A stretch of 62,366 nucleotides of DNA from Bacteroidales bacterium (GTDB lineage: Bacteria; Bacteroidota; Bacteroidia; Bacteroidales; JAFGHD01). Within the stretch, counting starts at the first letter, position 1, and the number at the start of each line of letters is the position of its first letter. Location: assembly GCA_016939365.1 (NCBI GenBank), contig JAFGHD010000161.1:1-62366 (forward strand), read 5' to 3'. The notes under the pieces were generated by a model, which saw nothing but the letters and a program-made list of their open reading frames with translations, searched no databases and had not been told where the DNA came from. Below are positions 1-62,366 of this stretch, piece after piece. A program made the translations under genes and the position numbers.

Positions 1-220
1 CCTGTCATGCCTTCGACCTGTCTTCCTCCAGGAAGGCAGATAAACCGTTGGACAGGCAGACAGGCAAAATCAAACAGCATCAGTATATTTGGTTTGTGTA
101 GGTGAGAATGAATCTCCATCCCATAATTTATAACGATTCCAATTTTACATATTTCTCTGTTATACAACGTTTTAAAAAAACATACTGATTTATATACATT
201 CTAAATTATAACCGGTTTTG
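1..220. other. Non-coding leader region with short inverted repeats upstream of hoxF
   Basis: No credible gene is seen here. The first 65 bases hold two copies of CCTGTC (1-6 and 17-22) and, further on, GACAGG (51-56) with a second ACAGG shortly after, so several stems are possible. One local hairpin pairs CTGTCTTCC (18-26) with GGAAGGCAG (31-39), with one T-G pair and a four-base loop. This could be the end of an upstream transcript or a dispersed repeat. No T-tract follows, so I do not call it a terminator. The rest is AT-rich. Confidence 0.4.
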
Positions 221-249
221 TTTGACGAAAAAAAAACCGATTAATTTTG
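221..249 (+). promoter_or_regulatory. Candidate Bacteroidota promoter for the hox operon
   Basis: TTTG at 221-224 is followed after 17 bases by TAATTTTG at 242-249. This fits the known Bacteroidota pattern of TTG, a 17-23 base gap and TAnnTTTG. Transcription would start near 256, giving a leader of about 47 bases before the hoxF ATG at 303. Confidence 0.5.
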
Positions 250-302
250 AGCTGTTATTGGACTAACAATCAAACTACAAAAAGACAACAAAGCAGGAAA
301 AT

Positions 303-2096
303 ATGGATTCCCAGATCGCAAAAATCGTTGAGAAGTATGGCAATGATCCCTTCCGCCTGATGGACATCCTGATCGACAGTCATCAGTACAAGGGATTTGT
401 TTCCGATGAAGATACCGCTCAGATATCGGACAAACTCGGAATATCACAAGTGGATGTGGAACAGACGCTTACCTTTTACCATTTCTTTTCGAAGATTCCG
501 AGGGGGAAGTACACGATCTATCTGAACAACAGCCTGGTATCCAATATGATGGGGCAGGCGGAGATCGCAGAGGCTTTTGAAAAGGCGACGGGTACAAAAT
601 TCGGTACAGTATCGGAGGATGGCCTCTTCGGGCTCTTCCACACCTCATGTATCGGTATGAACGACCAGGAACCGGCAGCCATCATCAACGGCATCATCTT
701 TCCCAGGATCACCACATACCGTGTCAGGGAGCTGATCAGGGCTTTCCGGAGCGGAAAGACGGCTTCCGATATGATCATCAGCTTTGGTGGCGGCCAGAAC
801 CAGTCGGATTTGATCAAGGCCATGGTCACCAATAACCTGAACCGGAGGGGAGGAGTGATCTTCCCGGATTACGAGCAAGGTAGTGCGCTGAAAAAGATGG
901 CCGGCATGAAACCTGAGGAGGTGATCAATGAAGTGATCCAATCGAACCTCAGGGGCCGGGGCGGTGCCGGTTTTCCTACAGGAATGAAATGGCAGTTCTG
1001 CACGAAGTCCAAGAGCAATGAGAGATACGTGCTTTGCAATGCGGATGAGGGCGAGCCGGGTACCTTCAAGGACAGGGTGATCCTGACGGAACGCCCGAGG
1101 CTTCTTTTCGAAGGGATGGTCATCGCAGGTTATGCCATCGGAGCCAAAGAGGGAATCCTTTACCTGCGCATGGAATACCGCTACCTCAAAAACCACCTGG
1201 AGGCCGTTCTGAATGAATTCAGGCAAAAAGGCTGGCTGGGGCAGAATGCCGCAGGCATCAGCGGCTTCAGTTTCGATATCCGCATCCAGTTTGGAGCGGG
1301 CGCCTATGTTTGCGGAGAAGAATCGGCGCTGATCGAATCATGCGAAGGAAAACGCGGAGAACCACGTAACCGTCCGCCGTTCCCGGTACAGGTGGGTTAC
1401 AAGGGTTCGCCCACAGTAGTCAATAATGTGGAAACCCTCTGCTGTGTGGTCAAGATCCTGGTCAACGGTGCAGAGTGGTACAAGGGAATGGGTACTAAGG
1501 AGACATCGGGCACCAAGCTGCTGAGCATCTCCGGCGATGTAAAATACCCGGGAGTTTTTGAGATCGAATGGGGCATGACCATCCATGAGATGCTGGAGAT
1601 GGCCGGTGCTGTTCACCCCAAAGCCGTCCAGGTGGGAGGACCGTCCGGCCGGCTCATCGGTCCCAACGAATTCAAACGGACCATCTGTTACGAAGACCTA
1701 CCCACCGGAGGAGCCATGATCGTCATCGGCGAAGGCAGGAATATCCTGGAGGTGGTGAAGAACTTCACGGAATTCTTTATCGACGAATCCTGCGGCTCAT
1801 GTGCACCCTGCCGCTATCTTACCGTAATCCTCAGAAACAAGCTCCAGAAGATCATCGACGGGAAGGGTATCATGAAAGACATTGATGATCTGGTCAACTG
1901 GGGCAGACTGATGAAATCAGCCAACCGGTGTGGACTGGGGCAGACCGCTGCGAATCCGATCCTTACCAGCATCGAAAATTTCAGGCAGGAGTATGAAGCC
2001 AGGATCGATAAGGGAAAGGAATTCGAAACCACATTCAACCTGGAAGCCGCCATTCAGGAATCCTGCCGGGTTGTGCAACGTTTCCCCCAAATCTGA
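303..2096 (+). CDS. hoxF: NAD-reducing [NiFe] hydrogenase diaphorase large subunit HoxF (NuoE-NuoF fusion)
   Basis: HoxF binds FMN and NAD(H) and passes electrons between NAD and the hydrogenase iron-sulfur chain. Residues 1 to about 155 form a NuoE-like thioredoxin-fold domain and the rest is NuoF-like. The NAD/FMN signatures RGRGGAGFPTG and ADEGEPGTFKDR are intact, as is the 4Fe-4S motif SCGSCAPCR with a later Cys in NRCGLGQ. In the NuoE-like part only C116 remains of the four usual 2Fe-2S cysteines. The positions aligning with the others are N75, S80 and N120, so that cluster is probably absent or altered. It is the first gene of hoxFUYHW. The cytosolic diaphorase-plus-hydrogenase layout indicates a group 3d enzyme. 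The NuoF assignment alone could also fit NADH dehydrogenase or formate dehydrogenase modules, but hoxYH next door settles it. Confidence 0.93.
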   Translation: MDSQIAKIVEKYGNDPFRLMDILIDSHQYKGFVSDEDTAQISDKLGISQVDVEQTLTFYHFFSKIPRGKYTIYLNNSLVSNMMGQAEIAEAFEKATGTKFGTVSEDGLFGLFHTSCIGMNDQEPAAIINGIIFPRITTYRVRELIRAFRSGKTASDMIISFGGGQNQSDLIKAMVTNNLNRRGGVIFPDYEQGSALKKMAGMKPEEVINEVIQSNLRGRGGAGFPTGMKWQFCTKSKSNERYVLCNADEGEPGTFKDRVILTERPRLLFEGMVIAGYAIGAKEGILYLRMEYRYLKNHLEAVLNEFRQKGWLGQNAAGISGFSFDIRIQFGAGAYVCGEESALIESCEGKRGEPRNRPPFPVQVGYKGSPTVVNNVETLCCVVKILVNGAEWYKGMGTKETSGTKLLSISGDVKYPGVFEIEWGMTIHEMLEMAGAVHPKAVQVGGPSGRLIGPNEFKRTICYEDLPTGGAMIVIGEGRNILEVVKNFTEFFIDESCGSCAPCRYLTVILRNKLQKIIDGKGIMKDIDDLVNWGRLMKSANRCGLGQTAANPILTSIENFRQEYEARIDKGKEFETTFNLEAAIQESCRVVQRFPQI

Positions 2097-2133
2097 TTAA
2101 AGCAATCAAAGAGATATTCAAAGATCACCAGCG

Positions 2134-2955
2134 ATGGGAGTCATCAGGAAACTCTTCGGAGACCAGGGCAGGAAGACGGAAAAAACGCCCCTGCAGGATG
2201 ATCCGGAAAGGACAGCTTCCCATTCCTCAACAAATATCGTGAACACCATGAGTGAAAAGGTAAAATTTACAATTGACGGTAAGGCATGTGTCGCCGACAA
2301 GGGAATGAACCTTGTCGATGCGGCAAAGATCAACGGGATATACATACCCACCCTGTGCCATCTGGAAGGGGTGAAACCCGCCGGTTCATGCAGGATATGC
2401 AATGTCAGGATCAACGGACGCCCGATGACAGCCTGCACTACGGAGGTTGCAGAAGGGATGGTCATCGAAAACAATATTCCCGAAATCCAGGAAATGCGCA
2501 AGATCATCATCGAAACGCTATTCGTTTCAGGGAATCATTTCTGCCCCGCCTGCGAGAAAAGCGGTAACTGTGAGTTGCAGGCACTGGCCTACCGGTACCA
2601 GATGATGGTTCCCAGATTCCCATATGAATTCGAGGAGAAACAGGTGGATGCCACCAGCCCCAAACTCTATATCGACCGCAACCGTTGCATTCTGTGCAAA
2701 CGTTGTGTCAGGTCGATCAAGAAAGCAGACGGGAAGAGCATCTTCGCCATCAAAGGGCGTGGACACAAGGCGATCATCATTATCGACCACAAGCTGGCCG
2801 AAGCCATGACGGATGAGGAAGCCCAGAGAGCAATGGACATCTGCCCGGTAGGATCAATACTCAGAAAGGAAAGGGGCTATATAACCCCGATCGGCAAGCG
2901 GAAATACGATACCACTCCTATCGGAAGTGATATAGAACAAAACGTAACAAAATAG
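2134..2955 (+). CDS. hoxU: Hydrogenase diaphorase small subunit HoxU
   Basis: HoxU carries iron-sulfur clusters linking HoxF to the hydrogenase module HoxYH and resembles the N-terminus of NuoG. It begins with a plant-type 2Fe-2S ferredoxin domain (LCHLEGVKPAGSCRICNVRI, then a Cys in TACTTEV). A His/Cys 4Fe-4S motif follows (HFCPACEKSGNCELQ), then a ferredoxin-like pair (RCILCKRCVRS and a late DICPVGSI). The first 38 residues are low-complexity and unlike the family. An internal ATG at 2248 (MSEKVKF) would give a more typical N-terminus of about 235 residues, so the start is uncertain. Neither start has a clear ribosome binding site. The gene lies 37 bases after hoxF and 15 before hoxY. Confidence 0.9.
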   Translation: MGVIRKLFGDQGRKTEKTPLQDDPERTASHSSTNIVNTMSEKVKFTIDGKACVADKGMNLVDAAKINGIYIPTLCHLEGVKPAGSCRICNVRINGRPMTACTTEVAEGMVIENNIPEIQEMRKIIIETLFVSGNHFCPACEKSGNCELQALAYRYQMMVPRFPYEFEEKQVDATSPKLYIDRNRCILCKRCVRSIKKADGKSIFAIKGRGHKAIIIIDHKLAEAMTDEEAQRAMDICPVGSILRKERGYITPIGKRKYDTTPIGSDIEQNVTK

Positions 2956-2970
2956 CTGGAGGAACAGGTC

Positions 2971-3522
2971 ATGAGTAAACCCATTGTTGCAACCACCTCG
3001 CTGGCAGGATGTTTTGGATGCCACATGTCACTCCTCGACATTGACGAGCGTATCCTGGAACTGATCGAGCTGGTGGATTTCAATAAATCACCTGTGGACG
3101 ATATCAAGGAGTTCACACAAATGTGCGACATCGGTCTTATTGAAGGCGGGTGCTGCAACAGCGAAAACGTGCATGTACTGAAGGAATTCAGGAAAAACTG
3201 CAGGATCCTGGTGTCACTCGGAGAATGTGCCATTATGGGAGGTTTGCCGGCATTGCGCAATAACATCCCGGTCAGGGAGTGCATTGAGGAGGCCTACCTC
3301 AACGGTCCGACCGTCTCCGGGAGCAATCCGGATAAAATACTTCCAAACGATCAGGAGCTGCCGATCATTCTCGACAAGGTTTATCCCTGTCATGAAATTG
3401 TCAAGATCGATTACTACCTGCCGGGATGTCCGCCGCAGGCCGATCTTATCTGGAATGCCCTCGTGGCATTGGTGACCGGCGATGAGATGAAACTGCCCTA
3501 TGAAGTTGTAAAGTTTGACTAA
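2971..3522 (+). CDS. hoxY: [NiFe] hydrogenase small subunit HoxY
   Basis: HoxY holds the proximal 4Fe-4S cluster beside the NiFe site of HoxH. The 183-residue length matches soluble group 3 small subunits, which lack the extra C-terminal clusters and Tat signal of membrane enzymes. Likely cluster ligands are C14 and C17 (LAGCFGCH), C86 (LGECAIMGG) and C153 (PGCPPQ). A GGAGGA sequence lies about ten bases before the ATG, one of the few Shine-Dalgarno-like sites in the window. No export signal is present, so the enzyme is cytosolic. Confidence 0.94.
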   Translation: MSKPIVATTSLAGCFGCHMSLLDIDERILELIELVDFNKSPVDDIKEFTQMCDIGLIEGGCCNSENVHVLKEFRKNCRILVSLGECAIMGGLPALRNNIPVRECIEEAYLNGPTVSGSNPDKILPNDQELPIILDKVYPCHEIVKIDYYLPGCPPQADLIWNALVALVTGDEMKLPYEVVKFD

Positions 3523-3537
3523 TTCAAAACAGAAAAT

Positions 3538-4989
3538 ATGGAAAAGAAGATCACGATAGAACCTGTCACCCGTGTGGAAGGTCACGGCAAGGTGACCATA
3601 TACATTGACGACGAAGGCAATGTCAGGCAAAGCAGGCTCCATATCGTAGAGTTCAGGGGATTTGAGCGGTTCGTTCAGGGGAGGCCCTACTGGGAGGCAC
3701 CGGTGCTGGTGCAGCGTCTGTGTGGAATCTGCCCTGTGTCGCATCACCTGGCTGCCGCTAAAGCATTGGATGTCATTGTTGGCGCCGGCACAGGGGACGG
3801 ACTTACCCCAACAGGTGAGAAGATGAGAAGACTGATGCATTACGGGCAGATGTTCCAGTCGCATGCCCTTCATTTCTTCCATCTGGTGTCTCCCGACCTG
3901 CTGTTCGGCATCGATGCCGACCCGGCCATCAGGAACATCATCGGTGTGGCGAAGAAACACCCCGACCTGGCTGTCATGGGCGTTATGATGAGGAAATACG
4001 GACAGGAGATCATCCGGGCCACCGCTGGAAAGAAAATCCACGGCACGGGCGCCATCCCGGGTGGGATCAATAAACTCCTTACCGTCGAGGAACGGGACTC
4101 CTTCCTGAATGGACCCGATCCGATGAACATCGACAAAATGATCTCATGGTCACTTGATTCAGTCAATTTCCTGAAAGGTTATCACAAGGAGAACAAGGAC
4201 TTCATCGATAATTTCGCGAAGTTCCCCTCAAACCACCTCAGCCTGGTCCGCAAAGACGGAGCCCTGGACCTTTACCATGGCGTCCTCAGGGCTGTAGATT
4301 CCGAAGGAAAGAAAATCCTGCACGATGTGGACTACCAGGATTATCTCAGCTACATCGGAGAGGAGGTTCGGAACTGGAGCTACATGAAATTCCCCTATAT
4401 GCTCGAGTTCGGAAAAGGGGACGGCTGGTACAGGGTGGGCCCGCTGGCACGCCTGAACTGCTGCGACTTCATCCCCACACCATTGGCACAGAAGGAGTTC
4501 GAGGAATTCAGGGCCTACACCAAGGGCAAACCCAACCATATGTCGATGCACTACCACTGGGCGCGTCTGATTGAGTTGCTGCATTCCGCCGAAATGATGA
4601 AAGAGCTGCTCCATGATCCCGACCTGCTCGAAGGCGAGCTTGTGACCAAAGGGACCAAGGTCAACGAGGGCGTCGGTCTGCTTGAAGCTCCCAGGGGTAC
4701 ATTGTTCCACCATTACCGGATCAACGAGCACGACCAGATCACCATGGCCAACCTCATCGTATCCACCACGAACAATAACGAACCGATGAACGTTGCGGTG
4801 AACCATGCAGCCAAGCAGTTCATGAACGGACAGAAACGGATATCCGAAGGGATGATGAATGCCGTGGAGGTGGCCATCAGGGCCTACGATCCCTGCCTCA
4901 GCTGTGCCACACATGCGCTGGGTCAGATGCCACTGGAGATCATACTTGTCGGTCCGGACCAGGAAGTCATCGAAAGAATCAGAAGATAA
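3538..4989 (+). CDS. hoxH: [NiFe] hydrogenase large subunit HoxH
   Basis: HoxH carries the NiFe(CN)2CO active site that splits or forms H2. The N-terminal ligand motif RLCGICPVSHH gives C62 and C65. The C-terminal motif DPCLSCATH gives C453 and C456. After His459 there are 24 more residues, the usual extension removed by the maturation protease after nickel insertion, and the protease hoxW follows only six bases later. The enzyme therefore needs nickel and the Hyp machinery. No hyp gene lies in this window, so those must be elsewhere. With HoxFUY it forms a four-subunit NAD-linked group 3d hydrogenase; no hoxE or hoxI is present. Confidence 0.96.
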   Translation: MEKKITIEPVTRVEGHGKVTIYIDDEGNVRQSRLHIVEFRGFERFVQGRPYWEAPVLVQRLCGICPVSHHLAAAKALDVIVGAGTGDGLTPTGEKMRRLMHYGQMFQSHALHFFHLVSPDLLFGIDADPAIRNIIGVAKKHPDLAVMGVMMRKYGQEIIRATAGKKIHGTGAIPGGINKLLTVEERDSFLNGPDPMNIDKMISWSLDSVNFLKGYHKENKDFIDNFAKFPSNHLSLVRKDGALDLYHGVLRAVDSEGKKILHDVDYQDYLSYIGEEVRNWSYMKFPYMLEFGKGDGWYRVGPLARLNCCDFIPTPLAQKEFEEFRAYTKGKPNHMSMHYHWARLIELLHSAEMMKELLHDPDLLEGELVTKGTKVNEGVGLLEAPRGTLFHHYRINEHDQITMANLIVSTTNNNEPMNVAVNHAAKQFMNGQKRISEGMMNAVEVAIRAYDPCLSCATHALGQMPLEIILVGPDQEVIERIRR

Positions 4990-4995
4990 TCGGCT

Positions 4996-5484
4996 GTGCC
5001 GGAGTATCGGATCCTTGTTTACGGATATGGGAATCCGGGTCGTATGGACGATGGCCTGGGCCCCTCGTTCGTTGAAAGACTGGAAGAATGGGTTAGCGAT
5101 GAAGGTATCGAAGGCATTGAGTTTGAAAGCAACTATCAGCTCAATATCGAAGATGCCGAGGCCATCAGGGACAAAGACCTGGTGATCTTTGCAGATGCTT
5201 CCACCGAGGACATCAGCGACTTTATGCTGAAACCGGTCGATGAGACCGCCAAAGTGGCCTTCACCACCCATTCGGCCTCACCCGGATATATCGTCAAACT
5301 CTGCAGGGAGATTTTTCAAAGCACACCCGCTGTGTACATCCTGCACCTCAAGGGCTACCAGTGGGATTTCAGGGAAGGCATCACTTCCGCAGCAAGAGAG
5401 AATCTGGAAAAAGCCATCAGTATGATCAAACCGTTGCTCAAAAAACCCGAGGAGCTGATCAGGGCATTTAAAGACAAATCATAA
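4996..5484 (+). CDS. hoxW: Hydrogenase maturation protease HoxW (HycI/HyaD family)
   Basis: This 162-residue endopeptidase should remove the C-terminal extension of HoxH once nickel is in place. The family signature GYGNPGRMDDGLGP near the start contains an acidic residue expected to sense nickel. A second acidic site follows in FADAST and a conserved histidine in TTHSASPG. The start codon is GTG at 4996. No ATG in frame would keep the conserved RILVYGYGNPG strand, and GTG leaves a six-base gap after hoxH. The immediate 3-prime position implies co-expression with its only evident substrate here. Confidence 0.9.
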   Translation: MPEYRILVYGYGNPGRMDDGLGPSFVERLEEWVSDEGIEGIEFESNYQLNIEDAEAIRDKDLVIFADASTEDISDFMLKPVDETAKVAFTTHSASPGYIVKLCREIFQSTPAVYILHLKGYQWDFREGITSAARENLEKAISMIKPLLKKPEELIRAFKDKS

Positions 5485-5507
5485 CCGGAAACCCAAAAAT
5501 AATACAT

Positions 5508-6482
5508 ATGGATTTTTCAACCGAGTATATGGGATTGAAGCTCAGGAATCCCATCATCGTCAGCAGCTCCAGGCTCACCGGAGAGCTGGACAATATCAGA
5601 AAATGCGCCGATGTTGGTGCCGGAGCCATCGTGCTGAAATCGATCTTCGAGGAGCAACTGCTGGCTAATGCGGAAAACCTCATGGACCAGGACATCAAGT
5701 ATTTCTGGTTCCCAGAAGCCATCGAACATATCAGCAAACACTCCAAGGAGTTCGGGGTCAAGCAGATGCTTCAGATGATCAAACAGATCAAGGATTATAC
5801 GGATATTCCGGTAATCTCCAGCATCAACTGCGTTTCAGCCTTCGAATGGCCCAAATTTGCCAAAAGCCTTGAAGAGGCCGGATCTGACGGGATCGAGCTT
5901 AATATCGCCATCTTTCCGTTCAAAAAGGAGACCGCAAGCCATGAGATAGAGGAACAGTATGTAGAAATTGTCAGGAAGGTCAAGGAATATGTCAGTATTC
6001 CGGTATCAGTCAAGCTGGGCAGCTATTTCACCAATATTTTCGGGATGGCCCACAAGCTCGATGATGCCGGTGCAGATGGACTGGTGTTGTTCAACCGTTA
6101 TTACCGGCCCGATATAGATATCGACAAGGAGATCATCGTGCGCGACAATTTCCTGAGCGGCCCGGAAGAGGTGACGCAGTCACTCCGATGGGTAGCACTG
6201 CTCTCCCCCCGGCTGAAATGCCATCTGGCAGGGGGGACAGGCATTCATGACTACAAAGGTGTGGTAAAGCAGCTCCTGGCCGGTGCCTGGGCGGTGCAGA
6301 TCAGCTCAATACTCTATAAGAACGGCATCAGCTATATCGACACCATGCTGCATGATCTCGGAAAATGGATGCAACACCATGGCTATCAATCCATCGCTGA
6401 TTTCAGGGGTAAGATTTGCAGGGATGAACAATGCGATGCCAAATTCGAAAGAATGCAGTTCCTCAGGAAAGAGTTCGACTGA
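5508..6482 (+). CDS. Dihydroorotate dehydrogenase-like FMN protein, probably not pyrimidine synthesis
   Basis: The 324-residue protein has the TIM-barrel FMN fold of class 1 dihydroorotate dehydrogenases. It opens with MGLKLRNPIIVSSS, has the strand PVSVKLG, and ends with a phosphate-binding stretch around LAGGTGIHDYKG. At the position where PyrD enzymes have ELNLSCPN, supplying the catalytic base and an orotate-contact Asn, this protein has ELNIAIFP (130-137). The usual catalytic Ser/Cys is therefore missing and orotate oxidation is doubtful. It follows hoxW by 23 bases and is the last gene of the run. A role as a flavoprotein electron carrier with the hydrogenase is an inference from position only. 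Confidence 0.75.
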   Translation: MDFSTEYMGLKLRNPIIVSSSRLTGELDNIRKCADVGAGAIVLKSIFEEQLLANAENLMDQDIKYFWFPEAIEHISKHSKEFGVKQMLQMIKQIKDYTDIPVISSINCVSAFEWPKFAKSLEEAGSDGIELNIAIFPFKKETASHEIEEQYVEIVRKVKEYVSIPVSVKLGSYFTNIFGMAHKLDDAGADGLVLFNRYYRPDIDIDKEIIVRDNFLSGPEEVTQSLRWVALLSPRLKCHLAGGTGIHDYKGVVKQLLAGAWAVQISSILYKNGISYIDTMLHDLGKWMQHHGYQSIADFRGKICRDEQCDAKFERMQFLRKEFD

Positions 6483-6521
6483 TCCGGGATCACTTCATCA
6501 GACGGGATTATTCCAGTATAT

Positions 6522-6571
6522 AGCCCTTCCTGATACCGGCCGGCGGCCGGCTTCTTGAGGGGCTTGTTTTA
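6522..6571. terminator. Possible terminator after the hox operon
   Basis: AGCCCTTC (6522-6529) pairs with GAGGGGCT (6557-6564), with one T-G wobble, and encloses a second GC-rich hairpin (CCGGC / GCCGG). TGTTTTA follows. It lies between two converging genes, overlaps the stop of the small leftward gene by a few bases, and may serve both strands. Confidence 0.45.
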
Positions 6572-6814
6572 TACAGCATGACCAAGCGGTTTTTCATCCG
6601 GATCCTGTTCAGGTTTCACCCAGTCCCCGGCAATCAAGCCTAACTCTCCTATCCGGTACCCCAGTGAATTACGACCCGTCCGGATGATGTTCTGTCCTTC
6701 GCATGCGGTCAGACCCTGCCAGCGGCAGTTGATGTTACGGCAGTGAGTCAGCCCGTTGATCTGAATGCCCCAGCACTCGGTGTGTGAAAGCCGCGAAGTA
6801 TCTACCTTTTTCAT
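6569..6814 (-). CDS. Small four-cysteine protein, unknown function
   Basis: I do not recognise a named family. The 81-residue product has H11, C14, H24, C25, C30 and C38 within 30 residues, a spacing that could bind zinc or an Fe-S cluster. A basic/glycine stretch follows (IIRTGRNSLGYRIGELG), then an acidic tail. No signal peptide or membrane segment is seen. AGGAA lies about ten bases before the ATG. It converges on the hox operon from the other side of a shared hairpin. It may be a small soluble metal protein, but that is inference. Confidence 0.6.
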   Translation of the reverse strand: MKKVDTSRLSHTECWGIQINGLTHCRNINCRWQGLTACEGQNIIRTGRNSLGYRIGELGLIAGDWVKPEQDPDEKPLGHAV

Positions 6815-6949
6815 CGTGTTTGTTCCTTTTCCTTAGCAGGTTTCTAACAGTCCGTCCGGCAAAAGTATTGGTTCGAAGTGAATATCTCAAGGATTTTAAC
6901 AATGAATTCAGAATATTTCTGTACTTTGGTTTTGGACAGATTGGTGTAA

Positions 6950-7111
6950 ATTGAAAGCATTGCGTTGAGTGAGCTCAGGACGAACCTGGTGAAGGCGCTC
7001 CTAAGGATCAGGATGGGGAAGAGAATAAATATCACTTCGCATGGAAAAGTCATAGCAACCCTCGTCCCGCCTGACGAGAATATGGAGAAGTTTCGAAAAG
7101 AGCTTGATTAA
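6950..7111 (+). pseudogene. Decayed Phd/YefM-type antitoxin remnant
   Basis: Reading in frame from 6950 gives 53 codons with the hallmark pattern of prevent-host-death antitoxins. ALSELRTNLVKALL is followed by a basic turn, then ITSHGKVIATLVPPDE and a short tail. The codon where ATG is expected is ATT, and the codon just before it is a stop. No normal start exists unless TTG at 6965 is used, which would remove the first strand. A single ATG-to-ATT change explains this. It lies 68 bases upstream of the PIN toxin remnant, in the usual antitoxin-toxin order. Confidence 0.6.
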
Positions 7112-7179
7112 ATCAGTAAGACCTCAGTAATCAATGATATCGTGTCCCCGGTGGATGTCACCTGGAATGTCATGGCGGA

Positions 7180-7578
7180 ATGATCACTGCCGATACCCAT
7201 ATCATCATCTGGAATGCACTGCGACCGGATCTGCTAAGCCCAGATGCCCGGAAGGCAATTGGTGGGGTGCACACACGCGTGACGGAATCATCCTCAGCGA
7301 GATATCCCTCTGGGAAATTGCCATGCTGATGAAAATAAAGAGACTGGTGATCGAAGCGCCCTTCTCCAGGTTAATTGAGCTCATTCTGAATTCCGGCAAT
7401 TACAATTTAAAAGGAATATCACCGGATGTGGTCGGTTTGGCGGTAAACCTGCCGGAAAAAATCAATCCTGATCCGGCCGGCCGGATCATCAGCGCGACCT
7501 CCATTATGTACATGGCTCCCTTTGGTCACCTCCGATGCCAACCTGTTCTGGTCAAATGCGGTTAAGACCATCTGGTAG
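7180..7578 (+). pseudogene. Frameshifted PIN-domain (VapC-type) toxin
   Basis: Three pieces in two frames together make one PIN-domain ribonuclease of about 132 residues. The first frame gives MITADTHIIIWNAL with the leading catalytic Asp. A one-base loss near 7265-7275 moves to the next frame, giving LSEISLWEIAML and DPAGRIISATSI. A one-base gain in CCCTTTGG near 7520-7530 returns to the first frame for LVTSDANLFWSNAV and a TAG stop at 7576. PIN toxins normally read DPADR in the third segment; here the second Asp is Gly. Two shifts and a lost acidic residue mean the toxin is inactive. Sequencing error could explain the shifts, but not the missing antitoxin start or the Asp change. Confidence 0.65.
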
Positions 7579-7698
7579 GTTGTGATTGATAAACCAACAT
7601 GTCCCAGAAGCACTTGTTCTATTCTGCGGCATCAGTGTTCCATTTTAACAGAAAGATTCAGAATATCCGTTTGATCACACCATCGAATTCATCCGGCA
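7579..7698. other. Intergenic region, nothing recognised
   Basis: This stretch separates the toxin remnant from the end of the leftward nickel operon. I see no open frame, promoter match or clear hairpin with a T-tract on either strand. Confidence 0.4.
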
Positions 7699-8400
7699 TC
7701 ACAAGCCCAGGAACAGGATGGCCATGCCGCTGGCCATGATGATGACACCGGCCAGGATGTGCATATATTTTTCGATCCAGGAAAAGCGAATACTCCCTAA
7801 TCCTGCATTCAGGATGACCACCATTGCCATCATGGTGCCAATGGTGGTCAGGGCGAAGACGGAACTAACCATCACCAGCCCTGTAGTGCTCTCAGAGGCG
7901 GCCGGATACATCAGCAGCGGTATTAGCGGTTCACATGGTCCCAGCACGAAGATCAGGAACAGCAGCCAGGGGGTGATGGATTTCCGGTGGATATGGTCGT
8001 GCAGCCCGCTGTGGTCATGATCATGTGAATGGCTCAGGCCGTTGCTGTGTAAATGAAGATGCCGGTGGGGTTTGTTCCTTGCCAGGCGAATCGCAGCCCA
8101 TACCGTGTATCCCAAACCAAAAAGGACGAAAGCCCAGGCCGCCAGGTCGCCGCGCACGCCCTCCAGCAGCTCCAGGCGGCCGAGCGCCAGACCGAACAAC
8201 AAACCCAATGCCCCGAGTACCAGCGAGCTGCCGACATGCCCGATACCACATACCAGCGTGATCCAGGCCGTACGCATCTGGCTCCACCCGCGCGCACGGG
8301 CCATCATCACAAACGGAAGATAATGATCAGGTCCAAAAAGCGTATGAAAAAAGCCGATCGAAGCCGCAGACCCGGTAAGGATCCAAAGTTCCTGATTCAT
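7699..8400 (-). CDS. Inner-membrane nickel/cobalt-type permease with His-rich loop (UreH/RcnA-like)
   Basis: The 233-residue protein has about six hydrophobic segments in two groups. The first contains GFFHTLFGPDHYLPF (H19, D25, H26), similar to the histidine-aspartate signatures of UreH-like, RcnA-like and NiCoT nickel transporters. Between the halves, residues about 107 to 140 form a loop with more than ten histidines (LSHSHDHDHSG), a likely metal-sensing or metal-holding loop. The second half has LGPCEPLIPLLMYPA. It is the last gene of the nikR operon, three bases after the preceding stop, which supports nickel as substrate. Direction is not certain: RcnA relatives export while NiCoT relatives import, but the NikR/TonB context favours import. 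Confidence 0.75.
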   Translation of the reverse strand: MNQELWILTGSAASIGFFHTLFGPDHYLPFVMMARARGWSQMRTAWITLVCGIGHVGSSLVLGALGLLFGLALGRLELLEGVRGDLAAWAFVLFGLGYTVWAAIRLARNKPHRHLHLHSNGLSHSHDHDHSGLHDHIHRKSITPWLLFLIFVLGPCEPLIPLLMYPAASESTTGLVMVSSVFALTTIGTMMAMVVILNAGLGSIRFSWIEKYMHILAGVIIMASGMAILFLGL

Positions 8401-8403
8401 ATT

Positions 8404-9894
8404 TTATTGTGGTTTAGTTTTTTCACCGCTATACCTCTCGGACCTCACCATTGCAGCTACCCGGGTGATCTCAAATATCTCACTACGGGACCAATCCCTC
8501 CAGCATTCAATGGCCAGCCCGCGGATATAGTTCCAGTAGGATTCCGATTCAAGGCCATATTGCTCCACTCCTTCCCTGATAGCATGTTTCAGCTTTTCAC
8601 CAAACGGCACCTTCAGGGTGATCCGGATCGTCTGTGACCTGAAAGTGAACTCTGCTTCAGGCCGTTGTATCCCGGCAGTGTCCACGCGGATCAGGCCATG
8701 CCCGAGCGTGGCGCCGGTGCTCACCTGCAGGCCGTCGTTCATACAGCTGACCGGTGGCCGGACTCCTGCATAGGAGACCACATGCATATCATCCACACCG
8801 ATACCAAAATACTCCCTGGCCCGGATCCCCATCTTGGTACCTATGATGGCATACACCCCCAGGTGGCCGTGCAGTTCCTGGGTCAGCACCCCTGTCCGGT
8901 ATTCTTCCGGACCGTGCAATCTCAGGATATCATCCTTTACTTCCGCAAAATCAGAAACATAATAGGCAGCGGCTTCTGGAAGGCTTCTGATCACCTTGCC
9001 ATCCAGTGGCTTTTCCTGCAAACGGAAGCAAAGGGCATCGCTGATCATACCCGGCTCCTTCACGGAGGCCAGTAAAACGTGTTTCGTCGTAAGTTCCGTA
9101 TTGAACATGATTGAATCCAGAAGATAGAGCACCACCAGCTCATCCGCGATCCGGGTTACATTATTCTCAACCAGATCCATGGCAGCCCCCTCCTGCATCA
9201 AATCAGCCAGATGACTTGCATACCTTGAATCCATGGTGTCCATCCGGCCGATCATTTGCGGACTGAAAGGTAATGGCTCCTGGTATTCCCCGTTTGAGAT
9301 GATCTCCAAAGGCATCCCCGAATGAATGACAAATTCCGCGTCCTCCATTGCCAGGTTCCAGTTGGTTCCTCCCGGTCCCGCGCCCGATGAGCTGAACCAC
9401 AAAACGCGGTCAGGCATTTCGCCTTGCCCGGGATGCCCCTTCAGATAATCTGCAAGATTGCTGAGCGGGCCCAGGCAAATCAATGTGACCTCCTCCGCCT
9501 CTTCGGCAATAAGCTGATGCCACAAAACAACCGCATCGCTGAACTCATCCTGCCGGGTCATCTTTCCCCAATGGAGGCCTGCCGCTACCGGCCGACAGGG
9601 ATAGTCGGGCAGGACACCGACTCGGCCCTTTCCGACGGGAATACCATGCCGGCCGAAATGATCGAGAAGGCCGGCCACCTTCACCGCTGCCTCTTCGGGT
9701 GACAGGATACCGCTGCAGCAGGTTACACCCAGTATCTCAACATCATTGCTCGCCAGCAGCATATGTATCGCCCTCAGGTCATCCAGGGCGCCATCGGTGT
9801 CAATGATCACATGATGACCTGCCTTCCCGGAATGACCAAAGGACAATGCCGGATAAACCAGAAAGAAAACCAGAGAAATGATAAAGATACGCAT
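8404..9894 (-). CDS. Exported nucleoside hydrolase-like / FmdE-domain fusion protein
   Basis: Two domains follow a signal peptide (MRIFIISLVFFLVYPALSFG). Residues about 28 to 320 resemble inosine-uridine nucleoside hydrolases, with the calcium/ribose motif DTDGALDD (from D32) and GPLSNLADYL. Residues about 345 to 470 resemble FmdE, the accessory subunit family of formylmethanofuran dehydrogenase operons, with ELHGHLG, VSCMNDGLQVSTGATLGHG and AEFTF. I start at the ATG at 9894, one base past the receptor stop, because it begins the signal peptide. A longer frame upstream lacks that logic. It lies between the TonB receptor and the permease, so it probably acts in the periplasm on a nickel complex or its ligand. 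The true substrate is unknown. Confidence 0.75.
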   Translation of the reverse strand: MRIFIISLVFFLVYPALSFGHSGKAGHHVIIDTDGALDDLRAIHMLLASNDVEILGVTCCSGILSPEEAAVKVAGLLDHFGRHGIPVGKGRVGVLPDYPCRPVAAGLHWGKMTRQDEFSDAVVLWHQLIAEEAEEVTLICLGPLSNLADYLKGHPGQGEMPDRVLWFSSSGAGPGGTNWNLAMEDAEFVIHSGMPLEIISNGEYQEPLPFSPQMIGRMDTMDSRYASHLADLMQEGAAMDLVENNVTRIADELVVLYLLDSIMFNTELTTKHVLLASVKEPGMISDALCFRLQEKPLDGKVIRSLPEAAAYYVSDFAEVKDDILRLHGPEEYRTGVLTQELHGHLGVYAIIGTKMGIRAREYFGIGVDDMHVVSYAGVRPPVSCMNDGLQVSTGATLGHGLIRVDTAGIQRPEAEFTFRSQTIRITLKVPFGEKLKHAIREGVEQYGLESESYWNYIRGLAIECWRDWSRSEIFEITRVAAMVRSERYSGEKTKPQ

Positions 9895-9895
9895 A

Positions 9896-12028
9896 TCAGC
9901 TCTTTTTTGCCGTATACTTAAGATTGAAGCCGCAAAAAACCATAACACCCGGCATGGGGTAATCATAATTGATCTCATAGGCCTGGTCCAGCAGGTTTTC
10001 CCCGTTCACGAACAGTTCCAGGATCCGGTTGACCTGATATCCGATCCGGCCGTTGAGCAAGGTATACTGTTCTCTGGTTACCGGGCTGGTCACTGTATAG
10101 AGGCCGGAGATATAGTGCACATTGAGATGCGCCTTAAGCTTGCGCCATTTATAGCTGCCGCCGGCATACAGGGAATGCTCGGGGGCCCCCGTCACCGGAT
10201 CTGCCATATGGAGCCAGGCATAACTGACCCTCAGCTCAAGGGGCTCCACCAGGCGGAGAGCTGCCGAAGCCTCCACCCCATGATGCCTGAACGTCCCGCT
10301 GTTCTCATAACGCACATCCGGGAACTGGCCGGTGATAAGTATCAGATCGGAGCCTTCGGCGAGGAAGCCGGTGAACTCAATGCTGAACCTGTTCCTGAGC
10401 AATCCCTGCACGAAGGTGCCTTCATAGGTCCACATCCGTTCGGGTCTCAGGGAAGCGTTGGCTGGGTTCCACATGTAAAGCTCCCGAATGGTCGGGCTCC
10501 GGAATCCTTTGGAAACGGAGGCCTTGACGGTAGTGTGCGGAGCGGGGCTCCAGGATACACCCCCATGGGGCATCCACTCCGGTGGAAAGAGACCGGAGGT
10601 CTGCAGTCGAAGACCGGCCGTCAGCGACACCTTCTCCCTGATTGTTTGCTGAATAAAGGTATAGATCCCGAACTCCGATAAAAGTGTGTCGGCAAACTCC
10701 ATGCCTTGCCCGTTCATGGCCAGGGTATTTTCGGCGAATCCTCCGTAGTTCTTGTATTCAGCACCCAAGGTGAGGGTGTTCCCGGTGAAAAGCCTCAGTC
10801 CCTGATAGGCGGATATCCCGGTGTTCCTGTCGCGTGAGTGAAATCCGTCATAAATCTCATGTTCCCCGAAATGGTGAAAGACAGATAATGTGCCTTCGGT
10901 TTTGTCTGAGCTGTTCTGAAGGGAAATGGCAGCCATGCCGCGGAGGATGTCCACCCAATGCTCCTGCATCAGGTATGAGGAATCGATCATCCGAACGGGA
11001 CCCGGATCGGTGGCCCTGAATCCTGCCAAGCTGACCTCGCCGTTCAGAGAGAACACCTCTGACAGGCGGGCATCTGCCTTGAAATAACCGTTGGTGATGT
11101 CGAAGCCTGAGTTCTCTCTGTGGCCGTTGGTCTGGTCGTGGTTCACCGACACGAGGACGCCGCCTTTTTTCGTCCTGCAGGCAGCATTGGCCATAGCCTT
11201 CCAGGTATCATACGATCCGTAGATTGCCCTGGCATGGGCTGTGAATCCTTCCCGTGCAGCTTTCCGGGTGATGATGTTGACCACCCCGCCCATGGCATTG
11301 GAACCATACAGGATGGAAGCCGGCCCCCTGATCACCTCGATCTTCTCAGCATCGGATGCGACATAGGCATCGGGGAGCGGATGACCGAACAGACCCATAT
11401 GCTGGGGATTGCCGTCGATGAGCACGAGCACCTGGGTATTCGGTGTACCGCCGATACCACGGATGCTGATGCCTCCGGCAGCGCCGGTGGCCACACCGAA
11501 CCCGGTCACGCCACGTTCCGTCACAAACACCCCGGGCACCCGTTCACTGATCACAGGCAGCAGATTCGATTCACCGGAATTTTCGATCTCCTCACGGCTG
11601 ATGGATATCACCGAAAGCGGCACCTGATCCCGCTCTGTTTCAATCCGGGTGCCGGTGACGACCACTTCTCCGGCCTGCTGGACATCCTCCTCCAGTTTCA
11701 GCGACAGGTCGGTAGGGCCGGTGCCGGTAATGTCACAACCAACCTCGAGGGTCGTATAACCCACGTAGCTGACCTTCAGCGTATACTTACCGGGGTATAA
11801 TCCCATAATCGTAAAACGTCCGAAACTGTCGGTCACCGTTCCCAGGGCTGTGGTCTTGACCACGATATGGGCTCCGGAAAGGGGCTTCCCGTCGGTAGCT
11901 GAGGTAACCGTACCCGTCAGTCCGGCTTCCTGCGCCCATACGGTCACCAGGAAACCCGATAATGCCACCGTAAGCAGCATGCGGCCGCTGAAAAAAAGTA
12001 TTACGTTTTTCATAATCGTGTTACTCAT
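9896..12028 (-). CDS. TonB-dependent outer-membrane receptor, probable nickel-complex uptake
   Basis: The protein of about 710 residues has a signal peptide ending near VTVWAQ, a carboxypeptidase-like beta domain (GTVTSATDGKPLSGAHIVV), a plug domain (ISIRGIGGTPNTQVLVLIDG, then IEVIRGPASILYGSNAMGG) and a 22-strand-type barrel. TonB receptors move scarce metal complexes across the outer membrane using energy from TonB-ExbBD. The ATG at 12028 overlaps the nikR stop as TGATG. An ATG at 12013 also fits and gives a neater signal peptide. The operator-like repeat at 11998-12024 covers this start. The substrate is inferred from NikR control and the permease, not from the receptor itself. Confidence 0.85.
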   Translation of the reverse strand: MSNTIMKNVILFFSGRMLLTVALSGFLVTVWAQEAGLTGTVTSATDGKPLSGAHIVVKTTALGTVTDSFGRFTIMGLYPGKYTLKVSYVGYTTLEVGCDITGTGPTDLSLKLEEDVQQAGEVVVTGTRIETERDQVPLSVISISREEIENSGESNLLPVISERVPGVFVTERGVTGFGVATGAAGGISIRGIGGTPNTQVLVLIDGNPQHMGLFGHPLPDAYVASDAEKIEVIRGPASILYGSNAMGGVVNIITRKAAREGFTAHARAIYGSYDTWKAMANAACRTKKGGVLVSVNHDQTNGHRENSGFDITNGYFKADARLSEVFSLNGEVSLAGFRATDPGPVRMIDSSYLMQEHWVDILRGMAAISLQNSSDKTEGTLSVFHHFGEHEIYDGFHSRDRNTGISAYQGLRLFTGNTLTLGAEYKNYGGFAENTLAMNGQGMEFADTLLSEFGIYTFIQQTIREKVSLTAGLRLQTSGLFPPEWMPHGGVSWSPAPHTTVKASVSKGFRSPTIRELYMWNPANASLRPERMWTYEGTFVQGLLRNRFSIEFTGFLAEGSDLILITGQFPDVRYENSGTFRHHGVEASAALRLVEPLELRVSYAWLHMADPVTGAPEHSLYAGGSYKWRKLKAHLNVHYISGLYTVTSPVTREQYTLLNGRIGYQVNRILELFVNGENLLDQAYEINYDYPMPGVMVFCGFNLKYTAKKS
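11998..12024 (-). promoter_or_regulatory. Candidate NikR operator at the start of the TonB receptor gene
   Basis: On the plus strand GTATTACG (11998-12005) and CGTGTTAC (12017-12024) are separated by 11 bases and form an imperfect inverted repeat, six of eight positions matching. Nearly the same 27 bases occur at 12431-12457 before nikR. Total length and outer GTA/TAC bases recall the 28-bp E. coli nik operator GTATGA-N16-TCATAC. The site overlaps the receptor's first codons, which is unusual. Confidence 0.55.
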
Positions 12029-12429
12029 CAATCTTTTACCGTCATAACCAGCTGACCGTGCTTGACTCCCTTGATGGCGATCAACCGGTCGGCGAGGCGT
12101 TTCAGGTCACCCGCCAGTCCCTTGACCGCAATGGTCTCAAGACAGTTGCTATGGTCCAGATGGACATGCTGCACTGACAGGATCAGGTCGTGAAATTCAT
12201 GCTGCACATCGGTTGAATGGCTCTGCAACTCCCTCTTGTGGTGGTCGTAAACCAGCACAATGGCACCCGCCACCTCCCGGTTGTCGCCCCACTGTTCGTC
12301 GACGACATACTTTCGGATCAAATAGCCGATGGCACGGGAACGGTTCGGGAAACGGTTCCTTTCCACCATCTCATCCAGATCCCTGAAGAGATCCTCCTCC
12401 AGCGACACACTGAAACGTTTTACCTGCAT
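12028..12429 (-). CDS. nikR: Nickel-responsive transcriptional regulator NikR
   Basis: NikR is a ribbon-helix-helix DNA-binding protein with a C-terminal ACT-like nickel-sensing domain. The first 45 residues fit the DNA-binding half (KRFSVSLEEDLFRDLDEMV and SRAIGYLIRKYV). The high-affinity nickel ligands of the E. coli protein, H76, H87, H89 and C95, align with H77, H88, H90 and C96 here. The 133-residue length is standard. It heads the operon and overlaps the next start by one base. A candidate operator lies two bases upstream of its ATG, so autorepression by nickel-loaded NikR is likely. Confidence 0.93.
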   Translation of the reverse strand: MQVKRFSVSLEEDLFRDLDEMVERNRFPNRSRAIGYLIRKYVVDEQWGDNREVAGAIVLVYDHHKRELQSHSTDVQHEFHDLILSVQHVHLDHSNCLETIAVKGLAGDLKRLADRLIAIKGVKHGQLVMTVKD

Positions 12430-12430
12430 A

Positions 12431-12457
12431 GTATTACGTTTTTATAAATCGTGTGAC
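12431..12457 (-). promoter_or_regulatory. Candidate NikR operator upstream of nikR
   Basis: On the plus strand GTATTACG (12431-12438) and CGTGTGAC (12450-12457) flank 11 AT-rich bases. The site matches the repeat at 11998-12024 at 23 of 27 positions by eye. It ends on the first base of the -7 element at 12457-12464, so a bound repressor would block initiation. Confidence 0.6.
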
Positions 12458-12464
12458 AAAAGTA
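12457..12464 (-). promoter_or_regulatory. -7 element for the nikR operon
   Basis: The minus strand reads TACTTTTG, matching the Bacteroidota TAnnTTTG element. No good TTG is found 17-23 bases upstream, so the promoter is incomplete by consensus. Its contact with the inverted repeat supports it. Confidence 0.4.
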
Positions 12465-12566
12465 TGCAAAAAGAAATGAGAAGCCAGGTATCAGAATCCG
12501 GGATTTCTTCTTTCATCCGGTAATTCTTAATTCACTGTTCAACCGAAATCATTCCACCAACCCCAT

Positions 12567-12574
12567 TATCTTTG
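12567..12574 (+). promoter_or_regulatory. -7 element upstream of the putative porin gene
   Basis: TATCTTTG matches TAnnTTTG and lies 25 bases before the ATG at 12599. No TTG sits at the expected upstream distance. Confidence 0.3.
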
Positions 12575-12598
12575 TGTCACAATCCACTTTGCTAAGGA

Positions 12599-14488
12599 AT
12601 GGCAAAACACCTCCGATACCATCATCTGTTGTTTTACCCGGGCGCCCTCTGCCTCTTGCTGCTGTTCCATAAGGAAGTGCATGGCCAGAATTTCCTCGAA
12701 CCCATCCCCGACTCATCACGCATCTATCAGTTCCGCCACGATTATGAAACACCTGAAGGCGAGGCATTCAGTACCATTGATACCCTGATCGGATCGGTAC
12801 ATACCTATGACCCGAAACTTCGGAATGGATTCCTTCCTGCATCCACCGGACCTATCGGCCAACCCTACAAGCCGCTGCTCCTCTCTCTCCCCTCCGCCGG
12901 ATTCAGTTTCAGACCGTCCCCCTTAGGAAACTATCTCTTCAGCAACGACTGCGTTCCCAGCTACCTTACAGGAAAACCCTTCACCCACCTGTTCTACATC
13001 ATGGGGCTGAAAAAAGAACAGAACCTTTCGATCGAACACTCCCAGAATGTTTTACCCAATGTGTCGGTAGGATTGAGCTTCAGACTGTCAGACTTTCCGG
13101 GCTACTATCCGCAGCAGGCCACTGAAAATAAAAACCTGAACATCAGGCTCCGTTACAAAACCGGTAACAACCGGTATGGCTTACAGACACACTACCTGCA
13201 CAACAAAATCAGGCTGAGAGAAAACGGTGGCATCCTGTACGACTCCATCTTCGAGCAAAATCTGGAAACCAGCCGGGACCGTTATGAGATAAGGCTTTCA
13301 GAAGCGATGAACCGTATCAGGGAAAACGGATATTTTCTGAAGCAGTATTTCAGGCTTGCCCGGCCAAAAACTGACACATCCGCTTCGAAAAGGATATTTT
13401 TCAGTCTTCCGGGCATGATTACGCACTCTGTGCTCATTTCAAGGCATTTTCATGTATATGAAGACGAGATGTCCGGGTCAGACACGGCATTCTATCCACA
13501 TAATTACTATTCATCAGCAACATCATATGATTCGGTATCCATCCGGATGATCGAGAACAGGCTTACCTGGACGAACATGGCTGCCGGTTCGGCAGAGCAG
13601 GTCATCGGCATCTCGGCCGGGCTGAGACACCAGTATGCCGAACTTTCCGGGTATATGCCCGTCAGTTATTTCAGGCTTTTCATCCCATTCATCACTTTGG
13701 GCATCGCTCCTTTCCACGGCCTGAATTTCGGATTTCACGGGGAGCACGTTGCCGGCGAAGGATTCGGGGGAGATTATGTATTGCAGGCAAACGCCGGATT
13801 GTCCGGAGATTTCGGGAAAATCACTTTTTCTTCTGAACTGACCGGGATATCTCCCGGCTATTTCTACCGGGAATATGCGTCCAATCATTACCGGTGGTCG
13901 AATGATTTCAGACGGGAATCATACATCACCCAGAACCTGGATTATTCCTGCCAGGGATGGCATGCACAACTGTCACATACAGAGATCCGAGACGCCGTAT
14001 ACCTGGATACACTGGCTCAGCCTGTGCAAAAAGACGGCAACGTGTCATACCTGAAGGCATACGTTGGTAAAAACATGGTATTCCGGAGATGGGGACTGGA
14101 TATCCGGCTGTACTGGCAGGATGCTTCTGATGATGAGATATTCCGTTTCCCGCAGTTCATGGCTTACGGAGGCCTTCACTATACCCGGGAATTATTCAGA
14201 CAGGCGTTACGTGTCAGAGCCGGCGCTGAGTGTTACTTTCACAGCGGCTATTTCGCCGATGCGTACACTCCCGCCACCATCTCATTTTACAGGCAAAACG
14301 TAAAACGTGTGGGTGAATACCCCTTCACCAACCTGTTCCTTACCCTTCAGATCAAGCGCTCCCGGATCTTCCTGAAATATGACAACCTCCTGTACCTCGC
14401 CGGCCAGTTCACCTATTATACTGTTCCGGACTACCCGTTGCAGGATGGCGGGTTCAGATTCGGGGTATCGTGGATGTTCTATGATTAG
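12599..14488 (+). CDS. Putative outer-membrane porin (Bacteroidota Porin_10-like)
   Basis: The 629-residue protein has an N-terminal signal sequence rich in leucine ending near KEVHGQ, then a long run of alternating aromatic/polar strands typical of a beta-barrel. It ends in an aromatic strand (RFGVSWMFYD). N-terminal features such as DTLIGSVHTYDP and GPIGQPYKPLL resemble the Bacteroidota putative porin family found next to envelope genes. No plug domain or TonB box is present. The gene stands alone, divergent from nikR, and its stop overlaps the stop of the converging gene by four bases. Substrate unknown; transport of a metal oxyanion is possible only by location. Confidence 0.65.
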   Translation: MAKHLRYHHLLFYPGALCLLLLFHKEVHGQNFLEPIPDSSRIYQFRHDYETPEGEAFSTIDTLIGSVHTYDPKLRNGFLPASTGPIGQPYKPLLLSLPSAGFSFRPSPLGNYLFSNDCVPSYLTGKPFTHLFYIMGLKKEQNLSIEHSQNVLPNVSVGLSFRLSDFPGYYPQQATENKNLNIRLRYKTGNNRYGLQTHYLHNKIRLRENGGILYDSIFEQNLETSRDRYEIRLSEAMNRIRENGYFLKQYFRLARPKTDTSASKRIFFSLPGMITHSVLISRHFHVYEDEMSGSDTAFYPHNYYSSATSYDSVSIRMIENRLTWTNMAAGSAEQVIGISAGLRHQYAELSGYMPVSYFRLFIPFITLGIAPFHGLNFGFHGEHVAGEGFGGDYVLQANAGLSGDFGKITFSSELTGISPGYFYREYASNHYRWSNDFRRESYITQNLDYSCQGWHAQLSHTEIRDAVYLDTLAQPVQKDGNVSYLKAYVGKNMVFRRWGLDIRLYWQDASDDEIFRFPQFMAYGGLHYTRELFRQALRVRAGAECYFHSGYFADAYTPATISFYRQNVKRVGEYPFTNLFLTLQIKRSRIFLKYDNLLYLAGQFTYYTVPDYPLQDGGFRFGVSWMFYD

Positions 14489-15375
14489 TTACCGGTGACG
14501 GCCAATCTGACCGGCTGCGAAAATGTCCCGTCTTCCGAAACAGAAACAATATAGTAGACCCCGTTATCAAGCCCTGTCAGGGACCACTGGAAACAGGTTT
14601 CCCGTGAAAAGCATGAACGTATCTTCTTTCCCTGAATATCCAAAAGCCACAGGGATTGAGGGATGTCGTTGAGCCTGATGTTCACGAAGGAAGTGGCCGG
14701 ATTGGGGAAAACGCTGAAAAATGCGGGAGCCTTGGGTGGGTGATATCCGGCCACCTTGGATCCTTTGATAATAATATTGTCTATCAGGGAAATACCGCTT
14801 TCATCTACCGGCAGACCGCTGATGTCTTCTTCTGAAGCCATCAGCCATCGCAGCTGCACAAGTCCCTCCGGATTATTGCACTCCGGGGGCAGCAGCAGGT
14901 CGGTCACACTCCCCAGTTCCCCCCAATCACTGTTGCACTGGATGACTCCGCCCGCAACATCCGTCCATTCCTCAACTGTCCCTGGAGGCAGTATCCTGAA
15001 CTGCAGTATAAAATCCCGTGGGCCGGGCAAATCAGGATCAGAACTCTGCCGTGATGATACCAGAAAATCCTGATATCCGCTACCATCGAAAGTGATCATC
15101 CAATAACGGTTTCCTGCACCCCCTTTCCATCCGGAGCAGGCAGCTGAAAAACTCACCGGTGTCAGTAATCCGGGCTGCATAAAGATCTGTCCGTAACTTC
15201 CTGAGGTGTCCGAATAACAAACCAGTTTTATCGCGGCATTTACATCCAGACCCAGGTCCGCGAAAACCGATTCCTCAGGGTGTTCATAACGGAAAGTCCA
15301 CCCTGCAATCGTATCCTGAGAAATCAAGGTGACGGGAATGATCCCCAGACATAAAATGATGACCCATGATTTCAT
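14485..15375 (-). CDS. T9SS type A-sorted secreted protein, paralogue of the 17562 gene
   Basis: The 296-residue protein starts with a signal peptide (MKSWVIILCLGIIPVTLIS) and ends with a type A sorting domain (FSVFPNPATSFVNIRL, then LDNGVYYIVSV), so it should be exported by the type IX system and anchored or released. The central region matches the protein at 17562-18443 at AGWTF, GY-D-LVSS, PGPRD, LPP-NNP and ESGISLIDNIIIKG, showing common descent. I start at 15375 because the signal peptide begins there; upstream in-frame codons are unlike protein. The function is unknown and no enzymatic motif is seen. It is divergent from wtpA. Confidence 0.75.
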   Translation of the reverse strand: MKSWVIILCLGIIPVTLISQDTIAGWTFRYEHPEESVFADLGLDVNAAIKLVCYSDTSGSYGQIFMQPGLLTPVSFSAACSGWKGGAGNRYWMITFDGSGYQDFLVSSRQSSDPDLPGPRDFILQFRILPPGTVEEWTDVAGGVIQCNSDWGELGSVTDLLLPPECNNPEGLVQLRWLMASEEDISGLPVDESGISLIDNIIIKGSKVAGYHPPKAPAFFSVFPNPATSFVNIRLNDIPQSLWLLDIQGKKIRSCFSRETCFQWSLTGLDNGVYYIVSVSEDGTFSQPVRLAVTGN

Positions 15376-15633
15376 AGAGGTAGTATTTATGGACATTCTG
15401 AAACAGATATCGTTCATTTTATCAGTACAAATATAAACATGGACAGGGAGATTCCATTCAGGCCGTTTCAAATTCCGGCAACCCCCCACTTCGCTGAGGA
15501 TTTATCAAAATTGTCTCTTGCAGGGGAACCGGATCAATCACATTGCATAGTCCTCAAAAAAAAAGTATTTCAGACCTCCGGTAAGTTCAATAATTCTTAT
15601 CATTGCATGCGATTTGCGTAATTATGCATTTCG
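15376..15633. promoter_or_regulatory. Divergent control region between the T9SS cargo gene and wtpA
   Basis: On the minus strand TATATTTG (15435-15428) matches the -7 consensus and serves the T9SS gene. On the plus side TATCATTG (15598-15605) is one base off consensus, 29 bases before the wtpA ATG. CATTGCAT occurs twice, at 15541-15548 and 15601-15608, exactly 60 bases apart. The second copy extends into a near-perfect 12-base palindrome (15602-15613). A regulator site is possible, but the motif is short. Confidence 0.35.
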
Positions 15634-16614
15634 ATGAAATTTTTTATCTCCACCGGATATTATTTCATTATTGCCTGTTTTCTGGCAGCGCTGACATGCT
15701 GTGATCCAGGCAGCTTGATAAAAAATGATGATCAGGGAAAGGTGATCGTTTTTCATGCAGGCAGCCTTTCAGTGCCTTTCAGTGAGGTAGCGGAAGCTTT
15801 CGAAAAGGAGCATCCGGGCATCGAGGTGCTCCTGGAGGGTGCAGGAAGCCGGGAATGTGCCCGGAAGGTCACCGAACTGGGCAGGCCGTGTGATGTGCTC
15901 GCCTCTTCCGATTATGCCGTCATTGAAGACATACTGATCCCCGGTCATGCTTCATGGTATATCGGTTTTGCCGGGAATGAGATGTGCATTGCCTTTAACG
16001 AAAGGTCTGTCTTTCATGAAAGGATCCATACAGACAACTGGTACAGGATTCTGATCAGCGATTCCGTTGTCTTCGGCCGGTCCGACCCCAACCTGGATCC
16101 CTGCGGATACCGCACATTGCAACTCTTTCAACTGGCCGGGGATTTCTATCAGATAAGAGATATTGCCGGGCAGCTTGCCGAAAAAAACCGGGAGATGATC
16201 CGTCCGAAAGAGGTAGATCTCCTGGCGATGCTCGAATCCAATACCATAGATTATATCTTTGTTTACAGGTCCATGGCAGAACAGCATGGTCTGAAATACC
16301 TCCGGCTTCCTGATGAGATCAACCTGGGTAAACCGGAAATGGCCGGTCGTTATGCCACTGCCTCGGTTCAGATATCCGGCAACGGGATCGGGCAGAAGAT
16401 TGAGGTAAAGGGTAAGCCTGCCTTATACGCGGTCTGCCTGATCGACCATGCACCTCATCGCGATGCGGCTCTTCAGTTCCTTAAATTCCTGCTGTCAACC
16501 GAAAAGGGACTTGCCATCATTAAAAAAAACGGTCAGCCGGTTCACATCACCCTCCCGGATAAATATACCGGTCAGGTTCCCCCGGAACTCATTAAAAAAA
16601 TACAGAATGAATAG
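15634..16614 (+). CDS. wtpA: Tungstate/molybdate ABC transporter substrate-binding lipoprotein WtpA
   Basis: WtpA captures tungstate or molybdate in the periplasm for the WtpBC channel. The 326-residue protein has a lipobox-like LTCC near residue 22, the oxyanion-binding start VFHAGSLSVPF, and the family signature RSDPNLDPCGYR (D151, D155). In archaeal WtpA/ModA an Asp in this motif and a Glu in FEYRS complete six-fold metal coordination. Here the second site reads IFVYRS, with V210 in the Glu position, so coordination may differ. Its ABC partners lie 5.4 kb downstream in the same transcription direction. Four other genes stand between them, which is unusual. Molybdate versus tungstate preference cannot be read from sequence. 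Confidence 0.87.
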   Translation: MKFFISTGYYFIIACFLAALTCCDPGSLIKNDDQGKVIVFHAGSLSVPFSEVAEAFEKEHPGIEVLLEGAGSRECARKVTELGRPCDVLASSDYAVIEDILIPGHASWYIGFAGNEMCIAFNERSVFHERIHTDNWYRILISDSVVFGRSDPNLDPCGYRTLQLFQLAGDFYQIRDIAGQLAEKNREMIRPKEVDLLAMLESNTIDYIFVYRSMAEQHGLKYLRLPDEINLGKPEMAGRYATASVQISGNGIGQKIEVKGKPALYAVCLIDHAPHRDAALQFLKFLLSTEKGLAIIKKNGQPVHITLPDKYTGQVPPELIKKIQNE

Positions 16615-17536
16615 CACCAGATCGCAGATCCTGTTGTGGAGTTTCCTTTGCATCCTTCTTTTGTACGGGGCAGTCTCGTGTACAAAGGATGACAAGGATT
16701 CCGTCCCACCTGCAATCATACTGAAAACCGGCGGCTACTATGCCCCGGACGGGGACACCGTGGAAGTGGGTGGTGCCATTATTTTTGGGATCGAAGCATG
16801 GGGCAGCGATGTCAACATCACAAACTTCACCATTAAGAAACTGTTACCTGACAAAAGCCATGTGACCATGATGGACACCGGGATGAATACGGCCAGCATG
16901 AATATTGAGAAAGTCTTTCATCAGAGCGTCGAGGACACCGCTATATGGAGTTTCACCGTGATGGACAGGAACAGGCTCTCATCCTCAGTCTCACTTACCA
17001 TATACAAAGATCCCAACTCCGCCTTCGGCGGGATCCATTTCTATCCTTCCCTGATCATGGGATACCAGGAAAATGCTGAATACGGTCATTTTCTTAATCC
17101 GTTCACAGGAAAAGTCTTTTTCCAGGATTCGGCAAGCCTTGCACCTGAAAACATGCATATACTGTGTTACTATATAGAAAGTGAAGGGCTTCCCTCACCT
17201 GTTTTGTCATCACCCGGTGAAATGGACAATTACAGTATCGAAGCCCAGACTTTCTACCCGGTTATTGAAGGCTGGTCCCCGCGGAGGTATACCAAATGGG
17301 ACATCAGCGTGGATGAGGATCCGGTCGCTGTGGATGATTACAACAATGCCTTCAACGACAGCCTCCTCATCGTCTCCTACCACGATGTGTGGGGAAAAAA
17401 GAAATTCAAATGGGCAAATGCCGGACGGGTGATCCCGTTTCTGACTGCAACCGGCAAATACGGCCTGATCAGGGTGATCCGGGCTGATCATGCGCCGGGC
17501 GGAATCATGGAAATTTCAGTTAAAATCCAACAGTAA
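16607..17536 (+). CDS. Lipoprotein of unknown function in the wtp operon
   Basis: I do not recognise a family. The 309-residue product has a lipoprotein signal ending GAVSC (C25), then a beta-rich region without clear motifs. The N-terminal part (IILKTGGYYAPDGDTVEVGG) resembles an immunoglobulin-like strand pattern. The ATG at 16607 lies inside the end of wtpA, overlapping by eight bases, so the two are translationally linked; a longer in-frame reading begins within wtpA and is unlikely. It may be an outer-membrane surface lipoprotein working with the TonB receptor two genes on, by analogy with SusD-like or hemophore-receptor partners. That is inference only. Confidence 0.65.
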   Translation: MNSTRSQILLWSFLCILLLYGAVSCTKDDKDSVPPAIILKTGGYYAPDGDTVEVGGAIIFGIEAWGSDVNITNFTIKKLLPDKSHVTMMDTGMNTASMNIEKVFHQSVEDTAIWSFTVMDRNRLSSSVSLTIYKDPNSAFGGIHFYPSLIMGYQENAEYGHFLNPFTGKVFFQDSASLAPENMHILCYYIESEGLPSPVLSSPGEMDNYSIEAQTFYPVIEGWSPRRYTKWDISVDEDPVAVDDYNNAFNDSLLIVSYHDVWGKKKFKWANAGRVIPFLTATGKYGLIRVIRADHAPGGIMEISVKIQQ

Positions 17537-17561
17537 CGCACAATCCCAAAAAATTTCTACT

Positions 17562-18443
17562 ATGAAAAAGATTATGGTGCTCACGGTACTTATTGCATGG
17601 GCTGTGCTCTCCACCACGGCCCAGACTACCCTTACCCTTGCGGGATGGACATTCCCGACTGGTATTGACACGGTCGACATCTATCCTGACATCTGCATCC
17701 CGGAGAACACCAACAAGTATCTCTCTTCCGAGGACACTACCGCATGGCCCAGCACAAACCTGAGGGATGTATATTTCACCGCAGGTGAAACCACTTTTGC
17801 TGCAACGGCAGACGGCTGGGAGAACGGGAAGGAATCCAAACTCTGGTCGATCAAGATCAAGGCGGAAGGATACAGCGATCTGATGGTATCTTCCAAGCTG
17901 AGCTCGGATGCCGTCAACCCCGGCCCGAGGGACTGGAAGATACAGGCGAGATTGAGCGGCGGGGACTGGGTGGACATACCGGGGGGAACCGTCACCTGTG
18001 CCGGGGACTGGACTACCGGAACCGTTGTGAACCTGGCGCTTCCTCCCGACTTCAACAATCCTTCCTCCTCGCTCTATATCAGATGGATCATGACCTCTGA
18101 TACCAGTATAGCAGGGGCATTGGTCGAATCAACCGGGATTTCCCTGATAGAGGATGTGATCATCACGGGTGTCACCTCCGCAGGAATCACAGAAACCTTG
18201 TTCGGGAACGCCTTTGACATCTACCCGAATCCATGCAGCAACGGGATAATAAACATCTCAGACAACAGAGGGGATATCACCGCATTGCACCTGTACAACA
18301 TCCATGGTCAGAATGCCGGAATATTTTATCTGAAAGGAAGCGGGAAGGTGTCGGTAGATCAACTGGAGACTGGCATTTACCTGGTCCGGCCCGGGAACCG
18401 GCAGGGTGATCTGGGTGCTCCGGTGAAACTGGTGATAGACTAA
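17562..18443 (+). CDS. T9SS type A-sorted secreted protein in the wtp operon
   Basis: The 293-residue protein has a signal peptide ending TTAQ, a central domain shared with the divergent gene at 14485-15375, and a C-terminal sorting domain (FDIYPNPCSNGIINIS, LETGIYLVRPG). It should cross the outer membrane by T9SS. Shared central motifs include AGWTF, DLMVSSKLSSD, NPGPRDWKIQAR, LPPDFNNP and STGISLIEDVIITG. Encoded between a lipoprotein and a TonB receptor, it could be a surface-exposed binding protein for the imported ligand. No known binding motif is visible. The start at 17562 begins the signal peptide, 25 bases after the previous stop. Confidence 0.72.
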   Translation: MKKIMVLTVLIAWAVLSTTAQTTLTLAGWTFPTGIDTVDIYPDICIPENTNKYLSSEDTTAWPSTNLRDVYFTAGETTFAATADGWENGKESKLWSIKIKAEGYSDLMVSSKLSSDAVNPGPRDWKIQARLSGGDWVDIPGGTVTCAGDWTTGTVVNLALPPDFNNPSSSLYIRWIMTSDTSIAGALVESTGISLIEDVIITGVTSAGITETLFGNAFDIYPNPCSNGIINISDNRGDITALHLYNIHGQNAGIFYLKGSGKVSVDQLETGIYLVRPGNRQGDLGAPVKLVID

Positions 18444-18531
18444 GCCTGAATTGCCACTGTCTTTCAGTCGGATCATACCGGGCCGTGATGATCCGTCAGA
18501 GGAATGCAGCGGCCCGTATTACAAGGGATGT

Positions 18532-20886
18532 ATGCCGAAACTGTTCCGTATCCTGGGGGTTATATTTCTTTTACCGCTGACGCTTTTATCTCAGGAGGAT
18601 CGGACCGGTGGAATCCGTGGATCCGTTGCCGACAGCATATCAGGCAGGGTTTTGACGGATGCCCACATCCTGATCGAGGGTCGCATTGAAGGCACTATCT
18701 CAGGAAAAGACGGAACATTCCGCATCAGTGGATTAGAGCCGGGTGAATATACCATTTCAGTGCGTTTTGTTGGATATCATGAATTCAGGCAAAATGTATG
18801 CATCAGCCCGAAAAGGCTCACCGATTTGAAGATCCTGCTTCACCCTCAGATATATTCTCATCCGGAGGTGACAGTAAATGCCGATATGCCGGATGAGCGA
18901 CTCGAACAGCCCATGCGGCTGGAGGTCATCCCTGCCGGCCGGATCGATGCATCCCCGGTTGGCAGTCTGCCGCAGATGCTCGAATATGTTTCCGGTGTGA
19001 ATATGAACAACACCCTGGGTATTTTTTCGAGCAGGACAGTGGTCACCCTGCGTGGATTGCCGGCCGACGAACAGTCACGGACACTCATCCTGATCGACGG
19101 CATGCCTTTGAACAAAACAGACGAAGGATCCGTCAACTGGAACATGATCAACATGCGAGAGATCGGAGAAGTGCGGATCACCAAGGGGCCCGGACCTGTA
19201 AAATACGGAAGCGGCGCCATGGGGGGAGTAATTGATATCATCACCCGTAAACCGGAAAAACCGATTGAGGGAAGCCTGCAGCTCGATTACGGAACATATG
19301 ACACATACGCCGCCAATCTGCACCTTTCCGGTATGAACGGAGACACTGCCAAAACCCGGAATCTCAACTGGTCCCTGACCGGTTTCGGAAGGAGCAGTGA
19401 AGGTTATGTCACTGTTCCGGATCAATACAGAACCGCAGGAGACACCATACTCGAACCCACCTACCTCAGGGAAATGAACACATCATTGACGGCCGGTTAC
19501 GATTTCGGAAACGGACATAACATCATTTTCAGGGGAAGGTTATATGACGACCGTCGCAGCAGCGGTGTCAGGGTTTTCGAGGACTGGGGGGCTTACCAGG
19601 ATCATGATACATACTATGGAATGGGTTCCTATTCCGGGAGGGGCCGATCCCTGAACTGGCAGGTCATCCTTTTCTGGCTCGACGAGTACTACAAAAGACA
19701 ATATGAGTTCATGAACGAGGGGGAATACCAGTTGTACCTGGTGGATGCAAGGAGACGCGACCGTGGCGGCGACATGAACATATCCTTCACGCCTGCAAAG
19801 GGACACCTCGTTTCGGCCGGTATCAGCCATAAAAGGGGAAGCGTAGACGCCTCCGACACCTATTACACCTCCACCGACATCATCAGCAATGCAGGCAAGA
19901 TGGATGTCAGTGCCATCTATCTTCAGGAGGAGACCTCCTTCATGGACGGCAGAATTATCATGAACATGGGCTTACGCTATGACTTCGCCACCTATTTCGA
20001 CGGATTATTCACCATTGAGGATCCCTCCTATTCCATCGGGTTCATCGAAGCATTCGAAAACAGGAATATGGAGACCAAACGATGGGATGCCTTATGCCCC
20101 CGGGCATCCATTCAGTATCACTTCAACCGGGAATGCCGGATATATCTTTCCGCAGCGAAGGGATTCAGGGCACCCATACTCGATGACCTCACCCGGACCG
20201 GCAAGAAGAAGGGGACCTTCAAAGTGGCCAATCCCGGACTGGGACCCGAACTGATCCATACTCTGGATGCCGGCGGCGACGTCACCCTGTTCCGCATCCT
20301 GTCGGCCAGCCTTTCGGCCTATTACAGCAACGGAAAGGATTTCATGTACTATTCCTCCACGGGGGATTCAGTAAATATGGGTTACCGGATTGCACCCGTG
20401 CTGAAAATGAAAAACATCAGCAACGTGGATGTTCGCGGCATTGAAGTGGATCTCCGGATGGAACCCATAAGGGATAAATGGTCGTTTTTCATCAACTATT
20501 CATTTGCCGGCGGACGGATCAGGGATCATGATGTGATCGATCCCGGCTCCGAGGAAGATCTTACGGGAAAATACCTGACCGACATCCCGGATCACAAGTG
20601 GGCAGGGGGAGCCACCTGGAACAACAGATGGATCAATACGACCGTCCTGTTCAGGTATATCGGGAAAAGATGGATCAATGACCTGAATGTCATCGATGAG
20701 GAATATTTACTGACAGACAGGTATGATGGCTATTCCACATGGAATGTCAGGATGGAAAGAAGGATCGGCAAACACCTTGCAATCCGGTTGACCATTGAAA
20801 ATATTTTTGATGAAATTTACATCGAGCAGAACCTGAACCAGTGTCCGGGCAGGTTTGTCATATTCTCGGCCCGGTTCAGTATCTGA
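18532..20886 (+). CDS. TonB-dependent receptor in the tungstate/molybdate operon
   Basis: The 784-residue protein has a signal peptide (MPKLFRILGVIFLLPLTLLS), a carboxypeptidase-like beta domain (GSVADSISGRVLTDAHILIEG), a plug (VVTLRGLPADEQSRTLILID, then EVRITKGPGPVKYGSGAMGG) and a long barrel ending in FVIFSARFSI. The start at 18532 is the ATG that begins the signal peptide; the frame opens 81 bases earlier with a TTG. It lies between wtpA and wtpBC in an uninterrupted same-strand run, so I infer it imports the oxyanion or a complex of it across the outer membrane. The receptor in the nickel operon is a different, shorter protein. Confidence 0.85.
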   Translation: MPKLFRILGVIFLLPLTLLSQEDRTGGIRGSVADSISGRVLTDAHILIEGRIEGTISGKDGTFRISGLEPGEYTISVRFVGYHEFRQNVCISPKRLTDLKILLHPQIYSHPEVTVNADMPDERLEQPMRLEVIPAGRIDASPVGSLPQMLEYVSGVNMNNTLGIFSSRTVVTLRGLPADEQSRTLILIDGMPLNKTDEGSVNWNMINMREIGEVRITKGPGPVKYGSGAMGGVIDIITRKPEKPIEGSLQLDYGTYDTYAANLHLSGMNGDTAKTRNLNWSLTGFGRSSEGYVTVPDQYRTAGDTILEPTYLREMNTSLTAGYDFGNGHNIIFRGRLYDDRRSSGVRVFEDWGAYQDHDTYYGMGSYSGRGRSLNWQVILFWLDEYYKRQYEFMNEGEYQLYLVDARRRDRGGDMNISFTPAKGHLVSAGISHKRGSVDASDTYYTSTDIISNAGKMDVSAIYLQEETSFMDGRIIMNMGLRYDFATYFDGLFTIEDPSYSIGFIEAFENRNMETKRWDALCPRASIQYHFNRECRIYLSAAKGFRAPILDDLTRTGKKKGTFKVANPGLGPELIHTLDAGGDVTLFRILSASLSAYYSNGKDFMYYSSTGDSVNMGYRIAPVLKMKNISNVDVRGIEVDLRMEPIRDKWSFFINYSFAGGRIRDHDVIDPGSEEDLTGKYLTDIPDHKWAGGATWNNRWINTTVLFRYIGKRWINDLNVIDEEYLLTDRYDGYSTWNVRMERRIGKHLAIRLTIENIFDEIYIEQNLNQCPGRFVIFSARFSI

Positions 20887-20913
20887 ACATAAAGATTACC
20901 AAACAGCAGCAAA

Positions 20914-21987
20914 ATGAAACGAATCCCCGTGAAATTCCTTTTGATGACCCTTCCGGTCTTCATCCTGGCATCATGCACACCGAAGGGTGGCGACGAAACC
21001 GAGCGGCTTCAACCCCCTCCGGCAGACACTTCGGATGCCACCAACTTCTTTTATGACAATGCCCCGACATATGAGCTACCCCTGGCGTCAGTGGTCGTCG
21101 AAGGGGAGGTGGAAAACCCGGGTATTGTCGACTTTCAGGTATTGCCTGTCCGTTCTGTGATCGTCAAGGAGACCCGGCTTGCGGAACAGGGCGACCTTTT
21201 CACAGGTGCATACCGCTATGACGGATACTCAATGAGCGACATCCTGGATCAGAGGATCATCAGAAAGAAAAATGCAGAGGAGTTCGAACCGGTCATCGAC
21301 CTCTTTGTAGTGATAGAAAATGAAAAGGGGGAAAGGGCCGTGATCAGCTGGGGAGAGATCTATTATCCAAACCACCTGCATGAGATCATCATTGCCCACC
21401 GGGTGATGCGGATTGTACCTTCCAAAACGCATGAACTATGGCCTCTGCCCGGGGAAAGCAAGCTTGTCGTGGGCGGCGATCTGATCACTGATCGCAATAT
21501 TTTATATCCGGTCCGACTCCGGGTCGTCTCACACCCCCGGTCATTCAGGACAGAGAAGGGCATAAAGCCCCTCTTCTCCCCGGAGATCAAGATTTTCACC
21601 GGCGATGATCAGATCGATACATGGACCGGCCTGCCGGATGATACACAGAAGATAACATACCGGAATATCTTTTACGGACGGGGACGAGGCATCCACAGCA
21701 CCACACCCTTTACAGGCTCCGTGCTGAAGGAGCTCTTACTGCCCCATTTTGGCATCAACGGAAAAAGTATCAGGGAAGGAGTGTTCCTTATAACCGCCGC
21801 AGACGGATACAGAGGCGTGTTTACCTTCAGCGAAATCATGAACCGTAACGATCAGGAGGAAACGCTGTTGCTTTGCAATCCGGAAGCAATGGATGACGGT
21901 ATCTTCAGAATATTCCCGGCAGGGGATTTCTTTTCCGACAGGGCCATCAAAGCCGTCACGGGTATTTATTTTTCCTACATCCCATAG
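20914..21987 (+). CDS. Lipoprotein with sulfite-oxidase-like (Moco-domain fold) repeats, no catalytic Cys
   Basis: A lipobox FILASC (C21) leads into two similar halves. Each has a strand plus a loop of the type seen in oxidoreductase molybdopterin-binding domains. The first runs VVVEGEVENPGIVDF to YRYDGYSMSDIL and RAVISWGEIYY. The second runs ITYRNIFYGRGRGIHSTTPF to FLITAADGYRGVFTFSEIM. The catalytic cysteine that ligates molybdenum in SUOX enzymes is not seen at the expected place, so this is probably a binding protein rather than an enzyme. It stands immediately before wtpB. A role in holding or stripping a molybdenum/tungsten cofactor or complex would fit but is inference. Confidence 0.6.
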   Translation: MKRIPVKFLLMTLPVFILASCTPKGGDETERLQPPPADTSDATNFFYDNAPTYELPLASVVVEGEVENPGIVDFQVLPVRSVIVKETRLAEQGDLFTGAYRYDGYSMSDILDQRIIRKKNAEEFEPVIDLFVVIENEKGERAVISWGEIYYPNHLHEIIIAHRVMRIVPSKTHELWPLPGESKLVVGGDLITDRNILYPVRLRVVSHPRSFRTEKGIKPLFSPEIKIFTGDDQIDTWTGLPDDTQKITYRNIFYGRGRGIHSTTPFTGSVLKELLLPHFGINGKSIREGVFLITAADGYRGVFTFSEIMNRNDQEETLLLCNPEAMDDGIFRIFPAGDFFSDRAIKAVTGIYFSYIP

Positions 21988-21997
21988 TGGAATCAGT

Positions 21998-22780
21998 ATG
22001 ACGGGTTTCAGGCATCAGACCAGGGAATGGCTGTTCGGACTTGTGGGAGGCCTGCTGTTGCTGTTTATCATCGCTCCCCTGGCCGGACTGTTTCTCAAAA
22101 CGACACAAACCGGTCTCTTTGAAGCAGCTTCTGATCCTGTGGTACAAAGGAGTATAGGAAGGACGCTTCTGATCTCCTTTCTGGGAACGATGGTCTTTTC
22201 CCTTCCGGCCATCCCGCTTGCCTGGCTGCTGGCCCGGAAAAGCTTCAGGGGAAGAACCATCATCAACGGATTGATCGATATACCCATCATCATCCCCCAC
22301 TCCGCTGCGGGTATTGCGGTACTGGGATTTATTTCCAGAGATTCGGCGGTAGGCAAGCTGGCCGGGGCTTTGGGGCTGAACCTGGTCGGCCATCCCACAG
22401 GCATCGCCCTGGCCATGGCCTTTGTGAGTATTCCCTTCCTCGTGAACGCAGCCCGCGACGGCTTCGCTTCCGTTCCGGAAAGGTATGAAAAGGCGGCGCT
22501 GAACCTGGGCGCCAGCCCCCTCTTTGTGTTCTTCACCATATCAATGCCCCTGGCCTGGAAGAACATCCTCACGGGACTGATCCTTATGTTCGGCAGGGGA
22601 ATGAGCGAGTTCGGAGCCGTAGTGATCATCGCCTACCACCCGATGATCACACCGGTGCTCATCTATGAACGATTTACCAACTTCGGGCTGAAGTATGCCC
22701 AACCTGTTTCTGCTGTTTTCATCATCATCTGCCTTGTGTTGTTCATTATGCTGAGACTGTTGTCACCCAAACGCAAATAA
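21998..22780 (+). CDS. wtpB: Tungstate/molybdate ABC transporter permease WtpB
   Basis: The 260-residue inner-membrane permease has about six transmembrane segments. The conserved EAA loop contacting the ATPase reads EKAALNLGASPLFVFFTISM near residue 160, and MSEFGAVVIIAYHP follows, typical of the CysT/ModB/WtpB group. I start at 21998 (MTGFRHQTREWLFGLVGG); a longer frame reaches back into the previous gene. It ends one base before the wtpC start codon. With WtpA it forms the inner-membrane part of the uptake route. Confidence 0.88.
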   Translation: MTGFRHQTREWLFGLVGGLLLLFIIAPLAGLFLKTTQTGLFEAASDPVVQRSIGRTLLISFLGTMVFSLPAIPLAWLLARKSFRGRTIINGLIDIPIIIPHSAAGIAVLGFISRDSAVGKLAGALGLNLVGHPTGIALAMAFVSIPFLVNAARDGFASVPERYEKAALNLGASPLFVFFTISMPLAWKNILTGLILMFGRGMSEFGAVVIIAYHPMITPVLIYERFTNFGLKYAQPVSAVFIIICLVLFIMLRLLSPKRK

Positions 22781-22781
22781 A

Positions 22782-23804
22782 TTGCTGCATCTGTCAGAAA
22801 TAACGAAAACGCATACCGGTTTCAAACTCAACGGCATCAGCCTCGAAGTCGGACAGGGGGAATATTTCGTCCTTCTGGGCCCGTCAGGCTCCGGAAAGAC
22901 CCTGCTGTTCGAGATCATTGCAGGGATGGTACGACAGGACAGCGGGAAGATACTCCTTGGAGGAAGGGATATCAGCCATTCCGCTCCGCAAAAACGAAAA
23001 ATCGGCCTGGTTTTCCAGGAAAATGCATTGTTCCCCCATCTGACGGTACGGAAAAATATTGCCTACCCATTGAGGATTCAGGGACTTGAAAAACACACGA
23101 TCCGGGAACGGGTGCACCGGCTTGCCGAAGAATTCTCCGTGGCGCATCTGCTTGATAGAATGACCGGTTCCTTATCAGGCGGAGAGAAACAAAGAGTTTC
23201 CATAGCCCGCTCCATCGCACACAACCCGGAATGCCTGCTTCTCGACGAACCCTTGTCTTCACTCGACACGGTTCTCCGGGAAGAGATCCGGAACCTCATG
23301 AGTGAAGTGAATAAAAAAGGCATGACCATTCTTCACATCACACATGATCACCGGGAAGCCTTTTACCTTGCCGACCGGATAGCGGTCATCCGTAACGGGA
23401 CGATCATCCGGTGCGACCGGAAAGAAGAGATCCGTAAAAACCCGGGATCGCGTCACGTTGCCGAACTCATCGGATACAGGAATATTTTCACGTACCGGCA
23501 CTCGGTCACCGGCCTGCAGATCGAGGGAGTGACCGTTCCATTTGAATCATATCGCGGGCCCGGACAAGGACAGCTGATCATTCCCGACGAAGCCGTTATT
23601 CTGGGTACAGAAGGAAAATCACCGGCAATACATCATGCAATTTCCGGGATCATTCTCGAGACTGCGAGCCTTCCGGGATATACCGAAATGTTGGTTGATA
23701 TCGGGATCAGGATCAGGAAAACGGCACAGATTACCGCACGGTCATTTCACAGCAAAGACAGAGTTACTGTTTTTCTCGATCCGGCCATGTTTATCTTCCT
23801 ATAG
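22782..23804 (+). CDS. wtpC: Tungstate/molybdate ABC transporter ATP-binding protein WtpC
   Basis: All ATPase motifs are present: Walker A GPSGSGKT (33-40), Q-loop LVFQENALFPHLTV, signature LSGGEKQR, Walker B CLLLDEPLSSLD and the switch His in HITHDH. The C-terminal part from about residue 235 is a TOBE/MOP-like regulatory beta domain (ISGIILETASLPGYTEMLVD), which in related transporters can bind the oxyanion. The frame opens with TTG at 22782, one base after the wtpB stop. No ATG precedes the conserved HLSEITKTHTGF strand, so a TTG start is likely. Confidence 0.87.
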   Translation: MLHLSEITKTHTGFKLNGISLEVGQGEYFVLLGPSGSGKTLLFEIIAGMVRQDSGKILLGGRDISHSAPQKRKIGLVFQENALFPHLTVRKNIAYPLRIQGLEKHTIRERVHRLAEEFSVAHLLDRMTGSLSGGEKQRVSIARSIAHNPECLLLDEPLSSLDTVLREEIRNLMSEVNKKGMTILHITHDHREAFYLADRIAVIRNGTIIRCDRKEEIRKNPGSRHVAELIGYRNIFTYRHSVTGLQIEGVTVPFESYRGPGQGQLIIPDEAVILGTEGKSPAIHHAISGIILETASLPGYTEMLVDIGIRIRKTAQITARSFHSKDRVTVFLDPAMFIFL

Positions 23805-23805
23805 C

Positions 23806-23834
23806 CTGATCTGCTCAAGAGCATCTTTTTTTAT
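23806..23834 (+). terminator. Possible terminator after wtpC
   Basis: GATCTGCTC and GAGCATC form a short, bulged stem directly after the wtpC stop, followed by CTTTTTTTATT. The T-tract is good but the loop is tight, so this is tentative. Confidence 0.35.
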
Positions 23835-24025
23835 TCCAATCCGCCTTTAGGAGGAACAACATCCCGTCTGCCTTCCGTTGAAATGCGGGTCGGCGGGCAG
23901 GAATGGCGGCTGCGTCGGCCTGAGCGGGGAATCTGGAATAAAGTTGCCGCCCACCCCAGAACGGATCTGTCCAAACATGCTGTCCGGGTGATCAAAAAAG
24001 ATCGTTGAAAAATCAGAAGGTTCTG
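23835..24025. other. Intergenic region between wtpC and glyA
   Basis: No gene is supported. The region is GC-rich around 23880-23940 and holds a GATC-A6-GATC inverted repeat at 23990-24003, near the end of the leftward glyA. It has no T-tract suited to termination of either gene. Confidence 0.35.
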
Positions 24026-25306
24026 CTACCAGGCAAACATGGGGAAATCCGCCATCATTTCGTTTACCTCTTTTTTCACGGTGGCAATCAGGTTTTCGTT
24101 ATCGATATCCGAGATGATCCGGTCGATAAATTCCACGATCGGGGTCATGTGTTCTTCCTTCATGCCACGGGTGGTAATGGCCGGTGTACCGATTCGAAGA
24201 CCCGAGGTCAGGAAGGGAGACCGACTGTCAAAAGGCACCATGTTTTTATTGACTGTGATATCGGCCTGCACCAGTGTATTTTCAACCTTTCTTCCGGAAA
24301 TCTCCGGGAATTTGTTTCTCAGGTCGATCAGCATCAGATGGTTGTCTGTTCCTCCGGAGATCACATGGTAACCCAGGCTGACAAAACCGGCCGCCATCAC
24401 CTCAGCGTTCTTCTTTACCTGCTTCATGTATTGGCGGTATTCCTCTGTGAGTGCTTCGCCGAAAGCCACAGCCTTGGATGCGATGACATGCTCCAGGGGA
24501 CCTCCCTGTATGCCGGGGAATACACCAGAATCGAACAATGACGACATTTTCCGGATATCTCCCTTGGGTGTGGTCTTCCCGAAAGGATTGTCAAAATCCT
24601 TACCCATGAGGATGATGCCGCCCCTTGGGCCTCTGAGTGTTTTATGAGTGGTTGAGGTGACCACATGGCAATATTCCAGTGGGTCATTGAGCAGCTTCAC
24701 TGCGATCAGACCTGCAGGATGGGCAATATCGGCCATCAGCCAGGCACCTATCTTGTCGGCAATCTCCCTCATCCGCTTGTAATCCCAGTCACGTGAATAA
24801 GCGGAAGCGCCGGCCAGTATCAGTTTCGGCTTCTCCTTCAGTGCCACCTCCTCCATCCTGTCATAATCGATCAGCCCTGTATCGGGATCCACCTGGTAGG
24901 CGATGGGATGATAGAGAATTCCGGAAGAATTTACGGGTGATCCGTGTGAAAGGTGCCCACCATGTGACAGATCCAGGCCCATGAACTTATCGCCGGGTTG
25001 CAGCAGCGTGAGGAATACGGCCATATTGGCCTGAGCTCCCGAATGAGGTTGAACATTGACCCATTCCGCTCCGAACAGCTCTTTAAGCCTGTCGATAGCC
25101 AGCTGCTCGGTCTCATCCACATGCTGGCAGCCGCCGTAGTAGCGCCGGCCCGGATAGCCCTCCGCATATTTGTTGGTCATGACCGATCCCATGGCCTTCA
25201 AAACCTGATCGCTTACAAAATTCTCGGATGCGATCAGTTCGATGCCGGTCATCTGCCTTTTCACCTCCTTTTCAAGAATTTCAAATACCAGATTGTCCCT
25301 TTTCAT
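24026..25306 (-). CDS. glyA: Serine hydroxymethyltransferase GlyA
   Basis: GlyA converts serine and tetrahydrofolate to glycine and methylene-tetrahydrofolate using pyridoxal phosphate. The 426-residue length fits bacterial enzymes. The N-terminal [26 protein letters not shown] and the PLP-lysine site [14 protein letters not shown] are intact. It is a single gene divergent from the M16 peptidase gene. TAATTTTG (25359-25352, minus strand) lies about 46 bases before the ATG and could be its -7 element. It is standard one-carbon metabolism. Confidence 0.96.
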
Positions 25307-25340
25307 CTTGAGTATTTTAAAATGAAGTATTTATGCGCTA

Positions 25341-25374
25341 TTGAGATATCACAAAATTATAAATTTTATTTTTG
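25341..25374 (+). promoter_or_regulatory. Candidate promoter for the M16 peptidase operon
   Basis: TTG (25341-25343) and TATTTTTG (25367-25374) are 23 bases apart, at the long end of the accepted spacing. The ATG is 65 bases on. The region overlaps the divergent glyA -7 element. Confidence 0.4.
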
Positions 25375-25439
25375 CACTGAGTCCTGCATGAAATAATCCC
25401 CTCAGGCTGGAGTTATTTGTTTTGTAATGTTGCGGAAGA

Positions 25440-26684
25440 ATGATTGATTTTGAAAAATTCAGACTGGAGAACGGACTGACCGTGATTACCCACAGGGACA
25501 CATCCACGCCGGTGGTGGCTGTGAATATCCTTTACGATGTGGGATCCCGCGATGAGGATCCTGACAAGACAGGATTTGCACATTTATTTGAGCACCTGAT
25601 GTTTGGCGGATCGGTCAACATCCCCAAATATGATACCCCCCTGGAGGAGGCCGGTGGAGAAAACAATGCCTTTACCAACAACGACATCACCAATTACTAC
25701 CTGACCATACCCGTTCAGAACCTGGAACTGGCCTTTTGGCTGGAGTCGGACCGTATGCTTGACCTTTCCTTTTCAGATAAAAGCCTGGAAGTACAAAAAA
25801 ATGTGGTCTCAGAGGAATTCAGGCAGGTATACCTGAACCAACCCTACGGTGATTCATGGCTCATGCTCCGCCCGCTGGCCTATAAGGTACACCCTTACCA
25901 GTGGCCGACAATTGGCAGGGATATTTCACATATCACCGGAGCCACAATGCATGATGTCCGCTCCTTTTACAGAAAGTTCTATCATCCTTCAAATGCCATC
26001 CTGGCAGTTGCCGGAAACATCACCACGGAAAATATCCGCCGGCTTGCGGAGAAATGGTTTGCACCGATACCCGCCGGCAGGAAACCGTTCCGTGAGATTC
26101 CACGTGAACCCGGGCAAAAAGAACCCCGCCGGCTACATGTGGAACGAAATGTGCCTTTCGATGCCATTTACAAGGCATATCACATGTGCGCCAGAAACCA
26201 CCCCTCCTATTATTCCACCGACCTGCTGTCAGATATCCTTTCCAATGGATACTCTTCAAGACTCTATACGCGTCTGGTCAAGGAAGAGAAAATCTTCAGC
26301 GACATCAATGCCTATATCACCGGCGATATTGATAACGGACTCTTCATCATCACAGGCAAACCCTCCGGGAAGATCGGGCTGGATCAGGCTGAAATGGCCA
26401 TTTGGGAGGAGATCAGGACAATCTGCGATCAGGAACCGGATGAACGCGAATTGCAAAAGGTCAAGAACAAAATCGAATCATCGCTTGAGTTCTCAGAGAT
26501 GAATGTGCTCAATAAAGCGATGAACCTGGCATTTTCCGAATTGCTGGGGGATGCGTCGCTGATCAACCTGGAGATTGCCAAATACAAGGCCGTTACTGCA
26601 GGTGAAGTAACCGCCGTTGCCCAGGAGATATTGAAGGAGGAGAACTGTTCTTCTCTCTATTATCATTCCAACCACAAATCCTGA
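25440..26684 (+). CDS. M16 family zinc peptidase, catalytic subunit
   Basis: The 414-residue protein has the inverted zinc motif HLFEH with surrounding FAHLFEHLMFGGS near residues 48-58, and a downstream glutamate-containing ENNAFTNNDITNYY segment. This is the active half of a two-chain M16B peptidase related to processing-peptidase beta subunits. No signal peptide is seen at the start, so it acts in the cytoplasm unless exported another way. The partner gene begins two bases later. Likely role is degradation or processing of peptides. Confidence 0.88.
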   Translation: MIDFEKFRLENGLTVITHRDTSTPVVAVNILYDVGSRDEDPDKTGFAHLFEHLMFGGSVNIPKYDTPLEEAGGENNAFTNNDITNYYLTIPVQNLELAFWLESDRMLDLSFSDKSLEVQKNVVSEEFRQVYLNQPYGDSWLMLRPLAYKVHPYQWPTIGRDISHITGATMHDVRSFYRKFYHPSNAILAVAGNITTENIRRLAEKWFAPIPAGRKPFREIPREPGQKEPRRLHVERNVPFDAIYKAYHMCARNHPSYYSTDLLSDILSNGYSSRLYTRLVKEEKIFSDINAYITGDIDNGLFIITGKPSGKIGLDQAEMAIWEEIRTICDQEPDERELQKVKNKIESSLEFSEMNVLNKAMNLAFSELLGDASLINLEIAKYKAVTAGEVTAVAQEILKEENCSSLYYHSNHKS

Positions 26685-26686
26685 CT

Positions 26687-27979
26687 ATGACTGACAGGAC
26701 ACAGCCACCTGAAGTCAAAATTCTTGAAAGGATCCCCTTCATGGTTCCTGAACAGGTTTTTCTGGGGAACGGGCTTCCGGTTTACATCATCAGGGCGGGG
26801 ACCCAGGATATTTCCAAAGTCGAAATCGTTTTCAGGGCGGGATCATGGTACCAGAGCAAACCCCTTTCCGCTAAGTTTACCTCCAAAATGCTTCTGGAAG
26901 GCACACAATCATTCACTTCCAGACAAATTGCCGAGGAGATCGATTTTTTTGGCGCCCATCTGGAAACGAACAGCAACAAGGATCTTGCACAGGTCAGCCT
27001 TTTCACCCTGAACCGGTACTTTGACAAGACCATCAGCCTCATGGCCGAAGTGACCAGAAATCCTGTTTTCCCGGATGAAGAGCTGGAAGTCCTGCGTCAG
27101 AATCAAAAGCAGAAATTCATCATTAACCAGGAAAAGGTAAGGCATGTTGCCCGAAAACGATTCAATCATGCCATTTTTGGAAAAAACCATCCTTACGGGA
27201 CATTGACCGAACTGGTTCATTACGATCAGATCTGCAATAAGGACCTCATTGACTTTCACCGGTCACACTACAACCTGTCAGAGGCTTTTATCATTATGGC
27301 GGGGAGAATCGGAGATGATCATCTGGAGAGGCTCGACAGGTTTTTCGGCAGGGAGGATCGGACATCTTATAAACACCCGGGCAAAACCATTCCCGATCTG
27401 CCTGAAAACAATAAAAACCGCACGATCAACATCCGCAAGCCCGATTCACTTCAGTCTGCGATACGCATCGGCCGGCTGCTGTTCAACAAATCACATCCCG
27501 ATTACCAGAAAGTGGTCCTGGTCAGCACCATTCTCGGTGGATACTTCGATTCACGCCTGATGACGACCATTCGGGAAGAAAAGGGATATACCTATGGGAT
27601 TGGATCAGCGGTGGTTTCACTGCAGCAATCGGGATATTTCTTCATTGCATCCGAGGTGGGATCGGACGTCACGCGTCATGCCATCCGTGACATCTATTCC
27701 GAGATGGGGCGTCTCACGGAAGAACTGGTAACACCTTCTGAGCTCCGCCTGGTCAGGAACTACATGATGGGGTCGCTGATCAGGAGCATGGACGGGCCCT
27801 TTGACATTTCGGAAACCGTGAAAGGCTTGGTGCAATACGGACTCGACACGTCTTACCTGACCCGGTTCATGGAAACCATCAACAGCATCACACCGGAGGA
27901 AATACGTGACATGGCACAGACATACCTGGACCCCGGGAAAATGACAGAGCTTACTGTCGGTGATTATGAAAAGGCCTGA
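26687..27979 (+). CDS. M16 family peptidase-like protein, non-catalytic partner
   Basis: This 430-residue protein aligns with M16 folds but has no HxxEH: at the matching place it reads FTSKMLLEG. The C-terminal substrate-gripping motif is present (STILGGYFDSRLMTTIREEKGYTYGIGS), with the Arg/Tyr pair. In known bacterial M16 heterodimers one subunit binds zinc and the other supplies this pair, so the two genes should form one enzyme. It is tightly coupled to its neighbours: a two-base gap before it and overlap with the next start. Confidence 0.87.
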   Translation: MTDRTQPPEVKILERIPFMVPEQVFLGNGLPVYIIRAGTQDISKVEIVFRAGSWYQSKPLSAKFTSKMLLEGTQSFTSRQIAEEIDFFGAHLETNSNKDLAQVSLFTLNRYFDKTISLMAEVTRNPVFPDEELEVLRQNQKQKFIINQEKVRHVARKRFNHAIFGKNHPYGTLTELVHYDQICNKDLIDFHRSHYNLSEAFIIMAGRIGDDHLERLDRFFGREDRTSYKHPGKTIPDLPENNKNRTINIRKPDSLQSAIRIGRLLFNKSHPDYQKVVLVSTILGGYFDSRLMTTIREEKGYTYGIGSAVVSLQQSGYFFIASEVGSDVTRHAIRDIYSEMGRLTEELVTPSELRLVRNYMMGSLIRSMDGPFDISETVKGLVQYGLDTSYLTRFMETINSITPEEIRDMAQTYLDPGKMTELTVGDYEKA

Positions 27980-29156
27980 TCCATTTTTCAGGGCTGCCCT
28001 CTGGTTGCTTGTCATCATGCCCTTCAAGCCATGTATCCCACAGGTGGATGCAGGAGAGGACATCAGTATTTCAGGAGGTGTTCCGGTAAAGCTCACCGCC
28101 ACCTACCAGGGGTATTACGGGATACCTGTCACAGCAGAGGATGATTATTTTGTCGGACCGTTCGAGATCGGATTTCAGTTTGATTATTTCGGGGAAATCT
28201 GTTCACAGTTCGCCATTGGACCCAACGGTCTGGTAAGCTTCAATATTCCCGCCATAATAGGATTCAGCAACTGGGAGCCGAGCTCGATACCCAACAATAC
28301 CTACCCGAAGACGATCATGGGGCCGTACCAGGATCTTTTCAGCCGCCCCACCGAGCCGCATAGCAGGTATATCTATTATGCACTGACGGGTCAGGCCCCC
28401 TCCAGAAAGCTGGTGGTCGGCTGGTGCGAAGCACCTATGTTCAATTGCAGTGACCGTTTTGCCACATTCCAGATCGTCCTTCATGAAGAGGGCAACATCA
28501 TCAGCCACCACCTGAGCCGGAAACCCGAATGCGCGGCCAACTATGGTAATGCAGCCACACAGGGCCTGAATTTCGATAAGAATACCGGTGTCAATGTCCC
28601 GGGCAGAAACTGGAGCTCATGGACCGCGGAAAATGAAAGCTGGAAATTCACTCCCGACGGCACCGGAGGCTACCTGGTGAAACCTCAGGATTTCCAGCCT
28701 GAGCCAGTGGTCCCCGCAACAAGACTGGAATGGGCCTGGTACGAATCATCCTATCCGGGAGGTACGGTCGTGAGTACCGGACCTGCCCTCGTGGCGGCCC
28801 CGCTGGAGACCACTATGTATTTTGTTGAGGTGGCCCTGTGCGCAGGACTGAAATATATTGACCAGGTGACTGTCGAAGTAATTCCCGTTCCCAATGCCTT
28901 CCGTCCGGGGAGCAGCATTCCTGAAAACAGGGTATTCAGGTTATATTACGGACCCGATGCTGTGCCGGACTCCTTCACGATGAGTATATTCAACAGATGG
29001 GGGCAGATGGTCTTTTCCACAACCGATCCGGCGGAAGGATGGGATGGCACCCAGAATGGATCCCTATGTCCCGCAGGTACCTATGTTTGGGTGATCACCG
29101 CACCTGGTGACGGGGAGAAGGTGACACGTCGGGGTGTGGTTACGTTGGTACGGTGA
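27966..29156 (+). CDS. T9SS type B-sorted (gliding-motility-associated C-terminal domain) secreted protein
   Basis: The 396-residue protein ends in the type B sorting domain (VPNAFRPGSSIPEN, MSIFNRWGQMVFST, GWDGTQNGSLCPAGTYVWVI), which directs export by T9SS. The middle (PFEIGFQFDYFGEICSQFAIGPNGLVSF) resembles a beta-sandwich seen in other Bacteroidota surface proteins. The start at 27966 lies inside the end of the preceding M16 gene, so they are co-translated. A GTG two codons earlier is possible. The N-terminal hydrophobic stretch RAALWLLVIMPF is a plausible signal. Function is unknown. Confidence 0.75.
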   Translation: MKRPDPFFRAALWLLVIMPFKPCIPQVDAGEDISISGGVPVKLTATYQGYYGIPVTAEDDYFVGPFEIGFQFDYFGEICSQFAIGPNGLVSFNIPAIIGFSNWEPSSIPNNTYPKTIMGPYQDLFSRPTEPHSRYIYYALTGQAPSRKLVVGWCEAPMFNCSDRFATFQIVLHEEGNIISHHLSRKPECAANYGNAATQGLNFDKNTGVNVPGRNWSSWTAENESWKFTPDGTGGYLVKPQDFQPEPVVPATRLEWAWYESSYPGGTVVSTGPALVAAPLETTMYFVEVALCAGLKYIDQVTVEVIPVPNAFRPGSSIPENRVFRLYYGPDAVPDSFTMSIFNRWGQMVFSTTDPAEGWDGTQNGSLCPAGTYVWVITAPGDGEKVTRRGVVTLVR

Positions 29157-29235
29157 TGTCACGGTGCATATTCCGGATTCTCAACAGGTCTCAGGCAATG
29201 TTGCTTGCACCTCTCTCTGTCGGAGACAAATCCGA

Positions 29236-29784
29236 TTACTGGCCGCTGTTGTCGGTCTCAGGAACAGTTGCAGTGATATTCAGCTTCTTTTTGACCAGAG
29301 GCATGATATCATCCGAAGGTTCCGCATATAAGAGCAATCCCTCATTGCTGCTGCTGAATATGTAGGTGTAGCCGTTCTCGGCGGCAACCTCCCTGATCGC
29401 CTCCATGGCCCTGTCAATGATCGGAGTCGTAAGCTCCAGTTCCCTGTTCTGAAGATCCTCTGCAGCCTTTACTTCAAAGGCATCCATTCGCTCCCTCAGA
29501 TCGTTGATCTCCGCCTCCTTGGTCTGCCTGATGATCTCTGACATCCCTCCCTTATTGGCTTCGTAATCCATGTATTTGTTTTCCAGTTCGGTCTGCATGG
29601 CACCATATTGCTCCTGGATGGATCTGTTGTACTGCTCAAAAATCTGCCTGGCGGTATCCAGTCCCGGCATCAGGCTGTAAAGCTCGGCAAAATCAATATG
29701 TCCGAATTTGTTTTTTGGCTGTGCCTCGACAGGGGCGGCTGACAGCAGCAGGCAGATAGCAGCGAAACCTATTGCTCTGGTCAT
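29236..29784 (-). CDS. Skp/OmpH family periplasmic chaperone (second copy)
   Basis: Skp-like proteins are trimeric periplasmic chaperones that hold unfolded outer-membrane proteins. The 182-residue product has a signal peptide ending APVEAQ, the strand FGHIDFAELYSLMPG, a long coiled-coil arm (roughly residues 50-125) and the C-terminal ITATVPETDNSGQ tail. It is the last gene of the bamA cluster. A TATTTTTG -7 element at 29820-29813 suggests its own promoter as well. Confidence 0.82.
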   Translation of the reverse strand: MTRAIGFAAICLLLSAAPVEAQPKNKFGHIDFAELYSLMPGLDTARQIFEQYNRSIQEQYGAMQTELENKYMDYEANKGGMSEIIRQTKEAEINDLRERMDAFEVKAAEDLQNRELELTTPIIDRAMEAIREVAAENGYTYIFSSSNEGLLLYAEPSDDIMPLVKKKLNITATVPETDNSGQ

Positions 29785-29892
29785 ATTTTACAGGTTAAAT
29801 GATTTTGATGTGCAAAAATAATAAATATCCCTTATCCCGGCAGTTCTGTGAAAACAAGGAGATAAATATCAAACCGGATAACCGGTGGGGAT

Positions 29893-30540
29893 TTATTTAC
29901 GGATCGGACCGGGAGGATTCAGCCCTTCCCGTTCCATAGGTCTGTCTTGCTGCTGTGGCTGGGGTTGCGCCTGGCTGCCCTGATCCCTCCGTACCCGGTC
30001 TTCCCGTCTGACCGTTCCCAGAACAGCTCCCACCTTGTCAAGAACGTCGTCGCTGATATCAAATTTGGCATTGACATACAGCATGGTCAGACTGCCGGCC
30101 TTGTCAAACACGAAAGCATAGTTTTTCTCCTCGGCAATCTCCTCAATGGCATTGTATATCTTTTCCTGAATAGGCTTCACAAGCTCTTCACGCTTCTGGA
30201 AAAGGTCGCCCTCCCTGCCAAACCTCTTCTTCTGTAGTTCCCTGGCTTCATTCTCCTTCTGAATGATTTCATCCTCCCGCTTTTTCTTCAGGTCTTCGGG
30301 CAGCAGAACCGATTCCGCCTGGAACTTCCTGTACATCTCCTCAATCTCAGCAAAGATACCCTCGATTTCAGTCTGATATTCCACAGCCAGATCGTCGAGT
30401 TGATTCTGGGCATCCTCATATTCCGGGATGTTGTCGAGGATATAATCGGAATCGACATATGCATATTTCTGGGAATATGACGTCAATCCTGCACACAGAA
30501 TCAATACGAGCATTAAGGTCAGTTCTTTTGGGGTGTTCAT
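29893..30540 (-). CDS. Skp/OmpH family periplasmic chaperone (first copy)
   Basis: The 215-residue protein has a signal peptide ending LTSYSQ, the OmpH strand KYAYVDSDYILDNIPEY, a charged coiled-coil arm from about residue 40 to 120 and a Gln/Pro-rich tail (QPQPQQQDRP). The tail is longer than in the neighbouring copy. It sits between bamA and the second copy, the usual Bacteroidota arrangement, and should help deliver barrel proteins to BamA. Confidence 0.86.
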   Translation of the reverse strand: MNTPKELTLMLVLILCAGLTSYSQKYAYVDSDYILDNIPEYEDAQNQLDDLAVEYQTEIEGIFAEIEEMYRKFQAESVLLPEDLKKKREDEIIQKENEARELQKKRFGREGDLFQKREELVKPIQEKIYNAIEEIAEEKNYAFVFDKAGSLTMLYVNAKFDISDDVLDKVGAVLGTVRREDRVRRDQGSQAQPQPQQQDRPMEREGLNPPGPIRK

Positions 30541-30623
30541 CTTACAATGGTTTGGATCATATTGGAATCTTTACAAAAAAGTTGCCAAAGTATTAACTCC
30601 TCTGCCAACCGGAATATTTCATT

Positions 30624-33248
30624 TCAATCGATAGACTGGTTGATAGAAAAGTGGAATTGTCCACGATGGGCATCGGGCAATCCCGGAATCTCGTCAAAAC
30701 CATATCCCCAATCCAATCCCAGAATGCCAAACATCGGCAGGAACACCCTGACGCCCACACCTGCCGATCTTTTTACAAAAAACGGGTCGAACTCTTTGAA
30801 TTTCTTCCATGAATTGCCGGCTTCCAGAAATGAGAGCAGGTAGATTGTAGCGTTTGGGTTCAGGGAGACCGGATAGCGCAATTCGAGGGTATATTTACTG
30901 AAGATCGTACCGCCAGTGTTACTGCTTTTGTAGTAGTCAGGGGTAAGGGTTTCGTTCCCGTAACCGCGCATACCGATGATCTCCCTGCCATCCAGGTTAT
31001 TGTAACCGGACAGCCCGTCACCACCCAGATAAAACCTTTCGAACGGGGTCACGCCGATCTCCGGATTGTAATAGCCCAGAAACCCGAACTTGGCCCGGGT
31101 CATCAGTACCAGGTTGCCATGGATTTTCGTGAAATAGGAGGCATTGAATTTCCACTTATGGTACTCGATCCATTTGTACCTCTCATTCTCATCCAAAAGA
31201 TCGTAATCCTTCTCAGAGGTCAGTGAATACGGGAAGGTCATCTCAACTCCCAGGGAAACGATCGATCCGGATCGTGGGAAGATGAGCTGGTCGATGGAAT
31301 GGCGGGAAAGTGTGATATCATAGCTGAAGTTATTATAATATCCCGTTCCTGTGCCGAAGGCGAAGATCCTGGAATAATTCAACAGGTCGTAACGCTGAAG
31401 GCTGATACCCTGGTAAAGCTGGAAAAAATCGTCCGGCCAGGTCAGCCTTTTTCCCAGTCCGAAGCTCAGGCCATTGATGGTGAAGGACTGTCTGTCCGGG
31501 TCCTTTTTGTTGAGCCCGTTTGAATAGAGGGAATGATAGTAGCTGATGCTGAAGGAATTGGGCTTTTTGCCACCGAGCCATGGTTCGGTAAATGAGGCGC
31601 TGTAGCTGATGTATCCCTTTCCGTATGACTGGACCCTGAGGCTTAGTTTCTGTCCGTCACCGGTGGGAATAGGCTTCCATGAATCCTTTTTGAAGAAGTT
31701 CCGGGCCGAGAAATTGTTGAATGAGACACCCAGTGTGCCGATCACCCTACCGTATCCCCAACCTCCGGAGAGTTCGACCTGGTCGGAGGAAGTCTCCTCC
31801 ACTTCATATTCAATGTCTACGGTTCCTTCAACAGGATTGGGGGTGATCTGGGGGTTGATCTTTTCAGGATCGAAATACATCAGCTGGGCCAGTTCACGGG
31901 TGGTCCGGATGATATCGGATCTTGAGAAAAGCTGACCTGGCCGGGTACGCAATTCCCTTACGATGACATGATCGTTGGTGCGGGTATTGCCCTTTATGGT
32001 CACCTTATCGATGGTGGCCTGCTTGCCTTCATAAAGCCGTATCTCCAGATCAATGGAATCATTCTCCACCAGAACCTCAACCGGTTCGGCCGAAAAGAAC
32101 AGGTAACCGTCATTCATATACAGGGAACTGATATCGTCCTCGTTCGTATTGAAGGTCAGGTTCGAGTTGAGCCGCTCCCAGTTGTATACATCCCCTTTTC
32201 TGATCTTCAGCCTGGCCGTGAGGAATTCAGAAGAATACTTCGTATTGCCGACCCACGAAATATTCCTGAAGTAGTAACGGTCTCCTTCATCTATCGTCAT
32301 TTCGATCACCACCGATCCATCCGGATCACGGTATACCGAATCATAAGTGATCTTGGCATCCCGGAAGCCGAATTCATTATAAAGCTGAACCAGACTGATC
32401 TTGTCCTCCTCAAAATTGTCACGGATGAATTTAGACGATTTGAAAATGCGCAGTTTCACATGACGGTTCAGATAATCTCTTGCCCCTTCTGCCACATCCC
32501 TGAACCTCAATGAGAAGGCATCACCAAGGGCACGGAAGACCAGTCCCTCAAGATCACGGAATGGATCCAGCACTCCCTTTTCCCGGGTCTCCTTCATGGC
32601 TCTCTTCAGCCGGTCATCGGGCATCTTTTCGTTGCCTTCAATACGAATTTCGCCGATCCTTACCCGGTCATTCTTATGAATATCAAGTATCAGCAATACA
32701 TGGTTGACCCGTGTAGTATCAGGTACCTGACGGATATTGATCTCTGCATCAAGATAACCCTTGCCTTCGAAGTAGTCGCGTATCCTGTTTTTTGTTCTGA
32801 CCATCAGATTGTCGGTCACCACATCTCCCGAGGTCAGTTTGATTTCATCGCGGATGTTGTCGGCTTCAGATTTCTTGATGCCATTAAAGGAAAAAGCCGA
32901 AAGGCGGGGTCGTTCCTGGAGGTCAATATTTAGGAATATCCTGCTGTCTTCGATCCGTGTTGCCGAGATAATCACATTTTCAAACAAACCCTGATCCCAG
33001 AGTTTGTGGATGGCTTCTGAAATTATATCACCGGGGATCTTGATCCTGTCGCCGACACTCAACCCCGAGAGCATGATCAGGACATTGTTATCGAGGAATT
33101 TCACACCGGATACCGTGATGCCACCGATGATATACTCTTTGGGAGCAGAGTAGTCCCAATCGGGCAGTTCGTCACCAATGACGACCTGTGCCCTGACATT
33201 AACCATGAGCAACAAGGCCATTAACCCGGGACATATTAACCTGATCAT
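30624..33248 (-). CDS. bamA: Outer-membrane protein assembly factor BamA
   Basis: BamA inserts beta-barrel proteins into the outer membrane. The protein of about 874 residues has a signal peptide, a series of POTRA domains over the first 430 residues (IGGITVSGVKFLDNN, IRIEGNEKMPDD, DKVTIKGNTRTNDHVIVREL) and a C-terminal barrel. The barrel includes the substrate-site region FYLGGDGLSGYNN-LDGREIIGMRGYG. I place the start at 33248, where ATGA overlaps the uppS stop by four bases. An ATG three codons upstream is also possible. Confidence 0.93.
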   Translation of the reverse strand: MIRLICPGLMALLLMVNVRAQVVIGDELPDWDYSAPKEYIIGGITVSGVKFLDNNVLIMLSGLSVGDRIKIPGDIISEAIHKLWDQGLFENVIISATRIEDSRIFLNIDLQERPRLSAFSFNGIKKSEADNIRDEIKLTSGDVVTDNLMVRTKNRIRDYFEGKGYLDAEINIRQVPDTTRVNHVLLILDIHKNDRVRIGEIRIEGNEKMPDDRLKRAMKETREKGVLDPFRDLEGLVFRALGDAFSLRFRDVAEGARDYLNRHVKLRIFKSSKFIRDNFEEDKISLVQLYNEFGFRDAKITYDSVYRDPDGSVVIEMTIDEGDRYYFRNISWVGNTKYSSEFLTARLKIRKGDVYNWERLNSNLTFNTNEDDISSLYMNDGYLFFSAEPVEVLVENDSIDLEIRLYEGKQATIDKVTIKGNTRTNDHVIVRELRTRPGQLFSRSDIIRTTRELAQLMYFDPEKINPQITPNPVEGTVDIEYEVEETSSDQVELSGGWGYGRVIGTLGVSFNNFSARNFFKKDSWKPIPTGDGQKLSLRVQSYGKGYISYSASFTEPWLGGKKPNSFSISYYHSLYSNGLNKKDPDRQSFTINGLSFGLGKRLTWPDDFFQLYQGISLQRYDLLNYSRIFAFGTGTGYYNNFSYDITLSRHSIDQLIFPRSGSIVSLGVEMTFPYSLTSEKDYDLLDENERYKWIEYHKWKFNASYFTKIHGNLVLMTRAKFGFLGYYNPEIGVTPFERFYLGGDGLSGYNNLDGREIIGMRGYGNETLTPDYYKSSNTGGTIFSKYTLELRYPVSLNPNATIYLLSFLEAGNSWKKFKEFDPFFVKRSAGVGVRVFLPMFGILGLDWGYGFDEIPGLPDAHRGQFHFSINQSID

Positions 33249-34030
33249 CCGCGGCATGATGTCTTTACCTGTTCAGTAGTTTTGCCGAATCTTCTTTCCC
33301 TGCCCTGGAAATCAATCAATGCCTCGTAGAGGTCCTCTCTCCGGAAATCAGGCCACAGTTTGGGCGAGAAGTACAGTTCGGCATATGCAATCTGCCAGAG
33401 CAGGAAATTGCTGATTCTGTATTCCCCGCTGGTCCTGATCAGCAGCTCCGGATCCGGGAATTCTGATGTAATCAGACATTTGCGGAATAACTGCTGATCG
33501 ATATCCCGGGGATCCAGCTTCTGATCCTTTGCCATTTCTGCAATCTGCCGGACGGCCTTAATGATCTCCCACCTTGAACTGTAACTGATGGCAAGTATCA
33601 AATCCATCTGTTCATAATGAGCTGTTTCACGGATGGTATCATTGAGTTCCCGGTAGATGTGATCCGGCAGCGAGTCAAGATCACCGATGGCTTTAAGCCT
33701 GATGCGGTTTTCGTGGAGAGTTTTGGTTTCCCGGTGAATGGTCTGAACCAGCAGCCTCATGAGTGCATTGACCTCGGCCCTGGGTCTCTTCCAGTTTTCA
33801 GTTGAAAAGGCGTATAATGTCAGGTATTTGATTCCCAATTCAGCGGCTGCTTCCGCTGCTTCCCTGACGGACCTTACACCATGCCGGTGGCCATAAGTAC
33901 GCACCTTTCCACGCATACGTGCCCATCGCCCGTTTCCATCCATAATAATGGCAACGTGCTTCGGTAACAAGTCCGTATTGATCCGGTCCTTCAGGCTGAC
34001 CTCTGATGCACCAGGTGTATGGGGTATCAT
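33245..34030 (-). CDS. uppS: Isoprenyl transferase UppS (undecaprenyl diphosphate synthase)
   Basis: UppS makes the C55 lipid carrier for peptidoglycan and surface polymers by cis-addition of isopentenyl units. The 261-residue protein has the diphosphate-binding motif IIMDGNGRWARMRG, HRHGVRSVREA, the TLYAFSTENWKRP strand and the C-terminal RTSGEYRISNFLLWQ and YFSPKLWPDF. It overlaps bamA by four bases, a conserved Bacteroidota neighbourhood linking lipid carrier and envelope assembly. Confidence 0.95.
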   Translation of the reverse strand: MIPHTPGASEVSLKDRINTDLLPKHVAIIMDGNGRWARMRGKVRTYGHRHGVRSVREAAEAAAELGIKYLTLYAFSTENWKRPRAEVNALMRLLVQTIHRETKTLHENRIRLKAIGDLDSLPDHIYRELNDTIRETAHYEQMDLILAISYSSRWEIIKAVRQIAEMAKDQKLDPRDIDQQLFRKCLITSEFPDPELLIRTSGEYRISNFLLWQIAYAELYFSPKLWPDFRREDLYEALIDFQGRERRFGKTTEQVKTSCRG

Positions 34031-34045
34031 CCGCTATTTCAATGG

Positions 34046-34852
34046 TTACTTGTATTCCTGAAATTCACTGCACTTTCCACGGGGGACCAGGTTGATCTGG
34101 TAAGTCAGGGTGAGACCTGCGAATGCATACCAGTCCATGGTCTTGGAATTACCGCGCTGCTGTAAGGGCTTGTGACTGAGGGTGGGATCTGAAAAGACCA
34201 GGGTGGCATAGTCCTCATCACCGGGCTCCAGCAATTCAGGATCTAGAAAATAGGTCGTGCTGACATCGTCCAGATAGTCTGTAAATGTTTTCCTCATGCC
34301 CCATTCGGCGGTCATACAAATACGTTTGGAAAAGCTGTACTTCACTCCCATTCCGAACGGAAGGCAAAAATTGGTGAATAAATAACGCTCCCTGCTTTCA
34401 AAATTGATATTCTGCCCTTCCGTGCCCAATTCTCTCAACTCACGCTGGTCTACCTTCGGCTTGCCGTAAAACAATCCGATCCCGCCGAAAATGTAAGGGG
34501 AAAAGAAATTCCTGATGCTCCCTGTGTAATAGTTCAGGAAATTAAACTCAAATATTCCTGCCACCTCGGTTATGTTCATATTGAACCTGAGCATCCGTTC
34601 TTCCATGAAACCGGTCGACTCGTCATCCGCTCTGAGTGCACCACGGTTCACTGCCAGACGGATCGTCCACCTGGAATCAATGTTGTACCGGCCTACCAGA
34701 CCCAGGGTAAGCTGTGACTGGTAGAAATGATAATAGGGGTTTAAATCTCCGATATAGTAAGAGCCTCCCGCAAACACCCCGGCCTCAAGTGTTTGTGAAA
34801 AGGCACCGCCTGTGGAGCACAATACCATCAAAAAAACCAACGACTTCTTCAT
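34046..34852 (-). CDS. DUF6089-like outer-membrane beta-barrel protein
   Basis: The 268-residue protein has a signal peptide ending GAFSQ, then LEAGVFAGGSYYIGDLNPY, a recurrent start of DUF6089 family proteins, and alternating strands typical of a small eight-stranded barrel. It lies between uppS and nadK, where this family is regularly found in Bacteroidota. Function is not known; its position suggests a structural or assembly role in the outer membrane. Confidence 0.78.
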   Translation of the reverse strand: MKKSLVFLMVLCSTGGAFSQTLEAGVFAGGSYYIGDLNPYYHFYQSQLTLGLVGRYNIDSRWTIRLAVNRGALRADDESTGFMEERMLRFNMNITEVAGIFEFNFLNYYTGSIRNFFSPYIFGGIGLFYGKPKVDQRELRELGTEGQNINFESRERYLFTNFCLPFGMGVKYSFSKRICMTAEWGMRKTFTDYLDDVSTTYFLDPELLEPGDEDYATLVFSDPTLSHKPLQQRGNSKTMDWYAFAGLTLTYQINLVPRGKCSEFQEYK

Positions 34853-34898
34853 GGCCGGACAAAATTATTCCTTTTTTTCATACCGACCTGCCTTACGA

Positions 34899-35777
34899 TC
34901 AATTCCTGACATCCAGTCCCCACAACAGTTTATTCCGGATGGTACGGAAAAAATATTCATCCTTCATCTGCAGCAGGTTGATCTGAAACTGTTCCTTACA
35001 TAAGGTGAGTTCTGTATGGGCAGGCACAGCCACAGAGCGCGAATCCAGACCCAGGTTGTATTCCCTGTGGCGCCCGTTCACCCGGATGCTGATGATGCCT
35101 GTGTCCGGGATAACGATGGGTCGAACCGTTAAATTGTGATTTGCAATGGGAGTGATCACGAAACTCCGGGCATCGGGCATCAGGATCGGGCCGCCGGCAC
35201 TCAGTGAGTATGCGGTCGATCCGGTAGGCGTGGCAACGATAAGTCCGTCGGCCCAGTAGTCGTTCAGATACTCCCCGTTGATGTGCACCTTGATGGTGAG
35301 CATAGATCCCGGCTCCTTTCTGAGGAGCGTGATATCATTCAAGGCATAGTTGACATCCCCGAACAAATTTCCTGGACTTTCCAAACGAATCAGACTCCTT
35401 TGGTCCAGATGGTAATTCCCAGCCAGAAGATGTGAAACGGACAATTCTATCTGCTCTTTGGGAATGCTCGATAAAAATCCCATCCGTCCCAGATTGATTC
35501 CCATGATGGGTATGCCGGAATCCCTCACAAGTGTTATGGTATCGAGAAGTGTCCCGTCACCGCCAAAAGAGAGCAGGAAATCAGCCCTGCCCCTGACTTC
35601 AAAGTGCTCCCCGAACAGCTCGGGCTCTTCCTGGAATCTGATCCGGTTGCGTATGGCCTCGTAAAACCTGCGGTAAACCATCAGACCGATCCCTTCTTCC
35701 TCCAACCTGTCTGTCAGCAGCTGTATGTAATGGAAATGATCGTCTGCAACTACTTTTCCGAATAGGGCAATGCGCAT
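34899..35777 (-). CDS. nadK: NAD kinase NadK
   Basis: NadK phosphorylates NAD to NADP. The 292-residue protein has the catalytic GGDGT motif (LLSFGGDGTLLDTI), the NE/D loop (NYALNDITLLRK) and the glycine-rich region PTGSTAYSLSAGGPI. Length and order are standard. It stands 46 bases upstream of the DUF6089 gene in the same leftward run. Confidence 0.95.
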   Translation of the reverse strand: MRIALFGKVVADDHFHYIQLLTDRLEEEGIGLMVYRRFYEAIRNRIRFQEEPELFGEHFEVRGRADFLLSFGGDGTLLDTITLVRDSGIPIMGINLGRMGFLSSIPKEQIELSVSHLLAGNYHLDQRSLIRLESPGNLFGDVNYALNDITLLRKEPGSMLTIKVHINGEYLNDYWADGLIVATPTGSTAYSLSAGGPILMPDARSFVITPIANHNLTVRPIVIPDTGIISIRVNGRHREYNLGLDSRSVAVPAHTELTLCKEQFQINLLQMKDEYFFRTIRNKLLWGLDVRN

Positions 35778-35873
35778 CTTGACAAATATTTGTTTAGTAT
35801 CATAATCCTCAGACCGTACTTCCGGGTTTGTATTTGCAATATACCAAAAAACCTTCTTATGACCTCCTGACCG

Positions 35874-37325
35874 TCAGATCGGTGCGGTAAAATGAATGTA
35901 AAAACCTGTCTCTCCCCTTTTGTTGATAGAGTATTCGATCCTGAAGACCAGATCATAATAGGTCACCAGGTCAATCCCGACACCCGAACCCAGCAACAAC
36001 TCATCCGCCAGGGGGTTATATAAGCCCTTCCGGTCGTCCGAAACCCAGCCCAGATCCGTAAAGATATTCGAATAGAGGGCGAAATGGATTTTGCTGAACT
36101 TCTCCGTCCCGATGAAGGGAAGCCTGGCAACACGGGTGGGTATCAGCTCGATCTTCAGATTGTTCTTCAGCAAACCATAATGCTGTCCATCCACCACATA
36201 ATATTCGTAACCCCGTACAAAATCCCTTCCATATCCCAATCCTTCCAGGTAATAATACGGCTGGTGCCAGAAAGGAGAAACCTTGCAGGCAAAACCCGTG
36301 GCGAAATACAAACGTCCCGAAAGATGAAAAAATTTCCTGGCATTGGCTTTCAGCAAAAGGGTCTGATCCTTCCCTGAAGCGAAAATTCCAAGGCCGGTTT
36401 TATCCAGGATCAGGTCCAGGTAGTATCCATGTAATGGGTAATGCTTGTAATCCCTGAAGTCGGCCTTGAACATATAGAAGAACGAAAAATACTCGTTCTC
36501 CGGCCGGTTACCGAAACTGAGATCCGGATTCAGAGCGAGAAGCGAATCGGAAAAGTGAACCTTGTTGTAGCTGAACTTGAACCAATGGGTATGGTGAATG
36601 CTCTTTCGCAGATAGGTTTCCCCATAGCAGTAAAACTGCCGGAAAGGATATTCGGTGATCGTCTTCAGGTATTGCTCCTTGTTGTCAACAGAATTGTATG
36701 AAACCTCATGATTTTGAGAAAAGCCGGCAGAAAATCCGGCGCCCAGAGTCTGGCTCCTGTTAATGTAAGGGATGGAGTAAGACAATTCATATTTTTCATC
36801 GAAGCCGAACCGGGAATACAGAATCAGTTTTTCCCTTCTGCCCCTGAAATTGTTCCAGGTAATGAAAACGCCGTAATTCAGGCGGCTCAGATCCTTTTTT
36901 TCCCACCATGCATTGAAGTTTCTGTCAGCGATCTCGAAAATCGGAACAGGCCATATATACCACCTTTCCTGCAGGTCAAAGATCACGTCCACCGAACTTC
37001 CAGCCGTTATTAATGTATCAACGGAGATGAAATTGAAAAGGGAAGTATTCTTGAGGTTGTTTCTGCTTTGGACGATAAGCTGGTCCAGGCGGGTTGCCGT
37101 CAGGGTATCATTTTCCCTGAACACGATCTCCCTGAGGATGATACGTTTGCGGGTAATGTGGTTCCCCAGTATGATCAGCTTCCTGACAATAAGAGTATCC
37201 GTTGGCTGAACAGTGTCTGATCCGGGAAGGATCAGGGGAGATGGTCCGGATGCAGATGCTCCGCACCCCGACATCATCTGGAGGATCATCACCAGGGATC
37301 CGATATATCCGCAACGGAATCTCAT
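35874..37325 (-). CDS. Omp85/BamA-like outer-membrane protein with a single POTRA-like domain
   Basis: The 483-residue protein has a short hydrophobic N-terminus containing MSGCG, a POTRA-like domain (LIVRKLIILGNHITRKRIIL, VIFDLQERWYIWPVP) and a 16-strand-type barrel ending FRIEYSINKRGETGFYIHF. It is much shorter than BamA and has one POTRA, like patatin-linked or TamA-like surface antigens. MSGC could be a lipobox, which would be odd for a barrel protein. Its ATG overlaps the CBS gene's stop as ATGA. Substrate unknown. Confidence 0.75.
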   Translation of the reverse strand: MRFRCGYIGSLVMILQMMSGCGASASGPSPLILPGSDTVQPTDTLIVRKLIILGNHITRKRIILREIVFRENDTLTATRLDQLIVQSRNNLKNTSLFNFISVDTLITAGSSVDVIFDLQERWYIWPVPIFEIADRNFNAWWEKKDLSRLNYGVFITWNNFRGRREKLILYSRFGFDEKYELSYSIPYINRSQTLGAGFSAGFSQNHEVSYNSVDNKEQYLKTITEYPFRQFYCYGETYLRKSIHHTHWFKFSYNKVHFSDSLLALNPDLSFGNRPENEYFSFFYMFKADFRDYKHYPLHGYYLDLILDKTGLGIFASGKDQTLLLKANARKFFHLSGRLYFATGFACKVSPFWHQPYYYLEGLGYGRDFVRGYEYYVVDGQHYGLLKNNLKIELIPTRVARLPFIGTEKFSKIHFALYSNIFTDLGWVSDDRKGLYNPLADELLLGSGVGIDLVTYYDLVFRIEYSINKRGETGFYIHFTAPI

Positions 37326-37987
37326 GTACGTAAAAATCTCATCAGGTGCTGGTATCTTTCCCTCAATTCTTCATGGTAGGTTTCATCCTGTGAATAAGAT
37401 GCCTTGATGAGGTAATTGAAACGGTTAAATGTCTGAAGAAGCGGCTGGATATCAATACGGTTGATCTTTATGGTCAGTTCCATGCGGGTGGAATCCCTGT
37501 CGGTGGTTACGAAATGGCACAGGATCTTTGCGTCATTCGATTCCACGATCTGTGCCACCTGCGAAAGCACATAATCATTCTGGTTCACCTCCAGCACGAT
37601 AATGGCACCAGGATCATTGATGGCAGACATCTCGGCAAACCTCCCGATCAGGTCAGATGCCGAAATGGCTCCCAGGTATTGATCCTGCTGATCCAGAACG
37701 GGCATGACCGAGACGTTATAAACAGACATGGCTTTGATCACATCCAGTATATGATCATATTCCTTCACTTCCGGCCTTTCAAGAGTTGTAGTGAGGTGGC
37801 TGAGGGTGTTGTCGATGTCTTCCATCCCGAAGAGGATCATTTCTGATACTATCCCGAGAAATGTGGTACCATCAACCAGGGGAAGATGCGATACCTTGAG
37901 CTCATCCATCCAACCTAGGGCATGACTGCCGCTGTCGTCCGGGCTTAAAGGTTGGATCATCCCGGAAATCAGGTCCCGTGCCAGCAT
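37322..37987 (-). CDS. CBS-domain pair protein
   Basis: The protein of about 221 residues has two CBS domains (LISGMIQPL to VDGTTFLGIVSEM; then YDHILDVIKAMSVYNVSVMPVLDQQ to YLGAISASDLIGRFAE) and a C-terminal regulatory-like domain (IVLEVNQNDYVLSQVAQIVES). CBS pairs bind adenine nucleotides. The start is uncertain: ATG at 37987 (MLARDLISG) fits the family better than a TTG eight codons upstream. It lies in the rsgA-nadK run, and the same small gene is usually near bamA/nadK in this phylum. Confidence 0.78.
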   Translation of the reverse strand: MLARDLISGMIQPLSPDDSGSHALGWMDELKVSHLPLVDGTTFLGIVSEMILFGMEDIDNTLSHLTTTLERPEVKEYDHILDVIKAMSVYNVSVMPVLDQQDQYLGAISASDLIGRFAEMSAINDPGAIIVLEVNQNDYVLSQVAQIVESNDAKILCHFVTTDRDSTRMELTIKINRIDIQPLLQTFNRFNYLIKASYSQDETYHEELRERYQHLMRFLRT

Positions 37988-38020
37988 AGCTTGTTCTGTT
38001 TGTTTATTCAATTCGTCAGG

Positions 38021-38956
38021 TCAACTTTCCAATTCTTTCCAGTAATCATCATTCAGTATGCTGAGGTAGCTGTAATATCTTTCCGGGCAGATCATCCCCT
38101 CTTCCAGCAGTTTCTTGACAGCACATCCGGGTTCATGGACATGCGTGCAGTTATGGAATTTGCATTGGTGCATTACCTTTCGCATTTCAGGGAATCTCTC
38201 GGCCACTTCCGTCCTGCTGAAATCCACCAGTCCGAATTCACGTATTCCCGGTGTGTCGATGATGTATCCTCCGAAGGAAAGGGGGTGCATTTCTGCAAAG
38301 GTAGTGGTATGTTTTCCCTTGTCGTGATAGGATGATACCGGGCCGGTCCTTATTTTCAGGGAAGGCTCCAATGCATTGATCAACGCCGATTTGCCCACTC
38401 CCGAATGGCCGGTCAGCAGGCTGGATTTCCCCTGAAGCAGTTCCCTGACCTGATCCAGATGATCGCCCGTCAGAGCGGAGGTCTTCAGGCAGGTATATCC
38501 GATATCGGTGTAAATGGCCATCAGTCGATGAAGCAGTTCGTTCTGGCTGTGGCTGTAAATATCGGTTTTATTGAATACCAGACATCCAGGTATATGGTAT
38601 GCTTCCGCCGTCACCAGGAACCGGTCGATAAAACCGTTGGAAGTCCTGGGACTTGCCAGGGTCACTACTGCAACAGCCTGATCAATATTTGCAGCCAGGA
38701 TATGGGCCTGCTTGGAAAGCTTCGTTGCCTTGCGGATGATGTAGTTCTTTCGGGGCAATATCCGACGGATCAGTCCTGTAATCTGATCCTTTGAAAAGTC
38801 AAACTCTACCCCGTCGCCCACCGCAACCGGATTGGTGGTCTTGATACCGTGAAGGCGGAAAGTGCCTTTCAGCTTGCAGGATACAGCCTGCCCGCCGGAA
38901 AGGACAGTGAGCCAGCTGCCCGTAGTCTTCAGCACAATGCCTTGATGATTGGGCAT
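38021..38956 (-). CDS. rsgA: Ribosome small subunit-dependent GTPase RsgA
   Basis: RsgA is a circularly permuted GTPase that checks late 30S assembly. The 311-residue protein has an OB-fold N-terminus, then permuted motifs: FNKTDIYS (G4), GHSGVGKSALIN (G1) and DTPGIREF (G3). A zinc finger follows with CKFHNCTHVHEPGCAV. The start at 38956 removes a 21-residue lead not found in the family and leaves 11 bases after the cupin gene. Confidence 0.94.
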   Translation of the reverse strand: MPNHQGIVLKTTGSWLTVLSGGQAVSCKLKGTFRLHGIKTTNPVAVGDGVEFDFSKDQITGLIRRILPRKNYIIRKATKLSKQAHILAANIDQAVAVVTLASPRTSNGFIDRFLVTAEAYHIPGCLVFNKTDIYSHSQNELLHRLMAIYTDIGYTCLKTSALTGDHLDQVRELLQGKSSLLTGHSGVGKSALINALEPSLKIRTGPVSSYHDKGKHTTTFAEMHPLSFGGYIIDTPGIREFGLVDFSRTEVAERFPEMRKVMHQCKFHNCTHVHEPGCAVKKLLEEGMICPERYYSYLSILNDDYWKELES

Positions 38957-38967
38957 AAATGCATGTT

Positions 38968-39243
38968 TCAGGGAAACCTGTAATGCTTCCTGACGGGCTT
39001 GCTGATGTCCCAGGTACACTTCAGGCCATCCCTGAAGATCACAAAATCTCCAGCTCCAAACCGGTATACTCCCTGAGGTGTCTCCACCGAAACCTCACCC
39101 TCCAGGATATAACATTCCTCATCACCATCATATTCCCAATCGAACCGCGAGACCTCCTTTTCCCAGACAGACCAGGAACGGATGCCTCTCTTTTCCAACT
39201 GATCGGCGCTGAGCTTCTGAATGATTACTTTATCCATTGTCAT
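38968..39243 (-). CDS. Small cupin-domain protein
   Basis: The 91-residue protein is a single cupin barrel of the Cupin_3 (DUF861) type. It has EECYILEGEVSVETPQG and YRFGAGDFVIFRDGLKCTWDI, with the usual Gly/Asp turns but few metal-binding histidines. The substrate cannot be inferred. It is the first gene of the leftward rsgA-to-ompH run. A second ATG two codons in is equally possible. Confidence 0.75.
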   Translation of the reverse strand: MTMDKVIIQKLSADQLEKRGIRSWSVWEKEVSRFDWEYDGDEECYILEGEVSVETPQGVYRFGAGDFVIFRDGLKCTWDISKPVRKHYRFP

Positions 39244-39352
39244 TCTGCTGATTGATAAACTGTAAAATTACAAAAGAAATGTCAGGTGCCGGGATCGACA
39301 AGCCTGCCCACAGTATGTGAATGCAAAGAGACCGGCATACCCCCGCTTTTAT

Positions 39353-39360
39353 TAACTTTG
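39353..39360 (+). promoter_or_regulatory. -7 element upstream of pyrH
   Basis: TAACTTTG matches TAnnTTTG and lies 22 bases before the pyrH ATG. No matching upstream TTG is clear. Confidence 0.35.
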
Positions 39361-39381
39361 GTGCAAATTCAATCCGGACAC

Positions 39382-40098
39382 ATGAAATATCAGAGGATAC
39401 TTCTCAAACTCAGCGGAGAAGCCCTGTCGGGCACAAAAACACACGGACTGGATCCTTCGCGGCTGGAAATGTATGCCCATGAAATCAATGAGCTTTCAGA
39501 CAAACATGTTCAGGTGGGCATAGTCATCGGAGGAGGGAATATTTTCAGGGGGCTTCAGGGAACCAGGCAAGGCATTCACCGGATTCAGGGGGATTACATG
39601 GGCATGCTGGCTACTGTAATCAATGGCATGGCCCTGCAGGATGCCCTTGAAAGTGCCGGGGTAAGAACCGCCCACCTGACCGCTTTCCCTGCCGGCCCGG
39701 TCTCGGAGATCATGTCCGGCAACAAGGCGATCAATCACATGGAAGAAGGCCGGGTGGTCATTATCAGCGGAGGGACCGGCAATCCGTTTTTCACCACAGA
39801 CACTGCCGCCGCCCTGCGGGCAGCAGAAACCGGAGCACAAGTCCTCATGAAAGGAACCCGCGTGAATGGGATATTTGACAAGGATCCCGAAAAATACCCT
39901 GATGCCAGGAAATTCAACCACATCGACTTCAATGAAGCGATACGGCTCAAACTGGGTATCATGGATCTCACCGCATTTACTTTCTGTATGGAAAACCGTA
40001 TTCCCATTCTGGTGTTCGATATGAACCAGCCCGGAAACCTGCTCCGGGCCGTTACGGGTGAATCCGTCGGGACACTGGTGAGCCCTGAGACAGCCTGA
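39382..40098 (+). CDS. pyrH: UMP kinase PyrH
   Basis: PyrH phosphorylates UMP to UDP in nucleotide and cell-wall precursor synthesis. The 238-residue protein has the amino-acid-kinase N-terminus RILLKLSGEALSG, the GIVIGGGNIFRG loop, MGMLATVINGMALQDALE, and TGNPFFTTDTAAALRAAE. I start at 39382 because this matches the family; the frame stays open upstream without conserved sequence. frr follows, the usual pairing. Confidence 0.95.
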   Translation: MKYQRILLKLSGEALSGTKTHGLDPSRLEMYAHEINELSDKHVQVGIVIGGGNIFRGLQGTRQGIHRIQGDYMGMLATVINGMALQDALESAGVRTAHLTAFPAGPVSEIMSGNKAINHMEEGRVVIISGGTGNPFFTTDTAAALRAAETGAQVLMKGTRVNGIFDKDPEKYPDARKFNHIDFNEAIRLKLGIMDLTAFTFCMENRIPILVFDMNQPGNLLRAVTGESVGTLVSPETA

Positions 40099-40103
40099 CC
40101 CTG

Positions 40104-40131
40104 TTGTTTTCACGAAATGGTTGTATCTTTA
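40104..40131 (+). promoter_or_regulatory. Possible promoter for frr
   Basis: TTG (40104-40106) and TATCTTTA (40124-40131) are 17 bases apart. The last base departs from TAnnTTTG, so this is a weak match 24 bases before the ATG. Confidence 0.3.
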
Positions 40132-40155
40132 CAATCCTAACGTAAAGTCAGCGAT

Positions 40156-40719
40156 ATGATCGAAGAGTGTCAGCTCATCTATGATGATGCAGAGGAAAAT
40201 ATGGGCAGGAGCCTGGTCCATCTGGAGAAAGAGTTTCAGAAGATTCGGGCAGGCAAAGCTTCCCCGGATATGCTGGACGGTATTAAAGTGGATTATTACG
40301 GAATCATGACCCCCATCAATCAAACCGCCAACATCACCACCCCCGATCCCAGGCAGATCATTGTCCAGCCTTGGGATAAAAGCATTATAGGTGCACTGGA
40401 AAAAGCCATCCTTGCGGCCAACATCGGTTTCAACCCAAAAAATGAAGGGGAAGTACTGCGTATCCCGGTCCCGCCGGTCACAGAACAGCGGAGAAAGGAA
40501 CTGGTGAAACAGGCCCGGAACGAATCGGAAAACGCCAGGGTCAGCATCCGGAATATCAGAAGAAGTGCCAATGAAGAAGCCAAAAAACTGGAAAAGGAAG
40601 GTGTGTCGGAAGATGATATCAAAAAACTGCAGGAACAGATCCAGAAACTGACAGATGAATACATCGAGAAAGTTGACGAATATTTTGCCAAAAAGGAAAA
40701 AGATATCATGACCATCTGA
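40156..40719 (+). CDS. frr: Ribosome recycling factor Frr
   Basis: Frr separates ribosomes from mRNA after termination together with EF-G. The 187-residue protein has the family landmarks LEKEFQKIRAGKASPDMLDG, ITTPDPRQIIVQPWDKS and the basic VRIS/R-IRR region (ENARVSIRNIRRSANEEAKK). It forms a small run with pyrH. Confidence 0.96.
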   Translation: MIEECQLIYDDAEENMGRSLVHLEKEFQKIRAGKASPDMLDGIKVDYYGIMTPINQTANITTPDPRQIIVQPWDKSIIGALEKAILAANIGFNPKNEGEVLRIPVPPVTEQRRKELVKQARNESENARVSIRNIRRSANEEAKKLEKEGVSEDDIKKLQEQIQKLTDEYIEKVDEYFAKKEKDIMTI

Positions 40720-40738
40720 ACGGAGGTCTTTATTTTTA

Positions 40739-41479
40739 TTATATTTCCCTTTTTGTTCCTCCCTTTTTATTCCTCCTGTACAAGATTACCAGTGCAGAAA
40801 CAAAGAATGCTTCTCCCAACAGAAAGAGGTCCCATCTGAAATGTCTGGGTATGAAGGTGGCGGCATGTTCTGACGCTTCCCGGTACCGGGTGGCACTGAA
40901 AAGCTCTGCCAGCCGAAATTCCTGCAGCATAAAACGTGTATATTCCTCGGTATATGCAATAAGGGTAATTACTACACCTGCCAGGATCATAAACGAAACC
41001 GGCCAGCCTGGATTGCGGTAATGTACCGCCATCCCCATAGTGAGCCATGCCATGATAATCATAGTGACGGAATTGATAACAGGTGCCAGGACCGGGCCGA
41101 CCCAGGTGACGGGTATCAGGAAGAGGATATCCCAGGTAAGCCAGCTTTGGGGCCAACCGATCATCAGTTTAAGAAAAAGGTAATAACAGATGTCCCATAC
41201 CGCGAAGCCATAGATGAAAGCAGCCAACCTTTCGACACTTCTCCGCTTCGCAAGCAATGCAAATGCAGCCAGCATCAGCAACGTTGCAGCCTCCCTGATC
41301 AGTTCGGTAAACATGACTTCCGGACTGACCGGCATCAGTGGAAAACGAAACCCGTCAGGATAATGGATCTCCCTCAGATACACCACGACGGCACATTCCA
41401 CATACCCCATAGCGACGGCTCCCACTGTCAGCCAGAGCCATCCTGCGAACCGGCCCGGTTTTTCCTTAACCCCATTCAT
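40739..41479 (-). CDS. Uncharacterised multi-pass membrane protein
   Basis: I do not recognise the family. The 246-residue protein has about six to seven hydrophobic segments (LTVGAVAMGYVECAVVVYL, LLMLAAFALLA, LFLIPVTWVGPVLAPVI, MIIMAWLTMGMAV, MILAGVVITLIAY, LGEAFFVSALVILY) and a basic C-terminus (YRRNKKGGTKREI). The motif AVWDICYYLFLKL-IGWPQSWLTWDILFLIP is the most distinctive part. The ATG at 41479 is preferred over an upstream TTG. It stands alone, converging with frr. Confidence 0.6.
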   Translation of the reverse strand: MNGVKEKPGRFAGWLWLTVGAVAMGYVECAVVVYLREIHYPDGFRFPLMPVSPEVMFTELIREAATLLMLAAFALLAKRRSVERLAAFIYGFAVWDICYYLFLKLMIGWPQSWLTWDILFLIPVTWVGPVLAPVINSVTMIIMAWLTMGMAVHYRNPGWPVSFMILAGVVITLIAYTEEYTRFMLQEFRLAELFSATRYREASEHAATFIPRHFRWDLFLLGEAFFVSALVILYRRNKKGGTKREI

Positions 41480-41531
41480 CACAAGTAACCTTGCAGCGTC
41501 GTCTGCTGTCAAATAATTTATTCATGGTATT

Positions 41532-41563
41532 TTTGTTAAAATTAAAAAATAATTCTACTTTTG
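41532..41563 (+). promoter_or_regulatory. Promoter of the rplM-rpsI operon
   Basis: TTTG (41532-41535), a 20-base gap and TACTTTTG (41556-41563) match the Bacteroidota consensus exactly, as expected for a strong ribosomal-protein promoter. Transcription should start near 41570, leaving a leader of about 53 bases. Confidence 0.65.
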
Positions 41564-41566
41564 CAG

Positions 41567-41582
41567 CCCCCTTTTTTGGGGG
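41567..41582 (+). promoter_or_regulatory. CCCCC/GGGGG hairpin at the start of the rplM leader
   Basis: Five C (41567-41571), six T and five G (41578-41582) form a strong hairpin at the predicted 5-prime end of the L13 mRNA. It could stabilise the transcript or be part of a ribosomal-protein leader. It has no following T-tract, so it is not a terminator. Confidence 0.45.
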
Positions 41583-41622
41583 TATGGGTATGGGCATTGT
41601 CTGATAACATTAACCGATTAAA

Positions 41623-42072
41623 ATGGTCAGTTACACAACTCTCAGCGCAAAAAAGGAAAACATCACGAAAGAGTGGGTGCTGATAGACGCTGAAAATCAA
41701 ATTCTCGGAAGATTGGCAACCGTTACCGCCCGATTGCTTCGCGGAAAACACAAGACCAATTTTACACCAAACCTTGATTGTGGCGATAATGTAGTGATAA
41801 TCAATGCGGAAAAAATTCAACTCACGGGTAATAAATGGAACGCCCGGATTCATTTCAGGTACACGGGTTATCCCGGGGGACAGAAGAACATCACTCCCGC
41901 CCAGATGATCACAAAAAAGCCGACATCCGTTGTGGAAGAGGCGATCCGCGGCATGTTGCCCAAGAACAGGCTGGGCAGGGCATTATTCAGGAATCTTCAT
42001 GTGTATGCAGGAACGGATCACCCGCATCAGGGCCAGAATCCTAAACCAATTGACATTCAATCGATAAAATAA
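41623..42072 (+). CDS. rplM: 50S ribosomal protein L13
   Basis: The 149-residue protein has the L13 features WVLIDAENQILGRLATVTARLLRGKHK, INAEKIQLTGNKW, and AIRGMLPKNRLGRALFRNLHVYAG. It binds 23S rRNA early in 50S assembly. rpsI follows after three bases, the universal L13-S9 pair. Confidence 0.97.
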   Translation: MVSYTTLSAKKENITKEWVLIDAENQILGRLATVTARLLRGKHKTNFTPNLDCGDNVVIINAEKIQLTGNKWNARIHFRYTGYPGGQKNITPAQMITKKPTSVVEEAIRGMLPKNRLGRALFRNLHVYAGTDHPHQGQNPKPIDIQSIK

Positions 42073-42075
42073 ACA

Positions 42076-42462
42076 ATGGAGACGATCAATACGACTGGCA
42101 GGAGAAAAACCGCAATTGCCCGGGTATACCTGAAAGAGGGCGAAGGAAAGATCACGATCAACGACCGTGAATTCACGGAGTATTTCCCGATGGCCACACT
42201 GCAATACATTGTTAATCAGCCGTTCGAGATCACAGAAACGGCAGGGAAATATGATGTCAAGGTCAACCTGGACGGTGGAGGATTTAAAGGACAGGCTGAA
42301 GCACTCAGGCTGGCCATTTCGAGGGCCCTGATCATTGTCAATCCTGAATACCGGCCTCCCCTGAAAGTCAAAGGACTGCTCCGGCGTGACCCCCGGATGG
42401 TGGAACGGAAAAAGCCCGGTCAGAAAAAAGCCAGGAAAAGATTCCAGTTCAGCAAGCGTTAA
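42076..42462 (+). CDS. rpsI: 30S ribosomal protein S9
   Basis: The 128-residue protein has [14 protein letters not shown], the [18 protein letters not shown] loop and the C-terminal [17 protein letters not shown] tail ending in the conserved Lys-Arg that reaches the P-site tRNA. It is complete. Confidence 0.97.
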
Positions 42463-42554
42463 TGCTGCATTTTCTGATATCCTCCCCTTTTACCAAATTA
42501 TGCTGAGAACACAACTCAAAGCGGAGTATAAGTAATCAAAAGAAAAAGATATTA

Positions 42555-43487
42555 ATGGCACGCACTAATTTCCAGGAATTGTTGGATGCAGGTGTTCACT
42601 TCGGTCACCTGAAAAGGAAATGGAATCCCAACATGGCACCATATATCTTCATGGAACGTAATGGGATCCACATTATTGACCTGTACAAGACAGCAGCCAA
42701 GATTGAAGAGGCTGCCGCCGCGCTGAAGCAGATTGCCAAGAGCGGCAAAAGGATTCTGTTTGTCGCCACAAAGAAGCAGGCCAAGGACATCGTGGCTGAA
42801 CATGTCCGCAGGATCAATATGCCCTATGTAGTGGAACGGTGGCCCGGTGGTATGCTGACCAATTTCGCCACCATCCGAAAAGCGGTCCGTAAAATGACTT
42901 CCATAGATAAAATGATGGCTACCAACACCTTCAAAAATCTTTCCAAGAGGGAACGCCTGCAGATCCAGCGTGAAAGGGCCAAGCTGGATAAACAACTGGG
43001 CAGCATCGCCGATCTGAACCGCCTGCCTTCTGCGGTTTTTGTCGTGGATATCTGCAAGGAACATATTGCAGTCTCAGAGGCCAGGAAGCTGAATATCCCC
43101 ACTTTCGCCATCGTGGATACCAATTCCGATCCGAAAAGGGTCGACTTTCCCATTCCCGCCAATGACGATGCTTCAAAATCAATCGACCTTATCGTCAAGG
43201 TGCTGGTTAAAGCGATCGAGGAGGGATTGATCGAACGCAAGCTGGACAAGGATAAAAAAGCAGCCGATGAGTCTGAAGAACGGGAAGACGAGGACGATGT
43301 TACCGGTTCCTCCCCCAAGTCCGCTTCCCTGGATGATGACGATGAAGATATTGACGGGCTCAAGGGAAAGAAAACAACTGCTGATACCAAACTGGCCAAG
43401 ATCAAGTCCGATTCCAATCTACCCGACCCCATGGCCAAACGCACAAAGAAACCCATTTCGAAAACGACAAGAAAACCTTCAAAATAA
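42555..43487 (+). CDS. rpsB: 30S ribosomal protein S2 with a long charged C-terminal extension
   Basis: S2 completes 30S assembly. The core (LLDAGVHFGHLKRKWNPNMAPYIF, RWPGGMLTNFATI, VDTNSDPKRVDFPIPAND) is normal to about residue 225. The remaining 80 or so residues are disordered and charged: acidic at first (EEREDEDD, LDDDDEDIDG), then basic (KRTKKPISKTTRKPSK). At 310 residues it is longer than the 240-280 typical for S2. The 92-base gap after rpsI may hold its own promoter, but none is clear. tsf follows. Confidence 0.95.
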   Translation: MARTNFQELLDAGVHFGHLKRKWNPNMAPYIFMERNGIHIIDLYKTAAKIEEAAAALKQIAKSGKRILFVATKKQAKDIVAEHVRRINMPYVVERWPGGMLTNFATIRKAVRKMTSIDKMMATNTFKNLSKRERLQIQRERAKLDKQLGSIADLNRLPSAVFVVDICKEHIAVSEARKLNIPTFAIVDTNSDPKRVDFPIPANDDASKSIDLIVKVLVKAIEEGLIERKLDKDKKAADESEEREDEDDVTGSSPKSASLDDDDEDIDGLKGKKTTADTKLAKIKSDSNLPDPMAKRTKKPISKTTRKPSK

Positions 43488-43506
43488 TCTTTAATTCATA
43501 ACAATA

Positions 43507-44337
43507 ATGGCCAATATCACAGCAACTGATGTCAACAAGCTCAGGCAGCAGACCGGGGCAGGAATGATGGATTGCAAAAACGCCCTGGTGGAGGCAGAGG
43601 GTGATTTTGAGAAAGCCGTTGACATCCTCAGGAAGAAAGGGCAAAAGGTAGCCAATAAAAGAGCAGATAAAGAGACCAATGAAGGTATGGTCGTTGCTGC
43701 CACCACATCCGACCACACTTTTGGTGCGGTGATGATGCTGAACTGCGAAACCGACTTCGTTGCAAAAAATGCAGAGTTTACAGGATTTGCAAAGGTACTG
43801 ATCAACCTGGCGATCACCCACAGGGTGAAATCCGCTGCTGATCTTCTTCGTATCCCCTTCGAAGGCCATTCTGTGGAAGAGAAGATCACTGAGATGATCG
43901 GAAAGACCGGTGAAAGAATGAACCTCTCCAGATATGAGACCATCTCCTCACCCCATGTCTCTGCATACAATCACCAGGGAAACCGCCTGGCCACCCTCCT
44001 GGGACTCAACAAAGCGGACGGAAGTTCAGACATCGGTCATGAATTGGCCATGCAGGTTGCCGCAATGAATCCCGTTGCAGTCGACAAGGATCATGTCGCC
44101 CAGGAACTGATCGATAAGGAGATTGAGATCGGCAAGGAACAGGCCCGCCAGGAAGGCAAGCCGGAGAATATGCTGGAAAAGATCGCTATAGGAAAGCTCA
44201 ATAAATACTTCAAGGAAAACACCCTCATACAGCAGGACTTTGTCCGCGACACTCGGAAGACTGTGGGAGAGTATATCAGGGAACATGACCCCGATCTCAG
44301 GGTTACCGGATTCAAGCGGCTGATGCTGGGCGAATGA
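43507..44337 (+). CDS. tsf: Elongation factor Ts
   Basis: EF-Ts recharges EF-Tu with GTP. The 276-residue protein has the N-terminal signature LRQQTGAGMMDCKNALVEAEGD, the TDFVAKN segment and HELAMQVAAMNP. The rpsB-tsf order is universal. A strong terminator follows 4 bases after the stop. Confidence 0.96.
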   Translation: MANITATDVNKLRQQTGAGMMDCKNALVEAEGDFEKAVDILRKKGQKVANKRADKETNEGMVVAATTSDHTFGAVMMLNCETDFVAKNAEFTGFAKVLINLAITHRVKSAADLLRIPFEGHSVEEKITEMIGKTGERMNLSRYETISSPHVSAYNHQGNRLATLLGLNKADGSSDIGHELAMQVAAMNPVAVDKDHVAQELIDKEIEIGKEQARQEGKPENMLEKIAIGKLNKYFKENTLIQQDFVRDTRKTVGEYIREHDPDLRVTGFKRLMLGE

Positions 44338-44341
44338 AACG

Positions 44342-44374
44342 AAAGAGGCTGTCAAGAAAAGACAGCCTCTTTTA
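44342..44374. terminator. Intrinsic terminator after tsf, probably bidirectional
   Basis: AAAGAGGCTGTC (44342-44353) and GACAGCCTCTTT (44361-44372) form a perfect 12-base stem with a seven-base loop, followed by TTATTT. On the opposite strand a short T-run also follows, so it may end the dcw transcript coming from yqeY as well. Confidence 0.85.
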
Positions 44375-44400
44375 TTTGCGCCATCCCTGCCAATATGGAG

Positions 44401-44862
44401 TTACCCTAAACCGCTGAGCATCTCCCTCACTATCTCCGCGATCAGTTTATTTTCAGCTTTTCCGGACATTTCATGGGTGGCAGAGCCCATAACCCGCCCC
44501 ATATCTTTCATTCCGGTCGCTCCGGTAACGGTAATTATTTCAAGTATCTTATGTCTGATCTGCTCTTCAGTCATTTGTTCAGGCAGATATTCCGAAATAA
44601 TTCCTGCCTGGAATTCTTCCGCATCAGCCAGATCCTTCCTTCCCTGCTCACTGTATATAACTGCCGAATCCTTTCTTTGCCTGATGAGTTTCTGAAGCAA
44701 AACCATTTCTGCATCCTCCGGCAGATGTCCGGCACCGGCGTACTTCCCGGTTTTCTCGATCAGTATGGCGGCCTTGATCGCCCTGAGGGCCTCAAGCCGC
44801 TCCTTTTCCTTTGCCATCATGGCGTTCCGGATGTCCAGGTTTATCTTCTCTTCAAGGCTCAT
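44401..44862 (-). CDS. yqeY: GatB/YqeY-domain protein
   Basis: The 153-residue protein resembles the C-terminal tRNA-interacting domain of GatB (LEEKINLDIRNAMMAKEKERLEALR, EYLPEQMTEEQI, MKDMGRVMG). The free-standing YqeY role is unclear, probably linked to tRNA-dependent amidation. It is 17 bases downstream of ftsZ, the usual place in Bacteroidota, and is the last gene of the dcw run. Confidence 0.88.
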   Translation of the reverse strand: MSLEEKINLDIRNAMMAKEKERLEALRAIKAAILIEKTGKYAGAGHLPEDAEMVLLQKLIRQRKDSAVIYSEQGRKDLADAEEFQAGIISEYLPEQMTEEQIRHKILEIITVTGATGMKDMGRVMGSATHEMSGKAENKLIAEIVREMLSGLG

Positions 44863-44879
44863 GGTTCCGGGTTGTGGTT

Positions 44880-46439
44880 TTAATCAACATTGTCATGCAA
44901 AAACGAGTTGTTCTGCTTAAGCTGGGGCCGGTTTTCATCGTCATGACCCAGTGTGAAACGTGAGACTTCTGACTCCGAGGAATGCCTGACCTCCCTGAGC
45001 TCAATATTCCTCCGGATATAGGCCGGTACAGATTCGAGCTCCTCTATATCTTTAGGGCTTTTTAGTTTTATGCTCAGGTCTTTCAGCTTCCTGACCCGCT
45101 CCTGCGATTTGCGTTCGATCTCTGCCCGTTCGGCATCATCACTTAGAAATCCCCAGGTAGTTCTGCGCAGATCTGACTGCATTTCCGGATGCGGCTCAGC
45201 CGTTCCTTCGGGCTGGGATACCGATTCCGCATTGAACAGTTCATCCTCACCCAGAGTGGCCACCACAACCGGCTTGGATTCTTTCTGGGGCTCCTGCAAG
45301 GATGTCTCTGAATTGACTTTGGTTTCGGGCCTCATCTTCTGCCTTTCCTCTGGAGTAATCAGCGTGATCTCACTGATCGGCTCCGTAATGGCAGAAACAG
45401 TTGTCAATATTTCTTTCTGTTTCTCTTCCTGCAGGTTATATTTCTTTATAGAAGCTGGCTGAAACTCCGATCGCCCCTTTTCAGAATCAAAACCGGTGGC
45501 TATGAGGGTGATGCTGATCTTGCTGCCGAGTGACTCATCAATACCATTACCCCAGATGATATTGGCGTCAGAACCGGCCTTTTGCTGGATGAACCGTGTG
45601 ATTTCACTGACCTCATCCATCGTAATCTCCTCGCTGCCCGATCCGATATAGAGCAGGATATCCTGCGCACCCTTGATATCATTGTCATTGAGCAGGGGGG
45701 ATGAAATGGCCTGTTCGATCGCCTTGACAGCCCTATCTTCACCCTCTGCGATAGCCGAGCTCATCAGCGCTGTACCGCTGTCTTCCATGACCGTTTTCAC
45801 ATCTTCAAAGTCAACATTGATGTGGCCAACCACAGTGATCAGCTCTGCGATTCCTTTGGCTGCGACGGTCAGAATATCATCGGCACGCTTGAAGGCATCG
45901 GTCAGTCTCAGATCACCGTAAACCTCCCTGAGTTTATCGTTGCATATGATCAGGAGGCTGTCAACACTCTTTCTCAATTCCGCAATACCGGCATCGGCCT
46001 GCATTTTCCGCTTCCTCCCCTCGAAATCAAACGGCAGGGTTACAATGGCGACGGTAAGAATACCCATCTCCCTGGCAGCCTGGGCGATGACCGGTGCAGC
46101 TCCGGTACCTGTACCTCCGCCCATCCCGGCTGTGATGAAAACCATCTTGGTATTCTTTTCAAGTATCTCCTTGATGGCATCAATCTTTTCAATGGCTGAC
46201 TGTTTTCCAACCGATGGAATGGATCCTGCTCCCAGACCTGACTGCCCCAACTGTACCTTAATGGGCACCGGACTGGATTCAAGAGCCTGGGCATCGGTAT
46301 TGCATATGATGAAGTCAACACCCTGAATCCCCTGTTCGTACATATGTGTGAGGGCATTGCATCCGCCTCCGCCGACGCCGACAACCTTTATTATCGACGA
46401 GAGTTCCCTGGGCGCATCGAACTTGAGCATATTGTCCAT
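44880..46439 (-). CDS. ftsZ: Cell-division GTPase FtsZ
   Basis: FtsZ polymerises into the division ring. The globular domain has VVGVGGGGCNALTHM, the tubulin signature MGGGTGTGAAPVIAQ and NVDFEDVKTVM. From about residue 335 a long linker follows with many charged and Gln residues, ending in a short tail (LKQNNSFLHDNVD). At 519 residues it is longer than the E. coli protein, as usual for this phylum. I use ATG at 46439; an upstream TTG three codons earlier is less likely. A 94-base gap separates it from ftsA. Confidence 0.95.
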   Translation of the reverse strand: MDNMLKFDAPRELSSIIKVVGVGGGGCNALTHMYEQGIQGVDFIICNTDAQALESSPVPIKVQLGQSGLGAGSIPSVGKQSAIEKIDAIKEILEKNTKMVFITAGMGGGTGTGAAPVIAQAAREMGILTVAIVTLPFDFEGRKRKMQADAGIAELRKSVDSLLIICNDKLREVYGDLRLTDAFKRADDILTVAAKGIAELITVVGHINVDFEDVKTVMEDSGTALMSSAIAEGEDRAVKAIEQAISSPLLNDNDIKGAQDILLYIGSGSEEITMDEVSEITRFIQQKAGSDANIIWGNGIDESLGSKISITLIATGFDSEKGRSEFQPASIKKYNLQEEKQKEILTTVSAITEPISEITLITPEERQKMRPETKVNSETSLQEPQKESKPVVVATLGEDELFNAESVSQPEGTAEPHPEMQSDLRRTTWGFLSDDAERAEIERKSQERVRKLKDLSIKLKSPKDIEELESVPAYIRRNIELREVRHSSESEVSRFTLGHDDENRPQLKQNNSFLHDNVD

Positions 46440-46533
46440 TTTTTTCAAAACTAAAGTTAGAGTATATAGTCCCCCTTATATGCAGTATCATAAGTTTTTA
46501 TCAACAAAATCCATGTTAATTGTTTTATGGGTT

Positions 46534-47817
46534 TCAGCTTATTCCGGCATCCTTTTCAAAAAAATCCTGGATTTTCTTCAGGAAGCTTGAGGGTTTTCCT
46601 TCCTTTTTCTCTTTCTTCGCACCTTTGGTGTCTCCCTGATCCTTTTTCTGCTTGCTCATATCGCGTATATACCGGTCCGCACCCACGATCACAAGGCCGA
46701 TACCTGTTGCGTACATGGGACTGGCGAGCTCGTCGGGCACATTATTGGAAAGATGTTCATTGGGATAACCGATCCGCGTGTCCATACCTGTAATATACTC
46801 AGTAAGCTGTGTCAGGTGCTTGAGTTGTGCACCGCCACCTGTCAGCACGATGCCTGCAATCAGTTTCTTCTCATATCCCGAGTTTCGTATTTCAAAATAG
46901 ACATGTTCGACGATCTCCTCCATACGTGCCTGAATGATGCTGGCCAGGTTTCTCAGGGTGATCTCCTTGGGGGGTCTTCCCCTGAGACCCGGAATGGCAA
47001 CAATTTCTTCATCCCTGTTCTCACTGGCAAGTGCCGATCCGAATTTTACCTTGAGCTCCTCGGCATGTTTACGTATGATGGAGCAACCTTCCTTGACGTC
47101 CTCGGTGATGACGTCTCCTCCAAAGGGGATCACTGCCGTATGGCGGATGATCCCATCCTGAAAGATGGCGATATCGGTTGTCCCTCCACCGATATCCACC
47201 AGGGCTACTCCCGCCTCCTTTTCCTCCTCGCTGAGAACGGCCTCGGCGGAAGCGATGGGTTCCAGAATGAGATCCACCACTTCCAGACCCGCCTTGGTTA
47301 CACATTTATAGATGTTCTTGGCAGCGGTAGTCTGTCCGATAATGATATGAAAGTTGGCTTCCAGATTGTTCCCGAGCATACCGGCCGGCTGCTTGATACC
47401 CTGCTCATTATCCACGATATACTCCTGAGGTATCACCTCAATGATCTCTTCGCCGGGACTCATGTTGAGGTTATACATGTTCTGATGCAACCGGTCCACA
47501 TCAGCCTGGCTGATCTCCTCATCATAATGTTCCCTGATCAGGCTGCCGCGGTGCTGCAGACTCTTAATGTGCTGCCCGGCAATGCCGACATTTACATACT
47601 TGATGTCGACATCCGACTTGACCGAGGCTTCCTGAACGGCAATGCTTATTGAGTTTACCGTATTTTCAATGTTGGAGACCACTCCCCTTTTCACCCCGAT
47701 GGATTCAGTCCTTCCATAGCCCAGTATCTCGATCTTACCAAGCTCGTTCTTCCGGCCGACAATCGCAGCGATCTTTGTTGTGCCGATGTCAAGGCCGACA
47801 ATGATGTCCGATTTCAT
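46534..47817 (-). CDS. ftsA: Cell-division protein FtsA
   Basis: FtsA is an actin-like ATPase that ties FtsZ to the membrane. The 427-residue protein has IIVGLDIGTTKIAAIVG, VALVDIGGGTTDIAIF and GIVLTGGGAQLKHL. The C-terminus has a basic/charged stretch and an amphipathic end (SSFLKKIQDFFEKD) that should act as the membrane tether. It starts one base after the ftsQ stop. Confidence 0.94.
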   Translation of the reverse strand: MKSDIIVGLDIGTTKIAAIVGRKNELGKIEILGYGRTESIGVKRGVVSNIENTVNSISIAVQEASVKSDVDIKYVNVGIAGQHIKSLQHRGSLIREHYDEEISQADVDRLHQNMYNLNMSPGEEIIEVIPQEYIVDNEQGIKQPAGMLGNNLEANFHIIIGQTTAAKNIYKCVTKAGLEVVDLILEPIASAEAVLSEEEKEAGVALVDIGGGTTDIAIFQDGIIRHTAVIPFGGDVITEDVKEGCSIIRKHAEELKVKFGSALASENRDEEIVAIPGLRGRPPKEITLRNLASIIQARMEEIVEHVYFEIRNSGYEKKLIAGIVLTGGGAQLKHLTQLTEYITGMDTRIGYPNEHLSNNVPDELASPMYATGIGLVIVGADRYIRDMSKQKKDQGDTKGAKKEKKEGKPSSFLKKIQDFFEKDAGIS

Positions 47818-47818
47818 A

Positions 47819-48619
47819 TCAGATTTTTTTGGAACAAATTACCTGGTTCTTGTAATTCAAAGTGATACGGGAATACTTGTCCCAGCCCGCCTGCCGAATG
47901 CCCTCCCGGTAAAACGCCTTCAACTTATCGAATTTTTGCACCATGTCCTCCCCCTTTCCAAAAACGATCAGGTGTTTGCCCAACTTTGGCACCAGCTCAA
48001 AATCACCTTCCTTCCCGACATGAATCTGCTCTATCTGGGCATTCAGAAAGGGATCATTCCGGATATACAGGATCAGGTTGAACAGTTGTTCGGATAACGG
48101 CATATCAATACCTGAAGGCATGACGAAATCCTCCCATCTTCTCAGGGATACCCCGGAGGAGTCGGGAGGAGGCATGACCATACCGGTAATCACCGGCACC
48201 CGGATGGGAAAACCGGGCCTCACAGGACAGGTACGGCCCAGGTCGTCAAGATAATACTGGTTGCCGTTGCCAGCCTCAAACCTCGCTACCGGTTGCCGCT
48301 GTGTCGCCTCAATAACCAAACACCCGTTCAGACTGGAGTAAACGTCAGCCTTCCTAACATATGGATAATCCATCAGCATCATCTCCACACCCTCCTGGTC
48401 TATCTCCGAAATCCTTCTTCCTGTCAGCGAATCAAAGTGATTGACCACCCACGATAGAATATCATCCTCGGTAAAGAGGGGTGAATCATCCGGATGGGTG
48501 ACTCTGATTTCGATACGCTTGCAGACAGCCTTTTTCTGACCTGCCTCTGCAAATCCCAGCAGTACAGAAAGTCCGACCAGTACGATAATCCAGGATGATA
48601 TGACGATGATCTTTCTCAT
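47819..48619 (-). CDS. ftsQ: Cell-division protein FtsQ/DivIB
   Basis: The 266-residue protein has one N-terminal membrane segment (IIVISSWIIVLVGLSVLLGFA) and a periplasmic part with a POTRA-like region (RIEIRVTHPDDSPLFTEDDI) and beta domain. FtsQ links early and late division proteins. Sequence similarity in this family is low, but its place between murC and ftsA makes the call firm. It overlaps murC by four bases. Confidence 0.85.
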   Translation of the reverse strand: MRKIIVISSWIIVLVGLSVLLGFAEAGQKKAVCKRIEIRVTHPDDSPLFTEDDILSWVVNHFDSLTGRRISEIDQEGVEMMLMDYPYVRKADVYSSLNGCLVIEATQRQPVARFEAGNGNQYYLDDLGRTCPVRPGFPIRVPVITGMVMPPPDSSGVSLRRWEDFVMPSGIDMPLSEQLFNLILYIRNDPFLNAQIEQIHVGKEGDFELVPKLGKHLIVFGKGEDMVQKFDKLKAFYREGIRQAGWDKYSRITLNYKNQVICSKKI

Positions 48620-49992
48620 TGTACAGTGTTTATTTTTTGTCTGAGCTTTTTTTCAATGGCCGGAACCCATTGGTCAATGTCCCCGGCTCCCATCGTCACC
48701 AGCACATCGGTTGTCAAGGAGTCAATCCTCATCAGAAGTGCCTCGCTCCCGACCAGCCATTTTTTTATTCCCTTTATTTCCTTCAGGATCAATTCTGAGG
48801 TAACCCCTGGGATGGGGGTTTCACGGGCCGGATATATTTCAAGAAGTATCACCTCATCAAGCAATCCCAGACTTTTACCAAAGCCTGCAGCAAGTTCACG
48901 GGTGCGGCTGAACAGATGGGGCTGAAATACCCCGGTGATTTTTCTTCCCGGATAAATTAACCTGATCGAGCGGATCAGCGCCTCAATCTCGGCGGGATGA
49001 TGGGCATAATCATCAATGAAGGTGATCCCCTTCTCATCCATTCTGACATCGAAACGCCTGACCACTCCCCGATAACTTTCCAGAGCCTTCCGGACCATTA
49101 CCGGCGAAATGCCCAGGATCAAACCTGCAGCGGCAGCCCCCACTGCGTTTTCAATATTGAATTGGCCCGGCACATGCAAATTGATGCCATCCAGCCTTTC
49201 TCCCTGATGCAACAGGTCAAACCGGCTGGCAGTACCATGATATGTAACATTTTCAGCATGAAAATCTCCACCCGAAAATGCGGAATAACTGAAGAGGTTC
49301 AGATTACGCCCGGTATCCGGCTGGATGTCAATACCTGCCCTGAGCACCAGGTTGCCCCCCGGCTCAATCCTGCCTGTAAAATCCCTGAAAGCTCTTTTCA
49401 TTTCGTCGTACGTCCCGTATATATCCATATGATCCGGATCCATTGAGGTGATCACAGCAGTTTCAGGCCGAAGCTGCAGGAATGACCGGTCATATTCATC
49501 GGCTTCTGCCACGAAAAACCGGGAACCGGGGACACTGAGGAAGTTGGATTGGTAGTTTTTCGATATGCCGCCCAGGAAGGCAGTGGCATCCATGCCTGAA
49601 TATCTGAGGATATGTGCGATCATGGTTGATACCGTGGTTTTGCCATGTGATCCTGCAACGGCGGTCAACCGGCCTGCCGAAGTGATGGCGCCCAGCACTT
49701 CGGACCGCTTCAGCATGGGAACCGAAGATCGTCTGAGGAAGAGGTATTCATTCAGTGCAGATGGTACCGCAGGCGTCAGGATCACCAGATCGGGAGTATA
49801 GGGTATCAGCTCAGGATTATCTTCATAATGGATTTGTGCTCCTTCAGACTCCAGTTGGCGGGTAAGCCGGGTCATGGCCCTGTCATAGCCGGCCACCACG
49901 GCTCCTCTGGCAAGAAAATATCTCGCCAGGGAACTCATCCCGATACCCCCTATACCGAGCATATATACCTCTCTAACCTTATCCGGATCCAT
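48616..49992 (-). CDS. murC: UDP-N-acetylmuramate-alanine ligase MurC
   Basis: MurC adds L-Ala to UDP-MurNAc. The 458-residue protein has the N-terminal YMLGIGGIGMSSLARYFLARGA fold, the ATP loop GSHGKTTVSTMIAHIL, EADEYDRSFLQL and DDYAHHPAEIEALI. Its start codon shares one base with the murG stop. Confidence 0.95.
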   Translation of the reverse strand: MDPDKVREVYMLGIGGIGMSSLARYFLARGAVVAGYDRAMTRLTRQLESEGAQIHYEDNPELIPYTPDLVILTPAVPSALNEYLFLRRSSVPMLKRSEVLGAITSAGRLTAVAGSHGKTTVSTMIAHILRYSGMDATAFLGGISKNYQSNFLSVPGSRFFVAEADEYDRSFLQLRPETAVITSMDPDHMDIYGTYDEMKRAFRDFTGRIEPGGNLVLRAGIDIQPDTGRNLNLFSYSAFSGGDFHAENVTYHGTASRFDLLHQGERLDGINLHVPGQFNIENAVGAAAAGLILGISPVMVRKALESYRGVVRRFDVRMDEKGITFIDDYAHHPAEIEALIRSIRLIYPGRKITGVFQPHLFSRTRELAAGFGKSLGLLDEVILLEIYPARETPIPGVTSELILKEIKGIKKWLVGSEALLMRIDSLTTDVLVTMGAGDIDQWVPAIEKKLRQKINTVQ

Positions 49993-51125
49993 TATCTGCT
50001 AACAGAATTTCTCAAATCCAAAATCTCGCGGGCGATCCTTTCGTCTGCATCCATAACAGCAAAACCGGAGATATTCAGGACCATTTCCGCCATTTCAGCT
50101 GGGTTTCCGAAAAGCAATAAGATCAGATCACCCAGCTGATCGGCGGCCAGATGGTTCTCGACCATTAGGGCAGCCCCGGCCTCAACGAGCTTCGTTGCAT
50201 TTTTACGCTGATGGTCCCCGGCAGCACCGGGAAACGGAACGAAGACCACCGGTTTGCCAGCCGCACATATTTCGGAGATCGCTATGGCGCCCGCCCTGGA
50301 TATGATCAGGTCGGCCATGGCATATGCAAGATCCATCCTGTCGATGAACCCCATCACCTTGATATCAGAAGCCAGAAAGGGGCCGGTGGCTTCACGGGCA
50401 TCATCATATCCAGGCTTTCCTGTCTGCCAGATGATCCTGATCCCATCCCTGATCCATCTTTCCAGATTGTTGCGGACAGCCATGTTGATGGTCATGGCAC
50501 CCTGGCTCCCTCCCAATATGAGCAAGGTCTTCCGGGATCCGCTGAACCCGAAATACCTCGATGCCTCCTGTTCTTTCCCTTTGATATCCAGCACTTCTTT
50601 CCGGACAGGATTTCCGGTGATCACGATCTTACCTGGCGGGAAAAAAGCCTCCATTCCGGGATAAGCCACGCAGATTCTTTGGACCTTATGTGCCAGTAAC
50701 CGGTTGGTGATTCCGGGAAATGAGTTTTGCTCCTGGATCAGTGCCGGAATACCCCTAGCGCATGCGATCCGGAGTGCGGGACCGCTGGCAAAACCTCCGA
50801 CACCGACGACAACATCCGGTCTGAAACGTCTAATAATATCCCAGGCGTTTACCATGCTCACCAGTAACTTCAGAGGGAACAGCAGGTTTTTCGGATTCAG
50901 GGAACGGTGAAACCCACTGATCCAAAGCCCTTTTATGGGATATCCGGCTTCCGGAACCCGTTGCATTTCCATCTTTCCCTTAGCCCCGATAAAGAGAATC
51001 TCTGTCTCGGGATTTAGCCTTCTGACCGCATCTGCAATGGCAATGGCCGGGAACACATGGCCCCCGGTTCCCCCCCCGCTGATCAGGATCCTGGCTTTAT
51101 GCTGATGCAAGCTGTCCGGTTTCAT
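49992..51125 (-). CDS. murG: Lipid II synthase MurG
   Basis: MurG transfers GlcNAc to lipid I on the inner face of the membrane. The protein of about 377 residues has the donor-binding GGGTGGHVFPAIAIADA, GVGGFASGPALR, LILGGSQGAMTIN and the C-terminal ISRAGAIAISEICAAGKP. The ATG at 51125 fits the family; a TTG five codons earlier is possible. It overlaps ftsW by 29 bases. Confidence 0.94.
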   Translation of the reverse strand: MKPDSLHQHKARILISGGGTGGHVFPAIAIADAVRRLNPETEILFIGAKGKMEMQRVPEAGYPIKGLWISGFHRSLNPKNLLFPLKLLVSMVNAWDIIRRFRPDVVVGVGGFASGPALRIACARGIPALIQEQNSFPGITNRLLAHKVQRICVAYPGMEAFFPPGKIVITGNPVRKEVLDIKGKEQEASRYFGFSGSRKTLLILGGSQGAMTINMAVRNNLERWIRDGIRIIWQTGKPGYDDAREATGPFLASDIKVMGFIDRMDLAYAMADLIISRAGAIAISEICAAGKPVVFVPFPGAAGDHQRKNATKLVEAGAALMVENHLAADQLGDLILLLFGNPAEMAEMVLNISGFAVMDADERIAREILDLRNSVSR

Positions 51126-52251
51126 GGGTGTTTTTTTCAATCTCCTTGCTGACGCTTAAAATGATCCCGATCGCAATACTGGTAAACCATATGGAGGTGC
51201 CTCCCATCGACACCAGTGGAAGGGTCTGACCCGTCACCGGGAGCAGGTTGACAGCCACCGCCATGTTGATCATGGCCTGAAAGACAAGGCTGAATGACAC
51301 ACCGATGGTCAGGAAGGCCCCGAAATTCTGCGGGCACCTGATCACGATCTTGACCGCCCTGAAAAGCAGGATCATATAAAGGAATATCACAATGACACCT
51401 CCGGCCAGCCCATATTCTTCCACAATAATGGCAAAGATGAAATCCGAATAGGGATGCGGGAGGAAATATCTCTGGTCGCTGTTGCCCGGCATCTTGCCGA
51501 AGAACCCTCCTGAAGCGATGGCGATCTTGGCCTGGTCCACCTGGTAATTCTCCTCATTGTCCTGATCCCTGAAATGTTCAACCCTGCTGATCCAGGTGTC
51601 CAACCGGGGGAGCAGGTCCGGATAGGCTTTGGCAAGGATGACCATAAAGAGCATTATGAAGACACCGATGCCCAGCAGTGCAAGGATGTGGCGGAGACTG
51701 ATTCGTCCGATGTACATCAAAACCAGGCTGGTACAGAACAGGATCGCAGCCGTCGAGAAATTGGCAGGTAAAATAAGGAAGCAAACGATCAGAACAGGTA
51801 TCATGATCGGAACGAATGCGGATTTGAAATCCTTGATCTGATCCTGCTTCTTGGTCAGCATCCTTGCCAGGTACATGATCAGCGTCAGCTTGGCGAGATC
51901 GGAGGTCTGGAAAGTCAGATTGAAGGGCAGCATCAATTCCCTCCTGGCCTGATTCAGTTCCAGGCCTGCTATAAGCGTAATAAACAGGAGTGGTACTGCA
52001 ATATACAGTGCGATCTGGAAAATCCTCGAAAAATATGTGTACTTGATCAGATGTGCCAGATACATCAGTCCGATACCGCACAGCAGAATGATCAGATGCT
52101 TGAACATATAATACTCAGTATTCCCGGACTGATAGCGGTATGCCAGGTTTCCGGTCGAACTATAGACAGCCAGAAGGGAAATCAGCGAAAGCATGATCAC
52201 AACGATCCAGATGACCTTGTCCCCCTTTATTCTACGCAGAAAATAATGCAT
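51097..52251 (-). CDS. ftsW: Lipid II polymerase FtsW (SEDS family)
   Basis: The 384-residue protein has about ten membrane segments and the SEDS features: an N-terminal LLAVYSSTGNLAYR region, the FILPANFSTAAILFC segment and the C-terminal TGQTLPLVSMGGTSIWFTSIAIGIIL. FtsW polymerises septal glycan together with FtsI, whose gene is upstream in the same cluster. Confidence 0.93.
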   Translation of the reverse strand: MHYFLRRIKGDKVIWIVVIMLSLISLLAVYSSTGNLAYRYQSGNTEYYMFKHLIILLCGIGLMYLAHLIKYTYFSRIFQIALYIAVPLLFITLIAGLELNQARRELMLPFNLTFQTSDLAKLTLIMYLARMLTKKQDQIKDFKSAFVPIMIPVLIVCFLILPANFSTAAILFCTSLVLMYIGRISLRHILALLGIGVFIMLFMVILAKAYPDLLPRLDTWISRVEHFRDQDNEENYQVDQAKIAIASGGFFGKMPGNSDQRYFLPHPYSDFIFAIIVEEYGLAGGVIVIFLYMILLFRAVKIVIRCPQNFGAFLTIGVSFSLVFQAMINMAVAVNLLPVTGQTLPLVSMGGTSIWFTSIAIGIILSVSKEIEKNTHETGQLASA

Positions 52252-52259
52252 AACTCCTC

Positions 52260-53600
52260 CTAGAGGCTTTTTACAGCTTCCTTAAACTGGTTACCGCGGT
52301 CTTCGAAGTTCTCAAACAGATCAAAACTGGCGCAGGCAGGTGACAGCAGCACCACATCATTCGGCCGGCCGATATAGGATGCCCACCTGACCGCCTCCTC
52401 CATGGATGTTGTTTCAACAATGCGCTCCAACAGGTCGCTGAATGCACGGATCAGTGCCTTGTTATCACGCCCGAGACAAATGAGTGCTTTGACCTTTGTT
52501 TTGACCAGATCATACAGGACACTGTAATCGTTACCTTTATCTATTCCACCCGCGATCCAAACCACCGGAGCAGCCATGCTTTCCAGGGCATACCAGGTGG
52601 AATTGACATTGGTGGCCTTGGAATCGTTGATAAAATCGACCCCATGTATCCTGGCCACAAATTCCAGGCGATGCTCAATATTCTGAAAATCAGCCAGGCT
52701 CTCCTTGATGGGATCCTTACGGATATCAAAAATCCGGGCTGCTATACTGGCCGCCATGGAGTTGTAGATGTTGTGCTTCCCCTGTAATGCGAGATTGTCT
52801 ATGGTCATTGTGAAACGGTTTGAGTCAATATTTACCACCAGATGATTATCTTCCAACCATGCTCCGTTACCGGTAAGCCGGTTCCGGATCGAAAACGGGA
52901 ACAGTTGCGCGCGGATGTCCTGATTTTTAAGCTCACGCCCGATCACCGGGTCATCAGCATTGTAGATCAGGGCATCCTGTGGTCTCTGGTTGCGCGTAAT
53001 CCTGAATTTCGAGCGGACATACTCATCGAAACGGTAGCCATACCTGTCGAGATGATCGGGAGTGATGTTCAGGATCACTGCTGTTTCCGCTCTGAAATCG
53101 TACATGTGGTCGAGCTGGAAACTGCTGATCTCAAGCACATAAATTTCACAGGCGGGCTGGGTGAGCTTCCAGGCAAAACTGGTTCCCACATTTCCCGCAA
53201 GACCGCAGTTCAGTCCTGCTCTTTGCAGGATGTGGCAGGTCAGCAATGTGGTGGTTGTCTTGCCGTTGCTTCCGGTGATGCAGATCTTGGGAGCATGTGT
53301 ATATCGCGCTGCAAACTCCGTCTCCGAAACCATCCGGATACCCTTCTTACGGATTTTGCCGATCAATGGGACATCATCCGGTATTCCGGGGCTTTTGATC
53401 ACCTCCTCCGCCCCCAGTACCCTTTCTTCTGTATGCCTTCCCTCCTCGAAACCGATACCAGCATTTGAAAGAACGTCTCTGTATTTCTCCTTCAGCCTGC
53501 CATTGTCCGAAACGAATACCTCAAAACCTTTGCTTACAGCCAGCAGTGCGGCTCCCACCCCACTCTCCCCGCCTCCCAGTATGACGATTCGTTTCTTCAA
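52260..53600 (-). CDS. murD: UDP-N-acetylmuramoylalanine-D-glutamate ligase MurD
   Basis: MurD adds D-Glu to UDP-MurNAc-L-Ala. The 446-residue protein has RIVILGGGESGVGAALLA, the ATP loop CITGSNGKTTTTLLTCHIL, LNITPDHLDRY, and NDSKATNVNSTWYALE. The start codon is TTG at 53600. The ATG at 53607 lies out of frame and no in-frame ATG precedes the conserved first strand, so TTG initiation is the likeliest reading. It is six bases after mraY. Confidence 0.94.
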   Translation of the reverse strand: MKKRIVILGGGESGVGAALLAVSKGFEVFVSDNGRLKEKYRDVLSNAGIGFEEGRHTEERVLGAEEVIKSPGIPDDVPLIGKIRKKGIRMVSETEFAARYTHAPKICITGSNGKTTTTLLTCHILQRAGLNCGLAGNVGTSFAWKLTQPACEIYVLEISSFQLDHMYDFRAETAVILNITPDHLDRYGYRFDEYVRSKFRITRNQRPQDALIYNADDPVIGRELKNQDIRAQLFPFSIRNRLTGNGAWLEDNHLVVNIDSNRFTMTIDNLALQGKHNIYNSMAASIAARIFDIRKDPIKESLADFQNIEHRLEFVARIHGVDFINDSKATNVNSTWYALESMAAPVVWIAGGIDKGNDYSVLYDLVKTKVKALICLGRDNKALIRAFSDLLERIVETTSMEEAVRWASYIGRPNDVVLLSPACASFDLFENFEDRGNQFKEAVKSL

Positions 53601-53606
53601 GTGGCA

Positions 53607-54860
53607 TTATCTCAGTTTTAGCGTAATGACTGCAAAAACGGCCAGCATGATCCCGACAATGAAGAACCGCTGGACGATTTTCGGTTCCGGATACCCCACA
53701 AGCTGATAATGATGATGCAACGGAGACATCCGGAATATCCTCCTTCCTTCGCCATACCTCCTCCTGGTAAATTTGAACCACGAAACCTGCAGCACTACGG
53801 ACAAGCTCTCAACCAGGAAAATGCCGCACAGGATGGGCAGAAGGATCTCCTTACGGATAAGCACTGCAAAAACGGCAATGATCCCGCCGATGGCCAGGCT
53901 GCCTGTATCCCCCATGAAGACTTGTGCAGGATAGGTGTTGTACCAGAGGAAACCGATACAGGCACCCACGAAAGCGCTGATGAATATGGTCAGTTCGCCT
54001 GTATGGGGCAGATACATTATATTAAGGTAGTCGGCGAAAACAATATTGCCTGATACCCAGGCAAGCACACCCAGGGTAGCTCCGATGATCGCCGAGACAC
54101 CTGTGGCGAGTCCGTCCAGGCCGTCCGTGAGATTGGCCCCGTTGGATACCGCCGTAATAATGAGTATCACAAATGGGACAAAAACGATCCATGCATATTT
54201 CTCGTAACCCTCACCCAAAAAAGCCAACAGTCTTGAATAGTCGGCCTCATTGTTTTTCAGAAACGGAATGGTTGTTTTGGTGGATTTCACGGTTTCCTGA
54301 GAGAACTTCATGGTTGGATCGATATCCACAGGTTGACCGACGGTCTCCATCTGTACACGAAGGTCTTCCGGGTTGATCTTCTCGCGTATCACGACATGCT
54401 TGCTGAAGAACATCGTGAGACCGACGACCAGCCCCAGCACCACCTGTCCGTAAACCTTGAATCGGCCGGCAAGCCCCTTCTTGTTCTTCCTGAAAACCTT
54501 GATGTAGTCATCCAGGAAGCCGATCATGCCGAGCCAGATCGTAGTGAACAGCATCAGCAAGGTATATATATTGTCTAACCGGGCAAACAGCAATGTCGGG
54601 ACCAGGATGGCCCCGAGAATGATCAGACCTCCCATGGTAGGTGTCCCCGTTTTTTGCTGCTGCCCGTGCAATCCGAGATCCCTGATGGTCTCCCCAACCT
54701 GCTTCCTGACCAGGATTCGGATGAGCCGCTTCCCGAACAGGAGGGAGATGACCAGGGAGGTGATCACGGCCATGGCCGCGCGGAATGAAATGTACTGAAA
54801 CACTCCGGCACCCGGAAAATCCAGGGCAGTATCCAGATATCTGAACAGTGTATAAAACAT
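53607..54860 (-). CDS. mraY: Lipid I synthase MraY
   Basis: MraY couples UDP-MurNAc-pentapeptide to the UppS-derived carrier. The 417-residue protein has about ten membrane segments, with [47 protein letters not shown] and [22 protein letters not shown]. It is about 55 residues longer than the E. coli enzyme because of an extra loop around residues 150-200, which is common in this phylum. Confidence 0.95.
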
Positions 54861-54862
54861 GA

Positions 54863-56344
54863 TCAGGTACTGTTTATCAGTGTAAGCAGGTATCGCTGCA
54901 ACATCTCTTTATCATCAAAAGGGTATCTGTTCCCCTGTATCTCCTGGTATTTCTCATGTCCTTTTCCGGCCAGAAGGATGATGTCCCCCGGGCGGGCCAT
55001 CATACAGGCATTCTTTATCGCCTCTTCACGCTGCGGTATGGTCAGGACTTTCCTTCTCTCCTCAAGGGGTATTCCTTTCCGGATTTCCTCAATAATGGCC
55101 ATCGGATCTTCTGACCTGGGATTATCAGAGGTAAGGATCACCCGGTTGCTCCATCTGGTCGCGATCCTGCCCATCAACGGTCGCTTTCCATGATCGCGGT
55201 CGCCTCCGGCTCCAAAGACTGTAAACAGGGTTTCGTTGCCCGTCCGGATGTTGGAAATGGTCTTTAGTACATTCTCCAGCGCATCGGGAGAATGGGCATA
55301 ATCGACGATGCCCAGGACATTATTCTGAGAACGAACATATTCGAACCTGCCTTCAATGGCTTCAACACTGCTTATGGCAGCAAGCACCCGCACAGGCTCC
55401 TCCCCCATGATGACGGCTGTTGCATAAGCCGCCAACAGGTTATAGGCATTGAAAGAGCCGATCAGCGGACACCAGACATCATTCCCTCCTATGTTCAGGT
55501 GCAATCCGTTCCAGTGGTTCTCAATGATCTTCGCCCTGAATTCAGACGGATGCTTCAGGCTGTAATTCCTGATCCCGGCCCGGCAATTCTGTATCATGAT
55601 CCGCGCATTGCGGTCGTCGCTGTTCACCAGGGCAAAGGCATCCGCGGGAAGGTCATCAAAAAACCTTTGCTTTACCCTGATGTAATTGGAAAAGGATAAA
55701 TGGTAATCCAGATGGTCTCTGGTTATATTGGTAAAAACACCTCCTGCAAAAGTGAGGCCTGCAATTCTCCGCTGGTCGACCGCATGTGAACTGACCTCCA
55801 TGAAACAATGAGAGCAACCGCTGTCCACCATACGGGCCAGGAGTGCATTCAGCCCTACCGGATCAGGTGTGGTGTGCGTCGATGGAATGACCTCTGTGCC
55901 TGAGATGTTCCTGATGGTAGACACAAGACCTGCTTTATAGCCCAGCTTGCCGAATATCTGGTAGAGCAGCGAGACGGTGGAGGTTTTTCCGTTGGTACCG
56001 GTGACGCCAACAAGCTTCAGATAGTCTGACGGATGGTCATAGAATGCCGAAGCCACCATTCCCAAAGCCTGGTGGCTGGATTCCACGCGGATAAAGGTGA
56101 CCTTGCCCGGCAATTCCTCAGGGAATTCCTCGCATATAACCGCACCCGCACCCGCCCTGATCGCATCAGGAATGAAACGATGTCCGTCGGTAAGAGTACC
56201 TGGCAACGCTGCAAACAACGAATCTGCTGACACCTGCCGGGAATCAATGATGATGTCCCTGACCTGCCGCTCCGGATCCCCTTTGATCTCAAGGTAAGGA
56301 ATGCCTTTCAATATGTCCGCAAGGTTCTTCACTCCTTTAGACAT
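54863..56344 (-). CDS. murE: UDP-MurNAc-tripeptide synthetase MurE (meso-DAP type)
   Basis: MurE adds the third stem amino acid. The 493-residue protein has the ATP loop [34 protein letters not shown], and the specificity motif [12 protein letters not shown] followed by Ser/Ala is the signature of the meso-diaminopimelate-adding form, so this cell wall contains meso-DAP. It overlaps ftsI by eight bases. Confidence 0.95.
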
Positions 56345-58442
56345 TCAGCTTAAGTGTTACCCGTCCACCCTTATCGATGGGGCTGCCTGCCGGCACCGAC
56401 TGCTCTCTGACATAACCTGTGCCCACAATTTTCACCGACAGACCCAACCTCTCCAGGATGTACATGGCATCCCGCGCTCCCATACCCAACACATTGGGCA
56501 TAATGTGATCCCGAATGATCTTGGTGTCAAGGCGTAAAGCACTGTCGGCATGAACTGTGATCACCCATTCTGCCTGAGAACTGGCCGTGTCGAGCGGAAT
56601 ACCCAGATCCCTGCATATGAATTCGATGTCCTGCTGATATCCGGAGGCAAAGCGTGGAAGGGAAAAGACCTCCCCGCCCTGCTCCCGGGGCTGTATCTCA
56701 AGTTGGGTGGCATACACCTTTTCCGTGATCTCCTTGAAAACCGGAACCGCAACGGAGCTGGCATAATACCGGCCCGTGGAAGGCCGGCTGACCACCACAA
56801 TGCATGAATATTCGGGGTGATCGGCAGGGAAATACCCGACAAATGAGGCATTGTAATTGGATTTATCGTATCCGGCCGCCCTGTTGGCGATCTGGGCCGT
56901 ACCTGTCTTTCCAGCGATACGGCAGACCGACTTTTTCAGCCGGGTTGCGGTACCGTTCTGAACGACACCCTCGAGCATCTCCTGAACCAGCGACAGGGTC
57001 GATTCACTGCATATCGACCTGTTGATCACTACAGGAGAAAATTTCTCTACAGTCTTTCCCGCCTGCCGGATCTCGCTGGCAAACATGGGTCTGACCAAAG
57101 TGCCTCCGTTGGCAACTGCGTTATAGAATGTCAGCAACTGAAGGGGGGTGATCTTCAGCTCATACCCGATGGACATGAAGGGCAGCGATACGCCGGACCA
57201 GCTGGTATGGCGGGTGTCCTTGATAAAGGGTTTCCCTTCGCCGGGTATCTCAAGGCCCAGAGGCTCCCCGAGTGACATGGAGAACAGGCGGTCTATGAAC
57301 TGCTGCGGTCTGGCGGCGTAGGACTGATGCACTATTGTGGATATACCGGCATTGGAAGAATGTTCGAACGCCTCCCTGACAGTGATCCTTCCGTCACGCA
57401 GGGGGTGGACGTCCGAAATTTCAATACCATGGTAAGTAACCACTCCCCTCCCGATATCTATGGTGTCACCGGGATCGACCAATCCATCCTCAAGGAGGCT
57501 GATCATGGATGCCAGCTTGAAGGTGGAGCCGGGCTCGATGCTTGCCCCGATGGCATAATTATATGACTCTTGATATGTACCATCCGCCGAATCCCGGTGC
57601 AGGTTGGCAATGGCTTTGATATGACCGGTCTTCACCTCCATCAGCACCACGCAGCCCCATGCCGCCCGGTGCTCTTCCAGGTGCTTCAGCAGGGCATCCT
57701 CAGCCACATCCTGTATACTCACATCCAGAGTGGTCACCACATCCTTTCCATTCTCGGGCTCTACCTCGTGTTCATCGAAAACCGGCCTCCATTCCCCGTT
57801 ACTCACCCTCCTCCTGAGCTGCTTTCCGTTCAGCCCTGAAAGGAAAGCGCCGTATGCGCCCTCCAGACCCACCCTGATCTGTTCCGATGGTTTTTCATAT
57901 CCGATGGTGCGTTCGGCCAGGAGACCGTAAGGTTTTTCCCTGCGTGTCCCCGGGACAACAATGAGCCCCCCGCGATACCTGCCCCGGTTGAAAATGGGGA
58001 ACTGCCTGATCTCGTTCAGCTGAGGATAGGTTACATTTCTCCTCAACAGGTAATAGCGGTTACCCTTCTTCCTCTGCTCCACCAACTCGCTCTTAATCTT
58101 CCAGGCAGGCTTATCGCCGAAGAGGCGGGAGATTGATGTGGCAAGGGGCAATACCTCGCTGTTGAACACCTCATCCGGGATAAGGGGTGAAGCCACATCC
58201 ATCCGGATGTCGAATACCGGAACCGATGTGGCCAGAAGACTGCCGTCAGAAGCATAGATGCTCCCCCTGACCGCCTCCACATCGAAATAGCGAAGGGTCT
58301 GCTCCTCCGAATCCTTCAAAAGCACCGGGCCCTCGATGAATTGGATGTGGATTAGCTTGAAAAGGATCGCAGCCGCAAAAAGCAGCATGCCTCCGTACAT
58401 CAGATACACCCTCGTCAATATGTCCCTCCTGGTATCTCTCAC
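56337..58442 (-). CDS. ftsI: Division transpeptidase FtsI/PBP with C-terminal PASTA domain
   Basis: The 701-residue protein has one N-terminal membrane segment, a pedestal domain, and the transpeptidase motifs STFK (in EPGSTFKLASM), SSN (in FEHSSNAG) and KTGTAQ. At the C-terminus is a PASTA domain (MPNVLGMGARDAMYILERLG then VTLKLNV). A degenerate earlier repeat may lie around residues 580-640. PASTA on FtsI is seen in Bacteroidota but not in E. coli. The start codon is GTG, ten bases past ftsL. Confidence 0.93.
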   Translation of the reverse strand: MRDTRRDILTRVYLMYGGMLLFAAAILFKLIHIQFIEGPVLLKDSEEQTLRYFDVEAVRGSIYASDGSLLATSVPVFDIRMDVASPLIPDEVFNSEVLPLATSISRLFGDKPAWKIKSELVEQRKKGNRYYLLRRNVTYPQLNEIRQFPIFNRGRYRGGLIVVPGTRREKPYGLLAERTIGYEKPSEQIRVGLEGAYGAFLSGLNGKQLRRRVSNGEWRPVFDEHEVEPENGKDVVTTLDVSIQDVAEDALLKHLEEHRAAWGCVVLMEVKTGHIKAIANLHRDSADGTYQESYNYAIGASIEPGSTFKLASMISLLEDGLVDPGDTIDIGRGVVTYHGIEISDVHPLRDGRITVREAFEHSSNAGISTIVHQSYAARPQQFIDRLFSMSLGEPLGLEIPGEGKPFIKDTRHTSWSGVSLPFMSIGYELKITPLQLLTFYNAVANGGTLVRPMFASEIRQAGKTVEKFSPVVINRSICSESTLSLVQEMLEGVVQNGTATRLKKSVCRIAGKTGTAQIANRAAGYDKSNYNASFVGYFPADHPEYSCIVVVSRPSTGRYYASSVAVPVFKEITEKVYATQLEIQPREQGGEVFSLPRFASGYQQDIEFICRDLGIPLDTASSQAEWVITVHADSALRLDTKIIRDHIMPNVLGMGARDAMYILERLGLSVKIVGTGYVREQSVPAGSPIDKGGRVTLKLNV

Positions 58443-58451
58443 CGATCTCCG

Positions 58452-58838
58452 TCAATGGTTATCCTGTATGAAAATCTTGGCCGGTGGTACCGTCGATTCC
58501 CTGACGCCCATTCCGGCCACTTTCCGTGCAATCGAAGATTGCCTGCTGCCCTGCATCAGGGCAGACCTGTTCGAGATGTATTCGTATCTCATCTCCTTGA
58601 GATCATGCTGTATTCGGTCAATATTGCGTATGGTCTTTTCGGCATAATATGAATTGGCGATATAGATCAGGCCAAGAAAAGTCAGGAACAACAAAAAGGA
58701 GAGATGTTTCCCTGCAGCCACGGCCGTCAGGAAATAACCGCCCAGTATATCCCTGATCACGCCCGGTGCCCGGCTTTCCGGGGCCGTAGTCTTCACAGGT
58801 TCAGGGACAGGCTCCCTTTTCTCATTGGCCCTTCTCAT
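58452..58838 (-). CDS. ftsL: FtsL-like division protein
   Basis: The 128-residue protein has a proline-rich basic N-terminal tail, one membrane segment (HLSFLLFLTFLGLIYIANSYY) and a coiled-coil-like region (TIRNIDRIQHDLKEMRYEYIS). Size, topology and place between rsmH and ftsI identify FtsL, though sequence conservation in this family is poor. It overlaps rsmH by four bases. Confidence 0.8.
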   Translation of the reverse strand: MRRANEKREPVPEPVKTTAPESRAPGVIRDILGGYFLTAVAAGKHLSFLLFLTFLGLIYIANSYYAEKTIRNIDRIQHDLKEMRYEYISNRSALMQGSRQSSIARKVAGMGVRESTVPPAKIFIQDNH

Positions 58839-59728
58839 TTCCTTTCTGCTATTCTGAGTTTCGCACTGCGTGCACGTTTGTTCCTCCTGACTTCATGAAT
58901 TCCCGGGATGACCGGCTTCTTATTTACCGGGATGAAGTCCACGATCGGATGGCCGTAAAAATCCTTCCGGATGTCCCCGTCGAAATTTCCCGACCTGATG
59001 AAGTTTTTCACCAGCCTGTCCTCAACAGAGTGATAGCTGATGACCACGAGCCGTCCTCCGCTGCGTATCAGGCCCGGCGTCTGGCTGAGCAATTCCTTCA
59101 GTGACTCCAACTCGGCATTGACCTCAATCCTGAGTGCCTGAAAAACGCGGGCCCAAAACCTGGCTTCAGCTCCCCGGGGCGCCATCTTCTCCAGCAACAT
59201 CTTCAGGTCGAAGGTGGTCGTTATTTTCTGCCTTGTCCGCTCGTGAACGATCATCCCTGCCAATCTGTCCGCGTTCCTGAAATCTCCGTATTGCTGAAAT
59301 ATCTCCCTCAGTCTCTGCTCAGGGTATTCATTCACCACCAATCTGGCCGTAAGCGGTTGTTCCCTGTTCATCCGCAGGTCGAGCGGGGCATCAAACCGCG
59401 GGGAAAAACCGCGTTCGGGGGTATCCAGCTGGTGCGATGAGATTCCCAGATCAGCGAGGATCCCGTCCACAGGAAGGGTTTTGTATAACTTCAGGAAGTT
59501 CCTGCAGTACCGGTAATCCTGATGGATCAGAATCAGCCTCGGGTCATCCAGCCGCTGTGCCATGGCATCCCCATCCCGGTCAAATGCTATCAAAGAACCC
59601 TCTCCCAGTCGTTCCAGTATTTCCCTTGCATGCCCTCCTCCCCCGTATGTGACATCCACATAAACTCCGCCTGTCATAATATTCAGCCCATCCAGCACCT
59701 CCTTGACCATCACGGGCTCATGATACAT
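58835..59728 (-). CDS. rsmH: 16S rRNA (cytosine1402-N4)-methyltransferase RsmH
   Basis: RsmH methylates C1402 in the decoding centre. The 297-residue protein has the SAM loop VDVTYGGGGHAREIL, ILADLGISSHQLDTPERGFS, and VVISYHSVEDRLVKNFI. I use ATG at 59728, which overlaps the mraZ stop as TGATG; a GTG one codon earlier would also read. Confidence 0.95.
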   Translation of the reverse strand: MYHEPVMVKEVLDGLNIMTGGVYVDVTYGGGGHAREILERLGEGSLIAFDRDGDAMAQRLDDPRLILIHQDYRYCRNFLKLYKTLPVDGILADLGISSHQLDTPERGFSPRFDAPLDLRMNREQPLTARLVVNEYPEQRLREIFQQYGDFRNADRLAGMIVHERTRQKITTTFDLKMLLEKMAPRGAEARFWARVFQALRIEVNAELESLKELLSQTPGLIRSGGRLVVISYHSVEDRLVKNFIRSGNFDGDIRKDFYGHPIVDFIPVNKKPVIPGIHEVRRNKRARSAKLRIAERK

Positions 59729-60192
59729 CACTCATCCCCCGAATTGATCCCACCCATTACATCTTCAGCCAGCGCGGCAAAATCTACCTCCTTGTCGCCC
59801 ACCACACTTTCGTATTTTTCCTTGTTCCAGATCTCGATCTTGTTGATCTGCGATGTGAGGACGATATCCCTTTCAATACCTGCAAAAGCCATCAGGTCTC
59901 TGGGGATGAGTATCCTGCCGCTGCCATCCAGTTCTAAGGGTTTCACACCGGCCATGAATTTGCGGATGAACTCCACGTTCTTCCGTACAAACCGGTTGAG
60001 CCTGTTTACCACAGAAACTTCCTTCTCCCATTCCCTGAGCGGGTAAAGCTCCAGGCATTCCCGGAAGATGCTCCGCTTGATGACAAATCCTTCATGCAGC
60101 ACCTCCGCAAGCTCCTTCTTGAGTCCTCCGGGCACCAGTACCCTCCCCTTTTCATCAACCCTGCATTCATATGTGTAAGTCAGGACAGTCAT
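59728..60192 (-). CDS. mraZ: Transcriptional regulator/division protein MraZ
   Basis: MraZ is a ring-shaped AbrB-fold DNA-binding protein that controls the dcw cluster. The 154-residue protein has two repeats, RVDEKGRVLVPGGLKKELAE and LDGSGRILIPRDLMAFAG. As the first gene of the leftward run it likely binds its own upstream region, but I could not see clear repeated GTG-type boxes there. Confidence 0.92.
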   Translation of the reverse strand: MTVLTYTYECRVDEKGRVLVPGGLKKELAEVLHEGFVIKRSIFRECLELYPLREWEKEVSVVNRLNRFVRKNVEFIRKFMAGVKPLELDGSGRILIPRDLMAFAGIERDIVLTSQINKIEIWNKEKYESVVGDKEVDFAALAEDVMGGINSGDE

Positions 60193-60613
60193 GGCTTTAT
60201 TTTCGAGTGTAAATATAGGTTAAAAATTACCACTTTCTACCACCTGTTAACAACTTTTCCCATTTTTCCCCACTTTTTTATCTTAAACTCCTTTTTTGAA
60301 TAAAGGTTTTATCCCTGACAATCTGCAACTTAATAAGACCCGGCAGTTTCTCCTGAGGAATGACGTTTTATTCACATGATCGTTTGTTCCGTGTGTCTCA
60401 TCCGGAGCCACCCGGAAGCAGAGGAGGATTCAGGGGATGGGGCATTTTGGATGGCCAGGGGTGACCGAAAATGGCTTGGCTGAACGGATCGGCGCCAGGG
60501 CTGACCCGGGATCATGAGAGACAGAAAGCGATCTGACGGAAACATCCCAGTCGTCACCGTATGAGAGGAGATGGAATAATCTTTAAATTTGTTCGGAAGA
60601 TTCCTGTGCAGAT
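60193..60613. other. Control region between mraZ and the acyltransferase genes
   Basis: This is a 421-base divergent gap. The first 130 bases are AT-rich and should hold the dcw promoter, but no TAnnTTTG match is clear on the minus strand. The stretch 60395-60520 is GC-rich, with no convincing gene: one 61-codon minus-strand frame lacks a start context and family features. TAAATTTG (60584-60591) is a -7 match 22 bases before the rightward gene. Confidence 0.45.
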
Positions 60614-61483
60614 ATGGATGAATTGCAGATCACGGAGAGAACCATCAACATCGAGCAGGTGTTTCGCGCTAAGAATCCGCGACTGGCATCGATGATTCCC
60701 GGGCTGGTGTTCAGATATCTGCGACGGATCATCCATGAAAGGGAAATCAATGATTTCCTCTACCGGGACCGGGAAAAGAAAGGTCTTGACTTTGTCAGGT
60801 CGGCATTGGAAACATTTGGTGTCCGGGTTGAAACTACAGGCCGCCCTGTGATTTCTGAAACAGGCAGGTATATTATTGCATCCAACCATCCACTGGGCGG
60901 GCTGGATGGGATGGCGCTCATGCAGGTGGTTGGTGAAATGAGAAAAGACGTTATTTTTCCGGTGAACGATATACTCATGTTCCTGCCCAATCTGAAGGAG
61001 CTTTTCATACCCATCAACAAGCACGGCAGCAACACCGAAAATCTGCAAATCATTCACAACACCTTCCGTTCGGATGCCGTGATACTCTATTTTCCTGCCG
61101 GACTGGTTTCCAGAAAGCAGAGAGGTGTCATCCGTGATCTGGAATGGAAAAAGACATTTATCACCAAGGCACGGCAATACCGGAGAGATGTAATTCCGGT
61201 TTTCATCCAGGGCAGGAACTCCAATTTTTTTTACCGTCTTGCCAATATCAGGAAGAGGCTCCGGATTAAAAGCAATATTGAAATGCTCTACCTCCCCGAT
61301 GAGATGTTTGCGCAGAAGGGCAAAACCGTTCGTATGATCTTCGGAGAGGTCATTCCTTATCAGGTTTTTGACAGAAGGCATTCCGACCATGTCTGGGCCG
61401 GGATGTTAAAGGATCACATATATCGTATGGGTGAAGGCGGACCACTCGGTTTCATCCCTGGTACTGAAACAACTCACAGTTAG
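60614..61483 (+). CDS. glsA: O-acyltransferase, glycine-lipid GlsA-like (PlsC family)
   Basis: The 289-residue protein has the PlsC-type acyltransferase motif NHPLGGLDGMAL (the H-x5-D variant) near residue 96, and later FPAGLVSRKQRG. It belongs to the hemolysin-type/OlsA-like group. Its neighbour is a GNAT-type N-acyltransferase, and this pair matches the Bacteroides GlsA-GlsB genes that make glycine lipids. GlsA adds the second fatty acyl chain by ester linkage. It stands on the plus strand next to, and divergent from, mraZ. Ornithine-lipid synthesis is the alternative. Confidence 0.7.
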   Translation: MDELQITERTINIEQVFRAKNPRLASMIPGLVFRYLRRIIHEREINDFLYRDREKKGLDFVRSALETFGVRVETTGRPVISETGRYIIASNHPLGGLDGMALMQVVGEMRKDVIFPVNDILMFLPNLKELFIPINKHGSNTENLQIIHNTFRSDAVILYFPAGLVSRKQRGVIRDLEWKKTFITKARQYRRDVIPVFIQGRNSNFFYRLANIRKRLRIKSNIEMLYLPDEMFAQKGKTVRMIFGEVIPYQVFDRRHSDHVWAGMLKDHIYRMGEGGPLGFIPGTETTHS

Positions 61484-61491
61484 ACTCACAT

Positions 61492-62366
61492 ATGGAAACA
61501 ATCATTCCACCCGTTGACCGCACCTTGCTGGAGCGGGAGCTCACCGATGACAAATTTGTCAGGGAAACGAATAACGGCAGGAACAAGATCTTCATTTTTT
61601 CCCACATTGATTCTCCAAACCTTCTCAGGGAAGTGGGCAGGCTCAGGGAGATCACATTCCGCGATGCCGGTGGGGGAACCGGAAAGGCCATGGATATTGA
61701 TGAATATGACACCTGTCCGAAGTGCTTTAAACAATTGATTGTCTGGAATCCCGAAGACAAGGAAATCGTTGGAGGGTACCGTTTCATCCATGGCAGGGAT
61801 GTGGAAGTCGGAAAGGACGGGAAGGTCAAGTGTGCCACAGCGAAATTGTTCGACTTTTCCAAAAGGTTCATCAGGGATTACTGGCCATATACCATTGAGC
61901 TGGGGCGGTCTTTTGTCCAGCCCATGTACCAGCCAACCGTCAATATCCGCAAAGGGATGTATTCACTCGATAACATCTGGGACGGGCTGGGAGCAATAGT
62001 AATTGACAATCCGGATGTACGGCATTTCTTCGGAAAAATCACGATGTATCCTCATTTTGATTCCTTTGCACGCGACCTGATCCTGTTTTTCATGCACAAG
62101 TATTATCCCGATAATGATAATCTGGTCAGGCCCTATCATCCCGTCCCGATCAATACCGACCAGAAGATCCTGGAGAGCATCTTCAGCGGGGCAAATCGTG
62201 ATGAGGATTACAAGATCCTTGTCCAGAAGGTACGCAGCCTGAATGAAGGCATTCCCCCACTGGTCAACGCCTACATGAACCTGTCAAGCACCATGAAAAC
62301 CTTCGGTACAGCGCTCAATCCGGAATTTGGGAATGTGGAGGAGACAGCGATCGTCGTTACCATCGC
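61492..62366 (+). CDS. glsB: GNAT N-acyltransferase, glycine-lipid GlsB-like, cut by window end
   Basis: The frame is open from ATG 61492 to the end of the window, giving 291 codons without a stop. Residues 45-190 have the acyl-ACP-dependent GNAT features of OlsB/hemolysin-type enzymes (LREVGRLREITFRDAGGGTGK, DEYDTCPKCFKQLIVW, VGGYRFIHGR, IELGRSFVQPMYQP, GLGAIVIDNPDVRHFFGKI). GlsB-type enzymes add a 3-hydroxyacyl chain to glycine, and OlsB-type enzymes to ornithine. The C-terminus is missing from the window. It is eight bases after the O-acyltransferase gene, so the two are co-expressed. Confidence 0.7.
   Translation, partial: METIIPPVDRTLLERELTDDKFVRETNNGRNKIFIFSHIDSPNLLREVGRLREITFRDAGGGTGKAMDIDEYDTCPKCFKQLIVWNPEDKEIVGGYRFIHGRDVEVGKDGKVKCATAKLFDFSKRFIRDYWPYTIELGRSFVQPMYQPTVNIRKGMYSLDNIWDGLGAIVIDNPDVRHFFGKITMYPHFDSFARDLILFFMHKYYPDNDNLVRPYHPVPINTDQKILESIFSGANRDEDYKILVQKVRSLNEGIPPLVNAYMNLSSTMKTFGTALNPEFGNVEETAIVVTI

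Follow-up and report, generated by a model that had tools for sequence, protein, structure and literature searches.

Candidate TonB-dependent route for tungstate or molybdate encoded within a wtp operon of a Bacteroidales bacterium

A seven-gene operon of a Bacteroidales bacterium probably encodes a TonB-driven uptake system for tungstate and/or molybdate, free or chelated, that feeds the ABC importer WtpABC. The operon occupies positions 15634-23804 of the window, by which we mean the whole 62,366-nucleotide stretch of contig JAFGHD010000161.1 analyzed here. Co-function of the seven genes, proposed in the initial annotation from gene content, is now supported by comparison, given the linkage of the cluster in relatives to ModE-like, Moco-synthesis, and AOR (aldehyde:ferredoxin oxidoreductase) genes and its co-occurrence with WtpA and AOR, from which a control receptor differs.

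Operon organization and the WtpABC importer

All seven open reading frames lie on the + strand. The first, wtpA (15634..16614), encodes the tungstate/molybdate-binding protein of the importer (TIGR03730, PF13531) and overlaps the gene for a lipoprotein, here called lipo1 (16607..17536), by eight bases, the single overlap among the seven genes. After 25 bases there follows the gene for a T9SS-exported protein (17562..18443), and after 88 bases, the widest gap when counted from the receptor ATG, that for a TonB-dependent outer-membrane receptor (18532..20886), whose start is placed at the ATG at 18532, with a TTG at 18451 as the alternative. A further 27 bases separate the receptor from a lipoprotein with two predicted tandem sulfite-oxidase/PruR-fold domains (20914..21987), termed suox-like below; wtpB (21998..22780), encoding the permease, begins 10 bases later, and wtpC (22782..23804), encoding the ATPase from a TTG start, one base after that. 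These coordinates agree with the initial description of seven genes on one strand with gaps of at most 90 bases and one eight-base overlap, and the reading frames and domains likewise bear out its statement that wtpA is parted from wtpBC by a lipoprotein, a T9SS protein, a TonB receptor, and a sulfite-oxidase-fold lipoprotein.

WtpA scores 300.8 bits against the NCBIfam model TIGR03730, over the cut-off of 242.75, and 329.9 bits against the longer model NF003196, under its cut-off of 355. For WtpB (PF00528), whose scan used a start further upstream, at 21893, the best NCBIfam model is NF040839 (255.8 bits, cut-off 340), and for WtpC (PF00005) it is NF040840 (276 bits, cut-off 440); as these equivalog cut-offs are unmet, both proteins are named from the best model and gene context. 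All three subunits of the known tungstate/molybdate importer are encoded here, but the operon differs from the known system in the scores of its WtpB and WtpC and in that four genes, encoding proteins of the outer membrane, cell surface, and periplasm, part wtpA from wtpBC.

No Rfam family was found in the window. Promoter-like sites were fewer than in shuffled sequence (6 vs. 8.7) and terminator-like sites slightly more numerous (12 vs. 8.3), and neither kind was used as evidence. A simple search for inverted repeats in the loci with wtpA on the + strand, read by eye, showed no common operator upstream of wtpA.

Candidate surface proteins

The assignment of lipo1 draws on a family alignment, a structure model, and its mature N-terminus, C-T-K-D-D, which matches the C-X-K-(D/E)2 signal for surface lipoprotein export in Bacteroidota (PMC5080379). 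The strict motif is present in 8 of 20 lipo1 family members, the window protein included, and at least two acidic residues occur at positions +2 to +6 in 15 of the 20. The corresponding figures for the suox-like family, among rows with a lipobox cysteine, are 0/26 and 2/26, and the suox-like protein of the window has no such signal. To see whether lipo1 belongs to the SusD family, it was compared with Pfam and NCBIfam, no family of which matched at E 0.001, and its model was run through a fold search, which returned weak matches, mostly of immunoglobulin type: four reached E 0.001 or better, with an S-layer protein first and low TM-scores of 0.23 to 0.34 of the query, and most of the lower rows were antibodies.

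The T9SS-exported protein carries a C-terminal sorting domain that is over the cut-offs of both PF18962 (Por_Secre_tail, 29.6 bits) and TIGR04183 (28.9 bits). A second protein with such a tail is encoded divergently from wtpA (14485..15375, - strand; start picked by its predicted signal peptide). It is 32% identical to the operon protein, its tail falls just under the cut-offs (26.9 of 27 in Pfam and 22.1 of 23 in NCBIfam), and it did not turn up in a locus of the same genus (L062); it is possibly an extra surface component.

Gene order and co-occurrence in relatives

The suox-like gene was used to find 80 relative loci (L122-L201), and because these are the best 80 of 256, they form a biased sample. 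The same contiguous seven-gene order, which the initial annotation had proposed as a check and whose absence from relatives would have refuted it, was found in 7 of these best 80 loci, with gaps of -47 to 92 bases when reading frames are measured from the first start codon. A ModE-like gene lies just upstream of wtpA in five of the seven (a sixth, L197, starts inside wtpA), and moeA-moaA-moaC-MOSC lies downstream in six; these gene families were checked on one locus, L160. AOR genes are also found near the cluster in relatives. Another arrangement, wtpA-suox-wtpB-wtpC in a stretch that lacks the receptor, accounts for 11 of the 80 loci, and 41 of the 80 have no linked wtp gene. Genes for a GntP permease or a MOFRL glycerate kinase, both related to sugar acids, are carried by 20 of the 80, none of which has wtp. 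These last two counts speak against the tungstate/molybdate reading. The second collection of loci (L062-L121 and L202-L218) overlaps the first, and the two were never pooled in one count; seven locus pairs that were compared proved to be the same DNA (e.g., L062/L129, L075/L177, L076/L186, and L072/L170).

Co-occurrence was counted in 149 genomes of the taxonomic order (G000-G148) or in 198 (G000-G197), with kinship ignored throughout. Receptor orthologs are accompanied by WtpA in 22 of 23 genomes (n=149, p=2e-11, kinship ignored) and by AOR in 27 of 28 (n=198, p=3e-11, kinship ignored), whereas a nickel-type control receptor is accompanied by WtpA in 4/26 and by AOR in 5/26 (n=99). The suox-like gene occurs with WtpA in 33/34 genomes (n=149), and with AOR in 40 and ModA in 4 of 42 (n=198), a set of 42 that takes in one short weak match (G145) and three frames with internal stops (G187, G191, and G048). 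Like the receptor and the suox-like gene, and unlike the control receptor, lipo1 co-occurs with WtpA and AOR; the count with WtpA is 23/23, or 23/24 under a looser cut that adds G134 (3.5e-87, no WtpA). That genome has the receptor and AOR, with no match to WtpA, ModA, or TupA, which counts against the proposed route. The receptor set of 28 genomes was drawn from a 50-genome list with a cut near 440 bits, and the lipo1 set of 26 from 69 genomes with a cut at E 1e-90, both cuts being set after the lists had been viewed. The ModA set comprises the 29 genomes over the cut-off rather than the 64 with any match. TupA was found in 0 of the 198 genomes by a search whose control matched 2 of 14 known genomes, none over the cut-off. 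The receptor is dispensable for many of these bacteria, since 29 of 51 WtpA genomes are without a receptor ortholog (n=149) and the 11 receptor-free wtp loci described above retain the suox-like gene.

A chance or lineage-specific insertion of the receptor module, with no common function, would fit with the variable placement of this module, which precedes wtp, lies within it, follows it, or stands apart from it, and with the relatedness of the sampled genomes. The linkage nevertheless recurs in several different orders, and the co-occurrence is far from that of the control, and we regard such an insertion as very improbable.

The receptor itself has Plug (PF07715, 73 bits), beta-barrel (PF00593, 131.5 bits), and CarboxypepD_reg (PF13620/PF13715) domains in Pfam, and its assignment also draws on its orthologs and their surroundings. 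Its best NCBIfam models are heme/hemoglobin receptors, although far under cut-off (162.6 of 316.85), which would be in keeping with a receptor for some other micronutrient, such as a sulfur compound or a chelate of iron or heme, that the same anaerobic tungsten-enzyme metabolism needs, with the operon shared for co-regulation only. The neighborhoods bear on this alternative in both directions. Of 26 receptor loci, 12 have a tungsten or molybdenum gene within 10 kb, compared with one among 20 control loci (p=0.003). The receptor loci come from 26 of the 27 non-window receptor genomes (G075 C123 left out), and the control loci are the best 20 of 25 non-window matches of the nickel-type receptor, one of which (L223) also adjoins Moco genes. 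The other 14 receptor loci, with no tungsten or molybdenum gene within 10 kb, favor the alternative. Against it, the receptor is tightly inserted between wtpA and wtpB in eight loci, the window counted, and a less closely related receptor type, with 27-29% identity and its own lipoprotein, is likewise inserted between these genes in L118 and follows wtpA in L108. Elsewhere, the receptor module adjoins moeA-moaA-moaC (L205) or a ModE-like gene (L207) in loci without wtp. On balance, we consider a separate micronutrient unlikely and a receptor for tungstate or molybdate the better reading.

The sulfite-oxidase-fold protein and the proposed import route

The initial annotation had named the fifth gene a sulfite-oxidase-fold lipoprotein, and structure prediction backs this fold, which Pfam does not see: the window protein matched 0 Pfam families, PF00174 matched 2 of 28 family members (best E 0.084), and the family profile gave nothing usable against PDB sequences (best E 0.75). 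The protein is modeled as two tandem domains, at about residues 56-206 and 223-355, whose nearest folds are PruR and sulfite dehydrogenases. None of the Foldseek matches reached E 0.001, and the top three were PruR pterin-binding proteins (E 4e-3 to 7e-3, probability 1.00). By VIA-align, the model superimposes on 2blf with Z 11.6 (rmsd 2.8, 133 residues), and PruR structures align to one or the other domain with Z 9.6 to 11.0; matches from rank 32 on (Z under 5, including Wza and staphylococcal proteins) were discarded as commonplace arrangements. Beyond the lipobox, no cysteine column is conserved in the family, so that the conserved metal-ligating cysteine of sulfite oxidases is missing; the next-best cysteine column, near the C-terminus, is occupied in 17/34 members and not in the window protein.

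The likeness to PruR, a pterin-binding protein that has a sulfite-oxidase fold but lacks the Moco cysteine (PMC13259868), and from which the window protein differs in its two tandem domains, in being a lipoprotein, and in its linkage to oxyanion importers, raises an alternative in which the cargo of the receptor is a pterin or a metal bound to one (molybdopterin, a tungsten-pterin, or a breakdown product), the suox-like protein is a periplasmic pterin binder, and WtpABC only supplies metal. The Moco-synthesis genes adjoining the cluster in relatives are also consistent with this. However, a common fold reveals no ligand, and the sulfite dehydrogenases fit the model equally well. Furthermore, the linkage of the suox-like gene is to ABC importers of oxyanions, even where the receptor is missing: to wtp in Bacteroidota and, in two Elusimicrobia loci, to a TupA-type importer, whose binding protein, ABC permease, and ATPase are encoded there together with Moco genes and AOR. 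A pterin as the imported species therefore seems improbable.

In the favored route, the T9SS-exported protein and surface lipoprotein lipo1 would capture the oxyanion or its chelate outside the cell and pass it to the TonB receptor, which would move it across the outer membrane with energy from TonB, as BtuG and BtuB do for vitamin B12. The periplasmic suox-like protein may then bind the imported species and either hand it to WtpA or first strip the ligand from the oxyanion, after which WtpBC would import the oxyanion into the cytoplasm, where it would be inserted into the pterin cofactor that AOR-type tungsten enzymes and molybdenum enzymes use. We infer transport, substrate, chemical form, any preference for tungsten or molybdenum, topology, and the hand-over steps of this route. 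The two metals are not separable here, as the window's own genome encodes an AOR, a protein in which the Mo-cofactor domain PF20256 is present, and one protein that scores over the cut-off of PF00384. No ModA over cut-off and, in a search run without a positive control, no ModE relative were found in this genome. A more specific version, in which a dedicated tungsten route imports ligated metal (a chelate or pterin complex) with the aid of the surface capture proteins and the cysteine-less tandem protein strips or shuttles the ligand before WtpA, is put forward tentatively, as less likely than not.

Parts of this arrangement have counterparts elsewhere. The BtuB-BtuG-BtuH system for vitamin B12 in Bacteroides (PMC10404256) likewise combines a TonB receptor, a surface lipoprotein, and an extra surface binder in loci with an ABC importer, but no match of lipo1 to a known family was detected, and the linked genes here concern tungsten and molybdenum rather than cobalamin. 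In Pseudomonas aeruginosa, IcmP and a ModA exported by T6SS (mentioned in PMC11734730) deliver molybdate via an outer-membrane protein, although IcmP partners with the exported ModA and the arrangement is not an operon that also encodes WtpABC and a T9SS protein. A cluster proposed for Fe-Mo uptake in Acidithiobacillus ferrooxidans (PMC2621215) places TonB-type receptors with predicted iron/molybdenum ABC binding proteins, but in another phylum, with other gene content, and with receptors predicted for siderophores.

Tungstate and molybdate are usually left to cross the outer membrane through porins. An active route, if it exists, would add tungsten and molybdenum to the list of TonB substrates, and it would give a function to two families whose members in the window are without a match in Pfam or NCBIfam. 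Should the ligated metal be what is imported, the sulfite-oxidase fold would serve here as a tungsten or molybdenum carrier and not as an enzyme. For anaerobic, AOR-bearing Bacteroidota, an active route would also suggest how these bacteria compete for a very scarce metal.

Gene content and order of the operon

The initial annotation described seven genes on one strand, tightly spaced and with one eight-base overlap, and the coordinates in the window confirm this. wtpA (15634-16614), the lipoprotein gene lipo1 (16607-17536), a T9SS cargo gene (17562-18443), a TonB receptor gene (18532-20886), a gene for a lipoprotein related to the sulfite-oxidase fold, here called suox-like (20914-21987), wtpB (21998-22780), and wtpC (22782-23804) are all on the + strand at the positions claimed, with a maximum gap of 88 bases and an overlap of 8 bases between wtpA and lipo1. 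WtpA passes its TIGR model, and the best matches of WtpB and WtpC are Wtp models at scores under the cut-off; for lipo1 and the suox-like protein, neither Pfam nor NCBIfam gave a family at E 0.001. Upstream lie NikR followed by a TonB receptor (9896-12429, - strand), likely a nickel uptake pair, and a Porin_10 protein (PF14121; 12599-14488, + strand); in L062, a locus from the same genus, a relative of this protein is encoded immediately 5' of wtpA. A second T9SS-tail protein (14485-15375, - strand), 32% identical to that of the operon, is encoded divergently from wtpA, and the two genes may have a common control region.

Scanning genome_contigs, a collection described as covering 84,980 species, with the suox-like family alignment A1 yielded 256 encoding stretches. 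The best 80 of these were retained with their surroundings, 12 of them shorter than 8 kb, and this selection is biased to close relatives, so the counts are not population frequencies. The search for the same order in other genomes, as initially proposed, found the seven genes contiguous and identically ordered in 7 of these best 80 loci: L129 (the window's genus), L160, L187 (labelled Draconibacterium orientale), L188, L193, L197, and L199. Their gaps range from -47 to 92 bases; each ORF was counted from its earliest start codon, so that overlaps may be overstated. Another locus, L166, has the identical order plus one additional gene 3' of wtpA. Overall, wtpA or wtpB is present in 39/80 stretches, the receptor in 22/80, and both in 17/80, while 11/80 carry a receptor-free wtpA-suox-wtpB-wtpC arrangement. 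In L177 and L186, the interval from wtpA to the suox-like gene holds a receptor but no lipo1; in L186, a 4Fe-4S-domain protein (PF12801; L186:8571-9971) is encoded between receptor and suox-like gene.

Association with tungsten and molybdenum genes

At L160, a ModE-type protein (PF00126; best NCBIfam TIGR00637, 73.8 bits versus a cut-off of 98.5) is encoded 5' of wtpA, and MoeA, MoaA, MoaC, and a MOSC/MoCF_biosynth protein 3' of wtpC. BLAST with the L160 proteins placed a ModE-like gene upstream in 5/7 full-order loci (L197 is not judgeable, as its stretch starts inside wtpA, and L129 has none within its stretch) and Moco genes downstream in 6/7. Among the 80 loci, 16 have a ModE-like gene, every one a wtp locus. 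By BLAST, an L-glutamate-gamma-semialdehyde dehydrogenase (TIGR01236; L160:919-2637) also adjoins the modE-wtp cluster in several loci. At two Elusimicrobia loci, L179 and L192, the suox-like gene is accompanied by genes for a TupA-type binding protein, an ABC permease, an ATPase, and aldehyde:ferredoxin oxidoreductase (AOR), as well as by Moco genes; for the binding protein of L179, the best model is NF041772 (213.6 of 400 bits). In at least 8 genomes of the order, chosen by eye, wtpA and an AOR gene are 2.2 to 8.3 kb apart.

Loci without wtp can carry the receptor module too, either directly 5' of moeA-moaA-moaC (L205) or with a ModE-like gene (L207, which L209 resembles except that a contig end leaves it with a receptor fragment). 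A second, more distant type of receptor lies after wtpA in L108 and within modE-wtpA-(246 aa)-(191 aa)-lipoprotein-receptor-wtpB-wtpC in L118. The 246-aa and 191-aa proteins, a lipo1 relative, and this second receptor type form a module located inside or close to wtp or suox loci in L118, L170, L108, and L097; the 246-aa protein resembles methanogenesis marker 11 (TIGR03280, E 9e-9, under cut-off), and no family matched the 191-aa protein.

Relatives of the window's nickel-type receptor served as controls. W/Mo genes lie within 10 kb of the receptor in 12/26 loci versus 1/20 control loci (p=0.003), leaving 14/26 receptor loci with no W/Mo gene in that range, and a lipo1 relative is present in the stretch around the receptor in 24/26 versus 0/20. 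A nikR relative is near the receptor relative, within the stretch examined, in 6/20 control loci, and at one control locus (L223) the nickel-type relative adjoins moeA-moaA-moaC-MOSC.

Across genomes sampled from the order, in statistics that, like the linkage value above, ignore shared ancestry and use score cuts set by us, the suox-like gene is accompanied by WtpA in 33/34 genomes (n=149, with 132 genera; p=6e-19) and by AOR in 40/42 (n=198, p=8e-17), and by ModA in only 4/42. Where both are present, the suox-like gene and WtpA are within 10 kb in 17/33 genomes. Strong lipo1 matches co-occur with WtpA in 23/23 genomes (n=149; 23/24 at a slightly looser cut), and the receptor orthologue with WtpA in 22/23 (n=149) and AOR in 27/28 (n=198); control receptor relatives co-occur with WtpA in 4/26 and with AOR in 5/26 (n=99). 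The reverse direction is weaker, as 29/51 WtpA genomes have no receptor orthologue. Because receptor-free wtp operons and genomes exist, the receptor is optional. In one genome, G134, the receptor is present together with a lipo1 relative and AOR, and no WtpA, ModA, or TupA match was found. The AOR link argues for tungsten as the predicted substrate; since WtpA accepts both oxyanions and the window's genome encodes AOR plus a PF20256 Mo-cofactor protein, the metal may be W or Mo.

A different context accounts for 20 of the best 80 of 256 suox-like loci (e.g., L153, L154, and L201), which carry GntP-permease or MOFRL glycerate-kinase genes (families identified on L153), and wtp in none of the 20. 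A KDPG-aldolase-like neighbour was seen, by eye only, at loci of this sugar-acid type. These loci might be explained by a sugar-acid route of the non-phosphorylating kind that uses a W enzyme; otherwise, the suox-like family would have a second role.

The suox-like protein and lipo1

The AlphaFold2 model of the suox-like protein (34 family members; pLDDT 87.5, pTM 0.83) returned PruR pterin-binding proteins as its top three Foldseek matches (probability 1.00, with E only 4e-3 to 7e-3). With VIA-align, it matched sulfite dehydrogenase 2blf (Z 11.6, 133 residues, rmsd 2.8), SoxCD (Z 11.5), and PruR at both residues 223-354 (Z 11.0) and 58-205 (Z 10.7), the last indicating two tandem domains of that fold. 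As the family alignment has no conserved cysteine except that of the lipobox, the protein is unlikely to be an ordinary enzyme of the sulfite-oxidase type. The lipo1 model (pLDDT 82.3) gave weak structural matches only.

The window's lipo1 carries the lipoprotein export signal C-X-K-(D/E)2, as given in PMC5080379, and 8/20 lipo1 family members have the strict motif, which is found in 0/26 suox-like rows bearing the lipobox cysteine (26 of 34 rows). From this distribution, lipo1 is predicted to be on the outside and the suox-like protein on the inside. A signal peptide lacking the lipobox cysteine is present on the suox-like protein of 6/7 full-order relatives, where the protein is thus probably soluble.

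Proposed uptake route

Retention of the suox-like gene with wtp where the receptor is absent suggests that its product is a periplasmic partner of the ABC importer. The operon probably encodes a TonB-driven import chain, running from surface capture through the receptor and a periplasmic carrier to WtpA and WtpBC, for which BtuBG-BtuH uptake of B12, as outlined in PMC10404256, provides a working model. Among the titles and abstracts that searches of an open-access library brought up, none described a TonB operon for tungstate or molybdate. In the literature found, the nearest prior ideas are a proposed Fe-Mo cluster in A. ferrooxidans (PMC2621215) and IcmP with exported ModA (PMC11734730); PMC3400609 mentions tungstate in connection with ABC transporters, and term searches in PMC12914433 and PMC5343134 found no Mo or W receptor. 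Co-function of the receptor genes and wtp, as initially suggested, is supported by comparison with relatives, with function remaining predicted. The operon is a candidate uptake system of the TonB-lipoprotein-ABC type, whose predicted substrate class is new and whose putative carrier, of sulfite-oxidase fold, is unusual.
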